Positions 1-64,000 of a stretch of 64,000 nt of DNA are shown in pieces. Numbering within the stretch: the stretch's first letter is position 1; every line of letters starts with the position of its first letter. The stretch covers positions 992,001-1,056,000 of the forward strand of contig NZ_CP046457.1 in NCBI RefSeq assembly GCF_009734445.1, in the 5' to 3' direction. Under the pieces are notes generated by a model that did not search any database, was not told the origin of the DNA, and saw only the letters and a list, made by a program, of their open reading frames with translations. The position numbers and the translations under genes are program-made. The stretch is from Candidatus Syntrophocurvum alkaliphilum. GTDB taxonomy: Bacteria; Bacillota; Syntrophomonadia; Syntrophomonadales; Syntrophomonadaceae.

Positions 1-912
1 CTAGAAAAGATTTTTGATGCATATCACCAAGCTGAAAATAATATAAACATAGGTTCTGGTTTAGGATTAAGCATTTGTAAACAATTATGTGAAATGATGG
101 GGGGTAAAATTTGGGTAGATAGTGAATTGGGCATAGGCACTAAGTTTTTTTGTTTAATTCCTTTTAAAATTGGTGCTGAACCAGAAGAAGAATTAATGAA
201 TGCAAATACTGATAACATAATAAATACTGAAATTTATTTTAAAAATATTCTTTTAGTAGAAGATAATGAAGTCAATAAAAAAATAATTTCATATATGCTT
301 AAAAAGGCTAACTTTAATGTCACAATTGCAAGCAATGGAAAAGAGTGTTTGGAAATATTGGAAAAATCAAATGATTATGATTTAATATTAATGGATATGC
401 AAATGCCTGTAATGGATGGTTATGAAACAGTACAACATATCAAAAATAACAATAATTATAATAATATTCCAGTAATTGCTCTTACAGCATTTGCCTCCGA
501 AGATGATACAAATAAATGTTTAGTAGCTGGATGTGATTATTATTTATCTAAACCTATATCTTTTAAGGAACTTTACAAAGCACTACGAATGTTTGTTAAA
601 AGCGATAAAAGTAAGAATAATTTAAATGATAATCATGATTTATTAGCTCATTTGTTACCTGAATTTATAGAAAGTATGGAAGAATTATTAAACCAATTAT
701 ATGATGCAATAGAACATAATGATTTAGAAAATATTAAAAGTATTTCACACGACATTAAAGGCACAGCTGGTCTGTATGGGTATAAAGAATTATCAAGCAT
801 AGCAGATAAATTGAATACATTAACACGAAACAATAAAACTGAATTTTTAAATTCACTTAGTAACCAGTTATATAAAAATTTAGAAAAAATAAAGACCTCT
901 AGAAAAGACTAA
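1..912 (+). CDS. Hybrid sensor histidine kinase, C-terminal part (5' end outside window)
   Basis: Reading frame 1 is open from the first base, so this is the last ~303 residues of a larger hybrid kinase. The fragment begins inside the ATPase domain (F-box IFDAYHQAEN, then G2 box GSGLGLSICKQL, residues ~5-45). It continues into a receiver domain (residues ~82-200) with acidic residues in LLVEDNE, phospho-acceptor Asp in LILMDMQMP (~132) and the conserved Lys in YLSKPIS (~184). It ends with an Hpt domain whose histidine is in SHDIKGTAG (~250). This is the ATPase-REC-HPt order of multistep phosphorelay kinases. The sensor and dimerisation domains are not visible, so the signal is unknown. It is the only gene on the plus strand and converges on the EF-G gene. 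Confidence 0.93.
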   Translation, partial: LEKIFDAYHQAENNINIGSGLGLSICKQLCEMMGGKIWVDSELGIGTKFFCLIPFKIGAEPEEELMNANTDNIINTEIYFKNILLVEDNEVNKKIISYMLKKANFNVTIASNGKECLEILEKSNDYDLILMDMQMPVMDGYETVQHIKNNNNYNNIPVIALTAFASEDDTNKCLVAGCDYYLSKPISFKELYKALRMFVKSDKSKNNLNDNHDLLAHLLPEFIESMEELLNQLYDAIEHNDLENIKSISHDIKGTAGLYGYKELSSIADKLNTLTRNNKTEFLNSLSNQLYKNLEKIKTSRKD

Positions 913-927
913 AGGTCTTATTTTTTT
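892..927 (+). terminator. Rho-independent terminator after the hybrid kinase
   Basis: AAGACCT and AGGTCTT form a hairpin that overlaps the kinase stop codon and is followed by a run of T. AT-rich flanks on the other side could let it also stop the converging EF-G transcript. Confidence 0.75.
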
Positions 928-947
928 ATTTTTTAATTTTTTAATTT

Positions 948-2969
948 TTATGAAGCAACATTTTTACTCTCTTCATAATGTGAAAAGCACATTGAAAATC
1001 CGGCTCTTCCTTGACTTAATGAACGTAATACTGTTGAATAACCAAATAATTCAGCAAGTGGAACACAACCCTTAATAACTTGAGTATTATTTTCGGATTC
1101 CATAGAGTTTAATCTACCTCTTCTATTATTAATATTATTTATAATATTACCTGTAAATTCCTCTGGTGTTGAAATTTCTAATTGCATAATTGGTTCAAGT
1201 AATTTTGGCTTGGCCTTTTTTAGGCATTCCTTGGCAGCATTCAAACCAGCTGCTTTAAATGCCATTTCAGATGAATCAACTTCATGATAAGATCCATCTA
1301 ATAAGGTAGCTTTAACATTTACAACTTGATATCCTTTTACAACTCCTTCTCTTAAGGCTTGTTTTACACCAGCCTCAACTGCAGGAATATATTCTTTAGG
1401 AATAGCTCCTCCAACAATTTTATTAACAAACTCAAAGTCATCACTAGGTTCAAGTTTTAAAACTACATGTGCAAATTGTCCTTTTCCACCAGTCTGCTTT
1501 ACATAACGTATAGATTGTTCCGCTTCTTTAGTTATAGTTTCTTTATATGATACCTCAGGCTGCCCTATATTTATATCTACTTTAAACTCTTTTGCTAACC
1601 TTTCAGCTATAATTTCTAAATGCAATTCTCCCATTCCAGAAATTAATGTTTGGCCAGTCTCTTTATTATAAAGTATTTTAAGAGTAGGATCTTCAGATAC
1701 TATTTTATTTAAAGCTTCTGAAATTCTACTTTGATCAGTTTTAGTTTTTGGCTCAATAGCTATTTGAATTACTGGTTCCGGAAAATCTATTGATTCCAAT
1801 AATATGGGATTATCTTCATCACATAAAGTGTCACCAGTATTTATATCTTTAAGCCCAACTAACGCTACTATATCACCAGCTTTTAGTTCTTCTAATTCTT
1901 CTCTATGATTAGCATGCATTTTTATAATTCTACCTATTCTTTCCTTATTTTCCTTGGTTGAATTATATACATGACTTCCAGAGCTAGCTCTTCCAGAATA
2001 TATTCTTGCAAAGGCAAGTTTACCAACATGTCTATCAACAGTTATTTTGAAAATCAGTGCAGAAAAGGTATTTTGATTTATATTTACATCAACAATATTA
2101 CCTGTTTCTAGTTCATGAGCATCAACTGAATTAACTTCAAGTGGTGAAGGAAGAAAGTTAACTATAGCATCTAACAATGGTTGAACGCCTATGTTACGAT
2201 ATGAACTTCCACATAACACAGGTACTAAATTATTGTTTATGGTATTATTTCTTAAAGCTTTATTTACTAATTCTAAAGGAATATCTTCATTATTATAATA
2301 AAGTTCAAGTATTTCTTCATCTAATTCAGCAATACTTTCTATAAATTTTTCTCTCCATTCTGCTGATTCCTCTAAATAGTTATTCTCTATATCAGTCTCT
2401 ATTACTTGATTACCTAATTCTCCTGAGAAGCTATATTGTTTCATATTAATTAAATCGATAACTCCAATAAAATCATCACCACTAAATACAGGAATGTTAA
2501 TTACTATAGGATTAGACCCTAAACGAGTTTTTATTTGGTTTATTACTCGATAAAAATCTGCACCTACTGCATCAAGCTTGTTTACAAAAGCAATTCTAGG
2601 GACTTTATATTTATCTGCTTGTCTCCAAACGGTTTCAGATTGTGGTTCCACCCCACCTTTAGCACAGAATATAGCTACTGCACCATCTAAAACACGTAAA
2701 CTTCTTTCAACTTCAGCAGTAAAATCCACGTGCCCTGGTGTATCTATGATGTTTATTTCCTTGTTTTTCCATTCGCATTTAGTAGCTGCGGAAGCAACAG
2801 TTATTCCACGTTCTTTTTCATACGGTAGAAAATCCATTATACTTTCACCATTATGAGTTTCTCCTAATTTATGAGTTAGCCCAGTATAATAAAGTATTCT
2901 TTCAGTTGTAGTTGTTTTTCCTGCATCTATATGGGCTATTATGCCAATATTTCTTAGGTTCTCTAACAA
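948..2969 (-). CDS. fusA: Elongation factor G homologue (translational GTPase)
   Basis: An EF-G family GTPase that would catalyse ribosomal translocation. From the chosen start it is 673 residues, with P-loop AHIDAGKT (~12-19), DTPGH (~76-80) and NKLD (~130-133), followed by the usual domains II-V. The start is TTG at 2969: AAAGGAG lies 9 nt upstream and the protein then begins MLENLRNIG, like other EF-Gs. The frame is open to an ATG at 3059, but that would add a hydrophobic stretch not seen in EF-G, and a TATAAT box lies directly in front of it. The switch I segment reads [11 protein letters not shown] rather than the common EQERGIT form, and the gene is not beside rpsL/rpsG/tuf, so it may be a second, specialised EF-G copy. 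Confidence 0.9.
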
Positions 2970-3062
2970 TTTCGTCCACTCCTTTAAATTTAAAAACACA
3001 AAAATAAAGGCAATACCTACAATAAGTAATGCCAATAGGTGAATATTGATTTTTAGCACCTA

Positions 3063-3068
3063 ATTATA
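3063..3068 (-). promoter_or_regulatory. Probable -10 box for the EF-G gene
   Basis: TATAAT on the minus strand preceded by CTG. A TTGACA lies 24 nt further upstream, too far for a standard spacer. Transcription from here gives a leader of roughly 85 nt before the TTG start at 2969 and leaves no room for the upstream ATG at 3059 to have a ribosome binding site. Confidence 0.45.
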
Positions 3069-3153
3069 CAGTTTAAAGGTTTTTTTAATGTCTGTCAATA
3101 ATTTTTTTGCTTCTACTTTTTATAGCCTTTACTTATTTTAAGTGTAATTTTGT

Positions 3154-3711
3154 TTATTTTATAATTGATTCATCTCTTTGAATAGGTTCACCTAAGTACC
3201 AATGTCCTGCTAAAGTATCTATTTGCTCTCCTCCAATTAATAACTTAACCTTTTCTATTTCTTCTAATTCCGTAAGTGAGTTTACTATAGATAGTATAGT
3301 CATTGTTTCTCCTGTTGTTCCTCCCCAATGTTTGGTTCTAAACTCTTCAGTAAAATCTACCTTAGCAATTCCATTAACTATATCTATAGCAAGAAGTCTT
3401 GTTTCAGGAGGAATAGTTGGTCTTAATTCTTCACTTTTTGGACCTTGTATAAGTTCTAATACAATTGCTCCAGCAGGAAATGGATATTTCCCATTTTTTT
3501 TACCTGTAACCATTCTTTTTTCTGGCACCAGATACATAGCTTGATCATCACTAAAATATAAAACGACTTCGTCAGTAATTAATTCTGATTCATCCTCATA
3601 TGGTTCTAGAGGTGGTTGATCATTTGTTGCATTAGTCTGTCCATTACAACCCATTATGAAACCAGCAAACACTATAAGTAATATAAGTGATAAAACTACT
3701 CTTAATTTCAT
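3154..3711 (-). CDS. GerMN-domain lipoprotein
   Basis: A 185-residue secreted lipoprotein. The N-terminus is a signal peptide with a lipobox (GFIMGC, Cys ~22), then a short acidic linker rich in Pro/Glu/Asp, then a GerMN domain (~50-175) with the typical features VVLYFSDDQAMYLVPE, GPKSEELRPTIP, KVDFTEEF and GGTTGE followed by a long helix. GerM proteins act at the cell envelope in sporulation and germination. This one lies just downstream of a two-component system in the same direction, so it could belong to an envelope stress or sporulation response. The exact role is not visible from sequence. The ATG has AAGGGATGAG upstream. Confidence 0.85.
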   Translation of the reverse strand: MKLRVVLSLILLIVFAGFIMGCNGQTNATNDQPPLEPYEDESELITDEVVLYFSDDQAMYLVPEKRMVTGKKNGKYPFPAGAIVLELIQGPKSEELRPTIPPETRLLAIDIVNGIAKVDFTEEFRTKHWGGTTGETMTILSIVNSLTELEEIEKVKLLIGGEQIDTLAGHWYLGEPIQRDESIIK

Positions 3712-3780
3712 TTAAATCTCATCCCTTCAGTTTTCATTTAATTATAAATGATAACTATTACAGAATTATTACATAAGTAA

Positions 3781-3806
3781 AGGTTTCACTGCAAATAGCT
3801 GATTAT
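3781..3806 (+). repeat. Dispersed repeat, remnant copy K (left end only)
   Basis: GGTTTCACTGCAAATAGCTG matches the left terminus of the 227 bp repeat family (copies A-C). It lies 9 bases beyond the stop of the sensor kinase gene. Only about 25 bases remain recognisable. Confidence 0.45.
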
Positions 3807-3815
3807 TTTAATTTA

Positions 3816-5150
3816 TCAACTATTAACAGGAATAGATACTTTTATTGTAGTCCCTTTACCTACCTCACTACTAGCCTGTATATTTCCCCCATGTGCTTCT
3901 ATTATTTCTTTAGCTATACTCAACCCTAATCCAGTTCCTCCCTGGTCACGAGAACGAGCTTTTTCCACACGATAAAATCTATCAAATACATAATCTATGT
4001 CTTCTTTAGGAATGCCTATACCAGTATCTACAATAAATAATTCTACAAAACCATCTCTATCTTGGTTATAAAGTTCAATAGTTCCATTATTATAATTATA
4101 TTTAGCTGCATTTTCAGCAATGTTTATTAAAGCCTCAGTTAATTCTTTTTTGTTACCTACTATTTCTTGATTATTAATTATATTAGTAATAAGGTTTAAA
4201 TTTTTATGTTTACAAATTGGTTTTATAGTAGTTACAACATTTTCTAATAAATCACTAATATTTATAACTTCTTTAGTAAGTCTCTTATTATCATCATATC
4301 TAGCAAGTAATGATATGTCTTTTAGCAACATATCTAGTCTATCTAGTTGGTCCCGTATATCAGCTAAAAAGTCTTTTCTAATTTCTTTATTTTTTTCAAA
4401 ATCATTAATTAAAGAATCAGTAAGTAATATTGCTGAACTTAACGGAGTTTTTAGCTCATGAGATGCATTATGAAAAAACTTTGTTCTTTCTAAATCATAG
4501 GCTTCTAATGAATTACTCATATTATTAAATGAATCAGCTAATGCGCCTAGTTCATCATTGTTATTAATTGATACAGTTAATCCTAGTTCACCTTCTTTAA
4601 CACGATTAGCTGCTGAAGATATATTAATAATGGGATCAGTAATTCTAGATGCTAACCAAAAGCTTATAGCACCAACTATTAGAATTCCAAATAATGATAC
4701 CCAAAGAATTTGTACTCTTATAGCATATATAACATTATATATATCATTAGCAGAAGCAGATATTAAAACAGCTCCTTGTATTTTGTCACCTTTTAATATT
4801 GGAGTTGCCCCATAAATAGCCCATTGATTATCCTCTAGATTATAAATATTAAAGTCACTATTTCCTCTTAATGCTGATACAACCTCTTGGTATTCTAATT
4901 GCCTATTTAATAAATTTTGATCATTAAATGAATCTGCTAATAATATAGAGTTTTCATCAAATATTAATACTCTACTTCTATATTTAGCCCCATATTCTTC
5001 AGATATTAAGCTCAAATAATCTTTATTATTCATATAATGAGCACTATCTGAAGCTATTAAGTTTGCTGATGAAATTATATCATTTCCTTTGTTTTCTATA
5101 GTCATGTTTTCTAATGCTCGTACCATAAAAATGTTTAAGGAGGCAGTCAT
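3816..5150 (-). CDS. Membrane sensor histidine kinase (PhoR/ResE type)
   Basis: A sensor kinase paired with the OmpR-type regulator just upstream. From the ATG it has an extracellular region (~15-140), a transmembrane helix (~150-170), HAMP (~170-220), HisKA with phospho-His in HNASHELKTPLS (~229) and an ATPase domain with N-box NIAENAAKYN, G1 DTGIGIP, F-box and G2 GGTGLGLSIA. The first transmembrane helix is cut by the ATG at 5150: in-frame codons upstream encode KIRWKLLFTYIVVILL, a normal TM1. No ATG, GTG or TTG exists between that segment and the in-frame stop near 5211. The true start is therefore probably an unusual codon (AUA at 5195 is a candidate) or there is a sequence error. Confidence 0.88.
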   Translation of the reverse strand: MTASLNIFMVRALENMTIENKGNDIISSANLIASDSAHYMNNKDYLSLISEEYGAKYRSRVLIFDENSILLADSFNDQNLLNRQLEYQEVVSALRGNSDFNIYNLEDNQWAIYGATPILKGDKIQGAVLISASANDIYNVIYAIRVQILWVSLFGILIVGAISFWLASRITDPIINISSAANRVKEGELGLTVSINNNDELGALADSFNNMSNSLEAYDLERTKFFHNASHELKTPLSSAILLTDSLINDFEKNKEIRKDFLADIRDQLDRLDMLLKDISLLARYDDNKRLTKEVINISDLLENVVTTIKPICKHKNLNLITNIINNQEIVGNKKELTEALINIAENAAKYNYNNGTIELYNQDRDGFVELFIVDTGIGIPKEDIDYVFDRFYRVEKARSRDQGGTGLGLSIAKEIIEAHGGNIQASSEVGKGTTIKVSIPVNS

Positions 5151-5208
5151 AAGTAAAATTACAACAATATAAGTAAAAAGAAGTTTCCATCTTATTTTAC
5201 TGAAACAA

Positions 5209-5880
5209 TCACATCAACTCCCTCATATAATAGCCCACTCCCCATTTAGTTAGAATAAATACTGGTTGTCGCGGGTCATCTTCTAATTTTTCTCTTAATC
5301 TACGAATATTTACATCAACTGTTCTTTCGTCAGCATACTCCATATTCCAAACTAAATCTATTAATTGACTTCTTGAAAAAACCCTTCCTGAATTTTTTAT
5401 AAGTACACTTAATAAATCAAATTCCTTGCTTGTTAATTCTATTTCTGTGTTTCCCTTATATACTGTACGCTTTGCTATATCTACTATTAAATTACCATTC
5501 TTGAAGTTTTCAGTAGGTGTTACACTTCTTCTTAAGACTGAATTTATTCTAGCTATTAGTTCACGTATATTAAATGGTTTTACCATATAATCATCTGCGC
5601 CCATTTCCAAGCCAGCAATTTTATCTAAATCATCTCCCCGAGCAGTTAACATTATTATCGGCATTTTTGAATATTCTCTAATTTTTCTACAAATCGTAAA
5701 TCCATCTATAATAGGTAACATGAGGTCTAATACCATTAAATCATATTTTCCAGTTTTAGCTTCTTTTAATGCTTGTTCACCATCATAAACTCCAAAAGCT
5801 TCATAACCTTCCTGCTCTAGGTTATAAACTATTCCTTTTACCAATGTCTTTTCATCATCAACAACAAGGATTTTGGACAT
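5209..5880 (-). CDS. OmpR/PhoB-family response regulator
   Basis: A two-domain transcription regulator. The receiver domain (~1-115) has the acidic pair in VVDDE, phospho-Asp in LMVLDLMLP (~50), Thr in MLTARG and Lys in MVKPF. The C-terminal winged helix (~125-222) has the typical ELTSKEFDLL and RTVDVNIRRLREKLE motifs ending in WGVGYYM. ATG at 5880 gives MSKILVVDDE; a GTG 9 bases upstream is also possible. The stop codon lies about 60 bases before the kinase ATG, and the kinase's probable TM1 coding sequence begins right after it, so the two genes form one operon. The resemblance to PhoB/WalR regulators is general and no regulon can be assigned. Confidence 0.92.
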   Translation of the reverse strand: MSKILVVDDEKTLVKGIVYNLEQEGYEAFGVYDGEQALKEAKTGKYDLMVLDLMLPIIDGFTICRKIREYSKMPIIMLTARGDDLDKIAGLEMGADDYMVKPFNIRELIARINSVLRRSVTPTENFKNGNLIVDIAKRTVYKGNTEIELTSKEFDLLSVLIKNSGRVFSRSQLIDLVWNMEYADERTVDVNIRRLREKLEDDPRQPVFILTKWGVGYYMRELM

Positions 5881-5990
5881 TATATTCACTCATTTCATAA
5901 TGTTATATATTACATTATACATTTATTACACAATAAATTTAATTTAAAACAATTTTTGTTATATACTGTAAATATATTTATCATAACTAA

Positions 5991-6033
5991 AAAGCTAAAG
6001 GTTTAGCTGTAAGTCTAAAACCTTTAGCTTTTT
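5991..6033 (-). terminator. Terminator, likely bidirectional
   Basis: Inverted repeat AAAGCTAAAGGTTT / AAACCTTTAGCTTT with T-rich flanks on both sides. It lies downstream of the isochorismatase-like gene and upstream of the response regulator. Confidence 0.7.
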
Positions 6034-6085
6034 TCAAATAATTTATTAACTTTTACAAGAAACAAAACTATTACTTTATAAAAAA

Positions 6086-6631
6086 TTATTTAAGTAATGA
6101 TGATATAGCTTTAAATTCTGGGGTTCCAGACTTCTCTAATATGTCAAAAACAATGGTTTCGGCATTTGTTATAACTGCACCAGCTTCTTTCATTAGGTCT
6201 AGACCATTTTCATAATTTTCATCAAACCTAGAACATACTGCATCTTTAACAACAAAAACTTTATAATCATCTTCTAATAAATCTCTTACTGTTTGAAAAA
6301 CACAAATATGTGTTTCACTACCGGTCACAAGTATTGTTTTCTTACCTAATTCTGCTAATTTGTTTTTCATTTCTTCAATTAAAGCTGTAAATGTCATCTT
6401 TTCAATATAGGTACAATCAATGTCTTGATTTATTTCTTCTACTGTAGGACCTAAACCTTTAGGATATTGTTCTGTTATTATAATAGGTATTTGAAATTTT
6501 TCAGCAGTACCTACTAACAAATTAGTATTCTTATACACCTTCTCCTTATCCTTCATTGCTTTCATCAGTTTTTCCTGTAAATCAATTACTAATAATACTG
6601 CATCTTCTTTTTGAAATTTAAATTTAGACAC
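6086..6631 (-). CDS. Isochorismatase-family cysteine hydrolase
   Basis: A 181-residue member of the isochorismatase/nicotinamidase fold. The three catalytic residues can be placed: Asp in LLVIDLQEKL (~17), Lys in YIEKMTFTA (~80) and nucleophilic Cys in VTGSETHICVFQT (~115), the last preceded by the usual Thr-Gly-Ser-Glu segment. The family hydrolyses isochorismate, nicotinamide or similar amides, and the substrate cannot be assigned here. The start is taken as GTG at 6631, with AAAGGAGG about 10 nt upstream. The gene is followed by its own terminator and seems to be monocistronic. Confidence 0.88.
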   Translation of the reverse strand: MSKFKFQKEDAVLLVIDLQEKLMKAMKDKEKVYKNTNLLVGTAEKFQIPIIITEQYPKGLGPTVEEINQDIDCTYIEKMTFTALIEEMKNKLAELGKKTILVTGSETHICVFQTVRDLLEDDYKVFVVKDAVCSRFDENYENGLDLMKEAGAVITNAETIVFDILEKSGTPEFKAISSLLK

Positions 6632-6666
6632 CAGTCAAACGCCTCCTTTTTATTAATTATATAGTA

Positions 6667-6711
6667 GTTTCACTGCAAGTAGCTAAAATTAGCCTAACTT
6701 TCAGTAGAACC
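6667..6711 (+). repeat. Dispersed repeat, short degenerate copy J
   Basis: GTTTCACTGCAAGTAGCTA at the left and CTTTCAGTAGAACC at the right correspond to the two ends of the 227 bp repeat, with the whole middle missing. The structure resembles short copy G. It lies between the zincin gene stop and the isochorismatase-like gene. Confidence 0.5.
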
Positions 6712-6747
6712 AATATTTAGTAGAATACACTGGTAATAAAAGGTTAG

Positions 6748-7104
6748 TTATTTTTTGGGGCGCATGTTTATAAGTTCTTTTAATTCCTGTTCTTCTAAAT
6801 AATTTACTCCTGCTAATGATTCTATATGGTGCTGTAACTCATGAAGTATTGTTTCTTTAATTTCTTCTTCCCATTTTTTTTCATTGCTTTCTTTCAATAC
6901 TGAACAAAAAGAACCATAATAAATAACTATATAGTTTCCCATAAACCCATTCTCAATATATTCACCCATTATGTAAAGACCATCTTCTTTTTTATTATCA
7001 GGCAGTAATGAAAAACCTCCATTTAAATTTATTAAAAATTTTTCAGGAATTGTGTTAATTATATCCTCAGTTAAATCCGCAAATTGTTCAAACGATAATT
7101 TCAC
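6748..7104 (-). CDS. Zincin-like metallopeptidase (PF06262 type)
   Basis: A small 118-residue protein. The zinc site is HELQHHIESLAG (~88-99), an HExxH motif followed by a Glu-rich helix. The N-terminal part (FEQFADLTEDIINTIPEKF) and the central GDYI-like segment (MGEYIENGFMGNYIVIYYG) agree with the Zincin_1/DUF1025 family of minimal predicted metallopeptidases. Function in the cell is unknown for the family. It starts at GTG (7104) after AGGAGGG, 10 bases beyond the rtcB stop, so it is probably co-transcribed with rtcB. Confidence 0.8.
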   Translation of the reverse strand: MKLSFEQFADLTEDIINTIPEKFLINLNGGFSLLPDNKKEDGLYIMGEYIENGFMGNYIVIYYGSFCSVLKESNEKKWEEEIKETILHELQHHIESLAGVNYLEEQELKELINMRPKK

Positions 7105-7114
7105 CCTAACCCTC

Positions 7115-8260
7115 CTAACCTTTCAATACTCCTAAAGGCTTTAATTTTACTAATTTTTTAACTAATTCCGTTTGTTGCTTCAAAACATCTTCAATGTTTT
7201 TATATGCTAATGGTGCTTCTGAGTAATCATTTTTCCATGAACCAAAATAAATACCCTTCATTACTTCATTCGCCATTTCCTCAGTTATACATTTGTTAGC
7301 TTTTTTTCTACTCATTACCCTTCCTGCACCGTGTGAACATGACATAAAGCTTTCAGTATTACCTAATCCTTTCACAATATATGAAGCCGTTCCCATTGAA
7401 CCTGGTATAATCCCTAATTGTCCTTTCTTGGCACTTGTTGCACCTTTTCTATGAATAATTAGTTGGCTATTAAAATGCTCCTCTACAGCAGCATAGTTAT
7501 GTTGAATGTCTATTTTTTGTTGGATTTTGACTGGCCCTACTATATCTATAAATATTTCAAAGACTTTATAAGCTATTTTTGTTCTATTTGCCCGAGCAAA
7601 TTCTAAACAAAAATTCATTGCATTATAATAGTCATTTCCTAGTTCTGTATTTAATGGTAAATATGCTAGATCATATTCTTTAGGTATAGATGAGTTAATT
7701 TTGCGGTTTAATTCTTTTGCTGCATCATTATAGTATTTTGCTACTTTAAGTCCAATATTCCTGCTTCCTGAATGCACCATTAACCAAATATATCCATCAT
7801 CTCCTTTTTGACATTCAATAAAATGATTGCCACCTCCAAGGGTACCTATTTGCTTTTTTGCAGATGTTATTTCTTGGTTTATTATAGGTAAATTCGGTGC
7901 ATTGTCAAAACCATCCCATAGCTGAGGTTTTTTATGGTGTTTAAAACCTAAAGGTATAAATTTTCTACATGTTTCAATAAGGTTTTTTACTTCATGCTGA
8001 GTTATAGTTTTTTTATCTGTTTGTAATGCAATTACCCCACAACCAATATCTACACCTACTGCATTTGGAATTATTACATCCTTAGTTGCTAATACTCCTC
8101 CAATTGGCATTCCATATCCTTCATGCACATCAGGCATAATTGCTATATGTTTATATGCAAATGGATGTTTAGAAAGGTTTATCGCCTGTTGCATTGCACC
8201 TTCTTCAATATTAGAAGTCCATGATTTAATTGGTATACTCCCTATATTAAAAGTTTTCAT
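7115..8260 (-). CDS. rtcB: RNA-splicing ligase RtcB
   Basis: A 381-residue GTP- and Mn-dependent RNA ligase that joins 2',3'-cyclic phosphate and 5'-OH RNA ends. Visible motifs are MPDVHEGYGMPIGGV (~36-50), GVDIGCGV with the metal-binding Cys (~63-70), GGGNHFIE, the HNYA segment, PGSMGTASYIVKG and SCSHGAGR containing the guanylylated His (~324). Start ATG at 8260 is chosen because AAAGGTGG lies 5 nt upstream; a GTG at 8269 falls inside that ribosome site. No archease gene is adjacent. The following zincin gene is only 10 bases away. Bacterial RtcB is usually linked to RNA repair under stress. Confidence 0.95.
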   Translation of the reverse strand: MKTFNIGSIPIKSWTSNIEEGAMQQAINLSKHPFAYKHIAIMPDVHEGYGMPIGGVLATKDVIIPNAVGVDIGCGVIALQTDKKTITQHEVKNLIETCRKFIPLGFKHHKKPQLWDGFDNAPNLPIINQEITSAKKQIGTLGGGNHFIECQKGDDGYIWLMVHSGSRNIGLKVAKYYNDAAKELNRKINSSIPKEYDLAYLPLNTELGNDYYNAMNFCLEFARANRTKIAYKVFEIFIDIVGPVKIQQKIDIQHNYAAVEEHFNSQLIIHRKGATSAKKGQLGIIPGSMGTASYIVKGLGNTESFMSCSHGAGRVMSRKKANKCITEEMANEVMKGIYFGSWKNDYSEAPLAYKNIEDVLKQQTELVKKLVKLKPLGVLKG

Positions 8261-8393
8261 ATATACCACCTTTAATATTAATTTCTTCCTTTATACTATT
8301 TTAAGATTTTTCACACAACAAAACCTTGTTTAGTTATTTATAATTGTAACCTCTAATTTTTTTATAGAAAACCAATACATAAAAATATTCAAA

Positions 8394-8428
8394 AAAAAAC
8401 AGCTGATTATCAAAATCAGCTGTTTTTT
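8394..8428 (-). terminator. Terminator after the stress-protein gene
   Basis: AACAGCTGATT / AATCAGCTGTT hairpin flanked by A and T runs on both sides, just after the stop at 8437. Confidence 0.8.
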
Positions 8429-8436
8429 TAAAATAT

Positions 8437-8913
8437 TTAGTGTACTTCTACATCCTTAGCACCATAATTTTTTAGAGTTTCAGCAGCTCTTTCTGCGGTA
8501 TTTTCATCTGTTTCTAACACAACTAATACTTTACCTTCTTCTACTTTTGATTCATAATGTTCACTACGCTCTTCTGGAATCCCATAATCAATTAATCCCC
8601 CAGCTACTCCACCTGTAACAGCTCCAGCAAGAACGCCACCTAAAGGACCTGCAGCTAATATTGGTCCTATTCCTGGTATTAAAAGTGCACCTGCACCTAG
8701 TGCTAAACCAGCAATACCACCAATAGCTCCACCAGTAAGTGTACCATCTGTTAGGTTTTGGTCATCGTAGCCACCGCCTTCTTGGCCACCTCCACCTTCA
8801 CCTTCTCTAGCTATAATGGATATTTCGTTTTCTGTAAATCCACCATCTCTTAATTCTTTAACCGCTTCTTCAGCTGAACTGTGCTCTTCAAAATATCCTA
8901 TTAATCTTTCCAT
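8437..8913 (-). CDS. General stress protein with glycine-zipper region
   Basis: A 158-residue protein. The N-terminal domain (~1-40, MERLIGYFEEHSSAEEAVKE) is like the general stress protein 17M / YflT-type domain. A Gly-rich hydrophobic stretch follows (~60-115, many GxxxG pairs such as GGAIGGIAGLALGAG), and a short domain at the C-terminus resembles the N-terminal one (VLVVLETDENTAERAAETL). Start ATG 8913 is chosen over an ATG two codons upstream because AAAGGAGG sits 8 nt before it. Such proteins are common in stressed Firmicutes; the molecular function is not established. The gene appears monocistronic with its own terminator. Confidence 0.75.
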   Translation of the reverse strand: MERLIGYFEEHSSAEEAVKELRDGGFTENEISIIAREGEGGGGQEGGGYDDQNLTDGTLTGGAIGGIAGLALGAGALLIPGIGPILAAGPLGGVLAGAVTGGVAGGLIDYGIPEERSEHYESKVEEGKVLVVLETDENTAERAAETLKNYGAKDVEVH

Positions 8914-9001
8914 TTGCATAACCTCCTTTATAAACTTATAAATACTATTCCCCGTATAAATCAAAAGTATTAATAAGTTTTACCTAAAGAAGGTTTTATA
9001 T

Positions 9002-9955
9002 TTAATTGGTGTCTACCTTTTTATGTGCATCAACATGTACTATAACTTTAGATTCTTTCTTTGACTCAATTAAATTTTCAACCTTATCTGCGATTTGGTG
9101 AGCTTGTTCTACTGTTAAATTTTTATCTAGTTCTATATGTAATGAATAATTTTTATGAGCACCATAATCATGCATTAATATATCATGAGTATTTTTAACT
9201 CCCTCAATCGACATTGCAAGTTTTTCAATCTCCTCTATCTCTTCATGGTCAGTTTCACCAATTATTTTTGATATAGATTCATTTAGTATTACCAATCCAG
9301 TATAAATAATAAGTAAAGATACAGCAAATCCCAATATAGCATCAACTCTATAATATCCAAATTGTGATGCTAAAATTGCAATAGCTACCATAATGGATGC
9401 TATTGCATCAGTTCGATGATGCCATGCATCAGCTATTAAGGTTGTAGATTTGATTCTCTCTCCTAAGTTTACAGATAATTGTGCTAACCATTCTTTTAAA
9501 AGTGCAGCAAATATCATTATAGCAATTACAAGATATGAACCTGCTACCACTGTATTTTCAACAAATCTTTCATATGAATTTATAGCAAATTGGACCCCTA
9601 TGTATATTAATAACATTGAAATAAATAAAGTTGTTAAAAATTCTATCCTTCCATGTCCATGAGGATGTTTATCATCGGCAGGCATAGCAGACAACTTAAA
9701 ACCCATAATAACAACTAAAGAAGTTAATACATCAGACGCAGTATGAACAGCATCTGCTAATAATGCAATACTATTTATCATTAGACCAAAAAAACCTTTT
9801 ATTATAGCTAAAAATAAATTTATTATTATACTTATAATAGCTTCTAAGTAACCAATTTTTTTCCTAGCATCTGGACTAGTAATATTTTCATCTTTATTTG
9901 TTTTTAAAAATTTTAAAATTAAAAAATCAGTAGTTTTGCTAGTTAGTTTTTTCAT
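9002..9955 (-). CDS. Cation diffusion facilitator (CDF) metal transporter
   Basis: A 317-residue efflux protein for divalent metals (Zn, Co, Ni, Mn or Fe family). Six membrane segments lie between ~32 and 225. The metal-site signatures are LLADAVHTASD (TM2, ~68-78) and IADAWHHRTDAIAS (TM5, ~175-188). There is a His-containing loop (DDKHPHGHGR) after TM3. A cytoplasmic ferredoxin-like domain at ~230-315 ends in VIVHVDAHK. The ATG follows AGGAGGAAATA. A structured leader with an intrinsic terminator lies upstream, which suggests metal-dependent transcription attenuation. The exact metal cannot be told from these residues. Confidence 0.93.
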   Translation of the reverse strand: MKKLTSKTTDFLILKFLKTNKDENITSPDARKKIGYLEAIISIIINLFLAIIKGFFGLMINSIALLADAVHTASDVLTSLVVIMGFKLSAMPADDKHPHGHGRIEFLTTLFISMLLIYIGVQFAINSYERFVENTVVAGSYLVIAIMIFAALLKEWLAQLSVNLGERIKSTTLIADAWHHRTDAIASIMVAIAILASQFGYYRVDAILGFAVSLLIIYTGLVILNESISKIIGETDHEEIEEIEKLAMSIEGVKNTHDILMHDYGAHKNYSLHIELDKNLTVEQAHQIADKVENLIESKKESKVIVHVDAHKKVDTN

Positions 9956-10019
9956 TATTTCCTCCTAACTAATAGTTAAAACCTATTAAAATGATATTCT
10001 TAATAATAATAAAGTTCCC

Positions 10020-10116
10020 TAAAAAATAAAAGGGACTTCAATTTAAATTGAAGTCCCGCATAAACTGCTGCTCATAAGAGCCCGACATGAAAGTCTGACC
10101 ATTTATTTTATTTATT
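10020..10116 (-). promoter_or_regulatory. Structured leader with terminator upstream of the CDF gene; possible metal riboswitch
   Basis: On the minus strand the transcript would run from about 10116. It contains a GC-rich structured segment (GGTCAGAC, CGGGCTC-TTAT-GAGCAGCAG, TTTATGCGGGAC) followed by a perfect terminator hairpin GGGACTTCAATTT / AAATTGAAGTCCC (10032-10057) and a T-rich tract. Part of the leader (GACTTTC) can pair with the 3' arm of the terminator (GAAGTC), as an attenuator would need. The ordered elements CGGGC, GCAGCAG and GGGAC recall the NiCo (czcD) riboswitch, which also lies upstream of CDF genes, but the 5' half is too short for a confident match. Confidence 0.5.
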
Positions 10117-10122
10117 TCAATC

Positions 10123-10151
10123 ATTATAACATATCAATACAATGCTGTTAA
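10123..10151 (-). promoter_or_regulatory. Promoter of the CDF leader
   Basis: On the minus strand TTAACA (10146-10151), 17 bases, TATAAT (10123-10128). This is a near-consensus housekeeping promoter and places transcription start near 10116. Confidence 0.65.
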
Positions 10152-10172
10152 TATTTTTTAATATTAATGTTT

Positions 10173-10230
10173 GATTCCACTGCAAAAAGCTAAACTTAGA
10201 CTATGGAATCGGCTGAGCAAACATGTTTAT
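10173..10230 (+). repeat. Dispersed repeat, copy D (left quarter only)
   Basis: GATTCCACTGCAAAAAGCTA is followed by the nested-stem sequence GGCTGAGCAAACATGTTTAT, almost identical to the first 58 bases of copy C. It stops abruptly after GTTTAT and the right half is missing. It lies 65 bases beyond the stop of the radical SAM gene and upstream of the CDF promoter. Confidence 0.85.
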
Positions 10231-10294
10231 AAAAAATAATCAAAGAACACCATAAAGTAATAAATGACGTGATAGAAATTACGGTTAAAACAAC

Positions 10295-11206
10295 TTAGTT
10301 TATTAACTTTATTCCTAGTTCCCTTGCATATTCAATTGCCTCTTTATATTCACATGTATTAAGCATGTTATTTAATTCTTTATATTGAGTAGATTTATAA
10401 GCTGGATAGTATTGTTTCATAATATTTACTAAACAATCTGAATCTAATTCATTTTTTATAAATCTTAATATTTTTAATGTATTATTTAAACCTTCTGGAA
10501 GCATTAAATGTCTAATTAATAAACCTTGATAAACTATATTTTTATTGTCTAATTTTACTCCCCCAACTTGTCTGTCCATTTCTCTTAATGAGTCTTTTAC
10601 TGATTCTGAATAATTTTTTACTTTTGAATATTTAGCACCCATTTCATTAGAATGATATTTAAAATCAGGCATGTAAATATCTATTATACCATCAAGCATT
10701 TTTAAGGTATCTACAGATTCATATCCTCCACAATTATAAACAATGGGAATATTTAGACCATTTTCACAAGCTATTAATACTGCTTCTATAATTTGTGGCA
10801 CAAAATGAGTTGGGGTGACTAAATTAATATTATGACACAAGTAAGATTTTTGTAGCTTAATCATAATTTGAGCTAATTCATTATTACTTACTTGTATACC
10901 TTCCCCTTTATGACTTATATCCCAATTCTGACAAAACACACAACTCATATTACAATAACTGAAAAATATTGTTCCCGAACCATTTTTGCCAACTAAAATT
11001 GGTTCTTCACCAAAATGTGGGGCATAATTTGCAATGACTGCTTTATCTTGAGCTTTACAAACTCCTTGTTCTTCATACCTATTAATTTCACAATTATGCG
11101 GACATAATTTGCAATTTTTTAATTGCTCTTTTACTTTTAAAGTCCTTTCTTTTAATTCTCCAGTACTAAATAATGAAAGATAAGAAGGAATATTAACTTT
11201 ATTCAT
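10295..11206 (-). CDS. Radical SAM protein, PflX-like (COG1313)
   Basis: A 303-residue radical SAM enzyme. An N-terminal Cys set (CKLCPHNCEINR...GVC, ~32-52) precedes the SAM iron-sulfur motif CNMSCVFCQNW (~86-96). Later it shows YNCGGYES and DIYMPDFKYHS, typical of this family. Members are annotated as putative pyruvate formate-lyase activating enzymes, but no glycyl-radical enzyme gene is adjacent, so the substrate is open. The next gene upstream is an OFA-family transporter, which fits formate/oxalate-type metabolism, but the two are separated by ~70 bases without a clear operon signal. Confidence 0.85.
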   Translation of the reverse strand: MNKVNIPSYLSLFSTGELKERTLKVKEQLKNCKLCPHNCEINRYEEQGVCKAQDKAVIANYAPHFGEEPILVGKNGSGTIFFSYCNMSCVFCQNWDISHKGEGIQVSNNELAQIMIKLQKSYLCHNINLVTPTHFVPQIIEAVLIACENGLNIPIVYNCGGYESVDTLKMLDGIIDIYMPDFKYHSNEMGAKYSKVKNYSESVKDSLREMDRQVGGVKLDNKNIVYQGLLIRHLMLPEGLNNTLKILRFIKNELDSDCLVNIMKQYYPAYKSTQYKELNNMLNTCEYKEAIEYARELGIKLIN

Positions 11207-11279
11207 AGCTATAAATACACCTCGGTAATAAAATCATATTTTTAAACAAAGAAAATAAATTCTCTGTTACTTGGTTAAA

Positions 11280-12551
11280 TTATTTATTATAATATTCTTC
11301 TTTGTAGTTTGGACTATTTATAAACAGAGTTAAAAACGCTCCTATCACTAACATTCCACTAACATAATAAAAAGCTCTAGTATAACCTTCTGTAACAGCT
11401 ATTTTCACTTCATTAGGTGTAGCCCCCATTAATAGGGCATTTTCTCTAGCAACATCAGCAAGTGTCGAAGCTATGCTAGGTCCAATAAATGCTGCAAAAC
11501 CATAAGCTAAAAATAATAATCCATAATTAATTCCTAAGTGTTTTGTACCATAAAAATCAGCAGAAATTGTAGGAAATACACCAAACAAGCCTCCAAAACA
11601 TAACATTATAACTGAAGACACTAATAAGAAAGTTACAAAGGTATTAGCTAACGGAAGTAACAAAAAAGCCAATGCTGCTAGTATGCATAAAGAAGTTAAT
11701 GAGTATTTTCTACCAATATAATCTGATAAAGTGCCAAAAAAAGGACTGCCTAAGGCATTAAAAATAGCAATGATACTAACTATAGAAACAGCTTGCATAG
11801 ATGTTAAGCCAGCAAATAATTGGGCAACTTCCTGAGCATTACTTAATAGAGCTAAGCCAGCACTACAACCCATAACATATACAAGCCATATAACATAAAA
11901 ATTTTTATGAGCTAGCATTTCTAATGGTGTTAAATTCTTTTGATTTTTTATAATGTTAATATTATTATCCCTATTTGAGTCAGGAGTTATTAAAAATTGT
12001 GCTCCTCCTACAACAGCGATTAAATATATGATTCCTAATATAATAAAAGTATCATTAATGGATCCGGTTAAAGTTATTAAATAACTAGCTAAAGGTCCAA
12101 ATAAAAATGCTCCTGCACCAAAAAACCCCATTACTATACCACTCATTAAACCTCTTTTGTCAGGAAACCATTTCAAAACTGTTGCTAAAGGTGTTACATA
12201 TGCTGAACCTATCCCCATACCAGCTATAACTCCATGCCATATGTATAATTCAATTAATGATGTTGCACGACCAGACATAATTATCCCAATACCTAATAAA
12301 ATACCTCCCGTTGTAGCAACCCATTTGGGACCTATCTTATCCTGGACCCATCCTGAAATAATAGTAGTCATAGCAAAAGCAAATAACATTATAGAAAACA
12401 CAGTAGCTATTTGAGATATAGTCCATTCGGGATTTTCAATTCTTAGTTGGGTAGCAAATATGCTCCAAGCATTTATTGCACCTAAACATAAATTTATAAC
12501 TATAGCTGAGGTTAAAACTAGCCATTTAATATTTTCAGTCCGTATTACCAT
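11280..12551 (-). CDS. OFA-family MFS transporter (oxalate/formate antiporter-like)
   Basis: A 423-residue protein with 12 predicted membrane helices. The N-terminus (LCLGAINAWSIFATQL) and the loop GWVQDKIGPKWVATTGG are typical of the oxalate:formate antiporter branch of the major facilitator superfamily, with the second-half counterpart FGTLSDYIGRKYSLT. The substrate is probably a small carboxylate, but oxalate is not proven. The ATG lies just after the stop of the upstream radical SAM gene, so both are one transcription unit. Confidence 0.85.
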   Translation of the reverse strand: MVIRTENIKWLVLTSAIVINLCLGAINAWSIFATQLRIENPEWTISQIATVFSIMLFAFAMTTIISGWVQDKIGPKWVATTGGILLGIGIIMSGRATSLIELYIWHGVIAGMGIGSAYVTPLATVLKWFPDKRGLMSGIVMGFFGAGAFLFGPLASYLITLTGSINDTFIILGIIYLIAVVGGAQFLITPDSNRDNNINIIKNQKNLTPLEMLAHKNFYVIWLVYVMGCSAGLALLSNAQEVAQLFAGLTSMQAVSIVSIIAIFNALGSPFFGTLSDYIGRKYSLTSLCILAALAFLLLPLANTFVTFLLVSSVIMLCFGGLFGVFPTISADFYGTKHLGINYGLLFLAYGFAAFIGPSIASTLADVARENALLMGATPNEVKIAVTEGYTRAFYYVSGMLVIGAFLTLFINSPNYKEEYYNK

Positions 12552-12552
12552 T

Positions 12553-13497
12553 TTATATTTCCCTCAATCTACCTTGCCATGTATTTCTTGCTTTCATTCT
12601 TTCATCAATACTATTTAATACCTCCCATTTATTTAAGCTCCATTTTGGTCCAATTAATAATTTCCTCGGACTATCCCCTGTCAATCTATGAATAACCATT
12701 TCTGGAGGAATATATTCTAAAATATCTACTACTAAATCTACATATTCTTCCTTTGTTAAAAAAGATAATGTATTTGAGTTAGCTTTTGCTAATGGTGTAT
12801 TTTCCATTAAATGAAATAAGTGAATTTTAATACCTTGTAGCGGTAGTTTAGCTATTTCTTTACCCGTAGAAAGCATTTGTTCTCTAGTTTCATTAGGAAG
12901 ACCTAGGATAATATGTGCACATATTTCAATATTTCTACTATTCAGTTTATCTAATGCTTTAAGAAATGTATTATAGTTATAATGTAGGTTCATTTTTTGC
13001 GCTGTTTTATTATGTATAGTTTGTAAACCTAACTCTACCCACATATGAGTACGCTTATTAAATTTATTTAATAAATTTAATACTTCATCAGGTAAACAAT
13101 CCGGTCGTGTAGCTATTGCTAATCCAACCACCCCTTCTTCCTCTAAAGCTGATTCATAAAGATTTTGTAAATGTGATATAGAAGCATAGGTATTTGAAAA
13201 AGCTTGAAAATAAGCTATATATTTGCCATTACGCCATTTTTTATGCATCATTTCTTTTGTTTTTTTAAATTGTGTTTTAACATCAAATTCTCTATTACCA
13301 GCAAAATCACCAGATCCTCTAGCACTACAAAAAGCACAACCATCTGTTGATAATGTTCCATCTCTATTTGGACATGTAAAACCTGCATCCAATGGTATTT
13401 TAAATACTTTTTGCCCAAATTTTTTTCGTAAGTAATAATTTAGTGTATGATAACGTTTGTCATTCCATAATATGGGATGGGGGTTTTGAACTACCAT
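12553..13497 (-). CDS. TIGR01212-family radical SAM protein (YtqA/YhcC-like)
   Basis: A 314-residue radical SAM protein. The N-terminus NDKRYHTLNYYLRKKFGQKV leads into CPNRDGTLSTDGCAFC (~43-58), the family's iron-sulfur region. Later features are IATRPDCLPDE, WVELGLQT, HIILGLPNETREQM and the C-terminal HRLTGDSPRKLLIGPKW. These are diagnostic for the YtqA/YhcC family, whose substrate is not established. It overlaps closely with the OFA transporter gene. A 17 bp palindrome lies ~40 bases upstream of the start. Confidence 0.9.
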   Translation of the reverse strand: MVVQNPHPILWNDKRYHTLNYYLRKKFGQKVFKIPLDAGFTCPNRDGTLSTDGCAFCSARGSGDFAGNREFDVKTQFKKTKEMMHKKWRNGKYIAYFQAFSNTYASISHLQNLYESALEEEGVVGLAIATRPDCLPDEVLNLLNKFNKRTHMWVELGLQTIHNKTAQKMNLHYNYNTFLKALDKLNSRNIEICAHIILGLPNETREQMLSTGKEIAKLPLQGIKIHLFHLMENTPLAKANSNTLSFLTKEEYVDLVVDILEYIPPEMVIHRLTGDSPRKLLIGPKWSLNKWEVLNSIDERMKARNTWQGRLREI

Positions 13498-13537
13498 ATT
13501 TATACCTCATTCGTTTGTATTTTAAAAATATAATACC

Positions 13538-13554
13538 ATAGTCTACTAGACTAT
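13538..13554. promoter_or_regulatory. Palindromic operator candidate
   Basis: ATAGTCTA-C-TAGACTAT is a perfect inverted repeat around one central base. It sits 41 bases upstream of the ytqA-like gene, overlapping the place where a promoter is expected. It has no T-run, so it is more like a repressor site than a terminator. No regulator is encoded nearby. Confidence 0.35.
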
Positions 13555-13702
13555 AGAAATTAGTACAAGTTAACAATAAATATTAAGTAATAGGAGTGTC
13601 TGCAAAACTTATGATACATAATCGTTTTAGTATAAAATTTATAACAATTTATAGTATTTTAAAAAATCCTTTTACTACTTTTCTAAAAATTTCTACTTAA
13701 AT

Positions 13703-13728
13703 AAAAAACAGCTATACAGCTGTTTTTT
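13703..13728 (-). terminator. Second terminator downstream of ribH
   Basis: AACAGCT / AGCTGTT hairpin with A and T runs on both sides, 60 bases beyond another hairpin at 13768-13796. Tandem terminators close the riboflavin operon. Confidence 0.65.
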
Positions 13729-13767
13729 ATTAATAATCATCCTATTTTTAGTGAATATTCACATTAA

Positions 13768-13796
13768 AAAAACCTGTGTTGAAAACACAGGTTTTT
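13768..13796 (-). terminator. Terminator of the riboflavin operon
   Basis: AAAACCTGTGTT / AACACAGGTTTT perfect hairpin with T-run, 15 bases beyond the ribH stop. Confidence 0.85.
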
Positions 13797-13810
13797 AAGT
13801 AATGCAATTA

Positions 13811-14272
13811 TTATATGTTTCCAAGTAAGTTTACCATTTCAATAGCAGCTAATGCTGCTTCAGAACCTTTATTTCCTGCTTTTGTTCCCGTTCTTTCTAT
13901 AGCCTGTTCTATCGTATCTGCAGTTATTACACCAAAAATAACTGGAATACCTGAATTTAAACTAACTTGTGCTACACCTTTGGTTACTTCAGCCGAAACA
14001 TATTCAAAATGAGGTGTACCACCCCTAATAACTGCTCCTAAACATATTACCGCATCATAATTTTTAGAAGTCATTTTTTGTGCTACTAATGGCATTTCAA
14101 ATGCACCTGGTGACCAGACAATTTTTATATTATCTCTATTAACCCCATGTCTTACTAAGGTATCTATACAACCTGATAAAAGTTTACCTGTAATAAATTC
14201 ATTAAATCTTGACACTACTATTCCTATTTTTTGTTGTTCTCCAATTAAATTTCCTTCAATAATTTTAGTCAT
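13811..14272 (-). CDS. ribH: 6,7-dimethyl-8-ribityllumazine synthase
   Basis: A 153-residue protein, normal length for the family. It condenses 5-amino-6-ribitylaminouracil with 3,4-dihydroxy-2-butanone 4-phosphate, the penultimate step of riboflavin synthesis. Signature segments are VSRFNEFIT (~20-28), [10 protein letters not shown] (~53-62), [16 protein letters not shown] (~77-92, with the catalytic His) and [24 protein letters not shown] (~113-136). It is the last gene of the rib operon and is closed by two terminators. Confidence 0.97.
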
Positions 14273-14332
14273 TTTGTTATAAACCTCCTATTTTTTATAT
14301 TGTAGCTATTAGGCATTGACAGTCCCTAATAT

Positions 14333-15529
14333 TTATAGTGATTTAAACATATGTCCCATTTTATCTTTTTTAGTTTGTAAATATTTTTCATTTTCAATTT
14401 TACAATTAGTTTCTAATGGAACTCTTGAAATAATTTCTAATCCATAACCTTCCAATCCTTTTAGTTTTTTAGGATTGTTTGTAAGTAGGCGCATCTTCCT
14501 AATTCCTAAATCCACAAGTATTTGGGCACCTATTCCATATTCACGCAAATCATCAGGAAAGCCTAATTCTATATTTGCTTCTACTGTATCTCTACCTTTA
14601 TCTTGTAGTTTATAAGCCTTTATTTTATTTATTAATCCTATACCTCTACCTTCTTGCCGCATATATAAAAATACACCTTTACCTTCATTTTCAATCATGT
14701 TTAAAGCTGTAGCAAGTTGGTCACCACAATCACAACGATTTGAACCAAATACATCTCCTGTGAGGCACTCAGAATGCACTCTCACTAATACTGGCTCGTT
14801 TTCATCCCATTCTCCCTTCACTAAAGCAATATGTCCTTTTCCATCTAATACAGATTCATAAGCAACCGCATCAAAATCACCATACATAGTAGGTAGCTTT
14901 GCATCATCTACTCTTATGACTAGTTTTTCTTTTCTTCTTCTATATTCAATTAAATCTGCTATTGTAGCAATTTTTAAATCATGTTTTTGTGCAAATTGCA
15001 TTAATTCAGGAACTCTTGCCATGGTCCCGTCTTCACTCATAATCTCACAAATTACTGCTGCTGGATAAAGACCAGCTAATTGTGCTAAATCAACTGAGCC
15101 TTCTGTATGGCCTGCTCTTCTCAATACTCCTCCTTCTTTATATCTTAATGGAAAAATATGACCAGGCATCCTAAAATCCTGGGCTTTACTATTATTTGAA
15201 ATCATAGCTTGTATAGTATCAGATCTTTCATGAGCAGAAATGCCTGTTGTTGTTGATATATGGTCTACTGAAACTGTAAACGCGGTTTCATGATTATCAG
15301 TATTATCAGTAACCATAGCAGGTATTTTAAGTTCATCTATTCTTTCACCTATAATGGGTACACAAATTAGTCCTTTGGCATATGTTGCCATAAAGTTAAC
15401 TATATCAGGAGTAGCTTTTTCAGCAGCAACTACTATATCACCTTCATTTTCTCTATCTTCATCATCAACTAAGATAATCATTTTACCTTCTTGTATATCT
15501 TTTATAGCTTCTTCTATTGTATTAAACAT
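14333..15529 (-). CDS. ribBA: Bifunctional DHBP synthase / GTP cyclohydrolase II
   Basis: A 398-residue fusion. The N-terminal domain (~1-200) makes 3,4-dihydroxy-2-butanone 4-phosphate, with [10 protein letters not shown] (~22-31) and [21 protein letters not shown]. The C-terminal domain (~205-398) is GTP cyclohydrolase II with the zinc ligands in [15 protein letters not shown] and the RQEGRGIGL loop. Together they supply both precursors of riboflavin. It lies between ribE and ribH in the FMN-riboswitch operon. Confidence 0.97.
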
Positions 15530-15557
15530 TAAAAAACCTCCTTAGGTTATATTGTTG

Positions 15558-16223
15558 TTATATAAATCCATGTTCACTCAAAAAATTTAAATCTATTTTA
15601 CTTTGATCCTTTATTTCACCTTTGTTATTCAGTATTAACCTTTCTATATAACGCCCTATTATATCAGTTTCTAAGTTAACTTTATCTCCAGTATCTTTTT
15701 GCCCTAATGTTGTTATAGTTGCAGTATGTGGAATAACAGATACACTAAAGCTTTCTGCAAATACATCTACAACAGTTAAACTTATACCATCTATAGCAAT
15801 AGAACCTTTAGGAATAATATATTTTAATACATGTTCAGGAGCTTGAATTCTAAAAATGATTGATATATCTAAGTTTTCTTTTTCCAAAATAGTTCCAACA
15901 CCATCTACATGACCTTGTACTAAGTGACCACCTAATCTATCACTAAGACGTAGCGCTCGTTCCAGATTAATTTGGCTACCAGATTTTAATTCTTTTAAAA
16001 TTGTTTTTTCTAATGTTTCAGCCATAACATCTGCAATAAAATGGTTTTTTGAAAACTCTACTACTGTAAGACATACACCATTTATAGCTATACTATCACC
16101 AAGTTTAACATCACTAAGTACTTCTTGACACTGAATATTTATTTTGCATGAATTTGCCCCTTTAACTATATTTTTAACAACCCCTAATTCTTCAATAATT
16201 CCTGTAAATATTTTTACCACCAC
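15558..16223 (-). CDS. ribE: Riboflavin synthase alpha subunit
   Basis: A protein of about 217-221 residues with two repeated lumazine-binding barrels (~5-95 and ~100-200), each with an INGVCLTV / IDGISLTV segment. It dismutates two lumazines to riboflavin. The family normally starts MFTGIIEE; here the codon in the Met position is ATA (16211), with AAGGTGG ideally spaced 7-8 nt upstream. The nearest conventional start codons are two GTGs at 16223 and 16220, which lie inside that ribosome site. The boundary given uses the upstream GTG, but AUA initiation is a real alternative. The 5' end overlaps the ribD stop. Confidence 0.93.
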   Translation of the reverse strand: MVVKIFTGIIEELGVVKNIVKGANSCKINIQCQEVLSDVKLGDSIAINGVCLTVVEFSKNHFIADVMAETLEKTILKELKSGSQINLERALRLSDRLGGHLVQGHVDGVGTILEKENLDISIIFRIQAPEHVLKYIIPKGSIAIDGISLTVVDVFAESFSVSVIPHTATITTLGQKDTGDKVNLETDIIGRYIERLILNNKGEIKDQSKIDLNFLSEHGFI

Positions 16224-17326
16224 CTTATATAACCAGTTATTAGTAAATCATTTTCAAACTTATTTATATTTATTCTTTCTACGTATAAAGCCTGATTTAT
16301 TAATTCTATACCTTGTCCACTAACTGGTGAAGGTGCATGTTTTCCACCAACTATTTTAGGAGCAATAAACCAGTATACTTTATCTATTAGTCTTTTTTCT
16401 ATAAAAGAACCATTTATCTCTCCCCCACCCTCTATTAAAACACTATATATACCCTTTTTAGGTAAATTATTTAAAACTTCCTCTAATATTAATTTATTAT
16501 TCTCATCAGTTTCAGTTTGCTCTATTTCTATTCCTTTAGACTCTAATATGTTTATTTTTTTGGTTGCAGTATTTTTAGAAGTATATATAATAGTTCTTTG
16601 CTCTTTACTTGTATTAATTATATTACTGTTTATAGGTATATCTAAATTTTCATCTATTATAATTCTTACTGGATTTCTAATATCATTCTTATCTAGACGT
16701 GTATTTAACGAAGGATTATCCTTTAATACTGTTCCTATTCCAACTAATATACCATCATATATATTTCTTAATTCATGAACATAATTACGTGAAAGCTCAT
16801 TGCTAATCCATTTTGAGTCCCCCGTATATGTTGCTATCTTACCATCTAGTGTCATAGCAGTTTTTAATGATATATAAGGCATGTTAGTTTTAATATATTT
16901 AAAAAATAATTGATTCATTTTATTAGCTTCATCTTTACACATGCCTATTTCTATAGTTATACCAGCTTCTTTTAATTTAAGAGCACCTTTTCCTGCTACT
17001 AATGGATTTGGATCTAATGAAGCAATTACTATTTTTTTTATGCCAGCTTGTATTAACGCGTCAGTACACGGTGGAGTTTTACCATAATGATTACAAGGTT
17101 CAAGGGTAACATATACAGTTGAATCTTTTGCATCAGTACCAGCTTCTTTTAAAGCATGTATTTCTGCATGAGGTGTTCCCGCTTTTTCATGATAGCCTGT
17201 GCCAATTATTTGATTTTTTTTAACTATAATAGCTCCTACTATAGGATTAGGATTAGTCCTTCCATAAGCTTTTTTAGCTAAATTTATTGCTTTATTCATA
17301 TAATATTCATTGTTATGTATTTTCAA
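16214..17326 (-). CDS. ribD: Bifunctional riboflavin deaminase/reductase
   Basis: A 370-residue protein. The N-terminal deaminase (~1-145) has the zinc motif HAEIHALKEAG and VTLEPCNHYGKTPPC. The C-terminal reductase (~150-365) has LKTAMTLDGKIAT and SVLIEGGGEINGSF. It converts the first pyrimidine intermediate to 5-amino-6-ribitylaminouracil phosphate. Start TTG at 17326 is chosen since AAGAGGTG lies 5 nt upstream; frame extension to 17350 would overlap that site. It is the first gene after the FMN riboswitch, but a full copy of the dispersed repeat (copy A) stands between them. Confidence 0.96.
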   Translation of the reverse strand: MKIHNNEYYMNKAINLAKKAYGRTNPNPIVGAIIVKKNQIIGTGYHEKAGTPHAEIHALKEAGTDAKDSTVYVTLEPCNHYGKTPPCTDALIQAGIKKIVIASLDPNPLVAGKGALKLKEAGITIEIGMCKDEANKMNQLFFKYIKTNMPYISLKTAMTLDGKIATYTGDSKWISNELSRNYVHELRNIYDGILVGIGTVLKDNPSLNTRLDKNDIRNPVRIIIDENLDIPINSNIINTSKEQRTIIYTSKNTATKKINILESKGIEIEQTETDENNKLILEEVLNNLPKKGIYSVLIEGGGEINGSFIEKRLIDKVYWFIAPKIVGGKHAPSPVSGQGIELINQALYVERININKFENDLLITGYIRWW

Positions 17327-17421
17327 TTTTACACCTCTTATTAAAACCACTTAGTGATTTTTTCTTTTAACCGTATTATAAGATCATAACCACTTAGCAC
17401 AATTAATGATAATTAAATTAT

Positions 17422-17648
17422 GGTTTCACTGCGAAAAGCTAAACTTAGGCTATGGAATCGGCTGAGCAAACATTTTTATCACGCCGCTCATCAGTCTTTA
17501 TCTTCATTTTTGCTTAGCACTTATTATGTAAAGTAAAATTTATTTATACCTAGCCGTGATCTATGCACCACGCCTTGCTACTTAAGGACTTAGATAAACA
17601 TGTTTGCTCAGCCTTAAGTTCTATGTAGTTACTTTTTGCAGCAGAATC
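17422..17648 (+). mobile_element. Dispersed MITE-like repeat, full copy A (227 bp)
   Basis: The left end GGTTTCACTGCGAAAAGCTA pairs imperfectly with the reverse complement of the right end, GATTCTGCTGCAAAAAGTAA. Inside, GGCTGAGCAAACATTTTTAT (17460-17479) pairs with ATAAACATGTTTGCTCAGCC (17594-17613). The centre has no coding potential. The direct repeat AATTAT flanks both ends (17416-17421 and 17649-17654), as expected of a target duplication. It lies between the FMN riboswitch terminator and ribD, so read-through riboflavin mRNA would contain the whole hairpin. The interior is close to copy B and more distant from copy C. Confidence 0.85.
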
Positions 17649-17661
17649 AATTATAGAAAAT

Positions 17662-17685
17662 AAAAAAACCCAGAATTATTCTGGG
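17662..17685 (-). terminator. Terminator of the FMN riboswitch
   Basis: CCCAGAAT-A-ATTCTGGG hairpin (17669-17685) followed on the minus strand by seven T. It lies ~35 bases after the FMN aptamer and is the expected expression platform. Confidence 0.85.
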
Positions 17686-17719
17686 AGTTATAGGCATAAA
17701 AGACAGCACAAAACAGCAA

Positions 17720-17840
17720 TCAGGCCCTTCTTCTCCCATCCAGACTTTAACTGTCGGCTTCGGAATTTCACCGAATCATGCCTTTTGGCTCGCGGGCTTT
17801 ACCGCCGGTAGGGAATTACACCCAACCCCGAAGAAAGGTA
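17720..17840 (-). ncRNA. FMN riboswitch (RFN element)
   Basis: On the minus strand the conserved RFN blocks appear in order: CTTTCTTCGGGGTTGGGTG, AATTCCCTACCGGCGGTAAA, GCCCGCGAGCC, GATTCGGTGAAATTCCGAAG, CCGACAGT and GTCTGGATGGGAGAAGAAGG. These are the hallmarks of the six-helix FMN aptamer. It sits downstream of rpe and upstream of ribD-ribE-ribBA-ribH, with an intrinsic terminator 35 bases on, so FMN should shut off the rib operon by attenuation. Confidence 0.97.
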
Positions 17841-17939
17841 TATATTGTTATTAAGTTTTATTAATAGTAGCACTCCTATTATTATTGGTCAAGATTTGAT
17901 TTTATTGCATATATTTTATATGGATTCTATATATATTTT

Positions 17940-18590
17940 TTATTTAATATCTTTTAATGCTTTTATTCGTTTTTCAATATCATTAGAATTAAATATATAT
18001 GATCCAGCCACTAGAACATCAGCACCTGCTTTAACAGCTTCTGCTCCCGTATCTTTATTTATTCCACCATCAACCTGTATATATGTGGTTAAACCTTTTT
18101 CTTGAATCATATTTTTTATGCTTTTTATTTTGGGTAGACAGTTAGATATAAAATTTTGACCACCATACCCAGGATTTACTGTCATAATAAGTACTAAATC
18201 TGTATCACTAATTACATTTTCTATAGTTGTTATAGATGTAGCTGGATTTATTGCAACTCCAGCTTTTAAACCACTAGCTTTTATCATTTGTATAACTCTA
18301 TGTAAATGCACACAAGTTTCACTGTGTACTGTTATCATATCAGCTCCAGCCTCAATGAATGCTGGTATTATATTTTCTGGTTTTTCTATCATTAGATGTA
18401 CATCAAAAAATAATTCACACACTTTTCTGATATCTTTAACTACTTGTGGACCTATTGTTATGTTAGGAACAAAATGGCCATCCATTACATCAATATGTAG
18501 CCAATCAGCACCAGCTTTTTCAGCCTTTATAATATCAGCTTTTAAATTCGAAAAATTTGCTGACAAAATTGATGGAGCAATCAATGTCAC
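17940..18590 (-). CDS. rpe: Ribulose-phosphate 3-epimerase
   Basis: A 216-residue TIM-barrel enzyme that interconverts ribulose 5-phosphate and xylulose 5-phosphate. Motifs are IAPSILSANF (~3-12), HIDVMDGHFVPNITIGP (~32-48), DVHLMIEKP, MTVNPGYGGQNFI and IQVDGGIN, which carry the catalytic Asp pair and metal-binding His residues. Start GTG at 18590 follows GAGAGGTG by six bases and overlaps the rsgA stop (GTGA). It is last in the prpC-prkC-rsgA-rpe block, as in Bacillus. Confidence 0.97.
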   Translation of the reverse strand: MTLIAPSILSANFSNLKADIIKAEKAGADWLHIDVMDGHFVPNITIGPQVVKDIRKVCELFFDVHLMIEKPENIIPAFIEAGADMITVHSETCVHLHRVIQMIKASGLKAGVAINPATSITTIENVISDTDLVLIMTVNPGYGGQNFISNCLPKIKSIKNMIQEKGLTTYIQVDGGINKDTGAEAVKAGADVLVAGSYIFNSNDIEKRIKALKDIK

Positions 18591-19465
18591 TTGTAGCACC
18601 TCTCATTTTCTATAACTTCTTCAAGCATTGCAATATAATTATCATATCTTATTGAACTTATTAAATTTCTTTCTACTGCTTGTTTTACCCCGCATTCTTT
18701 TTCTTTAGCATGTAAACAATTATTAAATTTACAATTATCAATATATTTTTGAAAGTCTGGAAAATATAATGCTAGTTGCTCTCTTTTGATTTTTGGCATG
18801 TCCAAAACACTAAATCCAGGAGTATCAGCTATCCAACCTCCTGACTTTATGGAATAAAGCTCAACATGACGTGTTGTATGTTTACCCCTACCAATTTTTT
18901 TGCTAACCTCTTGTGTTTTAACTTCTAAACCCTCAATAATTGCATTTAGTAAGCTAGATTTACCCGCACCAGAAGGACCTGCTAATACTGCAATTTGATC
19001 TTTAACTACTTCTTTTAATTGTTCTATCCCAATATTATTAATTGCTGAAGTAGATAAAATATTAAACTTAGAATAATAATCATAAATTTCTTTAGCTTTC
19101 TTATCCATTGTTAGATCACATTTATTCATAATTATATATGGAATTAAATTGTTATATTTAACTAAAAAAAGTAATCTATCGAGTAAAACCAAATTAGGAG
19201 CAGGTTTGTCATGAGCCATTACTATTAAAACAATGCTTACATTTGCTATCTTTGGTCTATACAGTTCATTGTCTCTTTCTAAAACGTTTTCAAGTATTCC
19301 CTTTTGTTCCTGTAGTGGTGTTATAATGACCTTATCTCCAGTTAATACATGTTTTTTTATTTTACCACGCAATTTACATTCATAAATTTTTTTATCTGGA
19401 GTCTGAACATAATAAAAACCACTGTATTTTTTCAGTATTAAGCCTTCCAACTGAATACTGTGCAT
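18587..19465 (-). CDS. rsgA: Ribosome small-subunit-dependent GTPase A
   Basis: A 292-residue circularly permuted GTPase that acts in late 30S assembly. An OB-fold region (~1-65) is followed by the G4 motif MNKCD (~112-116), then G1 AGPSGAGKSSLLNA (~160-173) and G3 DTPGF (~218), the permuted order typical of RsgA. The C-terminal zinc module has CKFNNCLHAKEKEC (~245-258). It overlaps rpe by four bases and follows prkC by ~20 bases. The same order is known from Bacillus (prkC-cpgA-rpe). Confidence 0.96.
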   Translation of the reverse strand: MHSIQLEGLILKKYSGFYYVQTPDKKIYECKLRGKIKKHVLTGDKVIITPLQEQKGILENVLERDNELYRPKIANVSIVLIVMAHDKPAPNLVLLDRLLFLVKYNNLIPYIIMNKCDLTMDKKAKEIYDYYSKFNILSTSAINNIGIEQLKEVVKDQIAVLAGPSGAGKSSLLNAIIEGLEVKTQEVSKKIGRGKHTTRHVELYSIKSGGWIADTPGFSVLDMPKIKREQLALYFPDFQKYIDNCKFNNCLHAKEKECGVKQAVERNLISSIRYDNYIAMLEEVIENERCYK

Positions 19466-19485
19466 AACTTCCCCCCTTCAAGTAA

Positions 19486-21327
19486 TTATAAATTAAATGT
19501 TTTATAGTCTTGGTTATTTAATGTTACAATTGCAGATCCACTTCCAAAATAACTAACACCTACAGATACTGTATCATTTGCACTATGAAGCTCATTATAA
19601 AATTCGCGTTCACCCCTAATATCGTTAACTTTAATAATTACTTTGTAAAAATCCTGCTCATCTGGTAAATCAAACTCAAGTGTTTGTGTTCGTGCATCAG
19701 GTCCAGGACCAGTACTTACAACAACATCAATTTCACTTTCCTCTTCAACTAAAACACCGGCATCTATTTCCTGCTCTATAATTTGATCAGCAAAATATTC
19801 ATCACTTTCTTTCTCTGTAACATCACCTAAATCTAAATTCCGCTGTTGTAAAATTTCTGTTGCATTTGATATTGTCACTCCTATTAAATTTGGAACTGAA
19901 ATTCTATTAGGAGTTGCACCTTTACTAACAATAACATTTACATTTTCCCCAAGGTTTAGTTCTGTTCCTGACTCTGGACTTTGGGAGATTACTGTATTTT
20001 CTTCATATTGGTCATCAAATATTTCATCAACATCCCCTACTGTAAGCCCTTGATTGCGTAAAGATATACGTGCATCAGCTAAATCTAAGCCTACTAAATT
20101 AGGAACAGATTTTAGTTGTGGACCTTTACTTATAATAACTCTTATATCTCTTCCTTGCTTAACTAGTTGTCCTTCTCTAGGGTTTTGAGACATTATTGTA
20201 TCTTGTTCGAATTCATCACTAAATTGTTCATCAATTATATCTAAACCTAAACCTAAATCATTTAATTCACCTCTTGCCTCTTGTAATGTCATACCATCCA
20301 AATCAGGAACAACAACATCTTCTGGGAATAAGGTTGGGGTTAAGATGAAGAAGACTCCTGATAATAAACCTAAAACAGCTACAGTTATTAAAGCAATGCC
20401 AACAGGACGAATTTTTCTTTTTTCCTTCACTTCAGATTCATTCCCTTCTAAATCCTTGGGAGACATTATTAGTGTTTTATCATATCTTTGTTTCTGATGA
20501 GAAGATAAAACATTAGTGTTTAAATCGAGTAATGCATTTCGCATTTCCTCTGCATTATGGAATCTATTAACTGCTAATTTTTCCATTGCTTTAATAATAA
20601 TCGCTTCTAAGGATGGTGGTATTTCTTCATTTAAATTGCTAGGATTAACTGGTTCATCATGTATATGTTTTAATGCTACTGTAATTGGACTTTCTGCATC
20701 AAAAGGTACTTTGCCTGTTAAAATTTCATATAAGACACAACCTAGTGAGTATAAGTCAGTAGTTGTATCTACCGGCTCACCTTTTGCTTGTTCAGGTGAT
20801 ATATAATGTACTGAACCAACTATATTTCCGCCGAATGTTATAGTGGCATTAGTAACTGCTCTTGCAATACCAAAATCAGCTACTTTTACCATACCTTCCT
20901 CAGTTAAAAGAATATTATGAGGTTTTATATCTCGATGAATTACACCTTTATTATGGGCATGTTGTAATGCATCACATATCATAATAGCTATATCTACTGC
21001 TTTATCGGCATCTAAAGGAGCACTTTCATTAATAACCTTTTCTAAGGTTTTGCCTTCTACAAATTCCATTACAATATAATAAATATTTTGTTCTTGACCA
21101 ACATCATAAACATTGACAATATTAGGGTGTGAAATTCTAGCTACTGATAAAGCCTCAGTTTTAAATTTATCAACAAAGTTACTATCATTTGAATATTCAT
21201 TTTTTAATATTTTAACTGCAACAATTCTGTCAAGTATTTTACAACGAGCTTTATAAACAACAGCCATTCCGCCTTCGCCTACTACTTCAATTAGTTCATA
21301 ACGCTCGCTTAAAACAGTGCCTTTCAA
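19486..21327 (-). CDS. prkC: PASTA-domain Ser/Thr protein kinase
   Basis: A 613-residue membrane kinase of the PrkC/Stk type. The cytoplasmic kinase domain (~1-265) has GEGGMAVVYKA, VAVKIL Lys, HRDIKPHNILL and DFGIARA. A single membrane helix follows at ~310-330. Outside are three PASTA repeats (~335-545), recognisable by VPDLDGMTLQEA, VPNLVGLDLADA and VPNLIGVTISNA. A C-terminal extra domain follows (~550-613). PASTA domains bind muropeptides, and the family controls cell-wall metabolism and spore germination. It is paired with the phosphatase gene prpC just upstream. Confidence 0.97.
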   Translation of the reverse strand: MKGTVLSERYELIEVVGEGGMAVVYKARCKILDRIVAVKILKNEYSNDSNFVDKFKTEALSVARISHPNIVNVYDVGQEQNIYYIVMEFVEGKTLEKVINESAPLDADKAVDIAIMICDALQHAHNKGVIHRDIKPHNILLTEEGMVKVADFGIARAVTNATITFGGNIVGSVHYISPEQAKGEPVDTTTDLYSLGCVLYEILTGKVPFDAESPITVALKHIHDEPVNPSNLNEEIPPSLEAIIIKAMEKLAVNRFHNAEEMRNALLDLNTNVLSSHQKQRYDKTLIMSPKDLEGNESEVKEKRKIRPVGIALITVAVLGLLSGVFFILTPTLFPEDVVVPDLDGMTLQEARGELNDLGLGLDIIDEQFSDEFEQDTIMSQNPREGQLVKQGRDIRVIISKGPQLKSVPNLVGLDLADARISLRNQGLTVGDVDEIFDDQYEENTVISQSPESGTELNLGENVNVIVSKGATPNRISVPNLIGVTISNATEILQQRNLDLGDVTEKESDEYFADQIIEQEIDAGVLVEEESEIDVVVSTGPGPDARTQTLEFDLPDEQDFYKVIIKVNDIRGEREFYNELHSANDTVSVGVSYFGSGSAIVTLNNQDYKTFNL

Positions 21328-21344
21328 AACTACTTACCTCCTAA

Positions 21345-22061
21345 TTAAATGCGTATAAGGATTATAGTAATATTATCACTGCCACCCCTATAAATTGCTA
21401 ATTCAATTAATTCTTTAGCTATAGTTTCTAAAGAATTGTTATAATTATCCATTATAAATTCAAGTATTTCTGCATCAGGTATTAAGTCAGTTAGACCATC
21501 ACTACACAATATTATAAAATCATTTGAATAAATCTCTTCAAAAAACAGATCAACAACAACCTGCTTGTCTATTCCTAAAGCTCTAGTTAGTACATGGTTA
21601 TAGGCATTAGAATTTATTTCATCTGCACTAAGCAACCCCTTAGATAGCATTTGTTCAGCTAAAGTATGATCTTTTGTGACCTTAATTAAATTGTTATTAC
21701 GAATTATGTATAAACAACTGTCACCTACATTCGCAGCAATAAGTTTGTTATTATGTATAATAGCAGCTGTTACTGTAGTACCCATTTCATAGCACTCGGG
21801 ATTTGTTTTACTCTCATGCCATATAAGATAGTTTGCTTTTTGAATTGATTCTAATAAAATCTTTGATGGTTCATCTAAAACATTATTTTCTATAACATAA
21901 TTATTTATCTCTTTAACCGCAAGGTCAGAAGCTATATCACCACTTTTATGACCGCCCATTCCATCACACACAATAAATAGACCAATATCTTCATTAATTA
22001 AATAACTATCTTCATTTTTTTTACGCATTAAACCTATATCCGACATTCCAATAAAATCCAT
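21345..22061 (-). CDS. prpC: PP2C-type protein phosphatase
   Basis: A 238-residue Ser/Thr phosphatase that opposes PrkC. Metal-binding acidic residues are in DIGLMRKKNEDSYLI (~8-22), VCDGMGGHKSGDIAS (~32-46), LCSDGLTD (~190-197) and GGSDNITIILI (~226-236). Its length is normal for Stp/PrpC. It lies between rlmN and prkC. Confidence 0.96.
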   Translation of the reverse strand: MDFIGMSDIGLMRKKNEDSYLINEDIGLFIVCDGMGGHKSGDIASDLAVKEINNYVIENNVLDEPSKILLESIQKANYLIWHESKTNPECYEMGTTVTAAIIHNNKLIAANVGDSCLYIIRNNNLIKVTKDHTLAEQMLSKGLLSADEINSNAYNHVLTRALGIDKQVVVDLFFEEIYSNDFIILCSDGLTDLIPDAEILEFIMDNYNNSLETIAKELIELAIYRGGSDNITIILIRI

Positions 22062-22089
22062 AATACACCTCTATTAAATGTATTTGTAG

Positions 22090-23157
22090 TTAACGTTCTT
22101 TTCTTGAGCTTAATTGTCCACAAGCTGCTTCTATATCAGAGCCTCTTTCTCCTCGAACAACTACATTTATCCCACCTTTTTCTAACCATTCATAAAATTG
22201 TGCAACTTTACTTTCTGATGGTTTTTTAAACTCTATACCTTGTATTTCATTATAAGGAATTAAATTAACATTAGCCAATAGAGGTTTAACTAATTTTATT
22301 AAGTTAGTTGCATCTGTTCTGCTTGTATTTATTTCATCTAGCATTATATACTCAAAAGTAACACGACGATTTGTTTTTTTTATATAATTATCTACTGCTT
22401 TAAATAATTCTTCAATAGGATATTTTTTATTTAAAGGAATTAATCTGTTTCGCAAATGATTGTTAGAAGCATGTAGGGATATAGCAAGTGTAACTTGCAA
22501 AGCTTCTTTTGCTAATTTATTTATACCATTTACTTCTCCTGCAGTTGATATGGTTATATTTCTTTGCCCAATATTAATTCCCTTATAATCAATCAATAGG
22601 TGAATAGATTTTATCACTTCATCATAGTTTAAAAAAGGTTCACCCATCCCCATATAAACAACATTCGTTATCATTTCTGAATTAAAATTCTTTAATCTTT
22701 TAGACAACTCTCTACGTGAAGATAAAATTTGCCCCACGATTTCATAAGATTTTAAGTTTCTTTGAAATCCAGAAGTCCCAGTAGCACAAAATGAACAACC
22801 AATAGGGCACCCTACTTGAGTTGATATACAAAGTGAGTATTTTGTGTTTTTTTCTAAAGATTGAGGAATTACAACTGTTTCTATTCTTTTTTTATCAATC
22901 ATTTCCAAAAGAAATTTCCTAGTCCCATCTTGTGATACACGCTGTTTTAGAAATCTAGGAATTGATATATTTGCATTTTCATCTAATTTAACTCGCAAGT
23001 TTTTTGGTATATCAGACATATTATAAAATGAACTTATATTTTTTTGATAAATCCATTTATATATTTGCCTACCTCTATACTTTGGCTCACCAATCGAAGA
23101 TAAATATTCTTCAATTTCATCATTATTCATACCTAAAAGCTCAGTTTTTTCATTCAC
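22090..23157 (-). CDS. rlmN: 23S rRNA (adenine2503-C2)-methyltransferase
   Basis: A 355-residue radical SAM methylase that makes m2A2503 in 23S rRNA and m2A37 in tRNAs. The iron-sulfur motif is CPIGCSFCATG (~117-127), followed by GMGEPFLNYD and the C-terminal Cys in GSDIEAACGQL (~346). The start is GTG, whose G is shared with the rsmB TAG stop, so translation is coupled to rsmB. Confidence 0.97.
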   Translation of the reverse strand: MNEKTELLGMNNDEIEEYLSSIGEPKYRGRQIYKWIYQKNISSFYNMSDIPKNLRVKLDENANISIPRFLKQRVSQDGTRKFLLEMIDKKRIETVVIPQSLEKNTKYSLCISTQVGCPIGCSFCATGTSGFQRNLKSYEIVGQILSSRRELSKRLKNFNSEMITNVVYMGMGEPFLNYDEVIKSIHLLIDYKGINIGQRNITISTAGEVNGINKLAKEALQVTLAISLHASNNHLRNRLIPLNKKYPIEELFKAVDNYIKKTNRRVTFEYIMLDEINTSRTDATNLIKLVKPLLANVNLIPYNEIQGIEFKKPSESKVAQFYEWLEKGGINVVVRGERGSDIEAACGQLSSRKER

Positions 23158-24533
23158 TATACTGATCTCCTCCTAATGCGAGCATAAAACATTCCATCTG
23201 TTTGATATTTACCTGGAATTATGGTTAGCATACCTTTTTCAGATGCCTTCCTATCTGTTTTATCTAACGGAAAAAAACTTATATTTTCCTCAAAACCCTC
23301 TAAATAATATTCGTTGTTTCTTATCAGATCTTCAACAATACATTCATTTTCTGATTTGTTTATGGTACACGTTGAATATACTAATACACCACCGGGTTTT
23401 ACTAATTTACTAGCTTTGTTTAATAGATTTTTTTGTAATTTGTTTAGTTCTTTTATTTCTTCTATAGATTTGCGCCATCTTGAATCAGCTCTTCTATTCA
23501 ATACCCCTAAGCCAGAACAAGGTGCATCTAATAAAATTTTATCAGCTTTATTTGCTTCATCTATTTTGAAAATATCTTGACAATACTCTTTTACTATTGA
23601 AATATCAAGGCGCTTACAGTTCTTTCTTAGTAATTTAAGCTTATGTTCATAAATGTCATAAGCATATATTAGACCTATATTCCCCATTAATTCAGCAATA
23701 TGTGTGCTTTTTCCTCCAACCCCACAACAAAGATCATAAATTATGTCTTCCTTCTTAGGACTCAATATTAAACCAGCTAGCATAGATGCTTCATTTTGCA
23801 CATAAAACCAACCTTTATTAAATATGATTGACTGATTTAGTGGTTTTTTTAGTTTTGAGATCTTTATTGCACTTGGATGGACATCACTAATTTGGGCAGA
23901 AAAATTTTCATTGTTTAATTCCTGAACTAATTTTTCTCTAGTTGTTTTTAAACAGTTGTTTCTAGCTACTATTGTACCCGGCTTATTATTATATTTTAAA
24001 ATATCAATTGTGTTTTCAAAACCAAATTCGTCTATAAATAATTCTACTATCCATTCAGGATGAGAATAAAAAGTAGATAAAAATTTTATTTCATCTTTTT
24101 CTAATGGATAAGTTAGCTTTCCTCTGTTACGTAATATATTACGTAATACAGCATTACAAACACTTGTTAATCCAGGTGTCTTTTTTTTAGTTAATTTTAC
24201 TGCATTATCAACTACTGCATAATCAGGAATTTTATCCATAAAAATAATTTGATATACAGATATTCTTAAAATATTGCGAAACCATGGATTTTGTTTGTTT
24301 ATTTTTGCTTTTAAAAAAAGATTAAGCACCCAATCTAGGTGCTTATGCATACGTACAGTACCATTAACTAACTCAGTTACAAGGCTTTTATCACTCTGAG
24401 GAAAATTCTTATCCTTTAGTACTTTATCAAGATAAATATTTGTATAAGCATCTTTTTCTAACACCTCATAAACAACCTCTAAAGCTATATTTCTTACACT
24501 TTTACTAAACTCAGATTGTTTTTTTTTATTCAT
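23157..24533 (-). CDS. rsmB: 16S rRNA (cytosine967-C5)-methyltransferase
   Basis: A 458-residue protein. The N-terminal NusB-like RNA-binding domain (~10-145) is followed by the SAM-dependent methylase (~170-455) with DLCCGVGGKSTHIAE (SAM motif), LLDAPCSGLGVLNRRADSRW (motif IV Cys) and YSTCTI (motif VI catalytic Cys). Its neighbours fmt and rlmN agree with the common Firmicutes order, but DUF116 and YugP genes are inserted between fmt and rsmB. Confidence 0.96.
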   Translation of the reverse strand: MNKKKQSEFSKSVRNIALEVVYEVLEKDAYTNIYLDKVLKDKNFPQSDKSLVTELVNGTVRMHKHLDWVLNLFLKAKINKQNPWFRNILRISVYQIIFMDKIPDYAVVDNAVKLTKKKTPGLTSVCNAVLRNILRNRGKLTYPLEKDEIKFLSTFYSHPEWIVELFIDEFGFENTIDILKYNNKPGTIVARNNCLKTTREKLVQELNNENFSAQISDVHPSAIKISKLKKPLNQSIIFNKGWFYVQNEASMLAGLILSPKKEDIIYDLCCGVGGKSTHIAELMGNIGLIYAYDIYEHKLKLLRKNCKRLDISIVKEYCQDIFKIDEANKADKILLDAPCSGLGVLNRRADSRWRKSIEEIKELNKLQKNLLNKASKLVKPGGVLVYSTCTINKSENECIVEDLIRNNEYYLEGFEENISFFPLDKTDRKASEKGMLTIIPGKYQTDGMFYARIRRRSV

Positions 24534-24554
24534 TAATACACCTCTAGTTTTAGA

Positions 24555-25229
24555 CTAGTCATTACTTCCCATAAATATCATTATATAATAAAGTAAATTT
24601 GCAACTGCCATCAAGGTTGCGGCTAAGTATGTTAACGCGGCTGCTCCTAATACTTTTTTGACCATTGGCACTTCATCATGAGCTACTAAACCTGCTTCCG
24701 ACAATTGTACTACTGCTCTTCTGGATGCATTTAATTCTACTGGTAATGTTACAACATGAAATAAAACTACAGCTGCAAAAAGAATAATTCCTATAAATAT
24801 TAAGTCAAAACTTTGCATTAGTATACCAACTAATAATATTGGAAAAGAAGCTGATGATGCAAAATTTGTAACTGGTACAATCTTATGGCGTAATTCTAGA
24901 GGGCCATATTGCTCATTGTGCTGTATAGCATGCCCTACTTCATGAGCTGCAACACCAATTGCTGCAATTGAGTTTTCACCATATACAGTTTCAGATAGCC
25001 TCACTTTATAAGTTGATGGATCATAATGATCTGTAAGGCTTCCTGGAGTTGGTTCTATTCCAACCTTATTAGTCATGCCATTTCTTCTAAGTAATGTAGA
25101 TGCTACATCTACACCAGTTGTTCCTTTAGAAGAGCGTACATCTGAATATTTTTTAAAAGTTGATTTTACTTTAAATTGAGCATAAATTGATAATGCTAAA
25201 AATGGCAACATTATTAACAAAAAGTACAT
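24555..25229 (-). CDS. Membrane zinc metallopeptidase, YugP family
   Basis: A 224-residue membrane protein with an N-terminal helix (~1-15), the zinc motif AAHEVGHAIQH (~91-101) and three hydrophobic segments afterwards (~110-155, ~195-220). This matches the neutral zinc peptidase family of YugP. Substrates are unknown. It starts at ATG with AAAGGAGG 10 bases upstream, both located inside the 3' end of the preceding gene, giving a 16-base overlap and implying translational coupling. Confidence 0.88.
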   Translation of the reverse strand: MYFLLIMLPFLALSIYAQFKVKSTFKKYSDVRSSKGTTGVDVASTLLRRNGMTNKVGIEPTPGSLTDHYDPSTYKVRLSETVYGENSIAAIGVAAHEVGHAIQHNEQYGPLELRHKIVPVTNFASSASFPILLVGILMQSFDLIFIGIILFAAVVLFHVVTLPVELNASRRAVVQLSEAGLVAHDEVPMVKKVLGAAALTYLAATLMAVANLLYYIMIFMGSND

Positions 25230-25984
25230 TTAATATCATCCTCCTTTATAATTTTTAGTGCTTTTTCGATATCATCTAAGCTAACTTTAGTATTATAGCA
25301 AGGTCCGTTTGGCCTACTATTTAATACTCCTATAACTGGTATAGAACTAGTATCCTGTATTCCTAAAGAAAGATCTCTTTCACATGCTATTGCAATAACT
25401 CCTTGTGGCCTTTTGTCTTTAATAAATTTTCTAGCTAATGTACCTCCTGATGCAACTACTAACATAACATTATAAGTATGCGCAAATGTTATTAAATCAC
25501 CAATAGTACATTTACCACATTGTTTACAATTAAATACATCTATAGTTATTTTATAAGGACAATCTGCATGTTGTAAACAATGGGGAGCTAAAATCATAAT
25601 TTTATTGTTTTTTAGATTAAGATGTTTTGATTTTATTAAATAGTTATTTACAGCTATAAAAGATCTAAGAATTCTTTCTTTGGGTATGCCAACTAACTTA
25701 CCTACCATTATTGTTAATGGAAATAATAAATCATTTGCCTTTTGAGTTATATTTTCTAATGATGGTATTGTTTTAGATCTAATAATCATAAATATTATTG
25801 CTAATGTACCTAATCCTAGAATTAAAAAGGCAATAGTAGCTATTATTGCTAAAGCTATTATGAATATCTGTCCAAAAAAAACGTCTTTATTATTTAATAA
25901 AAACCATATTAGTGTAAAACTCAAAAGTATAAAAATGAGGCTTAAAATTAACAATCCAATATAAGTTCGTTTTTTATCTAACAT
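25214..25984 (-). CDS. DUF116 membrane-anchored protein
   Basis: A 256-residue protein. Two hydrophobic segments lie in the first ~75 residues. A soluble domain follows with many Cys residues: APHCLQHADCPYKI (~132-145), FNCKQCGKCTIGDL (~152-165), IACERDLSLGIQ and GPCYNT. This spacing suggests metal or iron-sulfur binding. The family DUF116 is recognisable but its function is not known. The gene lies between fmt and the YugP gene in a formylation/rRNA modification cluster and overlaps the YugP gene. Confidence 0.85.
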   Translation of the reverse strand: MLDKKRTYIGLLILSLIFILLSFTLIWFLLNNKDVFFGQIFIIALAIIATIAFLILGLGTLAIIFMIIRSKTIPSLENITQKANDLLFPLTIMVGKLVGIPKERILRSFIAVNNYLIKSKHLNLKNNKIMILAPHCLQHADCPYKITIDVFNCKQCGKCTIGDLITFAHTYNVMLVVASGGTLARKFIKDKRPQGVIAIACERDLSLGIQDTSSIPVIGVLNSRPNGPCYNTKVSLDDIEKALKIIKEDDIKCTFC

Positions 25985-26000
25985 TTTTGTTAACTGCCTC

Positions 26001-26933
26001 CTAATCCCCTAACACATCACCTGAATGTAATTTGAATCCTCTTAAGAATTCCTTACTAGAAATTCTTTTTTTCCCTTCTTTTTGCACCTCTATTACCTCA
26101 ATAGTACCATCTTGACATTGTACTATAAAACCATTTTCTGTTATTTCTAATACCTCTCCTATCACCCCATTCTTATTTTTATTTTTTTCTAATGCTTTAA
26201 ATACTTTTATTTTTGTACCTTTATAAGATGTATATGCACCTGGTGTGGGGCTTAACGCTCTAATTTTATTTATAATATCTAAAGCATTATTAGACCATTG
26301 TATTTTTTCTTCTTCTTTAGTAAGCATTTTGGCATATGTAGATTTTGATTCATCTTGCTTTCGACGAGGTAATGACCCACTAGCAAGGTTAGCAATAGTA
26401 TCTATGAGAAGTTTTGCCCCTTGTTTTGCCATCACTTGTTCAAGTTCGCCATAGTCCATTGTTGGTTCTATAGTAACAGGTAGTTGCATTATTATATCAC
26501 CTGTATCTAAACCTTCATCCATAAACATCGTAGTAATGCCAGTTGTTTTCTCACCTGCCATTATTGCTCTTTGTATTGGCGCTGCACCTCTATATTTAGG
26601 TAATAAAGAAGCATGCACATTTATACACCCTAATTTAGGATATTCAAGTAAGTCAATAGGTATTATTTGTCCATAAGCTACTACAACAATTAAATCTGGC
26701 TGATAGTTTTTAACACTTTCTATAGCTTCAACCTGTTTAATTCTCTCTGGTTGTAACACAGGTAAATTATATAATAAAGCTGTACTTTTTACTGGAGTTG
26801 GTTCTAATTTTTTTCCTCGACCCCTAGGGCGATCTGGCTGGGTTACAATAGCTACTATATCATGATCAGATTTAATTAGTTTTTCTAATGAAGGAACAGC
26901 AAAGTTTGATGTTCCCATAAAAACAATTTTCAA
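26001..26933 (-). CDS. fmt: Methionyl-tRNA formyltransferase
   Basis: A 310-residue enzyme that formylates initiator Met-tRNA using 10-formyl-THF. The N-terminal Rossmann domain (~1-190) has FMGTSNFAVPSLEKL, the catalytic region NVHASLLPKYRGAAPIQ (~106-122) and the GITTMFMDEGLDTGDI loop. The C-terminal OB domain (~205-305) binds the tRNA. It follows def by ~18 bases, the usual pairing of deformylase and formylase. Confidence 0.97.
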   Translation of the reverse strand: MKIVFMGTSNFAVPSLEKLIKSDHDIVAIVTQPDRPRGRGKKLEPTPVKSTALLYNLPVLQPERIKQVEAIESVKNYQPDLIVVVAYGQIIPIDLLEYPKLGCINVHASLLPKYRGAAPIQRAIMAGEKTTGITTMFMDEGLDTGDIIMQLPVTIEPTMDYGELEQVMAKQGAKLLIDTIANLASGSLPRRKQDESKSTYAKMLTKEEEKIQWSNNALDIINKIRALSPTPGAYTSYKGTKIKVFKALEKNKNKNGVIGEVLEITENGFIVQCQDGTIEVIEVQKEGKKRISSKEFLRGFKLHSGDVLGD

Positions 26934-26950
26934 CTGTAATCCCCCTAATA

Positions 26951-27409
26951 TTATTGTTTTTCTCGCTTAATGTCCTGTGCTTTATCAATAAACAATATAC
27001 CATCTAAATGATCTATCTCATGCTGAAGTACTCTAGCAAGCATTTCATCAGCTTCTATCTGCACTTCATTACCTTCTCTATTTAAACCTCTAACAACTAC
27101 ATTCTTTGCTCTTTTTACAACACCAGTTACTCCAGGTACACTTAAGCAACCTTCTACTCCATATTGTTCACCTTCTTGTTCAATAACTTCTGGATTTATT
27201 AATTCAATATAATTTTCACCAGGATCTATTACTATGATTCGTTTTGAAATTCCAATTTGGGGAGCTGCAACTCCAACACCATCAAAAGCATACATTGTAT
27301 CACGCATATTATCTAAAAGTCTTATAACACCTGAATTTATATTTTTTACTGGTATGGATTTTGTTCTAAGTATTTCTTCAGGTAATTTGACTACTTTGTA
27401 AACTGCCAA
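26951..27409 (-). CDS. def: Peptide deformylase
   Basis: A 152-residue iron/zinc metalloenzyme that removes the N-formyl group from new proteins. All three motifs are intact: GVAAPQIG (~46-53), EGCLSVPG with the metal Cys (~87-94) and QHEIDHLDG with HExxH (~130-138). The start is one of two consecutive TTG codons; the second (27409) has the better distance (7 nt) from AAGGAGG. It lies directly after priA. Confidence 0.96.
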   Translation of the reverse strand: MAVYKVVKLPEEILRTKSIPVKNINSGVIRLLDNMRDTMYAFDGVGVAAPQIGISKRIIVIDPGENYIELINPEVIEQEGEQYGVEGCLSVPGVTGVVKRAKNVVVRGLNREGNEVQIEADEMLARVLQHEIDHLDGILFIDKAQDIKREKQ

Positions 27410-27422
27410 CAAAAGTCCTCCT

Positions 27423-29813
27423 TCACATAAATATTAATGGATTTATATCAATTTCTATTTTTTCATTGTCACTTGGTAAATCATATGATAAGTTCTTGAC
27501 TATGCTATTTAAAAATGGTTCATTAGGACTCTTTATAATTATTTGATATCTGTATTTGTTTTTTAATTTATAGAGTGGACAAGGTGCAGGACCAAGTATT
27601 GTTATATTTTCCTCACTAGCATCAATAATTTCTTCTAAATAATTTTTTATATAATCAACTTTTTCCTTCACAATTTCAGAATTTAAACCTGTTACAACTA
27701 TACGTAATATATTAGTAAATGGTGGATATTCCAAGAGATTCCTCATTTTTATTTCTTCTGTATAAAATTCAAAGTAATCTTGATTGGCAAATATTTCAAT
27801 AATTTTGTTTGAAGTGTCAAAAGTTTGAATTATAACTTCACCAGAAACATTAGCTCTACCAGCTCTACCAGCAGCTTGTAAAATTAATTGCACACATCTC
27901 TCAGCGGCTCTAAAATCAGGTATGTTAAGCATAGTATCTGCATTTATTATACCCACAAGTGATACATTTGGAAAATCAAATCCCTTTGCTACCATCTGAG
28001 TACCAATTAATATATCAATTTGCTTTTTTTTCATATTGTTAATTATTTCTTCTTGTATACCTTTTCTTTTACTTATATCAATATCTAGTCTTTGAATACT
28101 TGCATTAGGAAAAAGTTTTAACGCCTCTTCCTCTATTTTTTGAGTACCTAAACCTGTATAGTTAATTTTTTGCAACCCACAATTACTACAAGTAATCCCT
28201 GGTGAAATTTGATAGTTACAATAATGACATATATATTTGTCGTCTTTAAGGTGATATGTAATGCTTACAGAGCAATTTGGACAATTTGTAACTTTTCCAC
28301 AATTTGTACAAATGACATATGGGGAATAACCTCTGCGATTTAAAAACAATATAACCTGTTCACCTTTATATAAAACATGTTTAATTTTTTCTTCCAAATA
28401 ATCACTAAAGATAGTGTACCCTTTTTCTCTAGATTTTTTAAGATCAACTACGCTAATTGTAGGTAAATTAGCTCCTTTAACTCGCTTATTTAGTGTTAAA
28501 AGTTTAGTATCACCTTTAATTGCTTTATAAAAAGTTTCTATAGACGGTGTAGCACTACCCAGAATTAAAATACTATTTGACATTTCTGCACGTTTACGAG
28601 CAACCTCACGAGCATGATACTTAGGAGTTTCTTCTTGTTTGTAACTCGTTTCCTGCTCTTCATCTACTATTATTAGTCCTAGTTTAGGTATTGGTGCAAA
28701 AATAGCTGAACGAGTACCCAAAACCAAGTCTACTTCACCATTTTTAATTCTTTGCCATTCATCATATCTTTCACCATCAGACATTTGACTATGTACTACA
28801 GCCATTTTAGCTATCCTTGTGCTAAAACTTTCAACTAAATGACGCGTTAAAGCTATTTCTGGTACTAATACAATAACTCCTAAACCATCATTAATTGCTT
28901 TTTGAGCAGACTGAATGTAAATTTCTGTTTTTCCACTACCAGTAATACCATATACCAAAAATTCTATAAAGGTTTTTTGGTTAATATATTTATTAATATG
29001 TTCTATAGCATTGGTTTGTTCAGTTGTTAATTTTATATTAGGATTTTTCACAGTGTTTTGCTGTTTAGTAAGGCGTATATATCCTTTTTGTAATAATGAT
29101 TTAATACTATTTCTAGGAATTAGTTTTTCTAATTTTTCTTTTTTTATAGACTTGTTCTTATAAATAATTTCCATGGCTTCTGCCTGTCGATATGCTTTTT
29201 TTCTTAAAACATCTAGGTCTTCATAATCAAACTCACTTATTTCATATATATATCCTTGTCTTTGCCATTTAGTAGTTTTATAAGTAGTAGAAAAATTTAT
29301 TAAGCCTCGAGATATAAGAGCATTTAATTGATATGTTGATAAGTGTTTTCTGGCATAATTTATTGATACTTCACCTTTAGATAATAATTCTTTTAAAAAA
29401 ATTTGTACTGAAGTCTCAAATGTATTTAAATCTAATTCACTCTCACTTATTAAAGGAATTATAACATTATTACGCTTACTACTTAGAAGCTTAGGAATCA
29501 TTGTATTAACAACCCTATAAAATGAACAGTTATACTTATCTGACATCCAATACGTAAGATTTAATAACTCAGGAGTAATTACTGGGTCAATATCTAATAC
29601 TTTAATTATAGGTTTTATATTTTTAAATTCTAATGATTTACTTAATGACTTAAAAGTTTCTACTATTATTCCTTCAATTTTTTGGTTTCCAAATTCTACC
29701 AATGCCCTTTTTCCAGTTAAATTAACCTCATTTATTTTTTCTGGAATACTATATATATAGGGATGATCCAATCTATATGGTAATTTTAATAAGATTTTAG
29801 CATAAGTATCCAT
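27423..29813 (-). CDS. priA: Primosomal replication restart helicase
   Basis: A 796-residue DEAH-type helicase that reloads the replisome at collapsed forks. The DNA-binding N-terminal domain (~1-180) is followed by Walker A GITGSGKTEIY (~295), DEEQETSYKQEE, the zinc cluster CTNCGKVTNCPNCS...CHYCNYQ...CSNCG (~500-545) and helicase motif QAAGRAGR (~650). ATG 29813 is preferred, since AAGGGGTG precedes it; a GTG at 29822 lies within that site. Confidence 0.95.
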   Translation of the reverse strand: MDTYAKILLKLPYRLDHPYIYSIPEKINEVNLTGKRALVEFGNQKIEGIIVETFKSLSKSLEFKNIKPIIKVLDIDPVITPELLNLTYWMSDKYNCSFYRVVNTMIPKLLSSKRNNVIIPLISESELDLNTFETSVQIFLKELLSKGEVSINYARKHLSTYQLNALISRGLINFSTTYKTTKWQRQGYIYEISEFDYEDLDVLRKKAYRQAEAMEIIYKNKSIKKEKLEKLIPRNSIKSLLQKGYIRLTKQQNTVKNPNIKLTTEQTNAIEHINKYINQKTFIEFLVYGITGSGKTEIYIQSAQKAINDGLGVIVLVPEIALTRHLVESFSTRIAKMAVVHSQMSDGERYDEWQRIKNGEVDLVLGTRSAIFAPIPKLGLIIVDEEQETSYKQEETPKYHAREVARKRAEMSNSILILGSATPSIETFYKAIKGDTKLLTLNKRVKGANLPTISVVDLKKSREKGYTIFSDYLEEKIKHVLYKGEQVILFLNRRGYSPYVICTNCGKVTNCPNCSVSITYHLKDDKYICHYCNYQISPGITCSNCGLQKINYTGLGTQKIEEEALKLFPNASIQRLDIDISKRKGIQEEIINNMKKKQIDILIGTQMVAKGFDFPNVSLVGIINADTMLNIPDFRAAERCVQLILQAAGRAGRANVSGEVIIQTFDTSNKIIEIFANQDYFEFYTEEIKMRNLLEYPPFTNILRIVVTGLNSEIVKEKVDYIKNYLEEIIDASEENITILGPAPCPLYKLKNKYRYQIIIKSPNEPFLNSIVKNLSYDLPSDNEKIEIDINPLIFM

Positions 29814-29854
29814 TGTTATCACCCCTTATCCACTTTATAAATCCCCAATGGACT

Positions 29855-29878
29855 AAAGGCGGGTTTTTGCCCGCCTTT
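29855..29878 (-). terminator. Hairpin between metK and priA
   Basis: AAAGGCGGG / CCCGCCTTT hairpin in the gap after metK. The T-run is short, so it may be a weak terminator. Confidence 0.55.
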
Positions 29879-29911
29879 AACTTATATAAATATGTATTTC
29901 TTATATATCTG

Positions 29912-31105
29912 TTATAATCCTGCTAATTCTTTTAATTTATTTGCTCTATCAGTATTTTCCCATGTAAAACCTTCATCTTCAATACGTCCAAAATGTCCAT
30001 ATGCAGCAGATCGTTTATAAATGGGTCTTCTAAGATTTAAATCTCTTATAATAGCAGCAGGTCTTAGATCAAATGCCTCTCTTATAATACGTTCTATTTT
30101 ATCTTCTGATATAGTATTTGTTTCAAAAGTATCAACTCTTATTGATACAGGTTGTGCTACTCCTATAGCATATGCTAGCTGTATTTCACATTTTTGAGCT
30201 AAGTTAGCTGCTACCACGTTTTTGGCAACATATCGTGCTGCATAAGCTGCTGAGCGATCAACTTTTGTAGGATCCTTACCTGAAAATGCTCCTCCTCCAT
30301 GTCTAGCCATTCCACCATAAGTATCAACTATAATTTTTCGCCCTGTTAATCCACAATCACCTTGGGGGCCACCAATAACAAATCTACCTGTTGGATTAAT
30401 ATAGTATCTTGTATTATCATCAAGCATTTCTTCAGGAATTATCGGCTTTACCACATGTTGTATGATATCAGCTTTTATTTTTTTTATATCAATATCAGGA
30501 TGGTGTTGAGTTGAAACTACTATCGTATCAATTCTAATTGGTTTATGTTCATCATATTCAACTGTAACTTGAGTTTTACCATCAGGACGCAAATACGTTA
30601 ATATCCCTTTTTTTCTAACTTCAGATAACCTTTTTGATAGTTTATTTGCGAGTAGGATAGGCATAGGCATAAGTTCATCAGTTTCATCTGTAGCATATCC
30701 AAACATCATCCCTTGATCTCCTGCACCTATAGCTTCTAACTGAATATCATTCATCTCACCTTTTCTTGCTTCATATGCTTTATTTACTCCCATAGCTATA
30801 TCACTAGATTGTTCATCTATTGAAGTAAGAACTGCACAAGTTTCGAAATCGAAACCATATTTAGCACGTGTATAACCAATATCTTTTACAGTGTTACGAA
30901 CTAATTTGGGTATATCCACATAACAATTTGTAGTAATTTCACCTGCTACTAGTACTAAGCCTGTAGAAACTATAGTTTCTGCTGCTACTCTAGCATAAGG
31001 ATCTTGTTCTAGTATGTTATCTAAAATTGAGTCTGATATTTGGTCTGCCATTTTATCAGGATGTCCTTCTGTTACAGATTCAGATGTAAATAACCTTTTT
31101 TTCAA
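29912..31105 (-). CDS. metK: S-adenosylmethionine synthetase
   Basis: A 397-residue enzyme making SAM from methionine and ATP. Visible motifs are [13 protein letters not shown] (~5-17), [12 protein letters not shown] (~117-128) and [19 protein letters not shown] (~260-278). Start TTG at 31105 is chosen since GAGGAG lies nine bases upstream; a second TTG at 31114 is too close to that site. No S-box riboswitch is visible in the ~95-base gap upstream. Its place between coaBC and priA differs from Bacillus. Confidence 0.96.
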
Positions 31106-31204
31106 CTTATTCAACTCCTCAAGTTACTACACTTATTTAATTAAAGGTTAATTCTTTTTATGTTTATAAAGATAATAGAATAGATTTTTCAATAAAAAAT
31201 TAGT

Positions 31205-32401
31205 TTATATTAAATCTACAACTTTATCAATAATAGCATCAGCTACATCATCTTTGGTCATTTTTTCAAGTGGAACTATATCACCATCTCTTGTGATAAA
31301 AGTTACTATATTTGTGTCACTAGCAAAACCTGCACCTTCCATAGTAACATCATTAGCTACTATAAAATCAAGATTTTTGCTTTCAAGCTTTTTCTTTGCA
31401 TTTTCCACTATATTTTCAGTTTCTGCTGCAAAACCTACTGTTACTTGATGATCTTTTTTCTTCTTCCCTATTTCTTTTAAGATATCAGGTGTACCAACTA
31501 ATTGTAATGTTAGAACATCTGATTCATCTTCCATTTTTTTCATTTTTTGTCCAGCAACACCAGATATTTTAAAGTCTCCCACGGCCGCAGCCCCAATTAT
31601 TACATCACATTCAGGTTGGAATTTTAACATTACCTCACACATTTCATCAGCACCCCATACACTCTGAAAGTTTACCCCTTCAGGAGGTTCTAATGGTGAT
31701 TTGCCACTTACTAGTATAACATCAGCACCTCGATTATAAGCTGCTTGTGCAATTGAAAAACCCATCTTCCCTGTACCGCGATTTGCAATAAAACGTACTG
31801 GGTCAATATCTTCACAAGTTGTCCCAGCATTCACCATAACTTTCTTCCCTTTTAAATCTAATTTAGGTTTTAATATCTTTAAAATTTCATTGTAAATTTC
31901 ATCTATTTCAGGAAGTCTACCCTTTCCAGAAACACCACATGCAAGGATGCCACTATCTGGTTCTTGTACTTTTACTCCAAACCCTTTGAGTTTTTCAATA
32001 TTATTTTGGACTATAGGGTTTTCTAACATATTGGTATTCATCGATGGTACTATTAGTGTTGGCGCAGTATTAGCAAGAAACACTGTTGAAATTAAATCAT
32101 CCGCAATTCCATTAGCCATTTTTCCAATCATATTAGCTGTTGCTGGAGCAACAACTAATAAATCAATTTCTTCAGCAACATCAATATGCTGAACTTTATA
32201 TTCTTGAGATTCATTCCATAAGTCGTTTACAACTTCACGACCAGTTATAGTTTTAAATGTTAATGGAGAAACAAATTGCTCTGCACCCTTAGTCATCATT
32301 ACAACTACCTCAAACCCATCTTTTTTTAACTTACTAGCTAAATCTACTATCTTATAGGCAGAGATACCTCCTGTTATTGCTAAACCAATAGTCTTCCCCA
32401 T
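31205..32401 (-). CDS. coaBC: Bifunctional phosphopantothenoylcysteine decarboxylase/synthase
   Basis: A 398-residue coenzyme A biosynthesis enzyme. The N-terminal flavin-dependent decarboxylase CoaC (~1-180) has GGISAYK, PAMNTNM-like PSMNTNML (~119-126) and CGVSGKGRLPE. The C-terminal synthase CoaB (~185-398) has NAGTTCEDIDPVRFIANRGTG-like sequence (split across ~191-212) and AAAVGDF. It sits between rpoZ and metK. Confidence 0.96.
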   Translation of the reverse strand: MGKTIGLAITGGISAYKIVDLASKLKKDGFEVVVMMTKGAEQFVSPLTFKTITGREVVNDLWNESQEYKVQHIDVAEEIDLLVVAPATANMIGKMANGIADDLISTVFLANTAPTLIVPSMNTNMLENPIVQNNIEKLKGFGVKVQEPDSGILACGVSGKGRLPEIDEIYNEILKILKPKLDLKGKKVMVNAGTTCEDIDPVRFIANRGTGKMGFSIAQAAYNRGADVILVSGKSPLEPPEGVNFQSVWGADEMCEVMLKFQPECDVIIGAAAVGDFKISGVAGQKMKKMEDESDVLTLQLVGTPDILKEIGKKKKDHQVTVGFAAETENIVENAKKKLESKNLDFIVANDVTMEGAGFASDTNIVTFITRDGDIVPLEKMTKDDVADAIIDKVVDLI

Positions 32402-32403
32402 CT

Positions 32404-32619
32404 TTACTCCTCCTTTACAGGATCTACTAAAATTTTAATTCTTCCATCTAAAACATCATCAAGTGCATCTGTTACCATACTTGATAACCTATAGTCCTCT
32501 TTATCTTTCCTTTCTTCTGATAAAACTCTAGCTCTTTTAGCAACGGCAACTACCACCGCATACTTACTATCAGTAATTTCAATCAAATCCTTTGTGGATG
32601 GTGGGATCAATTTTATCAC
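32404..32619 (-). CDS. rpoZ: RNA polymerase omega subunit
   Basis: A 71-residue protein with the omega features: Lys-rich ATR-like segment SKYAVVVAVAKRARVL (~18-33) and a tail predicted to be mobile. It helps assemble the beta' subunit. It starts three bases after gmk and ends three bases before coaBC, in a tight operon of conserved order. Confidence 0.95.
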   Translation of the reverse strand: MIKLIPPSTKDLIEITDSKYAVVVAVAKRARVLSEERKDKEDYRLSSMVTDALDDVLDGRIKILVDPVKEE

Positions 32620-32621
32620 CT

Positions 32622-33206
32622 CTATGCAGTAAAATTATCTATTTTACACCTTTCTGCTACAATGATAGCTTTTGCTTTTTTGACTGCTTCATTTAAATTA
32701 TCATTGATTACAACATAATTATAATATTTCATATGTTCCATTTCCTCTTTGCAGTTGGCTAATCTAATGCTTATACTTTCTTGACTATCCTGTCCTCTAG
32801 TACAAAGACGAGAAACTAATTCTTCTATACTTGGTGGAGAAATAAAAATATAAACACCTTGTGGGTATTTAGATTTAACTTGAAGAGCTCCTTGTATATC
32901 TATTTCTAATAAAACATCTTGTCCATTTTTTAATTTTTCCTTCACATTTTTCAATGGAGTTCCATATAGATTTTTATATACTTTTGCCCATTCAAGAAAA
33001 TCATTATTATCAATCATTTTTTGAAATTTATTTTTTCCTATAAAATAATAATCTTTACCATCTATTTCGCCTTCTCTAGGTAATCTTGTTGTAGCTGATA
33101 TAGATAAGTGAATATCTTTTGTTTCTTTTAAAAGAGCACTTTTTATTGTACCTTTACCTACCCCAGATGGTCCAGATATTACGAACAAAATACCCTTTCT
33201 GTTCAT
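32622..33206 (-). CDS. gmk: Guanylate kinase
   Basis: A 194-residue enzyme phosphorylating GMP to GDP. The P-loop is SGPSGVGKGT (~11-20), with the GMP-binding region SATTRLPREGEIDGKDYYF (~37-55) and EIDIQGALQVK (~102-112). It lies 15 bases after remA. Confidence 0.97.
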   Translation of the reverse strand: MNRKGILFVISGPSGVGKGTIKSALLKETKDIHLSISATTRLPREGEIDGKDYYFIGKNKFQKMIDNNDFLEWAKVYKNLYGTPLKNVKEKLKNGQDVLLEIDIQGALQVKSKYPQGVYIFISPPSIEELVSRLCTRGQDSQESISIRLANCKEEMEHMKYYNYVVINDNLNEAVKKAKAIIVAERCKIDNFTA

Positions 33207-33221
33207 AGTGCCACCTTTCCG

Positions 33222-33485
33222 CTATCCATCTTCATTTATATTATCTTTAGAAGTTAAGCGATTAGCAACTGTCTCAGGTTGTACCGCAGAAAGAACAACA
33301 TGTCCACTATCAACAATTATAACCGCTCTAGTCCTACGACCATAAGTAGCATCTATTAATATACCTTTTTCTCTTGCTTCTTGAATTATACGCTTTATTG
33401 GTGCACTTTCTGGACTAACTATAGAAACTATTCTATTAGCTGCAACAATATTTCCAAATCCTATGTTTACTAATTTTATATGCAT
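33222..33485 (-). CDS. remA: RemA family DNA-binding regulator (DUF370)
   Basis: About 87 residues, starting [18 protein letters not shown], the conserved N-terminus, with [32 protein letters not shown]-type core split over ~30-65. RemA activates matrix and osmotic genes in Bacillus. The conserved ATG (33485) is 21 bases from the only strong Shine-Dalgarno (AGGAGGTG). Between them lies a stable hairpin CCGGAAAAATCCGG. A GTG at 33509 in the same frame would add MSRKNPGY, but it overlaps the Shine-Dalgarno. The hairpin may bring the two sites together. Confidence 0.92.
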
Positions 33486-33516
33486 ATATCCCGGATTTTT
33501 CCGGCTCACCTCCTAC

Positions 33517-34395
33517 CTATTCAATATTTTGTACTTGTTCCCTAATTTTTTCTAGTTCAGATTTAACTTCAACTACCACTTTACTCATTTCATAATCATT
33601 AGCTTTAGATGATATTGTATTTATTTCTCTAAACATTTCTTGTAAAAGAAAATCACACTTTCTACCAACCGCACCAGTGCTAAAAGTTAATTCATTAAAT
33701 TGCTTTGCATGACTTTTAAGTCTTACTATTTCTTCATCAATATTTACTTTATCAGAATATAAAGCAATCTCTTGAATAATTCTGTTTTCATCAATTTCCT
33801 CTTGTGGAATTAATTCTTTAATTCGATTTATTATTCTTTCTTCATGTGTTTTAATCACATCTGGAGCTCTTTTTTCAAGTTGGTCAACAAGTTGTATAAT
33901 CTGTTCGTTACGTTCTTTTATATCATACGCAAGATTTTTTCCTTCCTCAGTTCGCATTTCATTTAAGCTAACTAAAGCTTGCTCAAGAGCTTTTTGCATT
34001 ACTTCCCAAACTAAATCTAGGTCTTCTTCTTTGTCTTGCAGACTATATACATCTGGCAAGCGATATATATCAATTATCTTCAATTCTGATGAAATATCTA
34101 GTGTTTTTGCTAGTTCTTCCAATGACTTATAATAAGCTAAAGCCAATTTTTTGTCAACAAGTATACTTCTAGCAGAATCATCTGTTTTTTCAATAGTAAC
34201 ATTTAATTCTATGCGGCCTCTATTTACATAACCTTTTACTTTTTCTTTAATTTTATCTTCTAAGATATTATATCTTCTTGACATTCTCAGATACATATCA
34301 AAGTATCTATGGTTAACACCTTTTAGTTCACAGCTTATTTGGTATCCCTGATCTATAATTTCACCCCGCCCAAATCCTGTCATGCTTCTAATCAT
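33517..34395 (-). CDS. YicC family endoribonuclease-like protein
   Basis: A 292-residue protein with the family N-terminus MIRSMTGFGRGE, the segment LKGVNHRYFDMYLRM (~25-39) and the Gln/Glu-rich C-terminus with GRKCDFLLQEMFREINTISSKAND (across ~250-273). YicC proteins have been linked to RNA decay. ATG 34395 is chosen because AAAGG lies nine bases upstream. It is the first gene of the yicC-remA-gmk-rpoZ-coaBC series; copy B of the dispersed repeat lies just upstream. Confidence 0.93.
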   Translation of the reverse strand: MIRSMTGFGRGEIIDQGYQISCELKGVNHRYFDMYLRMSRRYNILEDKIKEKVKGYVNRGRIELNVTIEKTDDSARSILVDKKLALAYYKSLEELAKTLDISSELKIIDIYRLPDVYSLQDKEEDLDLVWEVMQKALEQALVSLNEMRTEEGKNLAYDIKERNEQIIQLVDQLEKRAPDVIKTHEERIINRIKELIPQEEIDENRIIQEIALYSDKVNIDEEIVRLKSHAKQFNELTFSTGAVGRKCDFLLQEMFREINTISSKANDYEMSKVVVEVKSELEKIREQVQNIE

Positions 34396-34438
34396 ATATT
34401 TCAACCTTTCTTTAAATAATTATTTTAAATAAAAAATT

Positions 34439-34665
34439 GGTTTTACTGCGAAAAGCTAAACTTAGGCTATGGAATCGACTGAGCAAACATGTTTATCACG
34501 CCGCTCATCGGTCTTTATCTTCATTTTTGCTTAGCACTTATTATCTAAAGTAAAATTTATTTATACTTAGCCGTGATCCATGCACCACGCCTTGCTACTT
34601 AAGCACTTAGATAAACATTTTTGCTCAGCCTCAAGTTCTTTGTAGTTATTTTTTGCAGCAGAATC
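34439..34665 (+). mobile_element. Dispersed MITE-like repeat, full copy B (227 bp)
   Basis: Same architecture and length as copy A, with ends GGTTTTACTGCGAAAAGCTA and, as reverse complement, GATTCTGCTGCAAAAAATAA. The nested stem is CTGAGCAAACATGTTTATC against GATAAACATTTTTGCTCAG. The flanking direct repeat is AAAATT (34433-34438 and 34666-34671). Its interior closely resembles copy A. It fills most of the gap between the P-type ATPase stop and the yicC start. Confidence 0.85.
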
Positions 34666-34724
34666 AAAATTATATTTTTTATTTATTAAGTAGCAAATAT
34701 ACTCGTTTAAGTTAAAATTCTCTC

Positions 34725-37442
34725 TTAAAGTCTTATTTTAGCATATATATTTCTATTTATGAAAACTCTTTGAATTATATAAGTTAATAATCTAAATATA
34801 AATTGTAAACCAGATAAAATAATTATTATACCCCAATGCCACCAATCTAGCGGAACAGTTCTAAATATTTCTTGTAATGGTGTATAGTATATTACAGTTA
34901 AATGCATCATAACAGATAAAGACACTGCTATAACTAAAAACTTATTCTTAAAAAATCCTAGCTCAAAAGGCGAAAATTTTTCCGAACGACACTCAAATAC
35001 ATAGAATAACTGAGCAAAAACCAATGTTGTAAATGCCATAGTTCTTGCTAGATCTAAATTATCAATACCATGCATTTGAGAATAAGCCAAACCCACAGTA
35101 AAGGCTGTTAGAGTTATTATAGCAATAAATATTCCACGCAATAAAATGATCTTTCCTAATCCATTAGAAAAAATGCCTTCATCTTTAGACCGTGGTTTTC
35201 TTTTCATAACCCCAGGTTCTGCTGGTTCTAATCCTAATGCCATTGCTGGTAAACCATCAGTAACAAGATTTACCCACAAAATTTGTATAGGTAAAAGGGG
35301 AAGTGGCATAGCTAATAAGGCCGCTAAAAACATTACTAGTACTTCTCCTATGTTACATCCTAGTAAATATCTAATAAATTTTCTAATATTATCATATATT
35401 GATCTTCCTTCATGTACAGCAACTACAATAGTTGAAAAGTTATCATCAGCTAATACCATAGAGGAAGCTTCTTTAGTTACCTCTGTACCACTAATAGCCA
35501 TGGCAACTCCAATGTCAGCTGATTTTACTGCTGGAGCATCATTTACACCATCACCAGTCATTGCTACAACCTGCCTACGTTCCTGTAAAACTTTAACAAT
35601 ACGGTTTTTGTGTTGTGGAGACACTCTAGCAAAAACTCTTGTTGACATAGCCTTTCTATAAAGAGCCTTGTCATTTAAATTATCTATGTCACCACCAGTA
35701 ACAACTTCATCATTATCATTAGTTATCCCTATTTGTTTAGCTATTGCAAGTGCAGTAATGGGATGATCTCCTGTAATCATAATAGGAACTACGCCTGCAT
35801 CTAAACATTGATTAACTGATTCATCAACATTTGGTCTAGGAGGATCAATCATCCCTGCTATACCAAGTAAAGTTAAATCAGATTCTAATTCATTATCACT
35901 AATTTTATGTATATCTTTAGAATCTATCTTTTTATAAGCAAATGCTAGAACTCTTAGCGCGTTTGATGCCCATTTTTCTTGCAAATCTAAAAAATATTTA
36001 CTATTATTCTCATTAAGCTTAGTATCATTACCTTCTTTTACCACTTGTGAACAGGATGACATCAAAACATCTAATGCACCCTTTACCATTATGTAATAAT
36101 GGTTGCCTTTTTTTACGATAACACTCATCTTTTTACGTTCTGAATCAAAAGGAATTTCTCTAATTTTTTCAAAGCGTTCCTCAAGACCACCTTTCATAGC
36201 CAAGACTAAAAGTGCCGCCTCAGTTGGGTCACCCTGGATTTCTATTTTTCTTTTTGAATCAGCTATAGCAGCATTGTTACAATTTAATGCTACCTCCAAT
36301 ATTTTATTAAATACAGGATCTTTTTTAGGATTGAACTTCCCTTCAGCTGAAAAAAAACTACCTGATTTATTATACCCTTCCCCTTCAATATCTAATGTTT
36401 TATCAAAGATTGCTAAACGTTTAACTGTCATTTGATTTTGAGTTAGAGTACCGGTTTTATCTGAACATATTACTGTGGTACAACCAAGTGTTTCAACAGC
36501 AGGCAATTTCCTTACTATTGCATTTCTTTTAGACATTCTCTGAACCCCAAGAGCTAGAACTACTGTCACAATAGCTGGTAATCCCTCAGGTATTGCAGCA
36601 ACTGCAAGACTAACTCCCGCCATGAACATGGTTAAAGTATCTTCGCCTCTATATATGCCCATGGCTGTAACCATAGCACATACAACCAGACATATTATTA
36701 TAAGGATTTTTCCTAATTGGTCTAAACGTTGCTGCAGAGGTGTTTGTGCTTCTTGAGATTCTTTTATTAAACTTGCTATCTCTCCCATTACAGTTTGCAT
36801 ACCAGTAGCAATAACTACACCTTGCCCATTACCCCTGGTTATTGAAGTGCCCATAAAAGCCATGTTTCTCTGATCGGCTATTGATACATCTTTTTCCAAA
36901 TTTGCCTGTGCAGATTTTTCAACTGGTACTGATTCACCCGTTAAAGCAGATTCTTCTATTTCTAAACTATAACTTTGTATTAACCGTAAATCTGCTGGAA
37001 TTTTATCACCAGCTTCCAAAAATACTATATCACCCGGCACTAAATCTTCAGCAGGGATTTTTACTCTTTTACCCGCTCTAAGTACATTTGCATATGGTGA
37101 TGCTAGTTTTTTAATTTCATCTAGAGATTTTTCTGCCCTATATTCTTGAACAAAACCTAAAACAGCATTAATTATAACTATTGCCATTATAGTTATTGCA
37201 TCAATCATAGCGCCGATTATGCCTGATATTACAGTAGCTGCTAATAACACTATAACCATAGTTTCAGTAAATTGATTTAAAAACATTAGCACTGGATTCT
37301 TTTTGGTTCCTTCTTCTAATACATTTCTATATTGCTCTTTACGTTTTTCTACTTCTTTACTACTTAAACCATAACCAGGTTCACTTTTTACCAATTTAAA
37401 AGTATCTGCAATAGATTTTTGCCACCATGATGTTTTATTCAT
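34725..37442 (-). CDS. P-type Ca2+-transporting ATPase (type IIA)
   Basis: A 905-residue cation pump like Bacillus YloB. TGES is in ALTGESVPVEK, the phosphorylation motif is SDKTGTLTQNQM (~330), and TGDGVNDAPAVKSADIG (~600) and the Ca-site segment AIPEGLPA in M4 are all present. The long C-terminal membrane part is of SERCA type (LWVNLVTDGLPAMALG). Start ATG 37442 has GGAGG eight bases upstream; the frame extends 21 codons further but without a ribosome site. Position next to yicC is the same as in Bacillus. The pha terminator is immediately upstream, so it probably has its own promoter. Confidence 0.94.
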   Translation of the reverse strand: MNKTSWWQKSIADTFKLVKSEPGYGLSSKEVEKRKEQYRNVLEEGTKKNPVLMFLNQFTETMVIVLLAATVISGIIGAMIDAITIMAIVIINAVLGFVQEYRAEKSLDEIKKLASPYANVLRAGKRVKIPAEDLVPGDIVFLEAGDKIPADLRLIQSYSLEIEESALTGESVPVEKSAQANLEKDVSIADQRNMAFMGTSITRGNGQGVVIATGMQTVMGEIASLIKESQEAQTPLQQRLDQLGKILIIICLVVCAMVTAMGIYRGEDTLTMFMAGVSLAVAAIPEGLPAIVTVVLALGVQRMSKRNAIVRKLPAVETLGCTTVICSDKTGTLTQNQMTVKRLAIFDKTLDIEGEGYNKSGSFFSAEGKFNPKKDPVFNKILEVALNCNNAAIADSKRKIEIQGDPTEAALLVLAMKGGLEERFEKIREIPFDSERKKMSVIVKKGNHYYIMVKGALDVLMSSCSQVVKEGNDTKLNENNSKYFLDLQEKWASNALRVLAFAYKKIDSKDIHKISDNELESDLTLLGIAGMIDPPRPNVDESVNQCLDAGVVPIMITGDHPITALAIAKQIGITNDNDEVVTGGDIDNLNDKALYRKAMSTRVFARVSPQHKNRIVKVLQERRQVVAMTGDGVNDAPAVKSADIGVAMAISGTEVTKEASSMVLADDNFSTIVVAVHEGRSIYDNIRKFIRYLLGCNIGEVLVMFLAALLAMPLPLLPIQILWVNLVTDGLPAMALGLEPAEPGVMKRKPRSKDEGIFSNGLGKIILLRGIFIAIITLTAFTVGLAYSQMHGIDNLDLARTMAFTTLVFAQLFYVFECRSEKFSPFELGFFKNKFLVIAVSLSVMMHLTVIYYTPLQEIFRTVPLDWWHWGIIIILSGLQFIFRLLTYIIQRVFINRNIYAKIRL

Positions 37443-37503
37443 TAATTTAGCCTCCACTAAACCTTTTTGACAATTCTTATTCAATGAAGGCACATAAAAG
37501 AAC

Positions 37504-37529
37504 AAGGGACAGGCTAAAGCCTCTCCCTT
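37504..37529 (-). terminator. Terminator of the pha operon
   Basis: AAGGGA-C-AGGCT / AGCCT-C-TCCCTT hairpin followed by a T-rich stretch, 30 bases beyond the phaC stop. Confidence 0.7.
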
Positions 37530-37558
37530 ATTAACTGTTAACTATTTCCTTTTTTATT

Positions 37559-38650
37559 TTAGGATCTTTCTTTTAACCAATTTGAAATTGTCGGATATAC
37601 TTGTTTTTTCGCCACACCACCAAATACTAAGCCTCCATGTCCAATGGGATATTCTAGATAAGTTTTATCATCAGATGGAATGTAATCTATTGCAGCCTTA
37701 GTTTGATGAGGTAGTACTAAATGATCTTTTTCTCCACTTAAAATAAGTAATGAGCTATTTATATTATTCAAATCAACTCTATGACCTCTTAAAACAACTT
37801 CATTTTTTATTAATTTATTTTCTTGGTAAAAATCTTTAATCCATTGGCGATAAGCTTCCCCAGGGAAATTGGTATTATCATTTACCCATTTATTAAGTAC
37901 TTTCCATGATTTAACCGGTAAATCCTCATCTATCATTTTCCATAAGCGAGTATAAGTACCCAAATAATTATTAACTGGATTTAATAATTTCACTCCATTA
38001 TCTATAAATGTTCTAGGAATTAACTCGAATGTATCTGTTATTTTATCAGCATCAAAACCTTCACCATTTATCCAAACAGATGAAAGTCCTCCATCTTCAA
38101 AATCAATCGGTGCTGCTAGAAAAATTAAATTACTTATTTTTGGTGATGGGAATAATGAAGCATACATTGTTGATATTGTTCCGCCCATACAATATCCTAA
38201 AACTGATAATTCATCAGTATTTGAAAACTGACATACTTTTTTGACAGCTCGAGCAACATAGTCAAAAACAATATCTGCATAAGTCATATTCCTATCTTCC
38301 CAATAGAAATCTCCCCAATCAAGAAGATATACGTCAAAGCCCTGCTCAACTAAGTGCTCAACTAAACTCATCCCAGGAGTTAAGTCTAAAATGTATGCTT
38401 TGTTAATCAAGGCATACACCATAAGGATTGGCTTTTTATGTTTTACTCCATTTGGAGTTACATACCTGTATAATTTAGCTTTATTCTTTCTCCAAACTAT
38501 GTCTTTGGGTGTCATACCTGTTTGCGGGTCAGGTTCAAAAGCTAACATTTCAGCCCATTGATGCGTACTTTCTAGCATTCGATCATAATTTGATTGCAAT
38601 TTTTCTCCTACTTCAGATGCCGAACCACTTAAAAACATATTTTTTTTCAT
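37559..38650 (-). CDS. phaC: Polyhydroxyalkanoate synthase, class III/IV catalytic subunit
   Basis: A 363-residue alpha/beta hydrolase-fold synthase that polymerises (R)-3-hydroxyacyl-CoA. The modified lipase box is GYCMGG (~148-153) with the nucleophilic Cys. The catalytic Asp is in SGEKDHLV (~309-316) and His in GHGGLVFGG (~338-346). The short N-terminus and ~360-residue length match class III/IV synthases, which need a second subunit, supplied here by the PhaE-like gene. It is last in the phasin-phaE-maoC-phaC operon. Confidence 0.94.
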   Translation of the reverse strand: MKKNMFLSGSASEVGEKLQSNYDRMLESTHQWAEMLAFEPDPQTGMTPKDIVWRKNKAKLYRYVTPNGVKHKKPILMVYALINKAYILDLTPGMSLVEHLVEQGFDVYLLDWGDFYWEDRNMTYADIVFDYVARAVKKVCQFSNTDELSVLGYCMGGTISTMYASLFPSPKISNLIFLAAPIDFEDGGLSSVWINGEGFDADKITDTFELIPRTFIDNGVKLLNPVNNYLGTYTRLWKMIDEDLPVKSWKVLNKWVNDNTNFPGEAYRQWIKDFYQENKLIKNEVVLRGHRVDLNNINSSLLILSGEKDHLVLPHQTKAAIDYIPSDDKTYLEYPIGHGGLVFGGVAKKQVYPTISNWLKERS

Positions 38651-38680
38651 TTTATCTCCCTCCCATAATTAGTATCATTT

Positions 38681-39109
38681 TTAATCCGTTGTTTTTGTTC
38701 TGGGCGGGATAACTATTGCTTCTCCATCCAAAATCACTTCATCATTTTGATTTAAACAGGCTGTTTTAAGCTTTATTCTTCCTTTTCCAAGTTTTTCAAT
38801 TATTTCAACTTGAGCCCTTATAGTATCATTCATAAAGCAAGGCTTTAGAAAATTTAAAGTTTGGCTTTGATATATCGTTCCTGCTCCTGGCAAATAATTT
38901 CCTATAACATTCGAGATAAAACCTGCTAGTAGCATTCCATGAACTATACGAGTCTTGAAATGACCTTTTTGGGCTCTCTTTTCATTAACATGAAGCCAAC
39001 TTAAATCTCCTGTAATACCAGCATACATATATACATCAGTCTCAGTAATAGTTTTTTCTATAAAACTCTTATCTCCTACTTTCAGTTCATCATATGTGTT
39101 TTCTATCAT
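38681..39109 (-). CDS. MaoC-like (R)-specific enoyl-CoA hydratase
   Basis: A 142-residue hot-dog-fold protein like PhaJ, which would feed crotonyl-CoA into (R)-3-hydroxybutyryl-CoA. The hydratase motif is ITGDLSWLHVNEKRAQKGHFKTRIVHGML (split across ~33-60): Asp and His of the catalytic dyad are present, but LSW replaces the usual NP(I/V) between them. Its ATG overlaps the phaE stop (TAATG), so translation is coupled. Confidence 0.85.
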   Translation of the reverse strand: MIENTYDELKVGDKSFIEKTITETDVYMYAGITGDLSWLHVNEKRAQKGHFKTRIVHGMLLAGFISNVIGNYLPGAGTIYQSQTLNFLKPCFMNDTIRAQVEIIEKLGKGRIKLKTACLNQNDEVILDGEAIVIPPRTKTTD

Positions 39110-39702
39110 TAAGCCTCACCTTCTTCCTTGCTAACACTTTCTTCCTTGATATTTTCAGATTGTTTTGTTTTTTTAGTTTTTGTACTTTGGCTTTGAGTTT
39201 CACCTGTATTCTCTTTAAATGTTTTTGTCAAGGTATTGAGCTTTTTATTCATATTATCAAGTTTAGTCTTCAAGCTATCAACATCAGATTTTACTGAATT
39301 AATTTCATTTTTTAAGCTATCTTGATAATCAACTAATTTAATTAAGTTATCAGTAAGTAAATTTATATTATTTGAAAATTGCATATCTATATCATCAATC
39401 TTTTCCTCAAGTGCAATTACTAATTCAGCAACTCTAGCTATATCTTTTTTTGAAGGAATAGGACTAGACTCAAAATACTTATCTAAATTCTGTCTGTTTA
39501 CTTTTTCATATGATAAATATTGATTACGCATCTGTGTAAGCATCTCTAAAAAAGTTTGGGTTGCCATTGCTTGTTTAGCTGAATTTGCCCAAGCCTCTTC
39601 ATTTTTGAAATACATTTCCTTCCACAGTTCTACCATATCGGGAATTTTCATGTATTCTTCATTTTTTTCTTCCTCAAAATTCTTTTTTTCATCTGCAGAC
39701 AC
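39109..39702 (-). CDS. phaE: PHA synthase subunit, PhaE-like
   Basis: A 197-residue, mainly helical protein. The segment PIPSKKDIARVAELVIALEEK (positions ~82-102) agrees with the PhaE family core. Behind it lies a long coiled coil (~100-165) with heptad pattern, and a charged Ser/Thr/Lys/Glu-rich tail. PhaE forms the synthase complex with class III PhaC. GTG start after AAGGGAGTG. It is shorter than purple-bacterial PhaE, so a PhaR-like class IV role is the alternative. Confidence 0.75.
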   Translation of the reverse strand: MSADEKKNFEEEKNEEYMKIPDMVELWKEMYFKNEEAWANSAKQAMATQTFLEMLTQMRNQYLSYEKVNRQNLDKYFESSPIPSKKDIARVAELVIALEEKIDDIDMQFSNNINLLTDNLIKLVDYQDSLKNEINSVKSDVDSLKTKLDNMNKKLNTLTKTFKENTGETQSQSTKTKKTKQSENIKEESVSKEEGEA

Positions 39703-39742
39703 TGCCTACACTCCCTTCGGTATTCTCTGTATAAACTAATTA

Positions 39743-39778
39743 TCTGCGGATTATGGCAACTAAACCATAACCGCAGAT
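39743..39778. other. Intercistronic hairpin in the pha operon
   Basis: CTGCGG-TTATGG / CCATAA-CCGCAG form a strong stem (about 12 pairs) between the phasin and phaE genes. There is no T-run on the minus strand, so it does not look like a terminator; it may stabilise the upstream mRNA part or adjust the phasin to synthase ratio. Confidence 0.6.
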
Positions 39779-39792
39779 TGAAAGACTAATTT

Positions 39793-40143
39793 TTATTTCA
39801 ATTTATCTACCTTCGCAGATAACTCATCTACTTTTTTATTCAAATCTTGTATGTTATTAGTTGTGGGTATGTTAGCATTTTCAAGCGCCTGTATTACGGC
39901 ATCTTGGAATAGTTTTTGCATTTGCTGTTGATTTTTCTTAGTTTGACCCATTAATTCTTCTATAATTTTTGTGCTTTCTTCTCTTGCAATTTTTCTTTGT
40001 TCAACATACTTATTTAACATGCTTTCTAACTGATCTTGTGTCCATGATAAACTACCTAATGACACTAACCACATGTCCCACATTTTTTCTGCAGCACTAT
40101 CTGAAACTGTAAATGATTTCTCAAAATTTTCTTTTAAACTCAT
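39793..40143 (-). CDS. Phasin-like granule-associated protein
   Basis: A 116-residue helical protein. The N-terminal part (ENFEKSFTVSDSAAEKMWDMW) is amphipathic, and the C-terminus is a short coiled coil with heptads (LNKKVDELSAKVDKLK). It resembles the phasin/PhaF-type granule proteins that coat PHA inclusions. It is the first gene of the pha operon, and a hairpin follows it, which fits the high expression of phasins. Family assignment rests on overall pattern and context. Confidence 0.65.
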   Translation of the reverse strand: MSLKENFEKSFTVSDSAAEKMWDMWLVSLGSLSWTQDQLESMLNKYVEQRKIAREESTKIIEELMGQTKKNQQQMQKLFQDAVIQALENANIPTTNNIQDLNKKVDELSAKVDKLK

Positions 40144-40201
40144 TTAATCCCAACCTTTCTTTTTTCAAATATATCATAACCGCAACCGAATCGACTCCTA
40201 G

Positions 40202-40214
40202 CCTCACCTCCTTT
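40202..40214 (-). other. Orphan Shine-Dalgarno in the pha leader
   Basis: AAAGGAGGTGAGG on the minus strand, 59 bases upstream of the phasin ATG. No ATG, GTG or TTG lies at a normal distance behind it; a short frame from a GTG inside it runs into the phasin gene in another frame. It might be a standby ribosome site or a decayed leader peptide. Confidence 0.35.
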
Positions 40215-40269
40215 AATACTTAATTATTTAAATATAAGTTAAATAATCTTTATAATACTATTTAACATA

Positions 40270-40299
40270 ATTATAATATGAAAAATAAAAAAGCATCAA
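40270..40299 (-). promoter_or_regulatory. Probable promoter of the pha operon
   Basis: On the minus strand TTGATG (40294-40299), 18 bases, TATAAT (40270-40275). Start would be near 40263, giving a leader of ~120 nt before the phasin ATG. The remaining part of the 460-base gap is very AT-rich and holds no gene I can support. Confidence 0.5.
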
Positions 40300-40433
40300 G
40301 GGCAACTAGGTAATATATGGTATTTTTTTAAGGTATTTACACCCCCCTTGTAAAACCACCTCTAATATATATTCAATTATTAATAAATATGTTCTTTATT
40401 TTATAAAAAGATTTGAAAAATAATTGTTGGGTT

Positions 40434-40463
40434 GTGACATAAAATTATGTCTTTTTTTTACAT
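40434..40463 (+). terminator. Isolated plus-strand terminator
   Basis: GACATA / TATGTC hairpin followed by eight T on the plus strand, in a region where all genes are on the minus strand. On the minus strand it has no T-run. It could end a small plus-strand RNA beginning between ~40260 and 40340, or be a chance structure. Confidence 0.35.
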
Positions 40464-40603
40464 TTAATTTAAAATTATTGCATTATCTTTGTTAAATTAA
40501 CACATAATTTTAAATTTCTATAATAAAAGATTTGATATTAGATATTTTTATTTAAAAATATTTTTGATGTGTAAAATTGTTAAGCGAAGGATATTAATGT
40601 GTA

Positions 40604-41245
40604 TTATTCGGAAGATATAGAAGCTAAAGTTTCAGCATCGTTTTTAAGTAATTCATTAAAAAATATTTCTTCATCACTAGCAGAATATAATATACTTTTA
40701 CCATAGTTATATTTTTTCCCAATTTCTATGTTATCATAGATGCCATAAGATTTTAAAATAAAATCTGTAACTCGATTTCCAAATAATATTATATATTGAG
40801 GTTGTAAAATCTCTATCTCTTCAATAATAAATGGCAAACAAGATATTATTTCTTCATCAGTTGGATGCACAGCAATACCATCACATCTCCTAGCAGTTAG
40901 CTTACAATTATTATCATTGTCCAATAAATAGCTTTGACCATATAAGTTACTATCACTAGCTCTAGTACATGCTTTAGGTTGGCATCTAACCATAAAACTA
41001 TGGTAAATCTTATGTATACTTAACCCTTTTTTTATGTGATTCCTTAATTTTATAACATTATCTAAATCTTGATTAAAATTGTTTTCTGCTTCAAAAATAA
41101 GCATCATCTCAGGCTCAAGATCGCCTTTACCTAAAGATGATTTTCTTCTACATTTTAATAGTTTTTTGCATCGCATACAGTTATTTATTCTTTCTTCCAT
41201 ATCAATTATTAATTTTATCTTCTTTTCTCTAGAACTATTAGTCAT
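40604..41245 (-). CDS. Divergent uracil-DNA-glycosylase superfamily protein
   Basis: A 213-residue protein. The N-terminal CMRCKKLLKCRR (~23-34) and VRCQPKACTRASDS (~86-99) look like the Cys ligands of iron-sulfur family 4/5 UDGs. SSLGKGDLEPEMMLIFEAE corresponds to the beta strand before motif A, and CLPFIIEEIEILQPQYIILFGN to the typical helix-strand. The catalytic motif A (usually GEAPGxxE) reads FEAENNFN, and the C-terminal HPS motif is missing (LYSASDEE). So it has the fold but probably not standard UDG activity. No operon partner is obvious. Confidence 0.6.
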   Translation of the reverse strand: MTNSSREKKIKLIIDMEERINNCMRCKKLLKCRRKSSLGKGDLEPEMMLIFEAENNFNQDLDNVIKLRNHIKKGLSIHKIYHSFMVRCQPKACTRASDSNLYGQSYLLDNDNNCKLTARRCDGIAVHPTDEEIISCLPFIIEEIEILQPQYIILFGNRVTDFILKSYGIYDNIEIGKKYNYGKSILYSASDEEIFFNELLKNDAETLASISSE

Positions 41246-41375
41246 ACTCCCTCCTGTTAGTACGGAAATGTTAAAATGTCTTTATAATTTTCTATAATTC
41301 GACAGTCAAACATTTAAATCCTCCTGTTTTAATGTTAAATCCTTTTTTTCTTTTATACAGCTTTTTGTTTTAAAA

Positions 41376-41433
41376 ACTAAATATAAACATGTTAGTTCAG
41401 ACTGTTTTTTGTAGTACTTCTTGCAGCAAAATA
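41376..41433 (+). repeat. Dispersed repeat, decayed copy L (right end only)
   Basis: ATAAACATGTTAGTTCAG followed by TTTTGTAGTACTTCTTGCAG and CAAAAT aligns with the right end of copies A-C (ATAAACATGTTTGCTCAG ... TGTAGTTACTTTTTGCAGCAGAATC). The left part is not recognisable. It lies in the gap after the 128-residue gene. Confidence 0.5.
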
Positions 41434-41540
41434 ATATGTAAGTAATAAAAATAGCGGAAAGTTCATTTTCCGCCTCTAAATAACTAGAATATATAGCATA
41501 TAAATCTGTGTAACCAAAAATATTGTCCTGATAAAACATA

Positions 41541-41566
41541 ATAAAACCGCACATGGCGGTTTTATT
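41541..41566 (-). terminator. Terminator after the 128-residue gene
   Basis: AAAACCGC / GCGGTTTT hairpin with loop CATG-like centre, overlapping the stop of the gene at 41562; T-rich sequence follows on the minus strand. Confidence 0.7.
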
Positions 41567-41948
41567 TTTTCATTTTATAAAGATAGCTACGTGTGTTATC
41601 GTTTATACCCCAAGTTGCATCTGATAGTTTAGCACAAACATAACTTCGTAAATTATCATCTACTTCTGGGTCTAATCTATCAAGAAGAATATAAAATGCT
41701 CTTAATACATCTACCATATTTGTGAAAATCCTATCTACTGGGGCGTTTTTTAGAATTTCATCTTTTTTTCCATAATAAAATATCATTCGCCTTATAATCC
41801 ATAAAATTTCACTATTTGTCCAAACTTTTTTATTTATTATTTCATCTAGTAATTTTTCAGGTCCTATTTCATTTTCTTTTTGTTCTAGTTCTTTCCAATC
41901 TTGACTTTCGTAAACTGTAGAAATAAGGGGGACAATTTTTTCTTCCAT
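41562..41948 (-). CDS. Hypothetical protein, 128 residues
   Basis: I do not recognise this protein. It is acidic at the N-terminus, mainly helical, without signal peptide or membrane helix. Notable segments are WTNSEILWIIRRMIFYYGKK (~43-62) and a second helical half with NMVDVLRAFYILLDRLDPE. ATG has GGAGGATTAAC upstream and a terminator follows the stop, so it is likely a real monocistronic gene. It stands in a scarred region beside the NlpC/P60 remnant and the dispersed repeats, possibly an accessory site. Confidence 0.65.
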   Translation of the reverse strand: MEEKIVPLISTVYESQDWKELEQKENEIGPEKLLDEIINKKVWTNSEILWIIRRMIFYYGKKDEILKNAPVDRIFTNMVDVLRAFYILLDRLDPEVDDNLRSYVCAKLSDATWGINDNTRSYLYKMKK

Positions 41949-41968
41949 TAGTTAATCCTCCATTCTTA

Positions 41969-42105
41969 TTATTCTTTAGCTCCTATAAATAAATTTGCAT
42001 AATAATTCTCACTTAATGACGAATATATAACACCACCACTTCTAGAGAACTTGAATGTATAAATATATTATCTCCTACATAAATACCTACATGATTAATT
42101 ACTTA
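41969..42105 (-). pseudogene. NlpC/P60 peptidase remnant (3' end, frameshifted)
   Basis: Minus-strand translation gives VINHVGIYVGDNIFIHSSS, and after a frame change SRSGGVIYSSLSENYYANL followed by FIGAKE and a stop. Joined, this is the C-terminal half of an NlpC/P60 cell-wall hydrolase, including the catalytic His of HVGIYVG. Upstream an in-frame stop interrupts it, and the Cys-containing half is absent. It is a decayed gene fragment next to repeat copy C. Confidence 0.75.
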
Positions 42106-42212
42106 TGAATTATTTCTAAAAAGCAATAGTTTTTATACTATAACTATTCTAGAAGATAGAATTTTGTCCTTTTTATTTATATTTTTTTATTTTTTGTATT
42201 ATTATATCTGTT

Positions 42213-42438
42213 GATTCCACTGCAAAAAGCTAAACTTAGAGTATGGAATCGGCTGAGCAAACATGTTTATCACGCCACTCATCGGTCTTTACCTCGATTT
42301 TAGCTTAGCACTTATTATCTAAAATGATTTTTTATTTATACTTAGCTGTGATCTATGCACCACGCCTTGCTATTCGGACTTAGATAAACATGTTTGCTCA
42401 GCCTTAAGCTTGTTGTAGTTACTTTTTGCAGCAGAATC
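42213..42438 (+). mobile_element. Dispersed MITE-like repeat, full copy C (226 bp)
   Basis: Ends GATTCCACTGCAAAAAGCTA and, as reverse complement, GATTCTGCTGCAAAAAGTAA. The nested arms GGCTGAGCAAACATGTTTAT and ATAAACATGTTTGCTCAGCC are perfectly complementary over 20 bases. The direct repeat ATCTGTT (42206-42212 and 42439-42445) borders it and is not low-complexity, so this copy best shows target duplication. The interior has more differences from A and B than these have from each other. It lies 35 bases beyond the PHP gene stop. Confidence 0.9.
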
Positions 42439-42473
42439 ATCTGTTTATTTGTAAATATTATTTTTCTAGCTCT

Positions 42474-43307
42474 TTAACTAATGCTTCCTTTATGTTCATA
42501 TAGTTTTTTTACTAAATCATAACTAACTCCTATACATCCTAGTCTACCTCTAGATTCATCGCCACTAGTTCCATGAAAGTCCGAACCACCAGTAACATAA
42601 AGTTTTTTTTCACTACTAAAGCTTAAAAATCTATTTATTTGACTATCCGAATGCTCTGGATAGTATGCTTCAATACCTTCTACTCCCATATCAACAACTT
42701 CGTTTATTAGTCTTTGATCTTTGATTAATCCTGGATGGGCTAAAACACTAATACCTCCAGCTTGTTTAATGAGATTTATAGCCTCATTAGGTGTAAATTT
42801 ATATCTAGGAACATATGCCGCTCTTCCTTTACTTATATATTTATCAAAAGCTTCTTTTAATGAAAAAACGTAACCTTTGGCCATCAATGCTTGTGCAACA
42901 TGTGGTCTTCCTATTAAATCACCTTGAGCTAATTGTTTAACGTAATCAAAAGTAATCTGAAAACCCATGCTTCGTAATTTATTTATCATTTTTTGAGCTC
43001 TTTCATAACGACATTCTCGAACCTCTTGTAATCTATTTTTTAAAGCCTGATTTTTATAGTCTATAAAATAACCTAAAATGTGAACCTCGATATCATTTAA
43101 TTCTGTATTCAATTCAATACCAGGTATAAACTTTAACTTAGATCCAGTAGATGAGTTATAGTTTAATGCTGGTTCTAATCCATCAATTGTATCATGATCG
43201 GTGATGGCAATTCCAAAAAGCCCAAATTCTATAGAATATTTAATTATTTGCTCTGGTGAAAACATTCCATCAGAAGCAGTAGTATGAATATGCAAATCAT
43301 AATACAT
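42474..43307 (-). CDS. PHP-domain phosphoesterase (RNase AM/TrpH-like)
   Basis: A 277-residue metal-dependent phosphoesterase. Metal ligands appear in DLHIHTTASDG (~4-14), TDHDTIDG (~36-43), PGIELNTE (~63-70), VLAHPGL (~190-196) and SDFHG (~243-247). The closest well-known relatives hydrolyse 3',5'-nucleoside bisphosphates or trim 5' ends of RNA. The dipeptidase gene lies 28 bases upstream, so the two may be co-transcribed. Confidence 0.9.
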   Translation of the reverse strand: MYYDLHIHTTASDGMFSPEQIIKYSIEFGLFGIAITDHDTIDGLEPALNYNSSTGSKLKFIPGIELNTELNDIEVHILGYFIDYKNQALKNRLQEVRECRYERAQKMINKLRSMGFQITFDYVKQLAQGDLIGRPHVAQALMAKGYVFSLKEAFDKYISKGRAAYVPRYKFTPNEAINLIKQAGGISVLAHPGLIKDQRLINEVVDMGVEGIEAYYPEHSDSQINRFLSFSSEKKLYVTGGSDFHGTSGDESRGRLGCIGVSYDLVKKLYEHKGSIS

Positions 43308-43335
43308 AATAATTTTCTCCTGTCCTGTTAAAAAT

Positions 43336-44259
43336 CTATATTATTTGTTTTATAACTCTAAGTGCATTTCCCCTAATTATGTTTTGTATTTCTTGTAATG
43401 AAAACCCTCGTTTTTGAAGAAGTTCTGGAATCAAACTATATTGCTCAACATTATTAATTACCATTTTATCAGCACCATCAAAATCAGATCCTAATGCTAT
43501 ATAGTCAGGTCCTATTAATTCCGATATATAAACAATATGATCAATCATATCGTTTATTGTGGGATTACTTTCTTTAATAAAAAATTTTACTTGATTTACA
43601 CCAATAACTCCACCATTATCAGCTAATGCTTTTAATTGATGATCTTTTAGGTTACGTGGAAGGTTACATAAAGAAGCAGCATTTGCATGTGTAACCATAA
43701 CTGGTTTGTTGTATAATTCAAGTGCTTGATAAAAGGAAGGTTCTGATATATGAGCTAAATCTAATATAATCCCAAGCTCCTCAAGAGTTCTTATTATAAT
43801 TTTTCCAAAAGAGCTAATACCTGCTGCTCCTATTCCTTCCCCTACTCCATCTGCAAGTAAATTTCTGTTATTCCATGTTAAACCTAAACTTCTTAACCCT
43901 AATCGGTATAAAATTCTTAAAATTTCTATATCATTCTGTATGACTTCAGCACCTTCAAGATGAAGAATACAGCTTAATTTATTATTTTTATTAGCTATAA
44001 TAATATCTTCATATTTTAATACATGATAAATATGTTGTTTATTTAAATCAATTTCATAATAAAATTTATCAACCTGCTTAAATATATCTCTTAAAATAGA
44101 TTCTTGATTAGTTGGGTTGCTAAATAAGGCAAAAAATTGCAAATAAATATTTGCTCTTTTGGCTCTTTCTAAGTCAAAATGTAAGTTGTTTTTGTATAAA
44201 CTTAAACCCTGATTATATATTTCTGATATTGTGTCACAATGTAAGTCAACTATATGCAT
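43336..44259 (-). CDS. Membrane-dipeptidase family protein (M19)
   Basis: A 307-residue TIM-barrel zinc peptidase of the renal dipeptidase family. Zinc ligands are in DLHCDT (~5-10), the bridging Glu in LHLEGAE (~103-109), and His in VTHANAASL (~191-199). Further motifs are LTWNNRNLLADG and GSDFDGAD. It probably hydrolyses dipeptides, perhaps D-residue-containing ones. It lies after spoVS and its terminator. Confidence 0.92.
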   Translation of the reverse strand: MHIVDLHCDTISEIYNQGLSLYKNNLHFDLERAKRANIYLQFFALFSNPTNQESILRDIFKQVDKFYYEIDLNKQHIYHVLKYEDIIIANKNNKLSCILHLEGAEVIQNDIEILRILYRLGLRSLGLTWNNRNLLADGVGEGIGAAGISSFGKIIIRTLEELGIILDLAHISEPSFYQALELYNKPVMVTHANAASLCNLPRNLKDHQLKALADNGGVIGVNQVKFFIKESNPTINDMIDHIVYISELIGPDYIALGSDFDGADKMVINNVEQYSLIPELLQKRGFSLQEIQNIIRGNALRVIKQII

Positions 44260-44281
44260 AGTTGTCCTCCTTTTGAAATAA

Positions 44282-44306
44282 AAAACCTGCTATAATTAGC
44301 AGGTTT
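44282..44306 (-). terminator. Terminator after spoVS
   Basis: AAAACCTGC / GCAGGTTTT hairpin with T-runs, 40 bases beyond the spoVS stop. Confidence 0.8.
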
Positions 44307-44345
44307 TATAACGTATAGCGTATTGAGTAATTTAAATTAAAATTA

Positions 44346-44606
44346 TTATCTTGGTTCTACAATTAATTTTATTGCGGTTCTTTCTTCTCCATCAATCATT
44401 ATATCTGTAAATGCAGGTATGCATATTAAATCCATACCACTTGGAGCAACAAATCCCCTTGCAATGGCAATTGCTTTAATAGCTTGATTAATTGCACCAG
44501 CACCAATTGCTTGAATTTCTGCAGCTCCCTTCTCTCTTAAAACACCTGCAAGTGCACCTGCAACAGAATTTGGACTGGACTTAGCTGAAACCTTTAATAC
44601 TTCCAT
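44346..44606 (-). CDS. spoVS: Stage V sporulation protein S
   Basis: An 86-residue Alba-like protein, exactly the usual length, starting MEVLKVSAKSSPNSVAGALA and continuing with GAGAINQAIKAIAIARGF. SpoVS affects sporulation, coat assembly and septation in Bacillus. Start ATG 44606 follows GAGGAGGG by eight bases; the frame stays open 17 codons upstream, but this is not part of the conserved protein. It follows ymdB, as in Bacillus (rny-ymdB-spoVS). Confidence 0.97.
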   Translation of the reverse strand: MEVLKVSAKSSPNSVAGALAGVLREKGAAEIQAIGAGAINQAIKAIAIARGFVAPSGMDLICIPAFTDIMIDGEERTAIKLIVEPR

Positions 44607-44727
44607 CAAATAAACCCTCCTCATTGTTAATTTAAATCTTAGATAGGTTGCTCTCATATAGAAGTATATTCTAAAACTTATAAGTAATTCCTGCTTTAAA
44701 CTAAGTATTTGGTTAAATATTCTAATT

Positions 44728-45510
44728 TTAGTTAATAAGTGATATTCTTTCTATAGTTTTTATTTTATTTAAGTTTTCATCATAGTCCATTATTACGCCT
44801 TGTAGTTGAACTTTGCCTTTAGTTTCAACTTCAAATCTAATTGGCCTTTGTGTAACAAACTTTTGTATTATTATATCCTTTTTCATTCCTAATATAGAAT
44901 CAACTGCTCCTGTCATTCCTAAATCAGTTATGTATGCAGTTCCTTTAGGCAAAATAGTCTCATCAGCAGTTTGAATATGAGTGTGTGTACCCAATATTGC
45001 ATTAATTTTACCATCGAAATAATGTGCAATAGCTAATTTTTCTGAAGTTGCTTCAGCATGGAAGTCTAAGATAATTAGATCAGCTTTTTTTTCTATATCT
45101 TCTAATATTTCTTCAACTGCTTTAAAAGGACAATCTAAATCATTCATAAATACTCTACCGGAAGCATTTATAATAGCTATTCTTGTGTTAAAACCACCAA
45201 TGTAAGTATGATAACCTTGACCAGGGCAGTCTCCAGGATAATTTATTGGCCGTATTAATCTATGCTCATCATCAATAAAGTTATATATATCTTTGTTATC
45301 CCAAACATGGTTACCCATAGTTAAAACATCTATTCCAGCACCTAGTATTTCATGCATTACATCTTTGGTTAGTCCTCTACCTCCAGCAGCATTTTCAGCA
45401 TTAGCAATAGTAAACATTATATTATATTCTTTTTGTATCTTATTTAGTAGTTCTTTAATTGCTAATCTACCTGGTTTACCTACTATATCCCCTATAAATA
45501 ATATATTCAA
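44728..45510 (-). CDS. ymdB: Metallophosphoesterase YmdB (TIGR00282)
   Basis: A 260-residue cyclic-nucleotide phosphodiesterase-like enzyme that influences biofilm and motility choice in Bacillus. Metal-site residues are in FIGDIVGKPGR (~5-15), NAENAAGGRGLT (~37-48), MGNHVWDNKDI (~65-75), DFHAEATSEK and GTHTHIQTAD. It lies between the rny region and spoVS, but a 163-residue gene is inserted between rny and ymdB. Confidence 0.95.
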   Translation of the reverse strand: MNILFIGDIVGKPGRLAIKELLNKIQKEYNIMFTIANAENAAGGRGLTKDVMHEILGAGIDVLTMGNHVWDNKDIYNFIDDEHRLIRPINYPGDCPGQGYHTYIGGFNTRIAIINASGRVFMNDLDCPFKAVEEILEDIEKKADLIILDFHAEATSEKLAIAHYFDGKINAILGTHTHIQTADETILPKGTAYITDLGMTGAVDSILGMKKDIIIQKFVTQRPIRFEVETKGKVQLQGVIMDYDENLNKIKTIERISLIN

Positions 45511-45525
45511 TTTTTATAACCCCCA

Positions 45526-46017
45526 CTATTTGTTAAAAACAAATACCCTTCCTTCCTCTCGATAAGCAAAAAAATTATTTGAAGGTGTATTTGTCTTGTT
45601 TATTTTTTTCAATAAGCTCTTTTTAATTTCTTTTTTATAATATTCTAATGAAAGCATATTTTCTTCTTCTCTTATTATTAGAGAATTAAATGATTCTTTT
45701 AACATTGTAGTAAAAAGATGCAGTTCTTCTTCAGTAAGTGTTTCTGCATCTCTATAAAAAGAAATTAAGGTAATACCAGGTAAATCTTCAAAAGTTAGTT
45801 TGCTTATTTGGGGATTACTATTTCTTAGTTTATGTAAACAATCTAAGCATTTATTTATATTTGTTATAAATTCTTGTTTACCCTCTTCCTCTAAAACACC
45901 CTCTAAAGCAAGTTCTAACTTAATAATATTGTTATCTGCCTCATATTTTATTGAACTAAACTCAGAAAATTGCACAGAAATAGATATGAACATATCTAAA
46001 CCATTAGTATTTGTCAT
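45526..46017 (-). CDS. Hypothetical protein between rny and ymdB
   Basis: A 163-residue protein that I do not recognise. No signal peptide or membrane helix is visible. The first half has alternating hydrophobic residues as in beta strands (MFISISVQFSEFSSIKYEA, IIKLELALEG); the second half is helical and charged (LTEEELHLFTTMLKESF, KKEIKKSLLKKINK). Its stop is 15 bases before ymdB, so the two are surely co-transcribed. Being fixed between RNase Y and YmdB, it could be connected with them, but this is only context. Confidence 0.7.
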   Translation of the reverse strand: MTNTNGLDMFISISVQFSEFSSIKYEADNNIIKLELALEGVLEEEGKQEFITNINKCLDCLHKLRNSNPQISKLTFEDLPGITLISFYRDAETLTEEELHLFTTMLKESFNSLIIREEENMLSLEYYKKEIKKSLLKKINKTNTPSNNFFAYREEGRVFVFNK

Positions 46018-46115
46018 TTACAATCCTTCCCCTTTTTAATACATCTTAAACTTTCTTCGTCTTGTACCTAGCTAATTCCTTCTATTATACACTGTTAAAA
46101 TATTGTAATTTTAAA

Positions 46116-46142
46116 AAGGCACAGAGTACTAGTCTGTGCCTT
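46116..46142 (-). terminator. Terminator after rny
   Basis: AAGGCACAGA / TCTGTGCCTT hairpin followed on the minus strand by five T, 22 bases after the rny stop. Confidence 0.8.
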
Positions 46143-46163
46143 GGTTTTAATTATTATTTTAAT

Positions 46164-47714
46164 TTACTTTGCATATTCTACTGATCTTGTTTCTCTAATA
46201 ACCACAACTTTAATTTGTCCTGGATAATCAAGTTCCTGTTCTATTTCAGCTGCTATATCCTTAGAAAGAACAATAGATTGTAAATCATCAATACTATCCG
46301 GTTTAACTATTATTCTCACTTCTCTACCTGCTTGAATTGCAAAGGACTTTTCTACCCCATCAAAGGAATCTGCTAATCCTTCTAATTTTTCAAGTCGTTT
46401 AATATAAGTTTCAAGAGTTTCTCTTCTAGCACCTGGTCGTGATGCTGAAATAGCATCAGCAGCTTGAACTAATACAGCCTCTATGCTTTCAGGTTCAATA
46501 TCACCATGATGTGCTGCTATAGCATGTATTACACCTTGGCCTTCACGATGTTTCTTAGCTAAATCTACACCAATTTCTACATGTGGGCCAACAACCTCAT
46601 GATCTACAGATTTACCAATATCATGTAACAAACCAGCTCTTTTAGCAAGTTGTATATCAACTTCAAGTTCCGCAGCCATAATACCTGTAAGATGAGCTAC
46701 TTCAACAGAATGCTTAAGAACATTTTGACCATAGCTCGTCCTATATTTTAGCCTTCCAAGTAATCTTATTAACTCAGGATGCAATCCATGAACTCCCACT
46801 TCAAATGCTGCTTGCTCTCCAACATCCCGTATCTCTTGTTCGATTTCTTTTTGCGCTTTTTCTACCATTTCTTCTATTCTAGCAGGATGGATTCGACCAT
46901 CAGATACCAAATATTCCAATGCAACTCGTGAAATTTCACGACGTATAGGATCAAATGAAGATAATATTACAGCCTCTGGAGTGTCATCAATGATTAAGTC
47001 CACTCCGGTTAAGGTTTCAAAAGTGCGTATATTCCTACCTTCACGCCCAATTATTCTACCTTTCATTTCATCATTAGGTAATGCAACTACTGAAACTGTA
47101 GTTTCAGAAACAACATCTGCTGCACATTTTTGTATTGCTAAAGATACAATATTTTTAGCTCTTCTGTCTCCTTCTTCTTTAGCCTCTGCTTCAATGTTCT
47201 TTATCATTAACGCAGTTTCCTGTCTTATTTGTTGCTCTACATTTTCAAGAAGTAATTCTTTGGCTTCTTCAAAGCTTAATCCTGAAAGACGTTCGAGCTC
47301 TTTAAGTTGTTGCGTAAGGACCATTTGTAAATCATTTTGAGTTTTTTCTATTTCTTTTTCTTTCTCATTTAAACTGTTTTCCTTACGTTCTATATTTTCT
47401 GATTTTTTATCAAGAGTTTCTTCCTTTTGGATTATTCTACGTTCTATTCTATCTAATTCTCGCCGCCGTTCTCTTAAATCTTTTTCAGATTCTTGTCTAT
47501 TACGATGAATTTCATCTTTTGCTTCTAGCAGTAGCTCTTTTTTCTTAGCTTCAGCTTCTTTTGCAGCTTCATCTAAAATTCTTTCAGATTCTTCTTCTGC
47601 AGCTCCAATACGACTTTCCGCAATAAATCTTCTACCATAATAGCCAGCAACCAATCCGACAGCAAGAGATAGTGTTATTACTAAAAAACTAACTAATGTC
47701 GTTATTATGTTCAC
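46164..47714 (-). CDS. rny: Ribonuclease Y
   Basis: A 516-residue membrane-bound endoribonuclease that starts mRNA decay in Firmicutes. The N-terminal membrane helix (~5-25) is followed by a long coiled coil (~30-200), a KH domain with [15 protein letters not shown] (~215-229) and an HD domain with [10 protein letters not shown] (~362-371). The length agrees with the family. It starts at ATG after AAAGGAGGTGAAC. Confidence 0.97.
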
Positions 47715-48069
47715 CTCCTTTAATTTTATGTGTTTTTAATTTCATTAGATTTTAAACACTTATTTAAAAATAAAAAAACCGAGTTTCCTCGGTTTGAAAG
47801 AAGTATATCACCAAAATTTGTATTAATAATACTTATAATAACTTATCAATAATAAATATTATAATATTATTCTATTCTCAACCTAAACAGACACTATTAT
47901 TATACAAGTAATATTGTTTACCACTTTTTATTTTATTTATAAATATATGTTTAATATAAATTTAAATATCTATAATCAACAAGTAGTCTATCTATATGGT
48001 TAAGTTTTTATTAGGTGATACTTCTTGTCAGGGACCTTATTTAGATTTTAGTAAGTTTCTAGGTTGGTG
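47715..48069. other. 355-base gap between recA and rny
   Basis: A terminator for recA lies at 47772-47795. The remaining ~270 bases between it and the recA stop are AT-rich without open reading frame, repeat or strong hairpin that I can support; the rny promoter must lie just upstream of 47714. Confidence 0.6.
47772..47795 (-). terminator. Terminator downstream of recA
   Basis: AAACCGAG-TTTC-CTCGGTTT hairpin followed on the minus strand by seven T. It is nearly 280 bases beyond the recA stop, so the recA mRNA may have a long 3' untranslated region. Confidence 0.8.
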
Positions 48070-49098
48070 TCAAGCTTCCTCTGTAGTGTCTTCTTCATTT
48101 AATGCTAACATTTTTTCTTTAACTTTGTTTTCTAGTGTTGAGTAAAACTCTGGATTGTTTTTTATGTATTCTTTAGCATTTTCTCTACCTTGCCCTAAAC
48201 GTTCACCTTCATATGAGTACCAAGAACCACTTTTTTGAATAATATTTAACTCTGCACCAATATCTAATAAATCACCTTCTCTAGAAATTCCAATACCATA
48301 CATTATGTCAAATTCTGCAGTTCTAAAAGGAGGTGCTACTTTGTTTTTTACTACTTTTGTTCTTGTTCTACTACCAGTCATTTCAGTTCCTTGCTTTATA
48401 GCTTCCCCTCTTTTTACTTCTAGCCTAACTGATGAATAAAACTTCAAGGCCCTTCCTCCAGTAGTTGTTTCCGGACTACCATAGACTATCCCGACTTTTT
48501 CTCTTATTTGATTTATAAATATGACACATGCTTTCGACTTACTTATATGAGCTGTAAGTTTTCGTAAAGCCTGTGACATTAACCTTGCTTGTAAGCCTAC
48601 ATGTACATCTCCCATTTCACCATCTAGTTCTGCTCGTGGAACAAGTGCTGCCACAGAATCAACTACTACTATATCTATAGCACCACTCCTTACTAAGGCT
48701 TCTGCAATTTCTAAGGCCTGTTCGCCACTATCAGGTTGTGCAACTAATAAATTTTTAACATCAACACCTAATCTGCGGGCATAGAGTGGATCTAAGGCAT
48801 GTTCTGCATCAATAAATGCCGCCATACCTCCTTCTTTCTGAGCTTGAGCTACAGCATGTAATGCTACAGTTGTTTTACCTGATGATTCAGGTCCAAACAC
48901 CTCTACTACCCTACCTCTTGGAACTCCCCCAACCCCAAGAGCAATATCTAATGATATACACCCAGTAGAAATCACTTCTACATTCATTGCAGTTTTATCT
49001 CCAAGTTTCATTATCGAACCTTTTCCAAATTGCTTTTCAATACCCTTAATTGTATTATCAAGTGCTTCAACTTTACCTTTATTAACTTCTTTTTCCAT
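48070..49098 (-). CDS. recA: Recombinase RecA
   Basis: A 342-residue DNA strand-exchange protein and SOS coprotease. Walker A is [12 protein letters not shown] (~67-78), and further motifs are [32 protein letters not shown] and the Gly-rich [16 protein letters not shown]. Start ATG 49098 follows GAGGAGGG by seven bases. The promoter and an SOS box lie just upstream. It sits after cinA and thpR, a usual order in Firmicutes. Confidence 0.98.
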
Positions 49099-49112
49099 AG
49101 TTGCACCCTCCT

Positions 49113-49126
49113 CAAACATATGTTCG
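49113..49126 (-). promoter_or_regulatory. SOS (LexA/DinR) box at recA
   Basis: CGAACATATGTTTG on the minus strand matches the Firmicutes consensus CGAACRNRYGTTYG. It lies between the -10 box and the Shine-Dalgarno, so bound LexA would block transcription start of recA. Confidence 0.92.
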
Positions 49127-49134
49127 TTTTTTAT

Positions 49135-49163
49135 AGTATAATAATGGATATAAAAATTGTCAA
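49135..49163 (-). promoter_or_regulatory. recA promoter
   Basis: On the minus strand TTGACA (49158-49163), 17 bases, TATACT (49135-49140). It lies immediately behind the thpR stop, with the SOS box 8 bases downstream. Confidence 0.85.
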
Positions 49164-49169
49164 TTAATT

Positions 49170-49730
49170 TTATCCAAGTAATGAAAATCTTCCTAATTCT
49201 GAATATTGTGGACCATTAGAAGATAGTTTACTTTCCATTAATTTAAATTCGTTAATGGAAAATCTTAATTTTTTAATATTATTTTGCATAGCATTACACT
49301 TTTTCATGAACTCTTGTTTATTATCTTCTGATCGAATCCTTCCTAAAGTAAGATGAAAGTGATGGTTTCTTTCTGTTTCAAATCCTAAATTTCCAAGATA
49401 TGCATCTACTCTATTGGTAAGAAAACTCGCTTTGTCCAATTCCCCTTTTAATCCAATCCAAACTACTCTTGGACGTATATGATTAGGAAAAAAACCTATT
49501 CGATCTAATATTAGATCAAAGTTAGGACAGTTTTCTCCAACTATTACAAGATTATGTTTAATCTCTTTTAATTGATTCTCATTTATATTTCCTAAAAATT
49601 TAACAGTTAGGTGATAATTTTCATATTCTACCCATTTGACATCTGGTTCAACTGTATTTAACTCAGTTTTCACTTTAGAAACATAGTCTTTAACTGTCTT
49701 TGGTATGGGTATAGAAATAAATGTCCTCAT
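49170..49730 (-). CDS. thpR: RNA 2',3'-cyclic phosphodiesterase
   Basis: A 186-residue 2H-phosphoesterase. The two signature motifs are HLTVKFLG (~40-47) and HLTLGRI (~126-132), with the N-terminus [10 protein letters not shown]. It hydrolyses 2',3'-cyclic phosphate RNA ends and was formerly called 2'-5' RNA ligase. It follows cinA by ~20 bases. An RtcB ligase, which uses the same kind of end, is encoded elsewhere in the window. Confidence 0.93.
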
Positions 49731-49752
49731 AATTATATCCCCACCATTACAA

Positions 49753-50994
49753 TTATTTTATTTTTTTTCTTATTAAATCTAGTGCTGATTTTGCTGTTAA
49801 CATTCGAATTGCATCTCGATCTCCTACAAAACGCAACTTTTTTACTGTACAATAATTGTTAAAAGCAATTGCTATATAAACTTCACCAACAGGTTTTTGC
49901 TCAGTCCCACCATCAGGACCAGCTATACCAGTAACCGCAACTCCTATATCTGCATCTGATACCTTTAAAGCTCCTTTTGCCATTTCATATGCAGTTTCCT
50001 CACTAACAGCACCATTTTTATTTATTGTATTTTCCTTAACATCTAATAAACCTATCTTTGATTTATTACTATATGATACTATTGTGCCCCAAAACACACT
50101 TGAACTACCCGGTACATCAGTAATTAATTTTGATATAAGTCCTCCTGTACAAGATTCAGCAAAAGCAATTGTTTTTCCTTTTTTATCTAATAATTTTACT
50201 ATATTAGAAGGTAATGTTTCTTCATCATACCCATAAATATAATTCGATGTTTTTTCAATAATATTATTGACGACTATATCAAGGTTTTCTTGACTTTCTT
50301 TAAAATCTTTTCTATCAGCTGTTACCCTAATATGCACTTCTCCTTCATGTGCAAGTAAAACAATACTACAGCCATTAGGATTATTCATAACTTCGGCAAT
50401 CATCTCTTCAATTTGAGATTCTCCCGGACCTATTACCTTTATAACTTTGGTAGCAATTTTTTTCTCTTCAAGATTTAATTCTCTTATTAAAAGTGGTTCC
50501 ACCTCATCTTCATACATCTTTCTCATTTCATTAGGTGGACCAGGTAGCAGAATTGTTTTTTTGTTTCCTTTGTCTATGTACATCCCTGGTGCTGTACCTA
50601 TTGAGTTTTTTAATATGATAGCATCTTTGGGAAACATAGCCTGTTTTATATTGCTTTTAGGCATATCTCTATTTCTTTTAGCAAAAAAATTTTGCAAATT
50701 ATCTTCTACTTTCTTATTTAAAACAGATTGAATACCTAGAACTTCACATGCTATTTCCTTTGTTAAATCATCTTTTGTAGGTCCTAATCCACCAGTGGTA
50801 ATCACAACATCGGCAGATTCTAATCCAAGCTTAAATGCTTTTATTAAATTTTCTTTATTGTCTCCCACAATACTCTTACCAATAACCTTAACACCTAATT
50901 TCTCTAGTCTTTCTGAAATGAAAATTGAATTAGTATCTAATGTTAATCCTAACAACAGTTCAGTTCCTGTAGATATTAAATATGCAGTTTTCAC
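49753..50994 (-). CDS. cinA: CinA-family competence/damage protein
   Basis: A 413-residue protein with an N-terminal MoaB-like domain (~1-170; STGTELLLG, TTGGLGPTKDDLT, LPGPPNEM) and a C-terminal nicotinamide-nucleotide amidohydrolase-like domain (~255-410; FAESCTGGLIS, GAVSEETAYEMA, GIAGPDGGT). It may recycle NMN or repair nucleotides. GTG start behind GGGAGG. Together with thpR it precedes recA. Confidence 0.95.
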   Translation of the reverse strand: MKTAYLISTGTELLLGLTLDTNSIFISERLEKLGVKVIGKSIVGDNKENLIKAFKLGLESADVVITTGGLGPTKDDLTKEIACEVLGIQSVLNKKVEDNLQNFFAKRNRDMPKSNIKQAMFPKDAIILKNSIGTAPGMYIDKGNKKTILLPGPPNEMRKMYEDEVEPLLIRELNLEEKKIATKVIKVIGPGESQIEEMIAEVMNNPNGCSIVLLAHEGEVHIRVTADRKDFKESQENLDIVVNNIIEKTSNYIYGYDEETLPSNIVKLLDKKGKTIAFAESCTGGLISKLITDVPGSSSVFWGTIVSYSNKSKIGLLDVKENTINKNGAVSEETAYEMAKGALKVSDADIGVAVTGIAGPDGGTEQKPVGEVYIAIAFNNYCTVKKLRFVGDRDAIRMLTAKSALDLIRKKIK

Positions 50995-51132
50995 TTTAAT
51001 TCCTCCCTAATTTTATCCAACTGCCTTGCATTTCCAGGCTTATTATAAATAAGTCAGTTCTTGTTTTTAAATTTTTATTAGTAATAAATTTAATTTTTAC
51101 AGTAGAACTATATTTTCTTATTATAAACTTTT

Positions 51133-51231
51133 GGTTTCACTACGAAAAGCTAAACTTAGACTATGGAATCGGCTGAGTAAACATGTTTACTCAGTCTTAA
51201 ATTTTTTGTAGTTTCTTTTTACAGCAGAATC
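51133..51231 (+). repeat. Dispersed repeat, copy E (internally deleted, 99 bp)
   Basis: Left end GGTTTCACTACGAAAAGCTA, right end TTTTTACAGCAGAATC. The two nested arms are joined directly (GGCTGAGTAAACATGTTTAC-TCAGTC), so the central ~128 bases of the full element are gone and a compact hairpin remains. It is located between the FtsH-like gene terminator and cinA. Confidence 0.85.
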
Positions 51232-51251
51232 TCTTTTTTATTAACATAAAA

Positions 51252-51277
51252 AAACCCTGCAATTTAATGCAGGGTTT
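51252..51277 (-). terminator. Terminator after the FtsH-like gene
   Basis: AAACCCTGCA / TGCAGGGTTT hairpin followed by T-run on the minus strand, 14 bases beyond the stop. Confidence 0.8.
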
Positions 51278-51290
51278 AAATGAAACTTTA

Positions 51291-52778
51291 TTATACAGCT
51301 AACTTATTGTTAGAGTTTAATAGCTTTACAAAAGCTCGTCTATCTAGAGATTCCTCCTGTAATAGATGCTCTGAAATATTGTATAGTGTATTAATATTAT
51401 CTTTTAATAATTGTTCAGTTTCTTTCTCTAAATTAACTAGTATTTCCTTACATTCATTATAAAGTTTTTCCTTAGGCACTTCTTCAATGCTAACTACTCC
51501 CAATGAAGATAAACCAGATTCAACTATTTCCCTTGAAACCTTCCAGGCTTGATTAAAATCGTTTTTAGCTCCTGTGCTTCTATTTCCATATTTAAAATCT
51601 TCAGCAATTGCACCAGCAAGTGCAACCATTATATGCTTTTCTAGCTCTGAACGAGTGTATAAATATTGATCATCTTGAGATGATTTTCTCATAAACCCTA
51701 ATGCTTTTCCACGAGGAACAATTGTAAGTGATGATACTGAGCCTTCTTCAACAAGCTCACTGATTAATGCATGACCACTTTCATGAACACTTACTCTTTC
51801 GACCTCTTTCTGACTAGGTCTACGATCTAATTTTTCACCCATTATTACTTTATCAATTGCCTCAATGAAATGACGATGTTCTATTTTTTGAGCATCTTCT
51901 CTTAATGCTAGAATAGCTGCTTCATTTGATAAACTTTCTAATTGGGCACCTGAAAAGCCAAAAGTTGCTCTAGCTATATCATCAATATCAATATCTTCTG
52001 CTAAAGGTTTATTTTTTGTATGAATGCTAAAAATTTTTGATCTACCGCTTTTGTCAGGTAAAGTAACTTGTACTTGACGATCAAAACGGCCTGGTCTTAT
52101 TAAAGCAGGATCTAACATATCTGCTCTATTTGTAGCTCCTACCAGTAATATTCTGGTTTCATCATCAGGATTAATTCCATCCATTTCTACTAATAATTGA
52201 TTTAATGTTTGATCATATTCCATATGACTTGAATTTCCACCACGTTTAGAACCTAATACCTCTAGTTCATCAATAAAAATTATTGCACTTTTATTCTTTG
52301 AGTTACTAGCTTTTTTCCTAGCATCACTAAAAAGTTGTCTAATTCTTTTTGCACCAACACCTGCATACATTTCAATAAATTCACTACCAGATGCTGCTAT
52401 ATATTCAGAACTAGTATATCCAGCAGCTGCTCTAGCTAATAATGTCTTACCTGTACCTGGTGGACCAACAAGTAATACCCCTTTTAATGGTCTTATACCC
52501 ATTTTTTTCGTATTATCAGGTTTTAATAAAAATTGTAAAGCTTCCTTCAATTCGTTTATTGCTGAATCTTGGCCGCCAATATCTTCAAACTTCATAAAGT
52601 TAGTATTCTTAATGTTTTCGCCTACATTAGCTAATTTCATTTTTCCTTGATTCATCATAAAGTAGAAAAATCCACCAATTAGGAGAGCAAATAAGACGAA
52701 AGGGAATACATTTAAGCCCAAAATTGCTAGAAAAATAATTCCAGCTACACCTGATCCTGTTGCTATTTCTTTCTTCAT
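51291..52778 (-). CDS. FtsH-like membrane AAA protease, short form
   Basis: A 495-residue FtsH relative. Hydrophobic N-terminus (~8-42), AAA domain with Walker A GPPGTGKTLLARA (~108-120), Walker B IIFIDELEVLG and SRH GATNRADMLDPALIRPGRFDR-like (split across ~213-233), then M41 peptidase domain with HESGHAL (~344-350) and a possible third zinc ligand in STGAKNDFNQAW. It lacks the ~80-residue extracytoplasmic domain of ordinary FtsH (~600 residues), and Asp is changed in the usual IDELDAIG (here IDELEVLG). The gene directly upstream encodes a membrane protein with an outside domain; both may form one protease. Confidence 0.88.
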   Translation of the reverse strand: MKKEIATGSGVAGIIFLAILGLNVFPFVLFALLIGGFFYFMMNQGKMKLANVGENIKNTNFMKFEDIGGQDSAINELKEALQFLLKPDNTKKMGIRPLKGVLLVGPPGTGKTLLARAAAGYTSSEYIAASGSEFIEMYAGVGAKRIRQLFSDARKKASNSKNKSAIIFIDELEVLGSKRGGNSSHMEYDQTLNQLLVEMDGINPDDETRILLVGATNRADMLDPALIRPGRFDRQVQVTLPDKSGRSKIFSIHTKNKPLAEDIDIDDIARATFGFSGAQLESLSNEAAILALREDAQKIEHRHFIEAIDKVIMGEKLDRRPSQKEVERVSVHESGHALISELVEEGSVSSLTIVPRGKALGFMRKSSQDDQYLYTRSELEKHIMVALAGAIAEDFKYGNRSTGAKNDFNQAWKVSREIVESGLSSLGVVSIEEVPKEKLYNECKEILVNLEKETEQLLKDNINTLYNISEHLLQEESLDRRAFVKLLNSNNKLAV

Positions 52779-52785
52779 TTATTTG

Positions 52786-53322
52786 CTACACCTCCTTTTT
52801 TATATTAACTACTGCTGTAGATCTATCTAATACTTTGTATATATAATAATTTTCTTGTTCTAGTTGAAGATATAGATTTTCTTCATCTACAAAAAGCTTA
52901 TAATCATAATTCTTTTGTTTTTCTTCTAATTGCTTATCCAACCATAAAAATTGATTGTTAGCTATAGCTTCATATATTGCTAAGTGCAAATTATCATAAG
53001 CTTTTTCAAGTTCATTATTACTATTATCTAATATAATTAATTCGTAGTTTTCAGGATCATATTTGCTATTTAATACTTTTGTTGTATCTGTATATACTTT
53101 TTTTAGATTAGTTGTTTTTCCTAACTGTATTTTAAAAACATCTTTTCGATCTACTTTTTCAATTTTTACATCTTGTATTTCAGGAATCTCAGATAATTCT
53201 CCTTTAACAGGGTTGTGAACACCTATAGTATTATATAAGTTATACCCTCCAAATAATAAACCTAATACGACAACAAGGGATATAAGAGCTATTATTATTC
53301 TAAATTGTGGTTTGTTTTGCAT
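52786..53322 (-). CDS. Single-pass membrane protein paired with FtsH-like protease
   Basis: A 178-residue protein that I do not recognise. One membrane helix (~8-28, IIIALISLVVVLGLLFGGY) is followed by ~150 residues outside the cell with mixed helix/strand pattern. No lipobox and no Cys. It ends seven bases before the FtsH-like gene and starts after AAAGGGGGGAG. Because the neighbouring protease lacks the extracytoplasmic domain of FtsH, this could supply it or act as adaptor; this is inference from gene order and size only. Confidence 0.7.
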   Translation of the reverse strand: MQNKPQFRIIIALISLVVVLGLLFGGYNLYNTIGVHNPVKGELSEIPEIQDVKIEKVDRKDVFKIQLGKTTNLKKVYTDTTKVLNSKYDPENYELIILDNSNNELEKAYDNLHLAIYEAIANNQFLWLDKQLEEKQKNYDYKLFVDEENLYLQLEQENYYIYKVLDRSTAVVNIKKEV

Positions 53323-53417
53323 TAGTACTCCCCCCTTTGTACTAAGTAATTATAACATAGACCTAAGTCCTGTTCTGTACATAAAATATGGTAAATTGGG
53401 GAGTTAACTTCAAGGTA

Positions 53418-53439
53418 AAAACTCGGCTTTCGCCGAGTT
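53418..53439 (-). terminator. Terminator downstream of the CoA-transferase gene
   Basis: AACTCGGC-TTTC-GCCGAGTT hairpin followed on the minus strand by T-rich sequence. Repeat copy F lies between it and the stop codon at 53573. Confidence 0.75.
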
Positions 53440-53460
53440 CTTCTGTTCGTATTATAAAGT

Positions 53461-53563
53461 TGTTTCACTGCGAAAAGCTAAAATTATACTATGATCGACT
53501 GGCAAACATGTTTATCACGCCACTCTTCTGTCTTTATCTTGATTTTGTAGCTATATTATCATT
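53461..53563 (+). repeat. Dispersed repeat, copy F (left half)
   Basis: TGTTTCACTGCGAAAAGCTA, then GGCAAACATGTTTATCACGC and a stretch like the centre of copies A-C (ACTC..TCTGTCTTTATCTTGATTTT). The right arm and right end are missing. It lies between the CoA-transferase stop and its terminator. Confidence 0.75.
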
Positions 53564-53572
53564 AGTTAATAA

Positions 53573-54913
53573 CTATTTGATTTTATTGCTTTTTCTCCAT
53601 ATTTTCATAGCAGAAGCTTCCTTTATTAATTCATCTCTAAAACTTGGGTGTGAAATATTAATTAGTGCTTCTGCCCTTTCCCAAGTACTTTTTCCCTTCA
53701 TATTAGCAATTCCATATTCGGTTACTATCATATGAGTAGCTGATCTAGTACCTGTTACCACTGTGCCATGAGCAAGTATAGGCTTTATTCGTGAAGTTAC
53801 TTGATTAGATGTTTTATAAGTTGATGGCATACATATAAAGCTTTGACCATTTTTAGAACGATATGCACCTTCAACAAAATCTACTTGTCCACCAGTTCCA
53901 CTAATATGCCTTGTCCCTACTGTTTCTGATGAAACCTGACCAAAAAGATCAACTTCTATACATGCATTTATTGATACAAAATCATCTATTTGAGAAATAA
54001 TATATGGATTATTAGTATAATCAACTGAATAGGCAGCTACACCAGGATTATCATCTATAAATTCATACAATTCTTGACTCCCTAGTGCAAAAGAAAATAC
54101 TTGCTTATATTTATCAATACTTTTTCTTAAACCTGTAATTTTACCTGCTTTAGTCATCTTTATATAAGCATCAACATACATCTCTGTATGAACACCTAAA
54201 TCCTTTAAGTCTGATTGCGCAACTAGATTGCCTACTGCGCTAGGTATTCCACCAATTCCAAGCTGTATACAACATCCATCATAAAGCTTATGAATTATAT
54301 TTTGCGCTATCTTTTTATCTGTTTCTGATGGTTCAGTAGCAGGCAGGGTTAGTAATTCTGGATTAGGTCCTTCAACCACAAAATTTACTTGAGAAATATG
54401 AATATTTTCTTGGTTTCCTCCTAAAACTCTAGGTATGTTTTCATTTACTTCTAATATCACATATTCAGCATTTTCAATAGATGCCATATTTCCTGCTGCA
54501 CCTACACCAAAACTGAAAAATCCATGGTTATCCATGGGACTAACACTCGCCATAAAAACTCTTGCAGGAATACAGTCATTTCTAGTTAGCATTGGTAGTT
54601 CATTAAACTTCATTGGTATGTAATATGCTAAGCCTTTACTATAAAACTCACGAGCCGCACTACTGAAATGCCAAGTATTTAATGTAAAATGTTCTCCTGT
54701 TGGATCAGAATCTATTGAAAAATGAGGCCATAATCCTAAAGTATTCCTTATATTTACATTAAATAACTCATCCTTTCTCCTAGCTAGTGCCTTATCTAAT
54801 TCATAAGGCCCTGTTAAACCAAAACCATAATCAATCCAATCACCTGATTCAATAACTTGTACAGCTTCTTCTGCTAAAACTAGCTTATTTTGATATTCAC
54901 TTTTTAAGTGCAC
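53573..54913 (-). CDS. Acetyl-CoA hydrolase/transferase family; butyryl-CoA:acetate CoA-transferase-like
   Basis: A 446-residue CoA-transferase of family I. The N-terminal half shows SGDWIDYGFG and NTWHFSSAAREF; the C-terminal half has GIGGIPSAVGNLV (~220-232), the catalytic Glu in VHTEMYVDAYI (~242-252) and GTGGQVDFVEGAYRS (~340-354). The strongest resemblance is to butyryl-CoA:acetate (4-hydroxybutyrate) CoA-transferases of Clostridia, which release butyrate or activate it. Substrate specificity cannot be told exactly. It would connect with the pha genes through crotonyl/hydroxybutyryl-CoA. GTG start after GGGAGG. Confidence 0.88.
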   Translation of the reverse strand: MHLKSEYQNKLVLAEEAVQVIESGDWIDYGFGLTGPYELDKALARRKDELFNVNIRNTLGLWPHFSIDSDPTGEHFTLNTWHFSSAAREFYSKGLAYYIPMKFNELPMLTRNDCIPARVFMASVSPMDNHGFFSFGVGAAGNMASIENAEYVILEVNENIPRVLGGNQENIHISQVNFVVEGPNPELLTLPATEPSETDKKIAQNIIHKLYDGCCIQLGIGGIPSAVGNLVAQSDLKDLGVHTEMYVDAYIKMTKAGKITGLRKSIDKYKQVFSFALGSQELYEFIDDNPGVAAYSVDYTNNPYIISQIDDFVSINACIEVDLFGQVSSETVGTRHISGTGGQVDFVEGAYRSKNGQSFICMPSTYKTSNQVTSRIKPILAHGTVVTGTRSATHMIVTEYGIANMKGKSTWERAEALINISHPSFRDELIKEASAMKIWRKSNKIK

Positions 54914-54928
54914 TCCGTACTACCTCCC

Positions 54929-54964
54929 AAAAAAACCTTGTGAAATAATTTAATTCACAAGGTA
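54929..54964 (-). terminator. Terminator downstream of pgsA
   Basis: AACCTTGTGAA / TTCACAAGGT hairpin followed on the minus strand by T-run (54929-54935). It separates pgsA from the CoA-transferase gene. Confidence 0.8.
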
Positions 54965-55002
54965 AAAAATACTACAAAATAATTTTTAATATTTTTAATT
55001 TA

Positions 55003-55533
55003 TTAAGAACTTATTTTATATTTATAAAAGTATTCTAACCCAGATGCTATAGTAATTACAACAGCAATATAAATTGCATAATCCCCTAGTGGGATATTAA
55101 TAAAAGAATAATATATATTTTGCAAAATTATTAATAATACAGCAACAACTTGAGTTATTGTCTTTAATTTACCTAATTTACTTGCAGGAATAACAATTCC
55201 ATCCTCAGCTTTAACAGCTCTTAGACCTGAAACTGCAAATTCTCTTCCGATTATTACTATTGCTATCCATCCAGGTATTTTCCCAAGTTCTACTAAACTT
55301 ATAAGTGCTGCTGTTATTAAGAGCTTATCAGCTAATGGATCTAATATTATTCCTAATTTAGTTACTTGTTTCCATTTTCTTGCTAAATATCCATCTAAAC
55401 TATCCGTTAAAGCAGCAATTATAAAAACTGCTGCAGCTAAATAATCACCATATGGTACATTTATTAATAAAATAAGAACAAAAACAGGTACTAATAATAT
55501 TCTTGATATCGTTAATATATTAGGTAGATTCAT
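55003..55533 (-). CDS. pgsA: CDP-diacylglycerol-glycerol-3-phosphate phosphatidyltransferase
   Basis: A 176-residue membrane enzyme making phosphatidylglycerol phosphate. The CDP-alcohol phosphotransferase motif is DSLDGYLARKWKQVTKLGIILDPLADK (across ~44-70), with its Asp residues. Five membrane helices. ATG 55533 gives MNLPNILTISRIL, the usual start; the ATG overlaps the rimO end by 14 bases. Confidence 0.96.
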   Translation of the reverse strand: MNLPNILTISRILLVPVFVLILLINVPYGDYLAAAVFIIAALTDSLDGYLARKWKQVTKLGIILDPLADKLLITAALISLVELGKIPGWIAIVIIGREFAVSGLRAVKAEDGIVIPASKLGKLKTITQVVAVLLIILQNIYYSFINIPLGDYAIYIAVVITIASGLEYFYKYKISS

Positions 55534-56854
55534 GTATATATTCCCCAATCATATCATAATTTCTAACACCTTTAAATTTAACCGGGCTAAATTCTCCTAA
55601 TTTTAAGCTTTTATCAGTCTTGATTATTGTAACACCATCAACATCAGGAGCTTGAAAATAACCTCTTCCCAAATAAAGGTTCTTATCTAATCTAGATGTA
55701 ACTAATATTTTTTCTTCACGGTCTATTCGAGCTATATTTTTATTTCTAGTTATTTTACTTTGAATCCTTAATATTTCATCTTTCCTATGTTGTTTTACTT
55801 CCTCTGGTATTTGGTTAGGCAAGGTAGATGCACTTGTGCCTTCCTCTGAAACATAACAAAATGCCCCTAGCCAATCAAATTCGGCGGCTAAGATAAATTC
55901 ACATAATTTATTAAAATCATCTTGTGTTTCTCCTGGATAACCTAACATAACAGTAGTACGCAATACTATATCTTTTATATCAGTTTTTAGATTTTCAATA
56001 AGTTTATATAAATGATCAATATTATGTTTTCTATTCATACTTTGCAATATTTTATTTGAAGCATGCTGAATAGGTATATCCAAATATGGAACGATTTTTT
56101 CATGTTTTTTAATGAGGTTTATTATGTCCTCATTTAAATTTGATGGATGAACATACATTAAACGTATCCATTCAAGTCCCTCTATAGAACATAACTCTTC
56201 AAGAAGAGTTTTTAAATTAGGGTGACCAATTAATTCATTTCCATATGAAGTTGTATCTTGTGCTATAATTACTAATTCTTTAATTTTGTTTAATGATACT
56301 AATTTTTTAGATTCTTTTATAATATTATCATATGGTCGCGACCTTAAGTTGCCACGAATTAGTGGAATTGCACAATAACTACATTTATTATTACATCCTT
56401 CTGCAATTTTAACATAAGCCCAGCCTGGTGGTGTAGATAGTATTCTTGGACCCTCTTCTATATAATGAACTGTTGGATAATCAATAAATACTTTTTGTTG
56501 CTTATTGATTATTTTTTTAATTGCCTTATCTATATTCACAAAAGATGAAATGCCTATTATACCATCTAATTCAGGTATTTCCCTAATTATTTCTTCTCCA
56601 TATCGTTGTATGAGACAACCAGTTGCAATAAGATATTTTAACTGTCCATATTTTTTTAGTTCACTAGTTTTTAATATATTATCTATTGCTTCTTCTTTAG
56701 CCTCAGTTATAAATCCACAAGTATTTATAATAACTATTTCTGCTACCTCTAGTTTATTTACAATTTTATAACCATTACTTTTTAAAATTCCCATCATTAC
56801 TTCAGTATCAACTTGGTTCTTAGCACATCCTAGACTAATAAAACCTACATTCAT
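55520..56854 (-). CDS. rimO: Ribosomal protein S12 methylthiotransferase
   Basis: A 444-residue radical SAM enzyme. The N-terminal UPF0004 domain has SLGCAKNQVDTEVM (~7-20) plus Cys at TCGFI and TGCLIQ; the radical SAM cluster is CNNKCSYCAIP (~154-164), and a TRAM domain closes the protein (~375-444). It adds methylthio to Asp of S12. It lies between rodZ and pgsA. Confidence 0.96.
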   Translation of the reverse strand: MNVGFISLGCAKNQVDTEVMMGILKSNGYKIVNKLEVAEIVIINTCGFITEAKEEAIDNILKTSELKKYGQLKYLIATGCLIQRYGEEIIREIPELDGIIGISSFVNIDKAIKKIINKQQKVFIDYPTVHYIEEGPRILSTPPGWAYVKIAEGCNNKCSYCAIPLIRGNLRSRPYDNIIKESKKLVSLNKIKELVIIAQDTTSYGNELIGHPNLKTLLEELCSIEGLEWIRLMYVHPSNLNEDIINLIKKHEKIVPYLDIPIQHASNKILQSMNRKHNIDHLYKLIENLKTDIKDIVLRTTVMLGYPGETQDDFNKLCEFILAAEFDWLGAFCYVSEEGTSASTLPNQIPEEVKQHRKDEILRIQSKITRNKNIARIDREEKILVTSRLDKNLYLGRGYFQAPDVDGVTIIKTDKSLKLGEFSPVKFKGVRNYDMIGEYIHEST

Positions 56855-56870
56855 TGTATATAATTTCTCC

Positions 56871-57602
56871 TTAGTCTGCTGTAAAAGTCAATTTTTCTGG
56901 TTGCCAACTTTCACCTATAGGCTCAAGCTTTTCACCATTTAATGTTAAATTTATTCCTCCAGCATTTCCTGCATGTATAAAAATCTCTTCCTCACCTTCA
57001 TAAAATATTTCTTCACCAATATTTAAAACACCAGAAAATTTTTGTTCTCCATCAACTACAATCTCTAACCAACATCTTTCACTAGCTTCTATTAATAAAC
57101 TTACTGTAGCTTCTTCCTCTACATCAGTAATTTCTTTTTCTTTTTCAACTGGGTCTCTAGGATCAACAACTTGAGGTGGTTGTTCAGTACGTTCACCAAA
57201 TCCTTTATCTAAAAAATAACCAACTAAAATATTTCCTAAAAATATCGCTATAAATAAAAATATTAGGCCTGCTAAAATATTTTTGTAATTAATTTTTGAA
57301 AAGTAACTTATAGGCTTTTCTTCATTAGGTTTAGATATTTGGGCTAATACCTCTTCGTTAGGAGTATTATCGTATGCTATTTGCAAAAATTCTTCAGCCA
57401 TTTCTTGGGGATCTAAATCCAAAAATTTTGCATACCTTTTTACAAAGCCAACTGCATATACCTTTGGAGGCAGGTTCTCGAACTCTTCGTTTTCTATTGA
57501 ATCTAAATAGTGTTTTCTAATTTTTGTTTCTTCTTCTATTGCCTCTAAAGTATACCCCTTGCTTAATCGCTCTTTTCTAAATTTATCACCTATATCTGCC
57601 AT
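56871..57602 (-). CDS. RodZ-like helix-turn-helix membrane protein
   Basis: A 243-residue protein. The cytoplasmic HTH (~5-75; FRKERLSKGYTLEAIEEETK) is followed by a linker, a membrane helix (~108-130) and an outside domain (~165-243) of the DUF4115 type (SLLIEASERCWLEIVVDG). This is the architecture of RodZ/YmfM, which links MreB to the membrane. The gene stands before rimO-pgsA-cinA-recA region as in many Firmicutes. Confidence 0.92.
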   Translation of the reverse strand: MADIGDKFRKERLSKGYTLEAIEEETKIRKHYLDSIENEEFENLPPKVYAVGFVKRYAKFLDLDPQEMAEEFLQIAYDNTPNEEVLAQISKPNEEKPISYFSKINYKNILAGLIFLFIAIFLGNILVGYFLDKGFGERTEQPPQVVDPRDPVEKEKEITDVEEEATVSLLIEASERCWLEIVVDGEQKFSGVLNIGEEIFYEGEEEIFIHAGNAGGINLTLNGEKLEPIGESWQPEKLTFTAD

Positions 57603-57661
57603 CCGTTGTTTTCACTCCTAACCACCGTTAATATTAAGTTATGCTAATTTTAAATTTAGAT

Positions 57662-58633
57662 TTATGTATCAATTGAGGAGGCTAAACCTACAGCCATTCT
57701 TATAGCCTGTCTCATAGGAAATTTCAGTGATAATCCATAAACAATACCTGCTAAAAATAAATGAAGTTGTTTCTTGCAATTAAATTCTTGATTTGGAGAT
57801 AATGGTAAACTACTAACTCCTTTTTTGTTTATCGTTATTATATTATTGGTTCCATCAGTTATAATTACATCTCTTACACCTTTTTCAACCATATCTATTC
57901 CTTTTTCAGTATTAACCTGCAACATTTCGTTATTTTTAGTACCAATAATCACTAAAGAGTATTCATTTAGTATATCAGATATTTCTTGTATATTGTTATC
58001 TACATAAACACATGTACAATAGGAAGGAATCATTCTTAAGTCATTTTTGGTAATTAAATGTTTATATCCTATTTCTTGAAAACTTGGTTGAATTATTAAC
58101 CATTCACTATTATACGCAATCCACTCTCTTTCACTAAGAAGTCCTTCATAATCATTTAATAAAAATCCTTCTGAAAATTCAATTACATTGTTAACAATAA
58201 TTTTCCTACTACTTCTCTTATGTTGGTGCTTATATATGTTAGACAAGTCTACGTCTAGTTTCTGTAAATTTTCTATTAAACTAGTGCTTAAATCATCATT
58301 TCCAATTAATGTTATAATCTTAACCTTTGCACCTAAATTTGTTAATGCTTTACTTACCTCATTTGCAAACCCACCATAAAATATATCAATTTTATCTTCA
58401 TCATTTTGTGTAACTTGAATATCAAGTGAAGATTCTCCAATAACTACTATAGGAATTTCTTCGTTAAAAACATAACCTTTGCCTAATATAACGCCCTTTT
58501 TCATTAAATTAGAAATATGTACTGCAACTGATGATCTAGTTATATTAAAGCGAAGAGCTAACTCTTCCTGCGATATCAGGGGTTCTTTTTTTAAAATATC
58601 TAAAATTTCCTTTTCACGCGAGGTAAGCCTCAT
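57662..58633 (-). CDS. HTH regulator with degenerate PfkB carbohydrate-kinase domain
   Basis: A 323-residue fusion. The winged helix (~1-55; TSREKEILDILKKEPLISQEE in part) is like that of HTH-PfkB pseudouridine-kinase-type proteins. The PfkB domain (~57-323) keeps the GG...N segment YGGFANEVSKALTNLG and LIGNDD, but where the catalytic GAGD should be the sequence reads KQLH before LFLAGIVYGL, and the usual C-terminal strand is missing. So sugar kinase activity is unlikely and the domain may be a ligand sensor. It lies between ftsK and rodZ. Confidence 0.82.
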   Translation of the reverse strand: MRLTSREKEILDILKKEPLISQEELALRFNITRSSVAVHISNLMKKGVILGKGYVFNEEIPIVVIGESSLDIQVTQNDEDKIDIFYGGFANEVSKALTNLGAKVKIITLIGNDDLSTSLIENLQKLDVDLSNIYKHQHKRSSRKIIVNNVIEFSEGFLLNDYEGLLSEREWIAYNSEWLIIQPSFQEIGYKHLITKNDLRMIPSYCTCVYVDNNIQEISDILNEYSLVIIGTKNNEMLQVNTEKGIDMVEKGVRDVIITDGTNNIITINKKGVSSLPLSPNQEFNCKKQLHLFLAGIVYGLSLKFPMRQAIRMAVGLASSIDT

Positions 58634-58689
58634 AGTCCCCCTCCCCCCTACCTAATAACTTTCCATTATGACAAATACTAACATAGATT

Positions 58690-60975
58690 CTAATTAGAGT
58701 ATAGGTTTTCAAATTGTTGATTATCTATTAGTACCTCTCTTTTTTTATTACTATCTAATTCTGAAACTATACCTCTTTCTTCCATCATATCAACAAGTCT
58801 AGCTGCTCTTGAATAACCAATTCTTAATTTTCTTTGTAACAATGAAACTGATGCTTTTCCATTATCAACAAATATTTTAACAGCATCCCAATATAATTCA
58901 TCACCAATATCTGTATCAGACTTTTCTAGCGTGCTTTCTAGTTCATTGGTTAATTCTGCTTTTTCTTCAACAACCACTTGGGATTTAATATAGTTTACAG
59001 TGTTTTCAATGTCATTATCTGATACAAATGCCCCTTGAATCCTAAATGGTTTTACAGCTCCTATTGGGAAAAATAGCATATCACCTTTACCTAAAAGTTT
59101 TTCTGCTCCACCCATATCTAGAATTGTTCTAGAATCAGCTTGGGACGATACAGCAAATGCAATTCTAGAAGGAATATTAGCTTTTATTAATCCAGTAACA
59201 ACATCTACTGATGGTCTTTGAGTAGCAACAATTAAGTGAATACCTGCTGCTCGAGCCATTTGAGCTAATCGACATATTGAATCCTCCACTTCCACAGGAG
59301 AAACCAACATTAAATCAGCTAGTTCGTCAATAATAATTACAATATATGGCATAAAGTCTTCACTAAGTTCATTATAACGGTTTATATCTCTAACGCCTTT
59401 TTCTGCAAATATTCTATACCTTTTCTCCATTTCTGTAACCATCCAACGTAAAACTACCGATGCTTTTTTAGGATCAGTTACAACAGGAGTCATTAAGTGA
59501 GGGATTCCATTGAAAACTGTTAATTCAACCATTTTAGGATCAATAAATACTAACTTTAACTCATCAGGAGATGAATTATATAAAAAGCTCGTTATTATAC
59601 AATTCAAGCATACACTTTTTCCTGAACCTGTTGAACCTGCAATAAGTAGATGAGGCATATCCTTTAATTTTGCTACAACAGGATTTCCACCAATATCTTC
59701 ACCTAATGCAAATGCTAAAGGACTATTTAAATTTTTAAATAATGATGATGTTAGTAGGTTTTTTAAACCTACACTTGCCATTAAACTATTAGGAACTTCA
59801 ATACCCACAGCAGATTTTCCAGGAATAGGTGCCTCCATTCTTATGCCAGGTGCTGCAAGATTTAATTGTAGGTCATCAGTTAAACTTAAAATCTTACTAA
59901 CTTTAACACCTGGAGCTGGAGTTAGTTCATATCTTGTTATTGCTGGACCACAACTTACTTGATTAACCTTTACTTTTATGCCAAAACTTGAAAATGTATC
60001 TTCTAATACAGATATGCTTTGTTTGATATTTTTCTTATCTACACTTTTTTCATTATTTATATTAGTTAACAATTCTAATGGAGGTTTTTTATAAATAAAA
60101 TCTAAGTCATTATCTGTTTTATTAAAAGAAATATCTATTGGTTCTGATTTACTCTTGTTTTTTTGTCTTTTAACTGGCTTTTTATCAGTTTTATCAGATT
60201 TATCAGTTTTATCAGCTTTAACATAATCAGTGTTATTTGATTCTAAAATATGTGGTAAATTATTATCTGTATCTAAATGATTTATTATTACGGGCTCTGT
60301 GTTTGTAGAATCTATAGTTGAAGGTTCTTCTGACAAGTTTTTAACATCTTTTTTAGATTCGCTTTCTTCCGGTTTGTAATACATAATGTCAACAAAATAA
60401 TTTCTAGTTTTTTTTACTATATTTATCAAGAATTTTATAATCTCAGATATAGGTTTTTCTATTATCATTATTATCGCTAATATACAGGATAATATTATTG
60501 CAATTACAGCACCTATATTACCAACTAATGTTACTAATGAATAAGAAATAAAACCACCTATATACCCTCCTCCAAGACCTTTTATTCCTGCATCCAAAGA
60601 CGTAATTCCTTTAGGAGTATTATAGATGCTTATAGATATTAGTATAGCAATTGCTAAAATAGCAACGCCCCACATTCTCACCGACCATAGTTTTTTTATT
60701 ACACCAATATGAATAGACCAAATTAGGAGAAATAAAGGAACTAAAATAGAAGCTAATCCAAAACTAATATCTATTAATCTCATTAGTTGAATACCTATTA
60801 AACCAATGAATTGGTCACTATCAGGAATACCTTGATAATTTCTTAAGCCTACATAAACAAATACGGCTATCATAAGCACTATTATTGATAATATTTCTTC
60901 TCTTATATAACTTTTCTTTTCTTTATTATTAGTTTTTTTATATCTAGTGGGCTTGGTTCTATTATTTTTTGACAT
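58690..60975 (-). CDS. ftsK: DNA translocase FtsK/SpoIIIE
   Basis: A 761-residue septal DNA pump. Four N-terminal membrane helices (~25-180) are followed by a charged linker (~205-300) and the motor with Walker A GSTGSGKSVCLN (~452-463), IIIDELADLM (Walker B) and the GGAEKLLGKGDMLF segment. A winged-helix gamma domain ends it (~695-755; KASVSLLQRKLRIGYSRAARL). Size and operon with tepA-ylzJ agree with SpoIIIE. Confidence 0.96.
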   Translation of the reverse strand: MSKNNRTKPTRYKKTNNKEKKSYIREEILSIIVLMIAVFVYVGLRNYQGIPDSDQFIGLIGIQLMRLIDISFGLASILVPLFLLIWSIHIGVIKKLWSVRMWGVAILAIAILISISIYNTPKGITSLDAGIKGLGGGYIGGFISYSLVTLVGNIGAVIAIILSCILAIIMIIEKPISEIIKFLINIVKKTRNYFVDIMYYKPEESESKKDVKNLSEEPSTIDSTNTEPVIINHLDTDNNLPHILESNNTDYVKADKTDKSDKTDKKPVKRQKNKSKSEPIDISFNKTDNDLDFIYKKPPLELLTNINNEKSVDKKNIKQSISVLEDTFSSFGIKVKVNQVSCGPAITRYELTPAPGVKVSKILSLTDDLQLNLAAPGIRMEAPIPGKSAVGIEVPNSLMASVGLKNLLTSSLFKNLNSPLAFALGEDIGGNPVVAKLKDMPHLLIAGSTGSGKSVCLNCIITSFLYNSSPDELKLVFIDPKMVELTVFNGIPHLMTPVVTDPKKASVVLRWMVTEMEKRYRIFAEKGVRDINRYNELSEDFMPYIVIIIDELADLMLVSPVEVEDSICRLAQMARAAGIHLIVATQRPSVDVVTGLIKANIPSRIAFAVSSQADSRTILDMGGAEKLLGKGDMLFFPIGAVKPFRIQGAFVSDNDIENTVNYIKSQVVVEEKAELTNELESTLEKSDTDIGDELYWDAVKIFVDNGKASVSLLQRKLRIGYSRAARLVDMMEERGIVSELDSNKKREVLIDNQQFENLYSN

Positions 60976-61102
60976 TAATTATTATCACCTCTATAAGCTT
61001 ATCGTAAAATCCTGCTACACAACCAAATTGTTTCTTGGTTAGGAAAACTATACAACTTTATTTCGATTGAATTTATTGTATTCCTTCCTTTTTTTAAATT
61101 AT

Positions 61103-61131
61103 AAAAAAAAGAACCAGATTAAATCTGGTTT
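61103..61131 (-). terminator. Terminator downstream of uppP
   Basis: AACCAGATT / AATCTGGTT hairpin with T-runs on both strands. Repeat copy G lies between it and the uppP stop. Confidence 0.8.
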
Positions 61132-61165
61132 TTACCACTCTGAAGTTAAATGAATATTTGAAATT

Positions 61166-61229
61166 GGTTTCACTGCGAAAAGCTAAACTTAGACCATGGA
61201 ATCGCTGAGCTACTTTTTGCAGCAGAACC
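61166..61229 (+). repeat. Dispersed repeat, copy G (minimal, 64 bp)
   Basis: Left end GGTTTCACTGCGAAAAGCTA, right end CTACTTTTTGCAGCAGAACC, joined through GGAATCGCTGAG. Only the outer stem and a piece of the nested arm are left. Flanking direct repeat AAATT (61161-61165, 61230-61234). It lies 10 bases after the uppP stop. Confidence 0.8.
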
Positions 61230-61239
61230 AAATTTGTTT

Positions 61240-62022
61240 TTAAAATAAAAAATAAGCTACTAAAGTAAAGAAACCAACACCCCAGACATAGTATGCAAAA
61301 ACTGAAAGTCTTCCAAATTTAACTAAATTGACTACAACCTTTATAGCTAAATATCCAAATAAAGCTGAACAAATAAGTCCTATACCATACGGAAGTAAGT
61401 TCTTGATATAAATTCCAGAAGCAAAAACATCACTAAGTTGAAAAACTGCTGCTCCTAAAATAACAGGAATAGATAATAGAAAAGATAATCTAGCAGCAAA
61501 TTCTCTATCAAGTCCTGAAATTAAACCTGCAGCTATGGTTGCACCAGACCTCGAAATACCAGGTATAATTGCTAATGCTTGAAAACTACCTATCACAATA
61601 ATATCTTTAATAGATGTTTTTTCCTCAAGCTTTAATCCCAATTTTAAATTCGATAATTTTTCAGAGTATTTAAGTATAAAGCCAGTAAAAATCAGTCCTA
61701 TACCAACTACTAATAAAGAAGTAAAAGCTTTTTCTATTAAAGGTTCTAGGAAAAATCCTACTAGAGCTGCAGGAATTGATCCAATGATGATTAATAAAGT
61801 AATACGTGAAAAAGGTTTCTTAAGAATAGAAATTATATCTTGCCAAAAAGCTACAAAAACTGCTATAAGAGTTCCTAAATGTACAATAATACCAAAAGTT
61901 AATGGTGGTTCTTCAACATTAAGTAAATATTGAAAAATAACTATATGTCCAGAGCTGCTAACAGGTAAAAATTCTGTAATCCCCTGCACCAATGCAATTA
62001 TTAGTGCCTCAATTATTGTCAC
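61240..62022 (-). CDS. uppP: Undecaprenyl-diphosphatase
   Basis: A 260-residue membrane protein of the BacA/UppP family that recycles the lipid carrier for cell-wall synthesis. Motifs are [17 protein letters not shown] (~10-26; Glu-rich motif I) and [14 protein letters not shown] (~155-168; motif II). Eight hydrophobic segments. GTG start behind AGGGAGAGG. Confidence 0.96.
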
Positions 62023-62050
62023 ATTGCCCCTCTCCCTACTACTAAATTAT

Positions 62051-62074
62051 AAAGCACGTCAAAAGACGTGCTTT
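62051..62074 (-). terminator. Hairpin downstream of ylzJ
   Basis: AAAGCACGTC / GACGTGCTTT perfect hairpin, with only a short T-stretch. It stands between repeat copy H and the uppP start. Confidence 0.65.
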
Positions 62075-62119
62075 ATAATAAGTATATTATTAATTTTTAG
62101 CTTTAGAATTTAATATATT

Positions 62120-62178
62120 TGATACTCTGCGAAAAGCTAAATTCATATTAGGGAATCGGGCTAAGCAAACTTTTTATT
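62120..62178 (+). repeat. Dispersed repeat, degenerate copy H (left quarter)
   Basis: TGATACTCTGCGAAAAGCTA then GGAATCGGGCTAAGCAAACT aligns with the left arm of the family; the right part is missing. It lies 10 bases after the ylzJ stop. Confidence 0.6.
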
Positions 62179-62188
62179 AATTAAGTTT

Positions 62189-62410
62189 TTATTTAACTTG
62201 AAAATCCAAAGTTATAATATTACCAGGCTGATAATTAGTATTTAAAAAATCGCCAGGATCAGTACTGTTAATTTCCAAAACTCTCACACTATTATATTCT
62301 ATAGGCTCAACATTCATAACTCCACCTGAAGGTAGCTTCACCGTAACAGCTTTTTTATCTTTTTCAGAGGAATCCATGAGTTCAAAAGGATTTGGAGTAT
62401 ATACTATCAT
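62189..62410 (-). CDS. YlzJ-like protein
   Basis: A 73-residue protein of the YlzJ family, beginning [12 protein letters not shown] and rich in beta-strand pattern. Its function is unknown. It overlaps the tepA stop by four bases (ATGA), and the order tepA-ylzJ-ftsK is as in Bacillus, although uppP has come between ylzJ and ftsK here. Confidence 0.85.
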
Positions 62411-63126
62411 TGTAAAGTTCCTCCTGACTGATTAATTAATTCTTTCATTTTTACAATTGCTGTACTCATTCCACCAACTTCATCAATTAATCCACATTCA
62501 ACTGCATCTTCTCCTACAAGTACTGTTCCAATATCTCTAGCTAATTCACCTGTTCTAAACATTAACTCCCTAAACTTTGAGTCGGTAACATTAGAATGTT
62601 GAGTAACAAAATTAACTACTCGATCTTGCATTTTATCTAAGTATTCATATGTTTGTGGTACACCTATTACAAGACCAGTTAATCGTATTGGATGTATAGT
62701 CATTGTTGCTGATGGAGCTATAAAAGTATAATCAGAACTTACAGCTATTGTAGCTCCAATAGAATGTCCACCACCTAATATAATTGATACCGTTGGTTTA
62801 GAAAGACTTGTAATCATTTCTGCAAGTGCTAATCCTGCTTCAATATCACCACCAACTGTGTTTAACACAACTAATAAACCTTTTATTTGTGGATTTTCCT
62901 CAACTGCAACTAACTGAGGAATAACATGTTCATATTTAGTTGTTTTATTCTGAGGAGGAAGCACCATATGACCTTCTACTTGTCCAGTTATGGTTAAACA
63001 ATGAATATCACTTTTAAAACTAGGAATATCTACCTGCCCTAATTCTTTAATATTATCTAATTTGGCTTGGTTTTGGTCTTGAGGGTTTGGATTCTGTTCT
63101 TGTGGCGTAGGATTTTGTTGATCCAA
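62407..63126 (-). CDS. tepA: ClpP-fold protease TepA
   Basis: A 239-residue member of the ClpP-like translocation-enhancing protein family. A Pro/Gln/Asn-rich N-terminus (~1-25) is followed by the serine-protease fold with [18 protein letters not shown] (~88-105), the catalytic Ser in [13 protein letters not shown] (~118-130) and His in MTIHPIRL (~142-149). TepA acts on secreted proteins or spore-specific acid-soluble proteins. TTG start (63126) after AAGGAG. Confidence 0.92.
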
Positions 63127-63181
63127 ATTAAGTGCTCCTTTCTAATAAGTTCTTTAAATATAGATTTGCCTGTTTGCAAAA

Positions 63182-63214
63182 AAAAATACGCAGAAAATAA
63201 TTCTGCGTATTTTT
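63182..63214 (-). terminator. Terminator downstream of rnj
   Basis: AAAATACGCAGAA / TTCTGCGTATTTT perfect hairpin with A and T runs. Repeat copy I lies between it and the rnj stop. Confidence 0.85.
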
Positions 63215-63303
63215 TGGTTTACTGCTATACTAAGACCCAGTTGAGCAAAATTGTTTATCACGCTACTCGTCAATACTTTATCTCGAATTTGGCTCAGCCT
63301 TTT
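63215..63303 (+). repeat. Dispersed repeat, degenerate copy I
   Basis: TTGGTTTACTGC, TTGAGCAAAATTGTTTATCA, a centre like CGCTACTCGTCAATACTTTA and the right arm GGCTCAGCC follow the order of the full element with large deletions. The right end is absent. It begins where the terminator ends and lies 5 bases after the rnj stop. Confidence 0.65.
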
Positions 63304-63307
63304 TTTA

Positions 63308-64000
63308 CTAAACTTCCATGATTATTGGTAATATCATTGGCCTACGGCCTGTTTTTTCATATAAATGTTTACCTAACTTATCCCTAACCTGAGCTTTTAT
63401 AACTGCCCATTCCGTAAGGTTTTTCTTATAACAAATATCTAAAGCTTCTTTTGCTTTTTCTTTAGCGTCTTCTATAAGCTGTTCAGATTCTCTTACATAA
63501 ACAAAACCTCTTGTTACGATATCTGGACCTGCAACTACTTCGTTATTATCTTTATTTATAGTTACTACTACAATCATTATCCCATCTTGGGATAATTGTT
63601 TACGATCACGAAGTACAATATTTCCTACATCACCAACACCAAGACCATCCACTAAAACTTTACCTGCAGCCACCTTACCATTAAAAGTCGCCTTTTTTCT
63701 ACCTATCTCAATAACTTGTCCATTTTCAGCAACAAATATTTTTGAAGGTGGTATCCCTAAACTTTCCGCTAATTTAGCATGTTTCATTAAATGGCGATAT
63801 TCTCCGTGTACAGGAATAAAATATTTTGGGCGGATTAGATTTATTAATATTTTCAACTCTTCTTGAGCTGAATGCCCAGAAACATGTACCCCTATACCTT
63901 TTTCATAAATCACCTCAGCTCCTTGGCGGAATAATAAATCAACAGTTCGAGCTACAAGTTTTTCATTTCCAGGAATGGGGGTAGCAGATATTATTACTGT
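63308..64000 (-). CDS. rnj: Ribonuclease J, C-terminal part (5' end outside window)
   Basis: The frame is open to the window edge; 230 residues are present. Near the edge TVIISATPIPGNE and LFRQGAEVIY are seen, then HVSGHSAQEELK, RPKYFIPVHGEYRHLMKHA (beta-CASP motif with metal-binding His) and the C-terminal domain ending in RRPMILPIIMEV. RNase J is a 5' exonuclease and endonuclease for mRNA and rRNA. It is followed by tepA-ylzJ as in Bacillus (rnjB-tepA-ylzJ). Confidence 0.96.
   Translation of the reverse strand, partial: TVIISATPIPGNEKLVARTVDLLFRQGAEVIYEKGIGVHVSGHSAQEELKILINLIRPKYFIPVHGEYRHLMKHAKLAESLGIPPSKIFVAENGQVIEIGRKKATFNGKVAAGKVLVDGLGVGDVGNIVLRDRKQLSQDGIMIVVVTINKDNNEVVAGPDIVTRGFVYVRESEQLIEDAKEKAKEALDICYKKNLTEWAVIKAQVRDKLGKHLYEKTGRRPMILPIIMEV

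Follow-up and report, generated by a model that had tools for sequence, protein, structure and literature searches.

The window, by which we mean the whole 64-kb stretch of DNA analysed here, comprises positions 992001-1056000 of the 2,360,781-bp single contig of "Candidatus Syntrophocurvum alkaliphilum" B(2M) (CP046457), an alkaliphilic, salt-tolerant member of the Syntrophomonadaceae that degrades butyrate and comes from a soda lake; no plasmids were detected in its complete genome (PMC7005122). The window carries, all on the plus strand, three full copies of one repeat, whose places and lengths had been given correctly in an earlier note on this DNA: copy A (17422..17648, 227 bp, GGTTT subfamily), copy B (34439..34665, 227 bp) and copy C (42213..42438, 226 bp, GATTCC subfamily). 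Copy A is 94.7% identical to copy B and 88.1% identical to copy C. The target-site repeats that the note had read at the borders are exact in all three cases, namely AATTAT at 17416..17421 and 17649-17654 around copy A, AAAATT at 34433..34438 and 34666-34671 around copy B, and ATCTGTT at 42206..42212 and 42439-42445 around copy C. Two nested inverted repeats, also described before, are present in every copy. The inner pair has 21 bp without a mismatch in copy C, where the left arm (42251..42271, plus strand) and the right arm (42383..42403, minus strand) are 100% complementary, and it departs from this by one base in one arm in copy A and by one base per arm in copy B. The outer, terminal pair is the weaker one, since only 13 of 25 bases match in copies A and B and 16 of 25 in copy C, although 15 of the 17 terminal bases of copy C do so. 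As had been claimed, the element has no coding sequence: the longest overlapping reading frame measures 38 aa for copies A and B and 32 aa for copy C.

Copy A lies between ribD on one side and, on the other, an FMN riboswitch (17724-17839, minus strand) with its terminator-like hairpin (17669-17685), and because of this position it is probably transcribed as part of the riboflavin leader. MITEs of sister genera were seen on the 5' side of riboswitches, of the cobalamin (L131:1526), glmS (L281:619) and molybdenum (L147:1991) kinds. Such adjacency may merely reflect long intergenic regions.

The earlier estimate of about nine shorter relatives in the 64 kb agrees with the nine that BLAST returns, two of them weak. 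All lie on the plus strand. A 99-bp derivative (51133..51231) lacks the middle and has a single inner palindrome between both ends, its flanking repeat not being exact, and a 64-bp derivative that retains both ends (61166..61229) has AAATT on each side. A left-end fragment (10173..10230) corresponds to element positions 1-58 and a left part (53461..53546) to positions 2-89. By BLAST and inspection, decayed fragments of the right end (41380..41433), the left end (62120..62177) and the interior (63242..63312) were recognized as well. The two weak matches are a strongly decayed left end with a possible right end (6666..6765, BLAST E 0.003) and a left end of only 19 bases (3782..3800, E 0.14). Forms of 98-100 bp account for five end pairs in the genome among the matches listed; to judge by the 99-bp copy that the window contains, the full form probably gave rise to them by losing the middle that separates the inner inverted repeats. 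Tiny derivatives of 45-71 bp, hardly more than two ends, were observed at L124:1473-1517, L151:1463-1517 and L137:1501-1571, and repeats still flank those at L124 (AATTTT) and L137 (AAATTT).

Copies, target duplications and age in the host genome

A search of the whole genome, which the earlier note had proposed, yielded at least 56 distinct full-length copies (BLAST hit starting at or before position 14, ending at 215 or beyond and covering at least 205 bases, with 60-base flanks). This figure is a lower bound because not every end in the genome was fetched. The 17-base right end, with up to 2 mismatches, occurs at 130 places versus 1 for the reversed control, a count that includes left ends differing from the right end by 2 mismatches, and the 22-base left end at 89 places versus 0 for its control. 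Pairing 89 left with 89 right ends among the matches listed gave 54 pairs with less than 4 kb between their ends, of which 42 are spaced at 223-229 bp, 11 at 64-196 bp and one at 1868 bp, the last formed by the ends of two neighbouring copies. Among the same matches 35 left and 36 right ends stayed without a partner, some of them because the set of right ends is incomplete. The copies are intergenic almost throughout, 54 of 56 having no overlap with reading frames of at least 100 aa.

An exact target-site duplication of 6-7 bp flanks 39 of the 56 copies, as compared to 5.6% with permuted flanks; the other 17 comprise 14 with none at all and three with 2-5 bp. Since AT heptad repeats could mimic a duplication, we also used a strict set from which the 26 copies flanked by such repeats were dropped, and here duplications were found in 21 of 30 copies versus 2.0% in the control. 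The duplications begin with A in 39 of 39 cases and have T at position 6 in 35 of 39. For one of the copies within heptad repeats, the joined flanks align without gaps to the uninterrupted repeats of L203 (70 bases, 87%) and L204 (64 bases, 89%), which are paralogous empty sites inside a repeat and, owing to the repeat period, weaker than orthologous ones. The 61 and 54 genomes searched include no second member of the genus.

The heptads form a second repeat family (AATTTTG AATTCTT), several copies of which are followed by a GGAAAC...GTTTCC hairpin (for example L195:1500-1555). The pattern occurs at 41 places in G000 (up to 2 mismatches, overlaps counted) versus 3 for the reversed control, and several MITE copies sit inside this family.

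Pairwise identity among the 56 full copies has a median of 92.0%, and since three pairs are identical and 37 of the 1540 pairs reach at least 99%, some insertions are recent. By their first bases the copies divide into a GGTTT subfamily (n=15), a GATTCC subfamily (n=29) and others (n=12).

The probable partner transposase

The copy number, the target-site duplications, the derivatives formed by deletion and the existence, in related genera, of an autonomous partner that has these ends all speak for the earlier proposal of a MITE-like element whose transposase is encoded elsewhere. On these sequence features the 227-bp repeats are very probably a non-autonomous type II MITE family with an IS1182-type partner transposase, type II meaning that a MITE has only its ends in common with the autonomous element, a usage also found in a review (PMC10969869).

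The right end of the MITE, with at most 1 mismatch, is found in 12 of the 54 genomes of the bacterial family, the host included, as compared to a single place for the reversed control in all 54; G034 has 53 such places, G020 15 and G073 12. Among 27 right-end loci from relatives, 17 have a facing second end at 45-676 bp, one is an IS-length pair (in G005) and nine are unpaired. The interiors of the 17 short two-ended elements differ from that of the window element, and 11 of them are flanked by an exact duplication of 6-7 bp. When 20 IS loci of the family were examined for ends of the MITE kind, only one had them (L215, in G020), which counts somewhat against this partner. This genome contains six identical 1920-bp IS with the ends GATGTCACTGC, five flanked by the duplications AATATT, AAGATT, AACAAC, ATTATT and ATTTCTT and the sixth inexactly. 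Their transposase of 562 aa has IS1182 as its best NCBIfam match (167 bits, E 7e-49) and contains the Pfam domains DDE_Tnp_1_6 and DUF772, Pfam domains having been examined for this protein only. Used as a query, it matched in 10 of the 54 genomes, including G024, whose transposase is 51% identical to it and is again best matched by IS1182 (140 bits, E 1e-40). As neither score reaches the 270 bits that NCBIfam sets as the cut-off for IS1182, the two proteins represent a divergent IS1182 branch.

G024 carries three 1904-bp IS with GATTCCACTGCAAAAAC at both ends, flanked by AACCTC, AAGAAT and AATTT, and a fourth with one such end. GATTCCACTGCAAAAAC agrees with the left end of copy C in 16 of 17 bases; in copies A (GGTTTCACTGCGAAAAG) and B (GGTTTTACTGCGAAAAG) the left end resembles the IS end less. 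Aligned by BLAST, the MITE consensus and the G024 IS share 16 of 16 bases at each end and only chance-level 11-base matches inside. Because these IS were found via their protein, the match of their ends is independent evidence. A broken relative in G003 has GATTCCCCTGCAAAAAC at both ends and is flanked by AATATT and AAGATT. The full IS with the same ends that the earlier note had advised looking for thus exists in relatives, as the IS1182-type elements of G024 and G020, but was not found in the genome of the host, where no IS-length element appears among the paired ends listed.

We infer that the 227-bp copies were moved by such an enzyme. The IS1182-type transposase of the sister genera, with about 560-570 aa and the domains DUF772 and DDE_Tnp_1_6, would recognise ends of the form GATTCYRCTGCAAAAAG and would excise or copy the element, which would then be inserted into AT-rich intergenic DNA at cuts staggered by 6-7 bp, mostly at A(N)4-5T.

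But could a different enzyme have mobilized the family? Within the same bacterial family, IS of the ISNCY_1-like group have GATTCYGCTGAAAAA ends that are about as similar to those of the MITE, which deserves weight as a point against the IS1182 partner: the end of the G005 IS differs from the MITE right end in one of 17 bases, the G005 copy is flanked by TAGTTA and TAGCTA, and L183 has the 6-bp duplication TAGCTA on both sides (the flanks of a further relative, L184, are without match). Yet TAGCTA, the clearest duplication of this group, is unlike the A-initial, AT-rich 6-7-mers of the MITE, the IS end has no C at position 11, and the model NF033593 is unmatched in the host genome. Mobilization by this group, or by another transposase, therefore seems unlikely to us, and the ISNCY_1-like IS are plausibly cousins that fit the target less well. 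Still less can be said for IS6, at which the earlier note had weakly hinted as the parent family because the terminus resembles the style of IS6-type ends; part of a TGYTGCAAA core is common to the MITE ends and the IS6 end as written there. IS6 elements duplicate 8 bp, as opposed to the 6-7 bp found here, the corresponding DDE model PF13610 has no match in the genome (E≤0.01), and relatives possess an IS1182-type element whose ends match those of the MITE; we therefore give an IS6-derived MITE almost no credence. The features examined do not agree with an IS6 origin, which would call for an IS6 element with GATTCCACTGCAAAAA ends. REP/RAYT elements, which are not known to make target duplications and have a Y1 transposase as partner, are likewise not what we see, the duplications being present.

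Two further observations concern the ISNCY_1-like elements. L125:1501-2640 in G005 is such an IS, with a transposase frame that lacks its middle part and GATTCTGCTGAAAAA ends beside TAGTTA/TAGCTA. L152 and L153, which score above the NF033593 cut-off, were considered as parents and rejected, having no pairing end of the MITE kind within 4 mismatches.

For the IS1182-type partner preferred here, the host genome itself returned no matches, neither to NF033551 (E≤1) nor to the G020 transposase (E≤0.01). It also has no match to PF13610 and PF00872 (E≤0.01) or to NF033593 and PF01609 (E≤0.001). Since no IS1182-type transposase was found in the assembly, the family is either orphaned, which is how it looks, or dependent on a source outside the assembly, and the enzyme would accordingly have been lost after the last burst or be supplied by DNA that the assembly does not contain. 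Outside the host genome, the 227-bp element has no match in 60 related genomes, copy C has none among plasmids and phages, three exact element patterns of 21-25 bases have none in IMG/VR, and an exact 26-base pattern has none in GTDB contigs, from which the genome of the host itself may be left out. The 17-base end occurs at 27 loci in IMG/VR, none with an inverted partner at up to 3 mismatches, and we take these loci to be unrelated to the family. The G024 transposase matches eight plasmid records and one phage record at 23-32% identity.

Structured RNA and the sister-genus elements

MITEs from G020, G034, G073, G017 and G019 have a GC-rich interior, which shows two-sided change in 8 of 38 pairs (8 sequences), as compared to a mean of 3.7 in shuffles, none of 500 of which reaches 8, and to 0 or 1 in slid structures. 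This supports a covarying RNA in the sister MITEs and does not amount to proof, as the alignment that shows the changes also served to derive the structure, and related sequences may surpass shuffles even when no structure is present. Among 25 sister loci scanned with Rfam, three (L136:1247-1517, L144:1501-1770 and L123:1257-1517; G017 and G019) resemble TwoAYGGAY (RF01731) at 33.3, 31.4 and 30.9 bits, none of which reaches the gathering score of 43; the match in L123 was obtained only when the element was searched alone. The scanned loci of G020, G034 and G073 gave no TwoAYGGAY match. A covariance model of the sister RNA, applied to six sister loci, matched L136, L123 and L270 strongly, L136 and L123 being among the sequences that built it; it matched L282 weakly and L132 and L135 not at all. 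In the window and 12 other loci of the host genome it found no match, so that the window family either never had that RNA or lost it.

Among the G034 MITEs L270, L272, L274, L275, L276, L283, L285 and L129, some contain palindromic modules of about 50 bases with TGTCACTATTAAGG or CGCTATTAAGGACGCTGG. These modules occupy a few internal places and are absent from others; apparently they are another small element lying within the first.

Could selection then maintain the 227-bp repeats at each locus as conserved structured RNAs or as regulatory elements, with the mobile look being secondary? Several observations point that way: a strong predicted hairpin (consensus strands -69 and -83 kcal/mol), the location of copy A in a leader, with ribD on one side and the FMN riboswitch and its terminator-like hairpin on the other, the covarying RNA of the sister-genus MITEs, and the uneven divergence of old copies. 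Divergence per 10-base bin ranges from 0.011, for example at positions 101-110 of old copies, to 0.179, and this unevenness deserves weight as counting somewhat against the MITE/IS1182 explanation. The highest values fall on bins 161-170, 111-120, 1-10 and 81-90, which contain positions that distinguish the subfamilies, and we take subfamily differences to be their cause. Against a selected RNA, inverted repeats give strong folding by themselves, the copies match no Rfam family at gathering score, and the model built from the sister RNA has no match in the window or the 12 other loci. Moreover, transitions make up 301 of the 454 changes in the 38 copies with at least 5 differences. Conservation as a structured RNA, which the earlier note had named as what would refute a mobile origin, was not borne out by the pairs themselves: two-sided change is found in 2 of 54 predicted pairs (24 copies), little above shuffles (mean 0.4, with 26 of 500 reaching 2) and within the 0-6 of slid structures. 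The pair-change counts do not favour a selected RNA, and we consider this explanation very improbable.

Returning to the type II MITE with an IS1182-type partner, a wider picture can be suggested tentatively, as a possibility that we hold well short of probable. The window family may be one branch of an IS1182-ended lineage that extends across the Syntrophomonadaceae with its ends fixed and its interior exchanged, sister branches of which would spread a structured RNA related to TwoAYGGAY. The latter was predicted in 2014 as a CsrA-binding RNA in Clostridia (PMC4333381). If true, transposons would be carrying a regulatory sponge RNA as their cargo, and for the sister bacteria a covarying RNA, CsrA-site-like in two genera, is suggested as the cargo of MITEs.

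Comparison with known elements

Among the known elements closest to the 227-bp family are the IS1182-type IS of G024 and G020, which share with it the end sequence and an A-initial duplication of 5-7 bp and differ in being autonomous, with a length of 1.9 kb, a transposase of 562-572 aa and an interior of no more than chance-level similarity. IS1272 also belongs to the IS1182 family and has a transposase of the same group. It is reported to replace inverted repeats without duplications, whereas the 227-bp elements do duplicate their target (PMC5678879). MITEPye1 of Paracoccus yeei is an element of 159 bp with 4-bp duplications and 1-3 copies per chromosome, which resembles the present family in having no open frame, an intergenic location, a strong predicted stem-loop and a movement in trans that is likewise deduced, and whose 18-bp terminal repeats resemble those of IS1182-family IS (PMC11578231). 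Unlike it, the present family has 227 bp, duplications of 6-7 bp and no fewer than 56 copies, and its genome yielded no matching transposase. Two MITEs linked to ISMac2 (IS1182) in Methanosarcina acetivorans, of 160 and 169 bp with 14 and 7 copies, are IS1182-partnered as well but archaeal; the last column of the published table gives 4 and 0 for them, which we take to be the duplication length (PMC3852290).

Among the matches listed, no title or abstract gave an earlier description of the 227-bp family, subscription papers lying mostly outside this scope. Since MITEPye1 and the two ISMac2-linked elements already represent IS1182-linked MITEs, the kind itself is not new. What is noteworthy in the 227-bp family, as compared to these systems, is the combination of its copy number with the missing enzyme, and its assignment accounts for a high-copy repeat family of the host genome and names the enzyme likely to have moved it.
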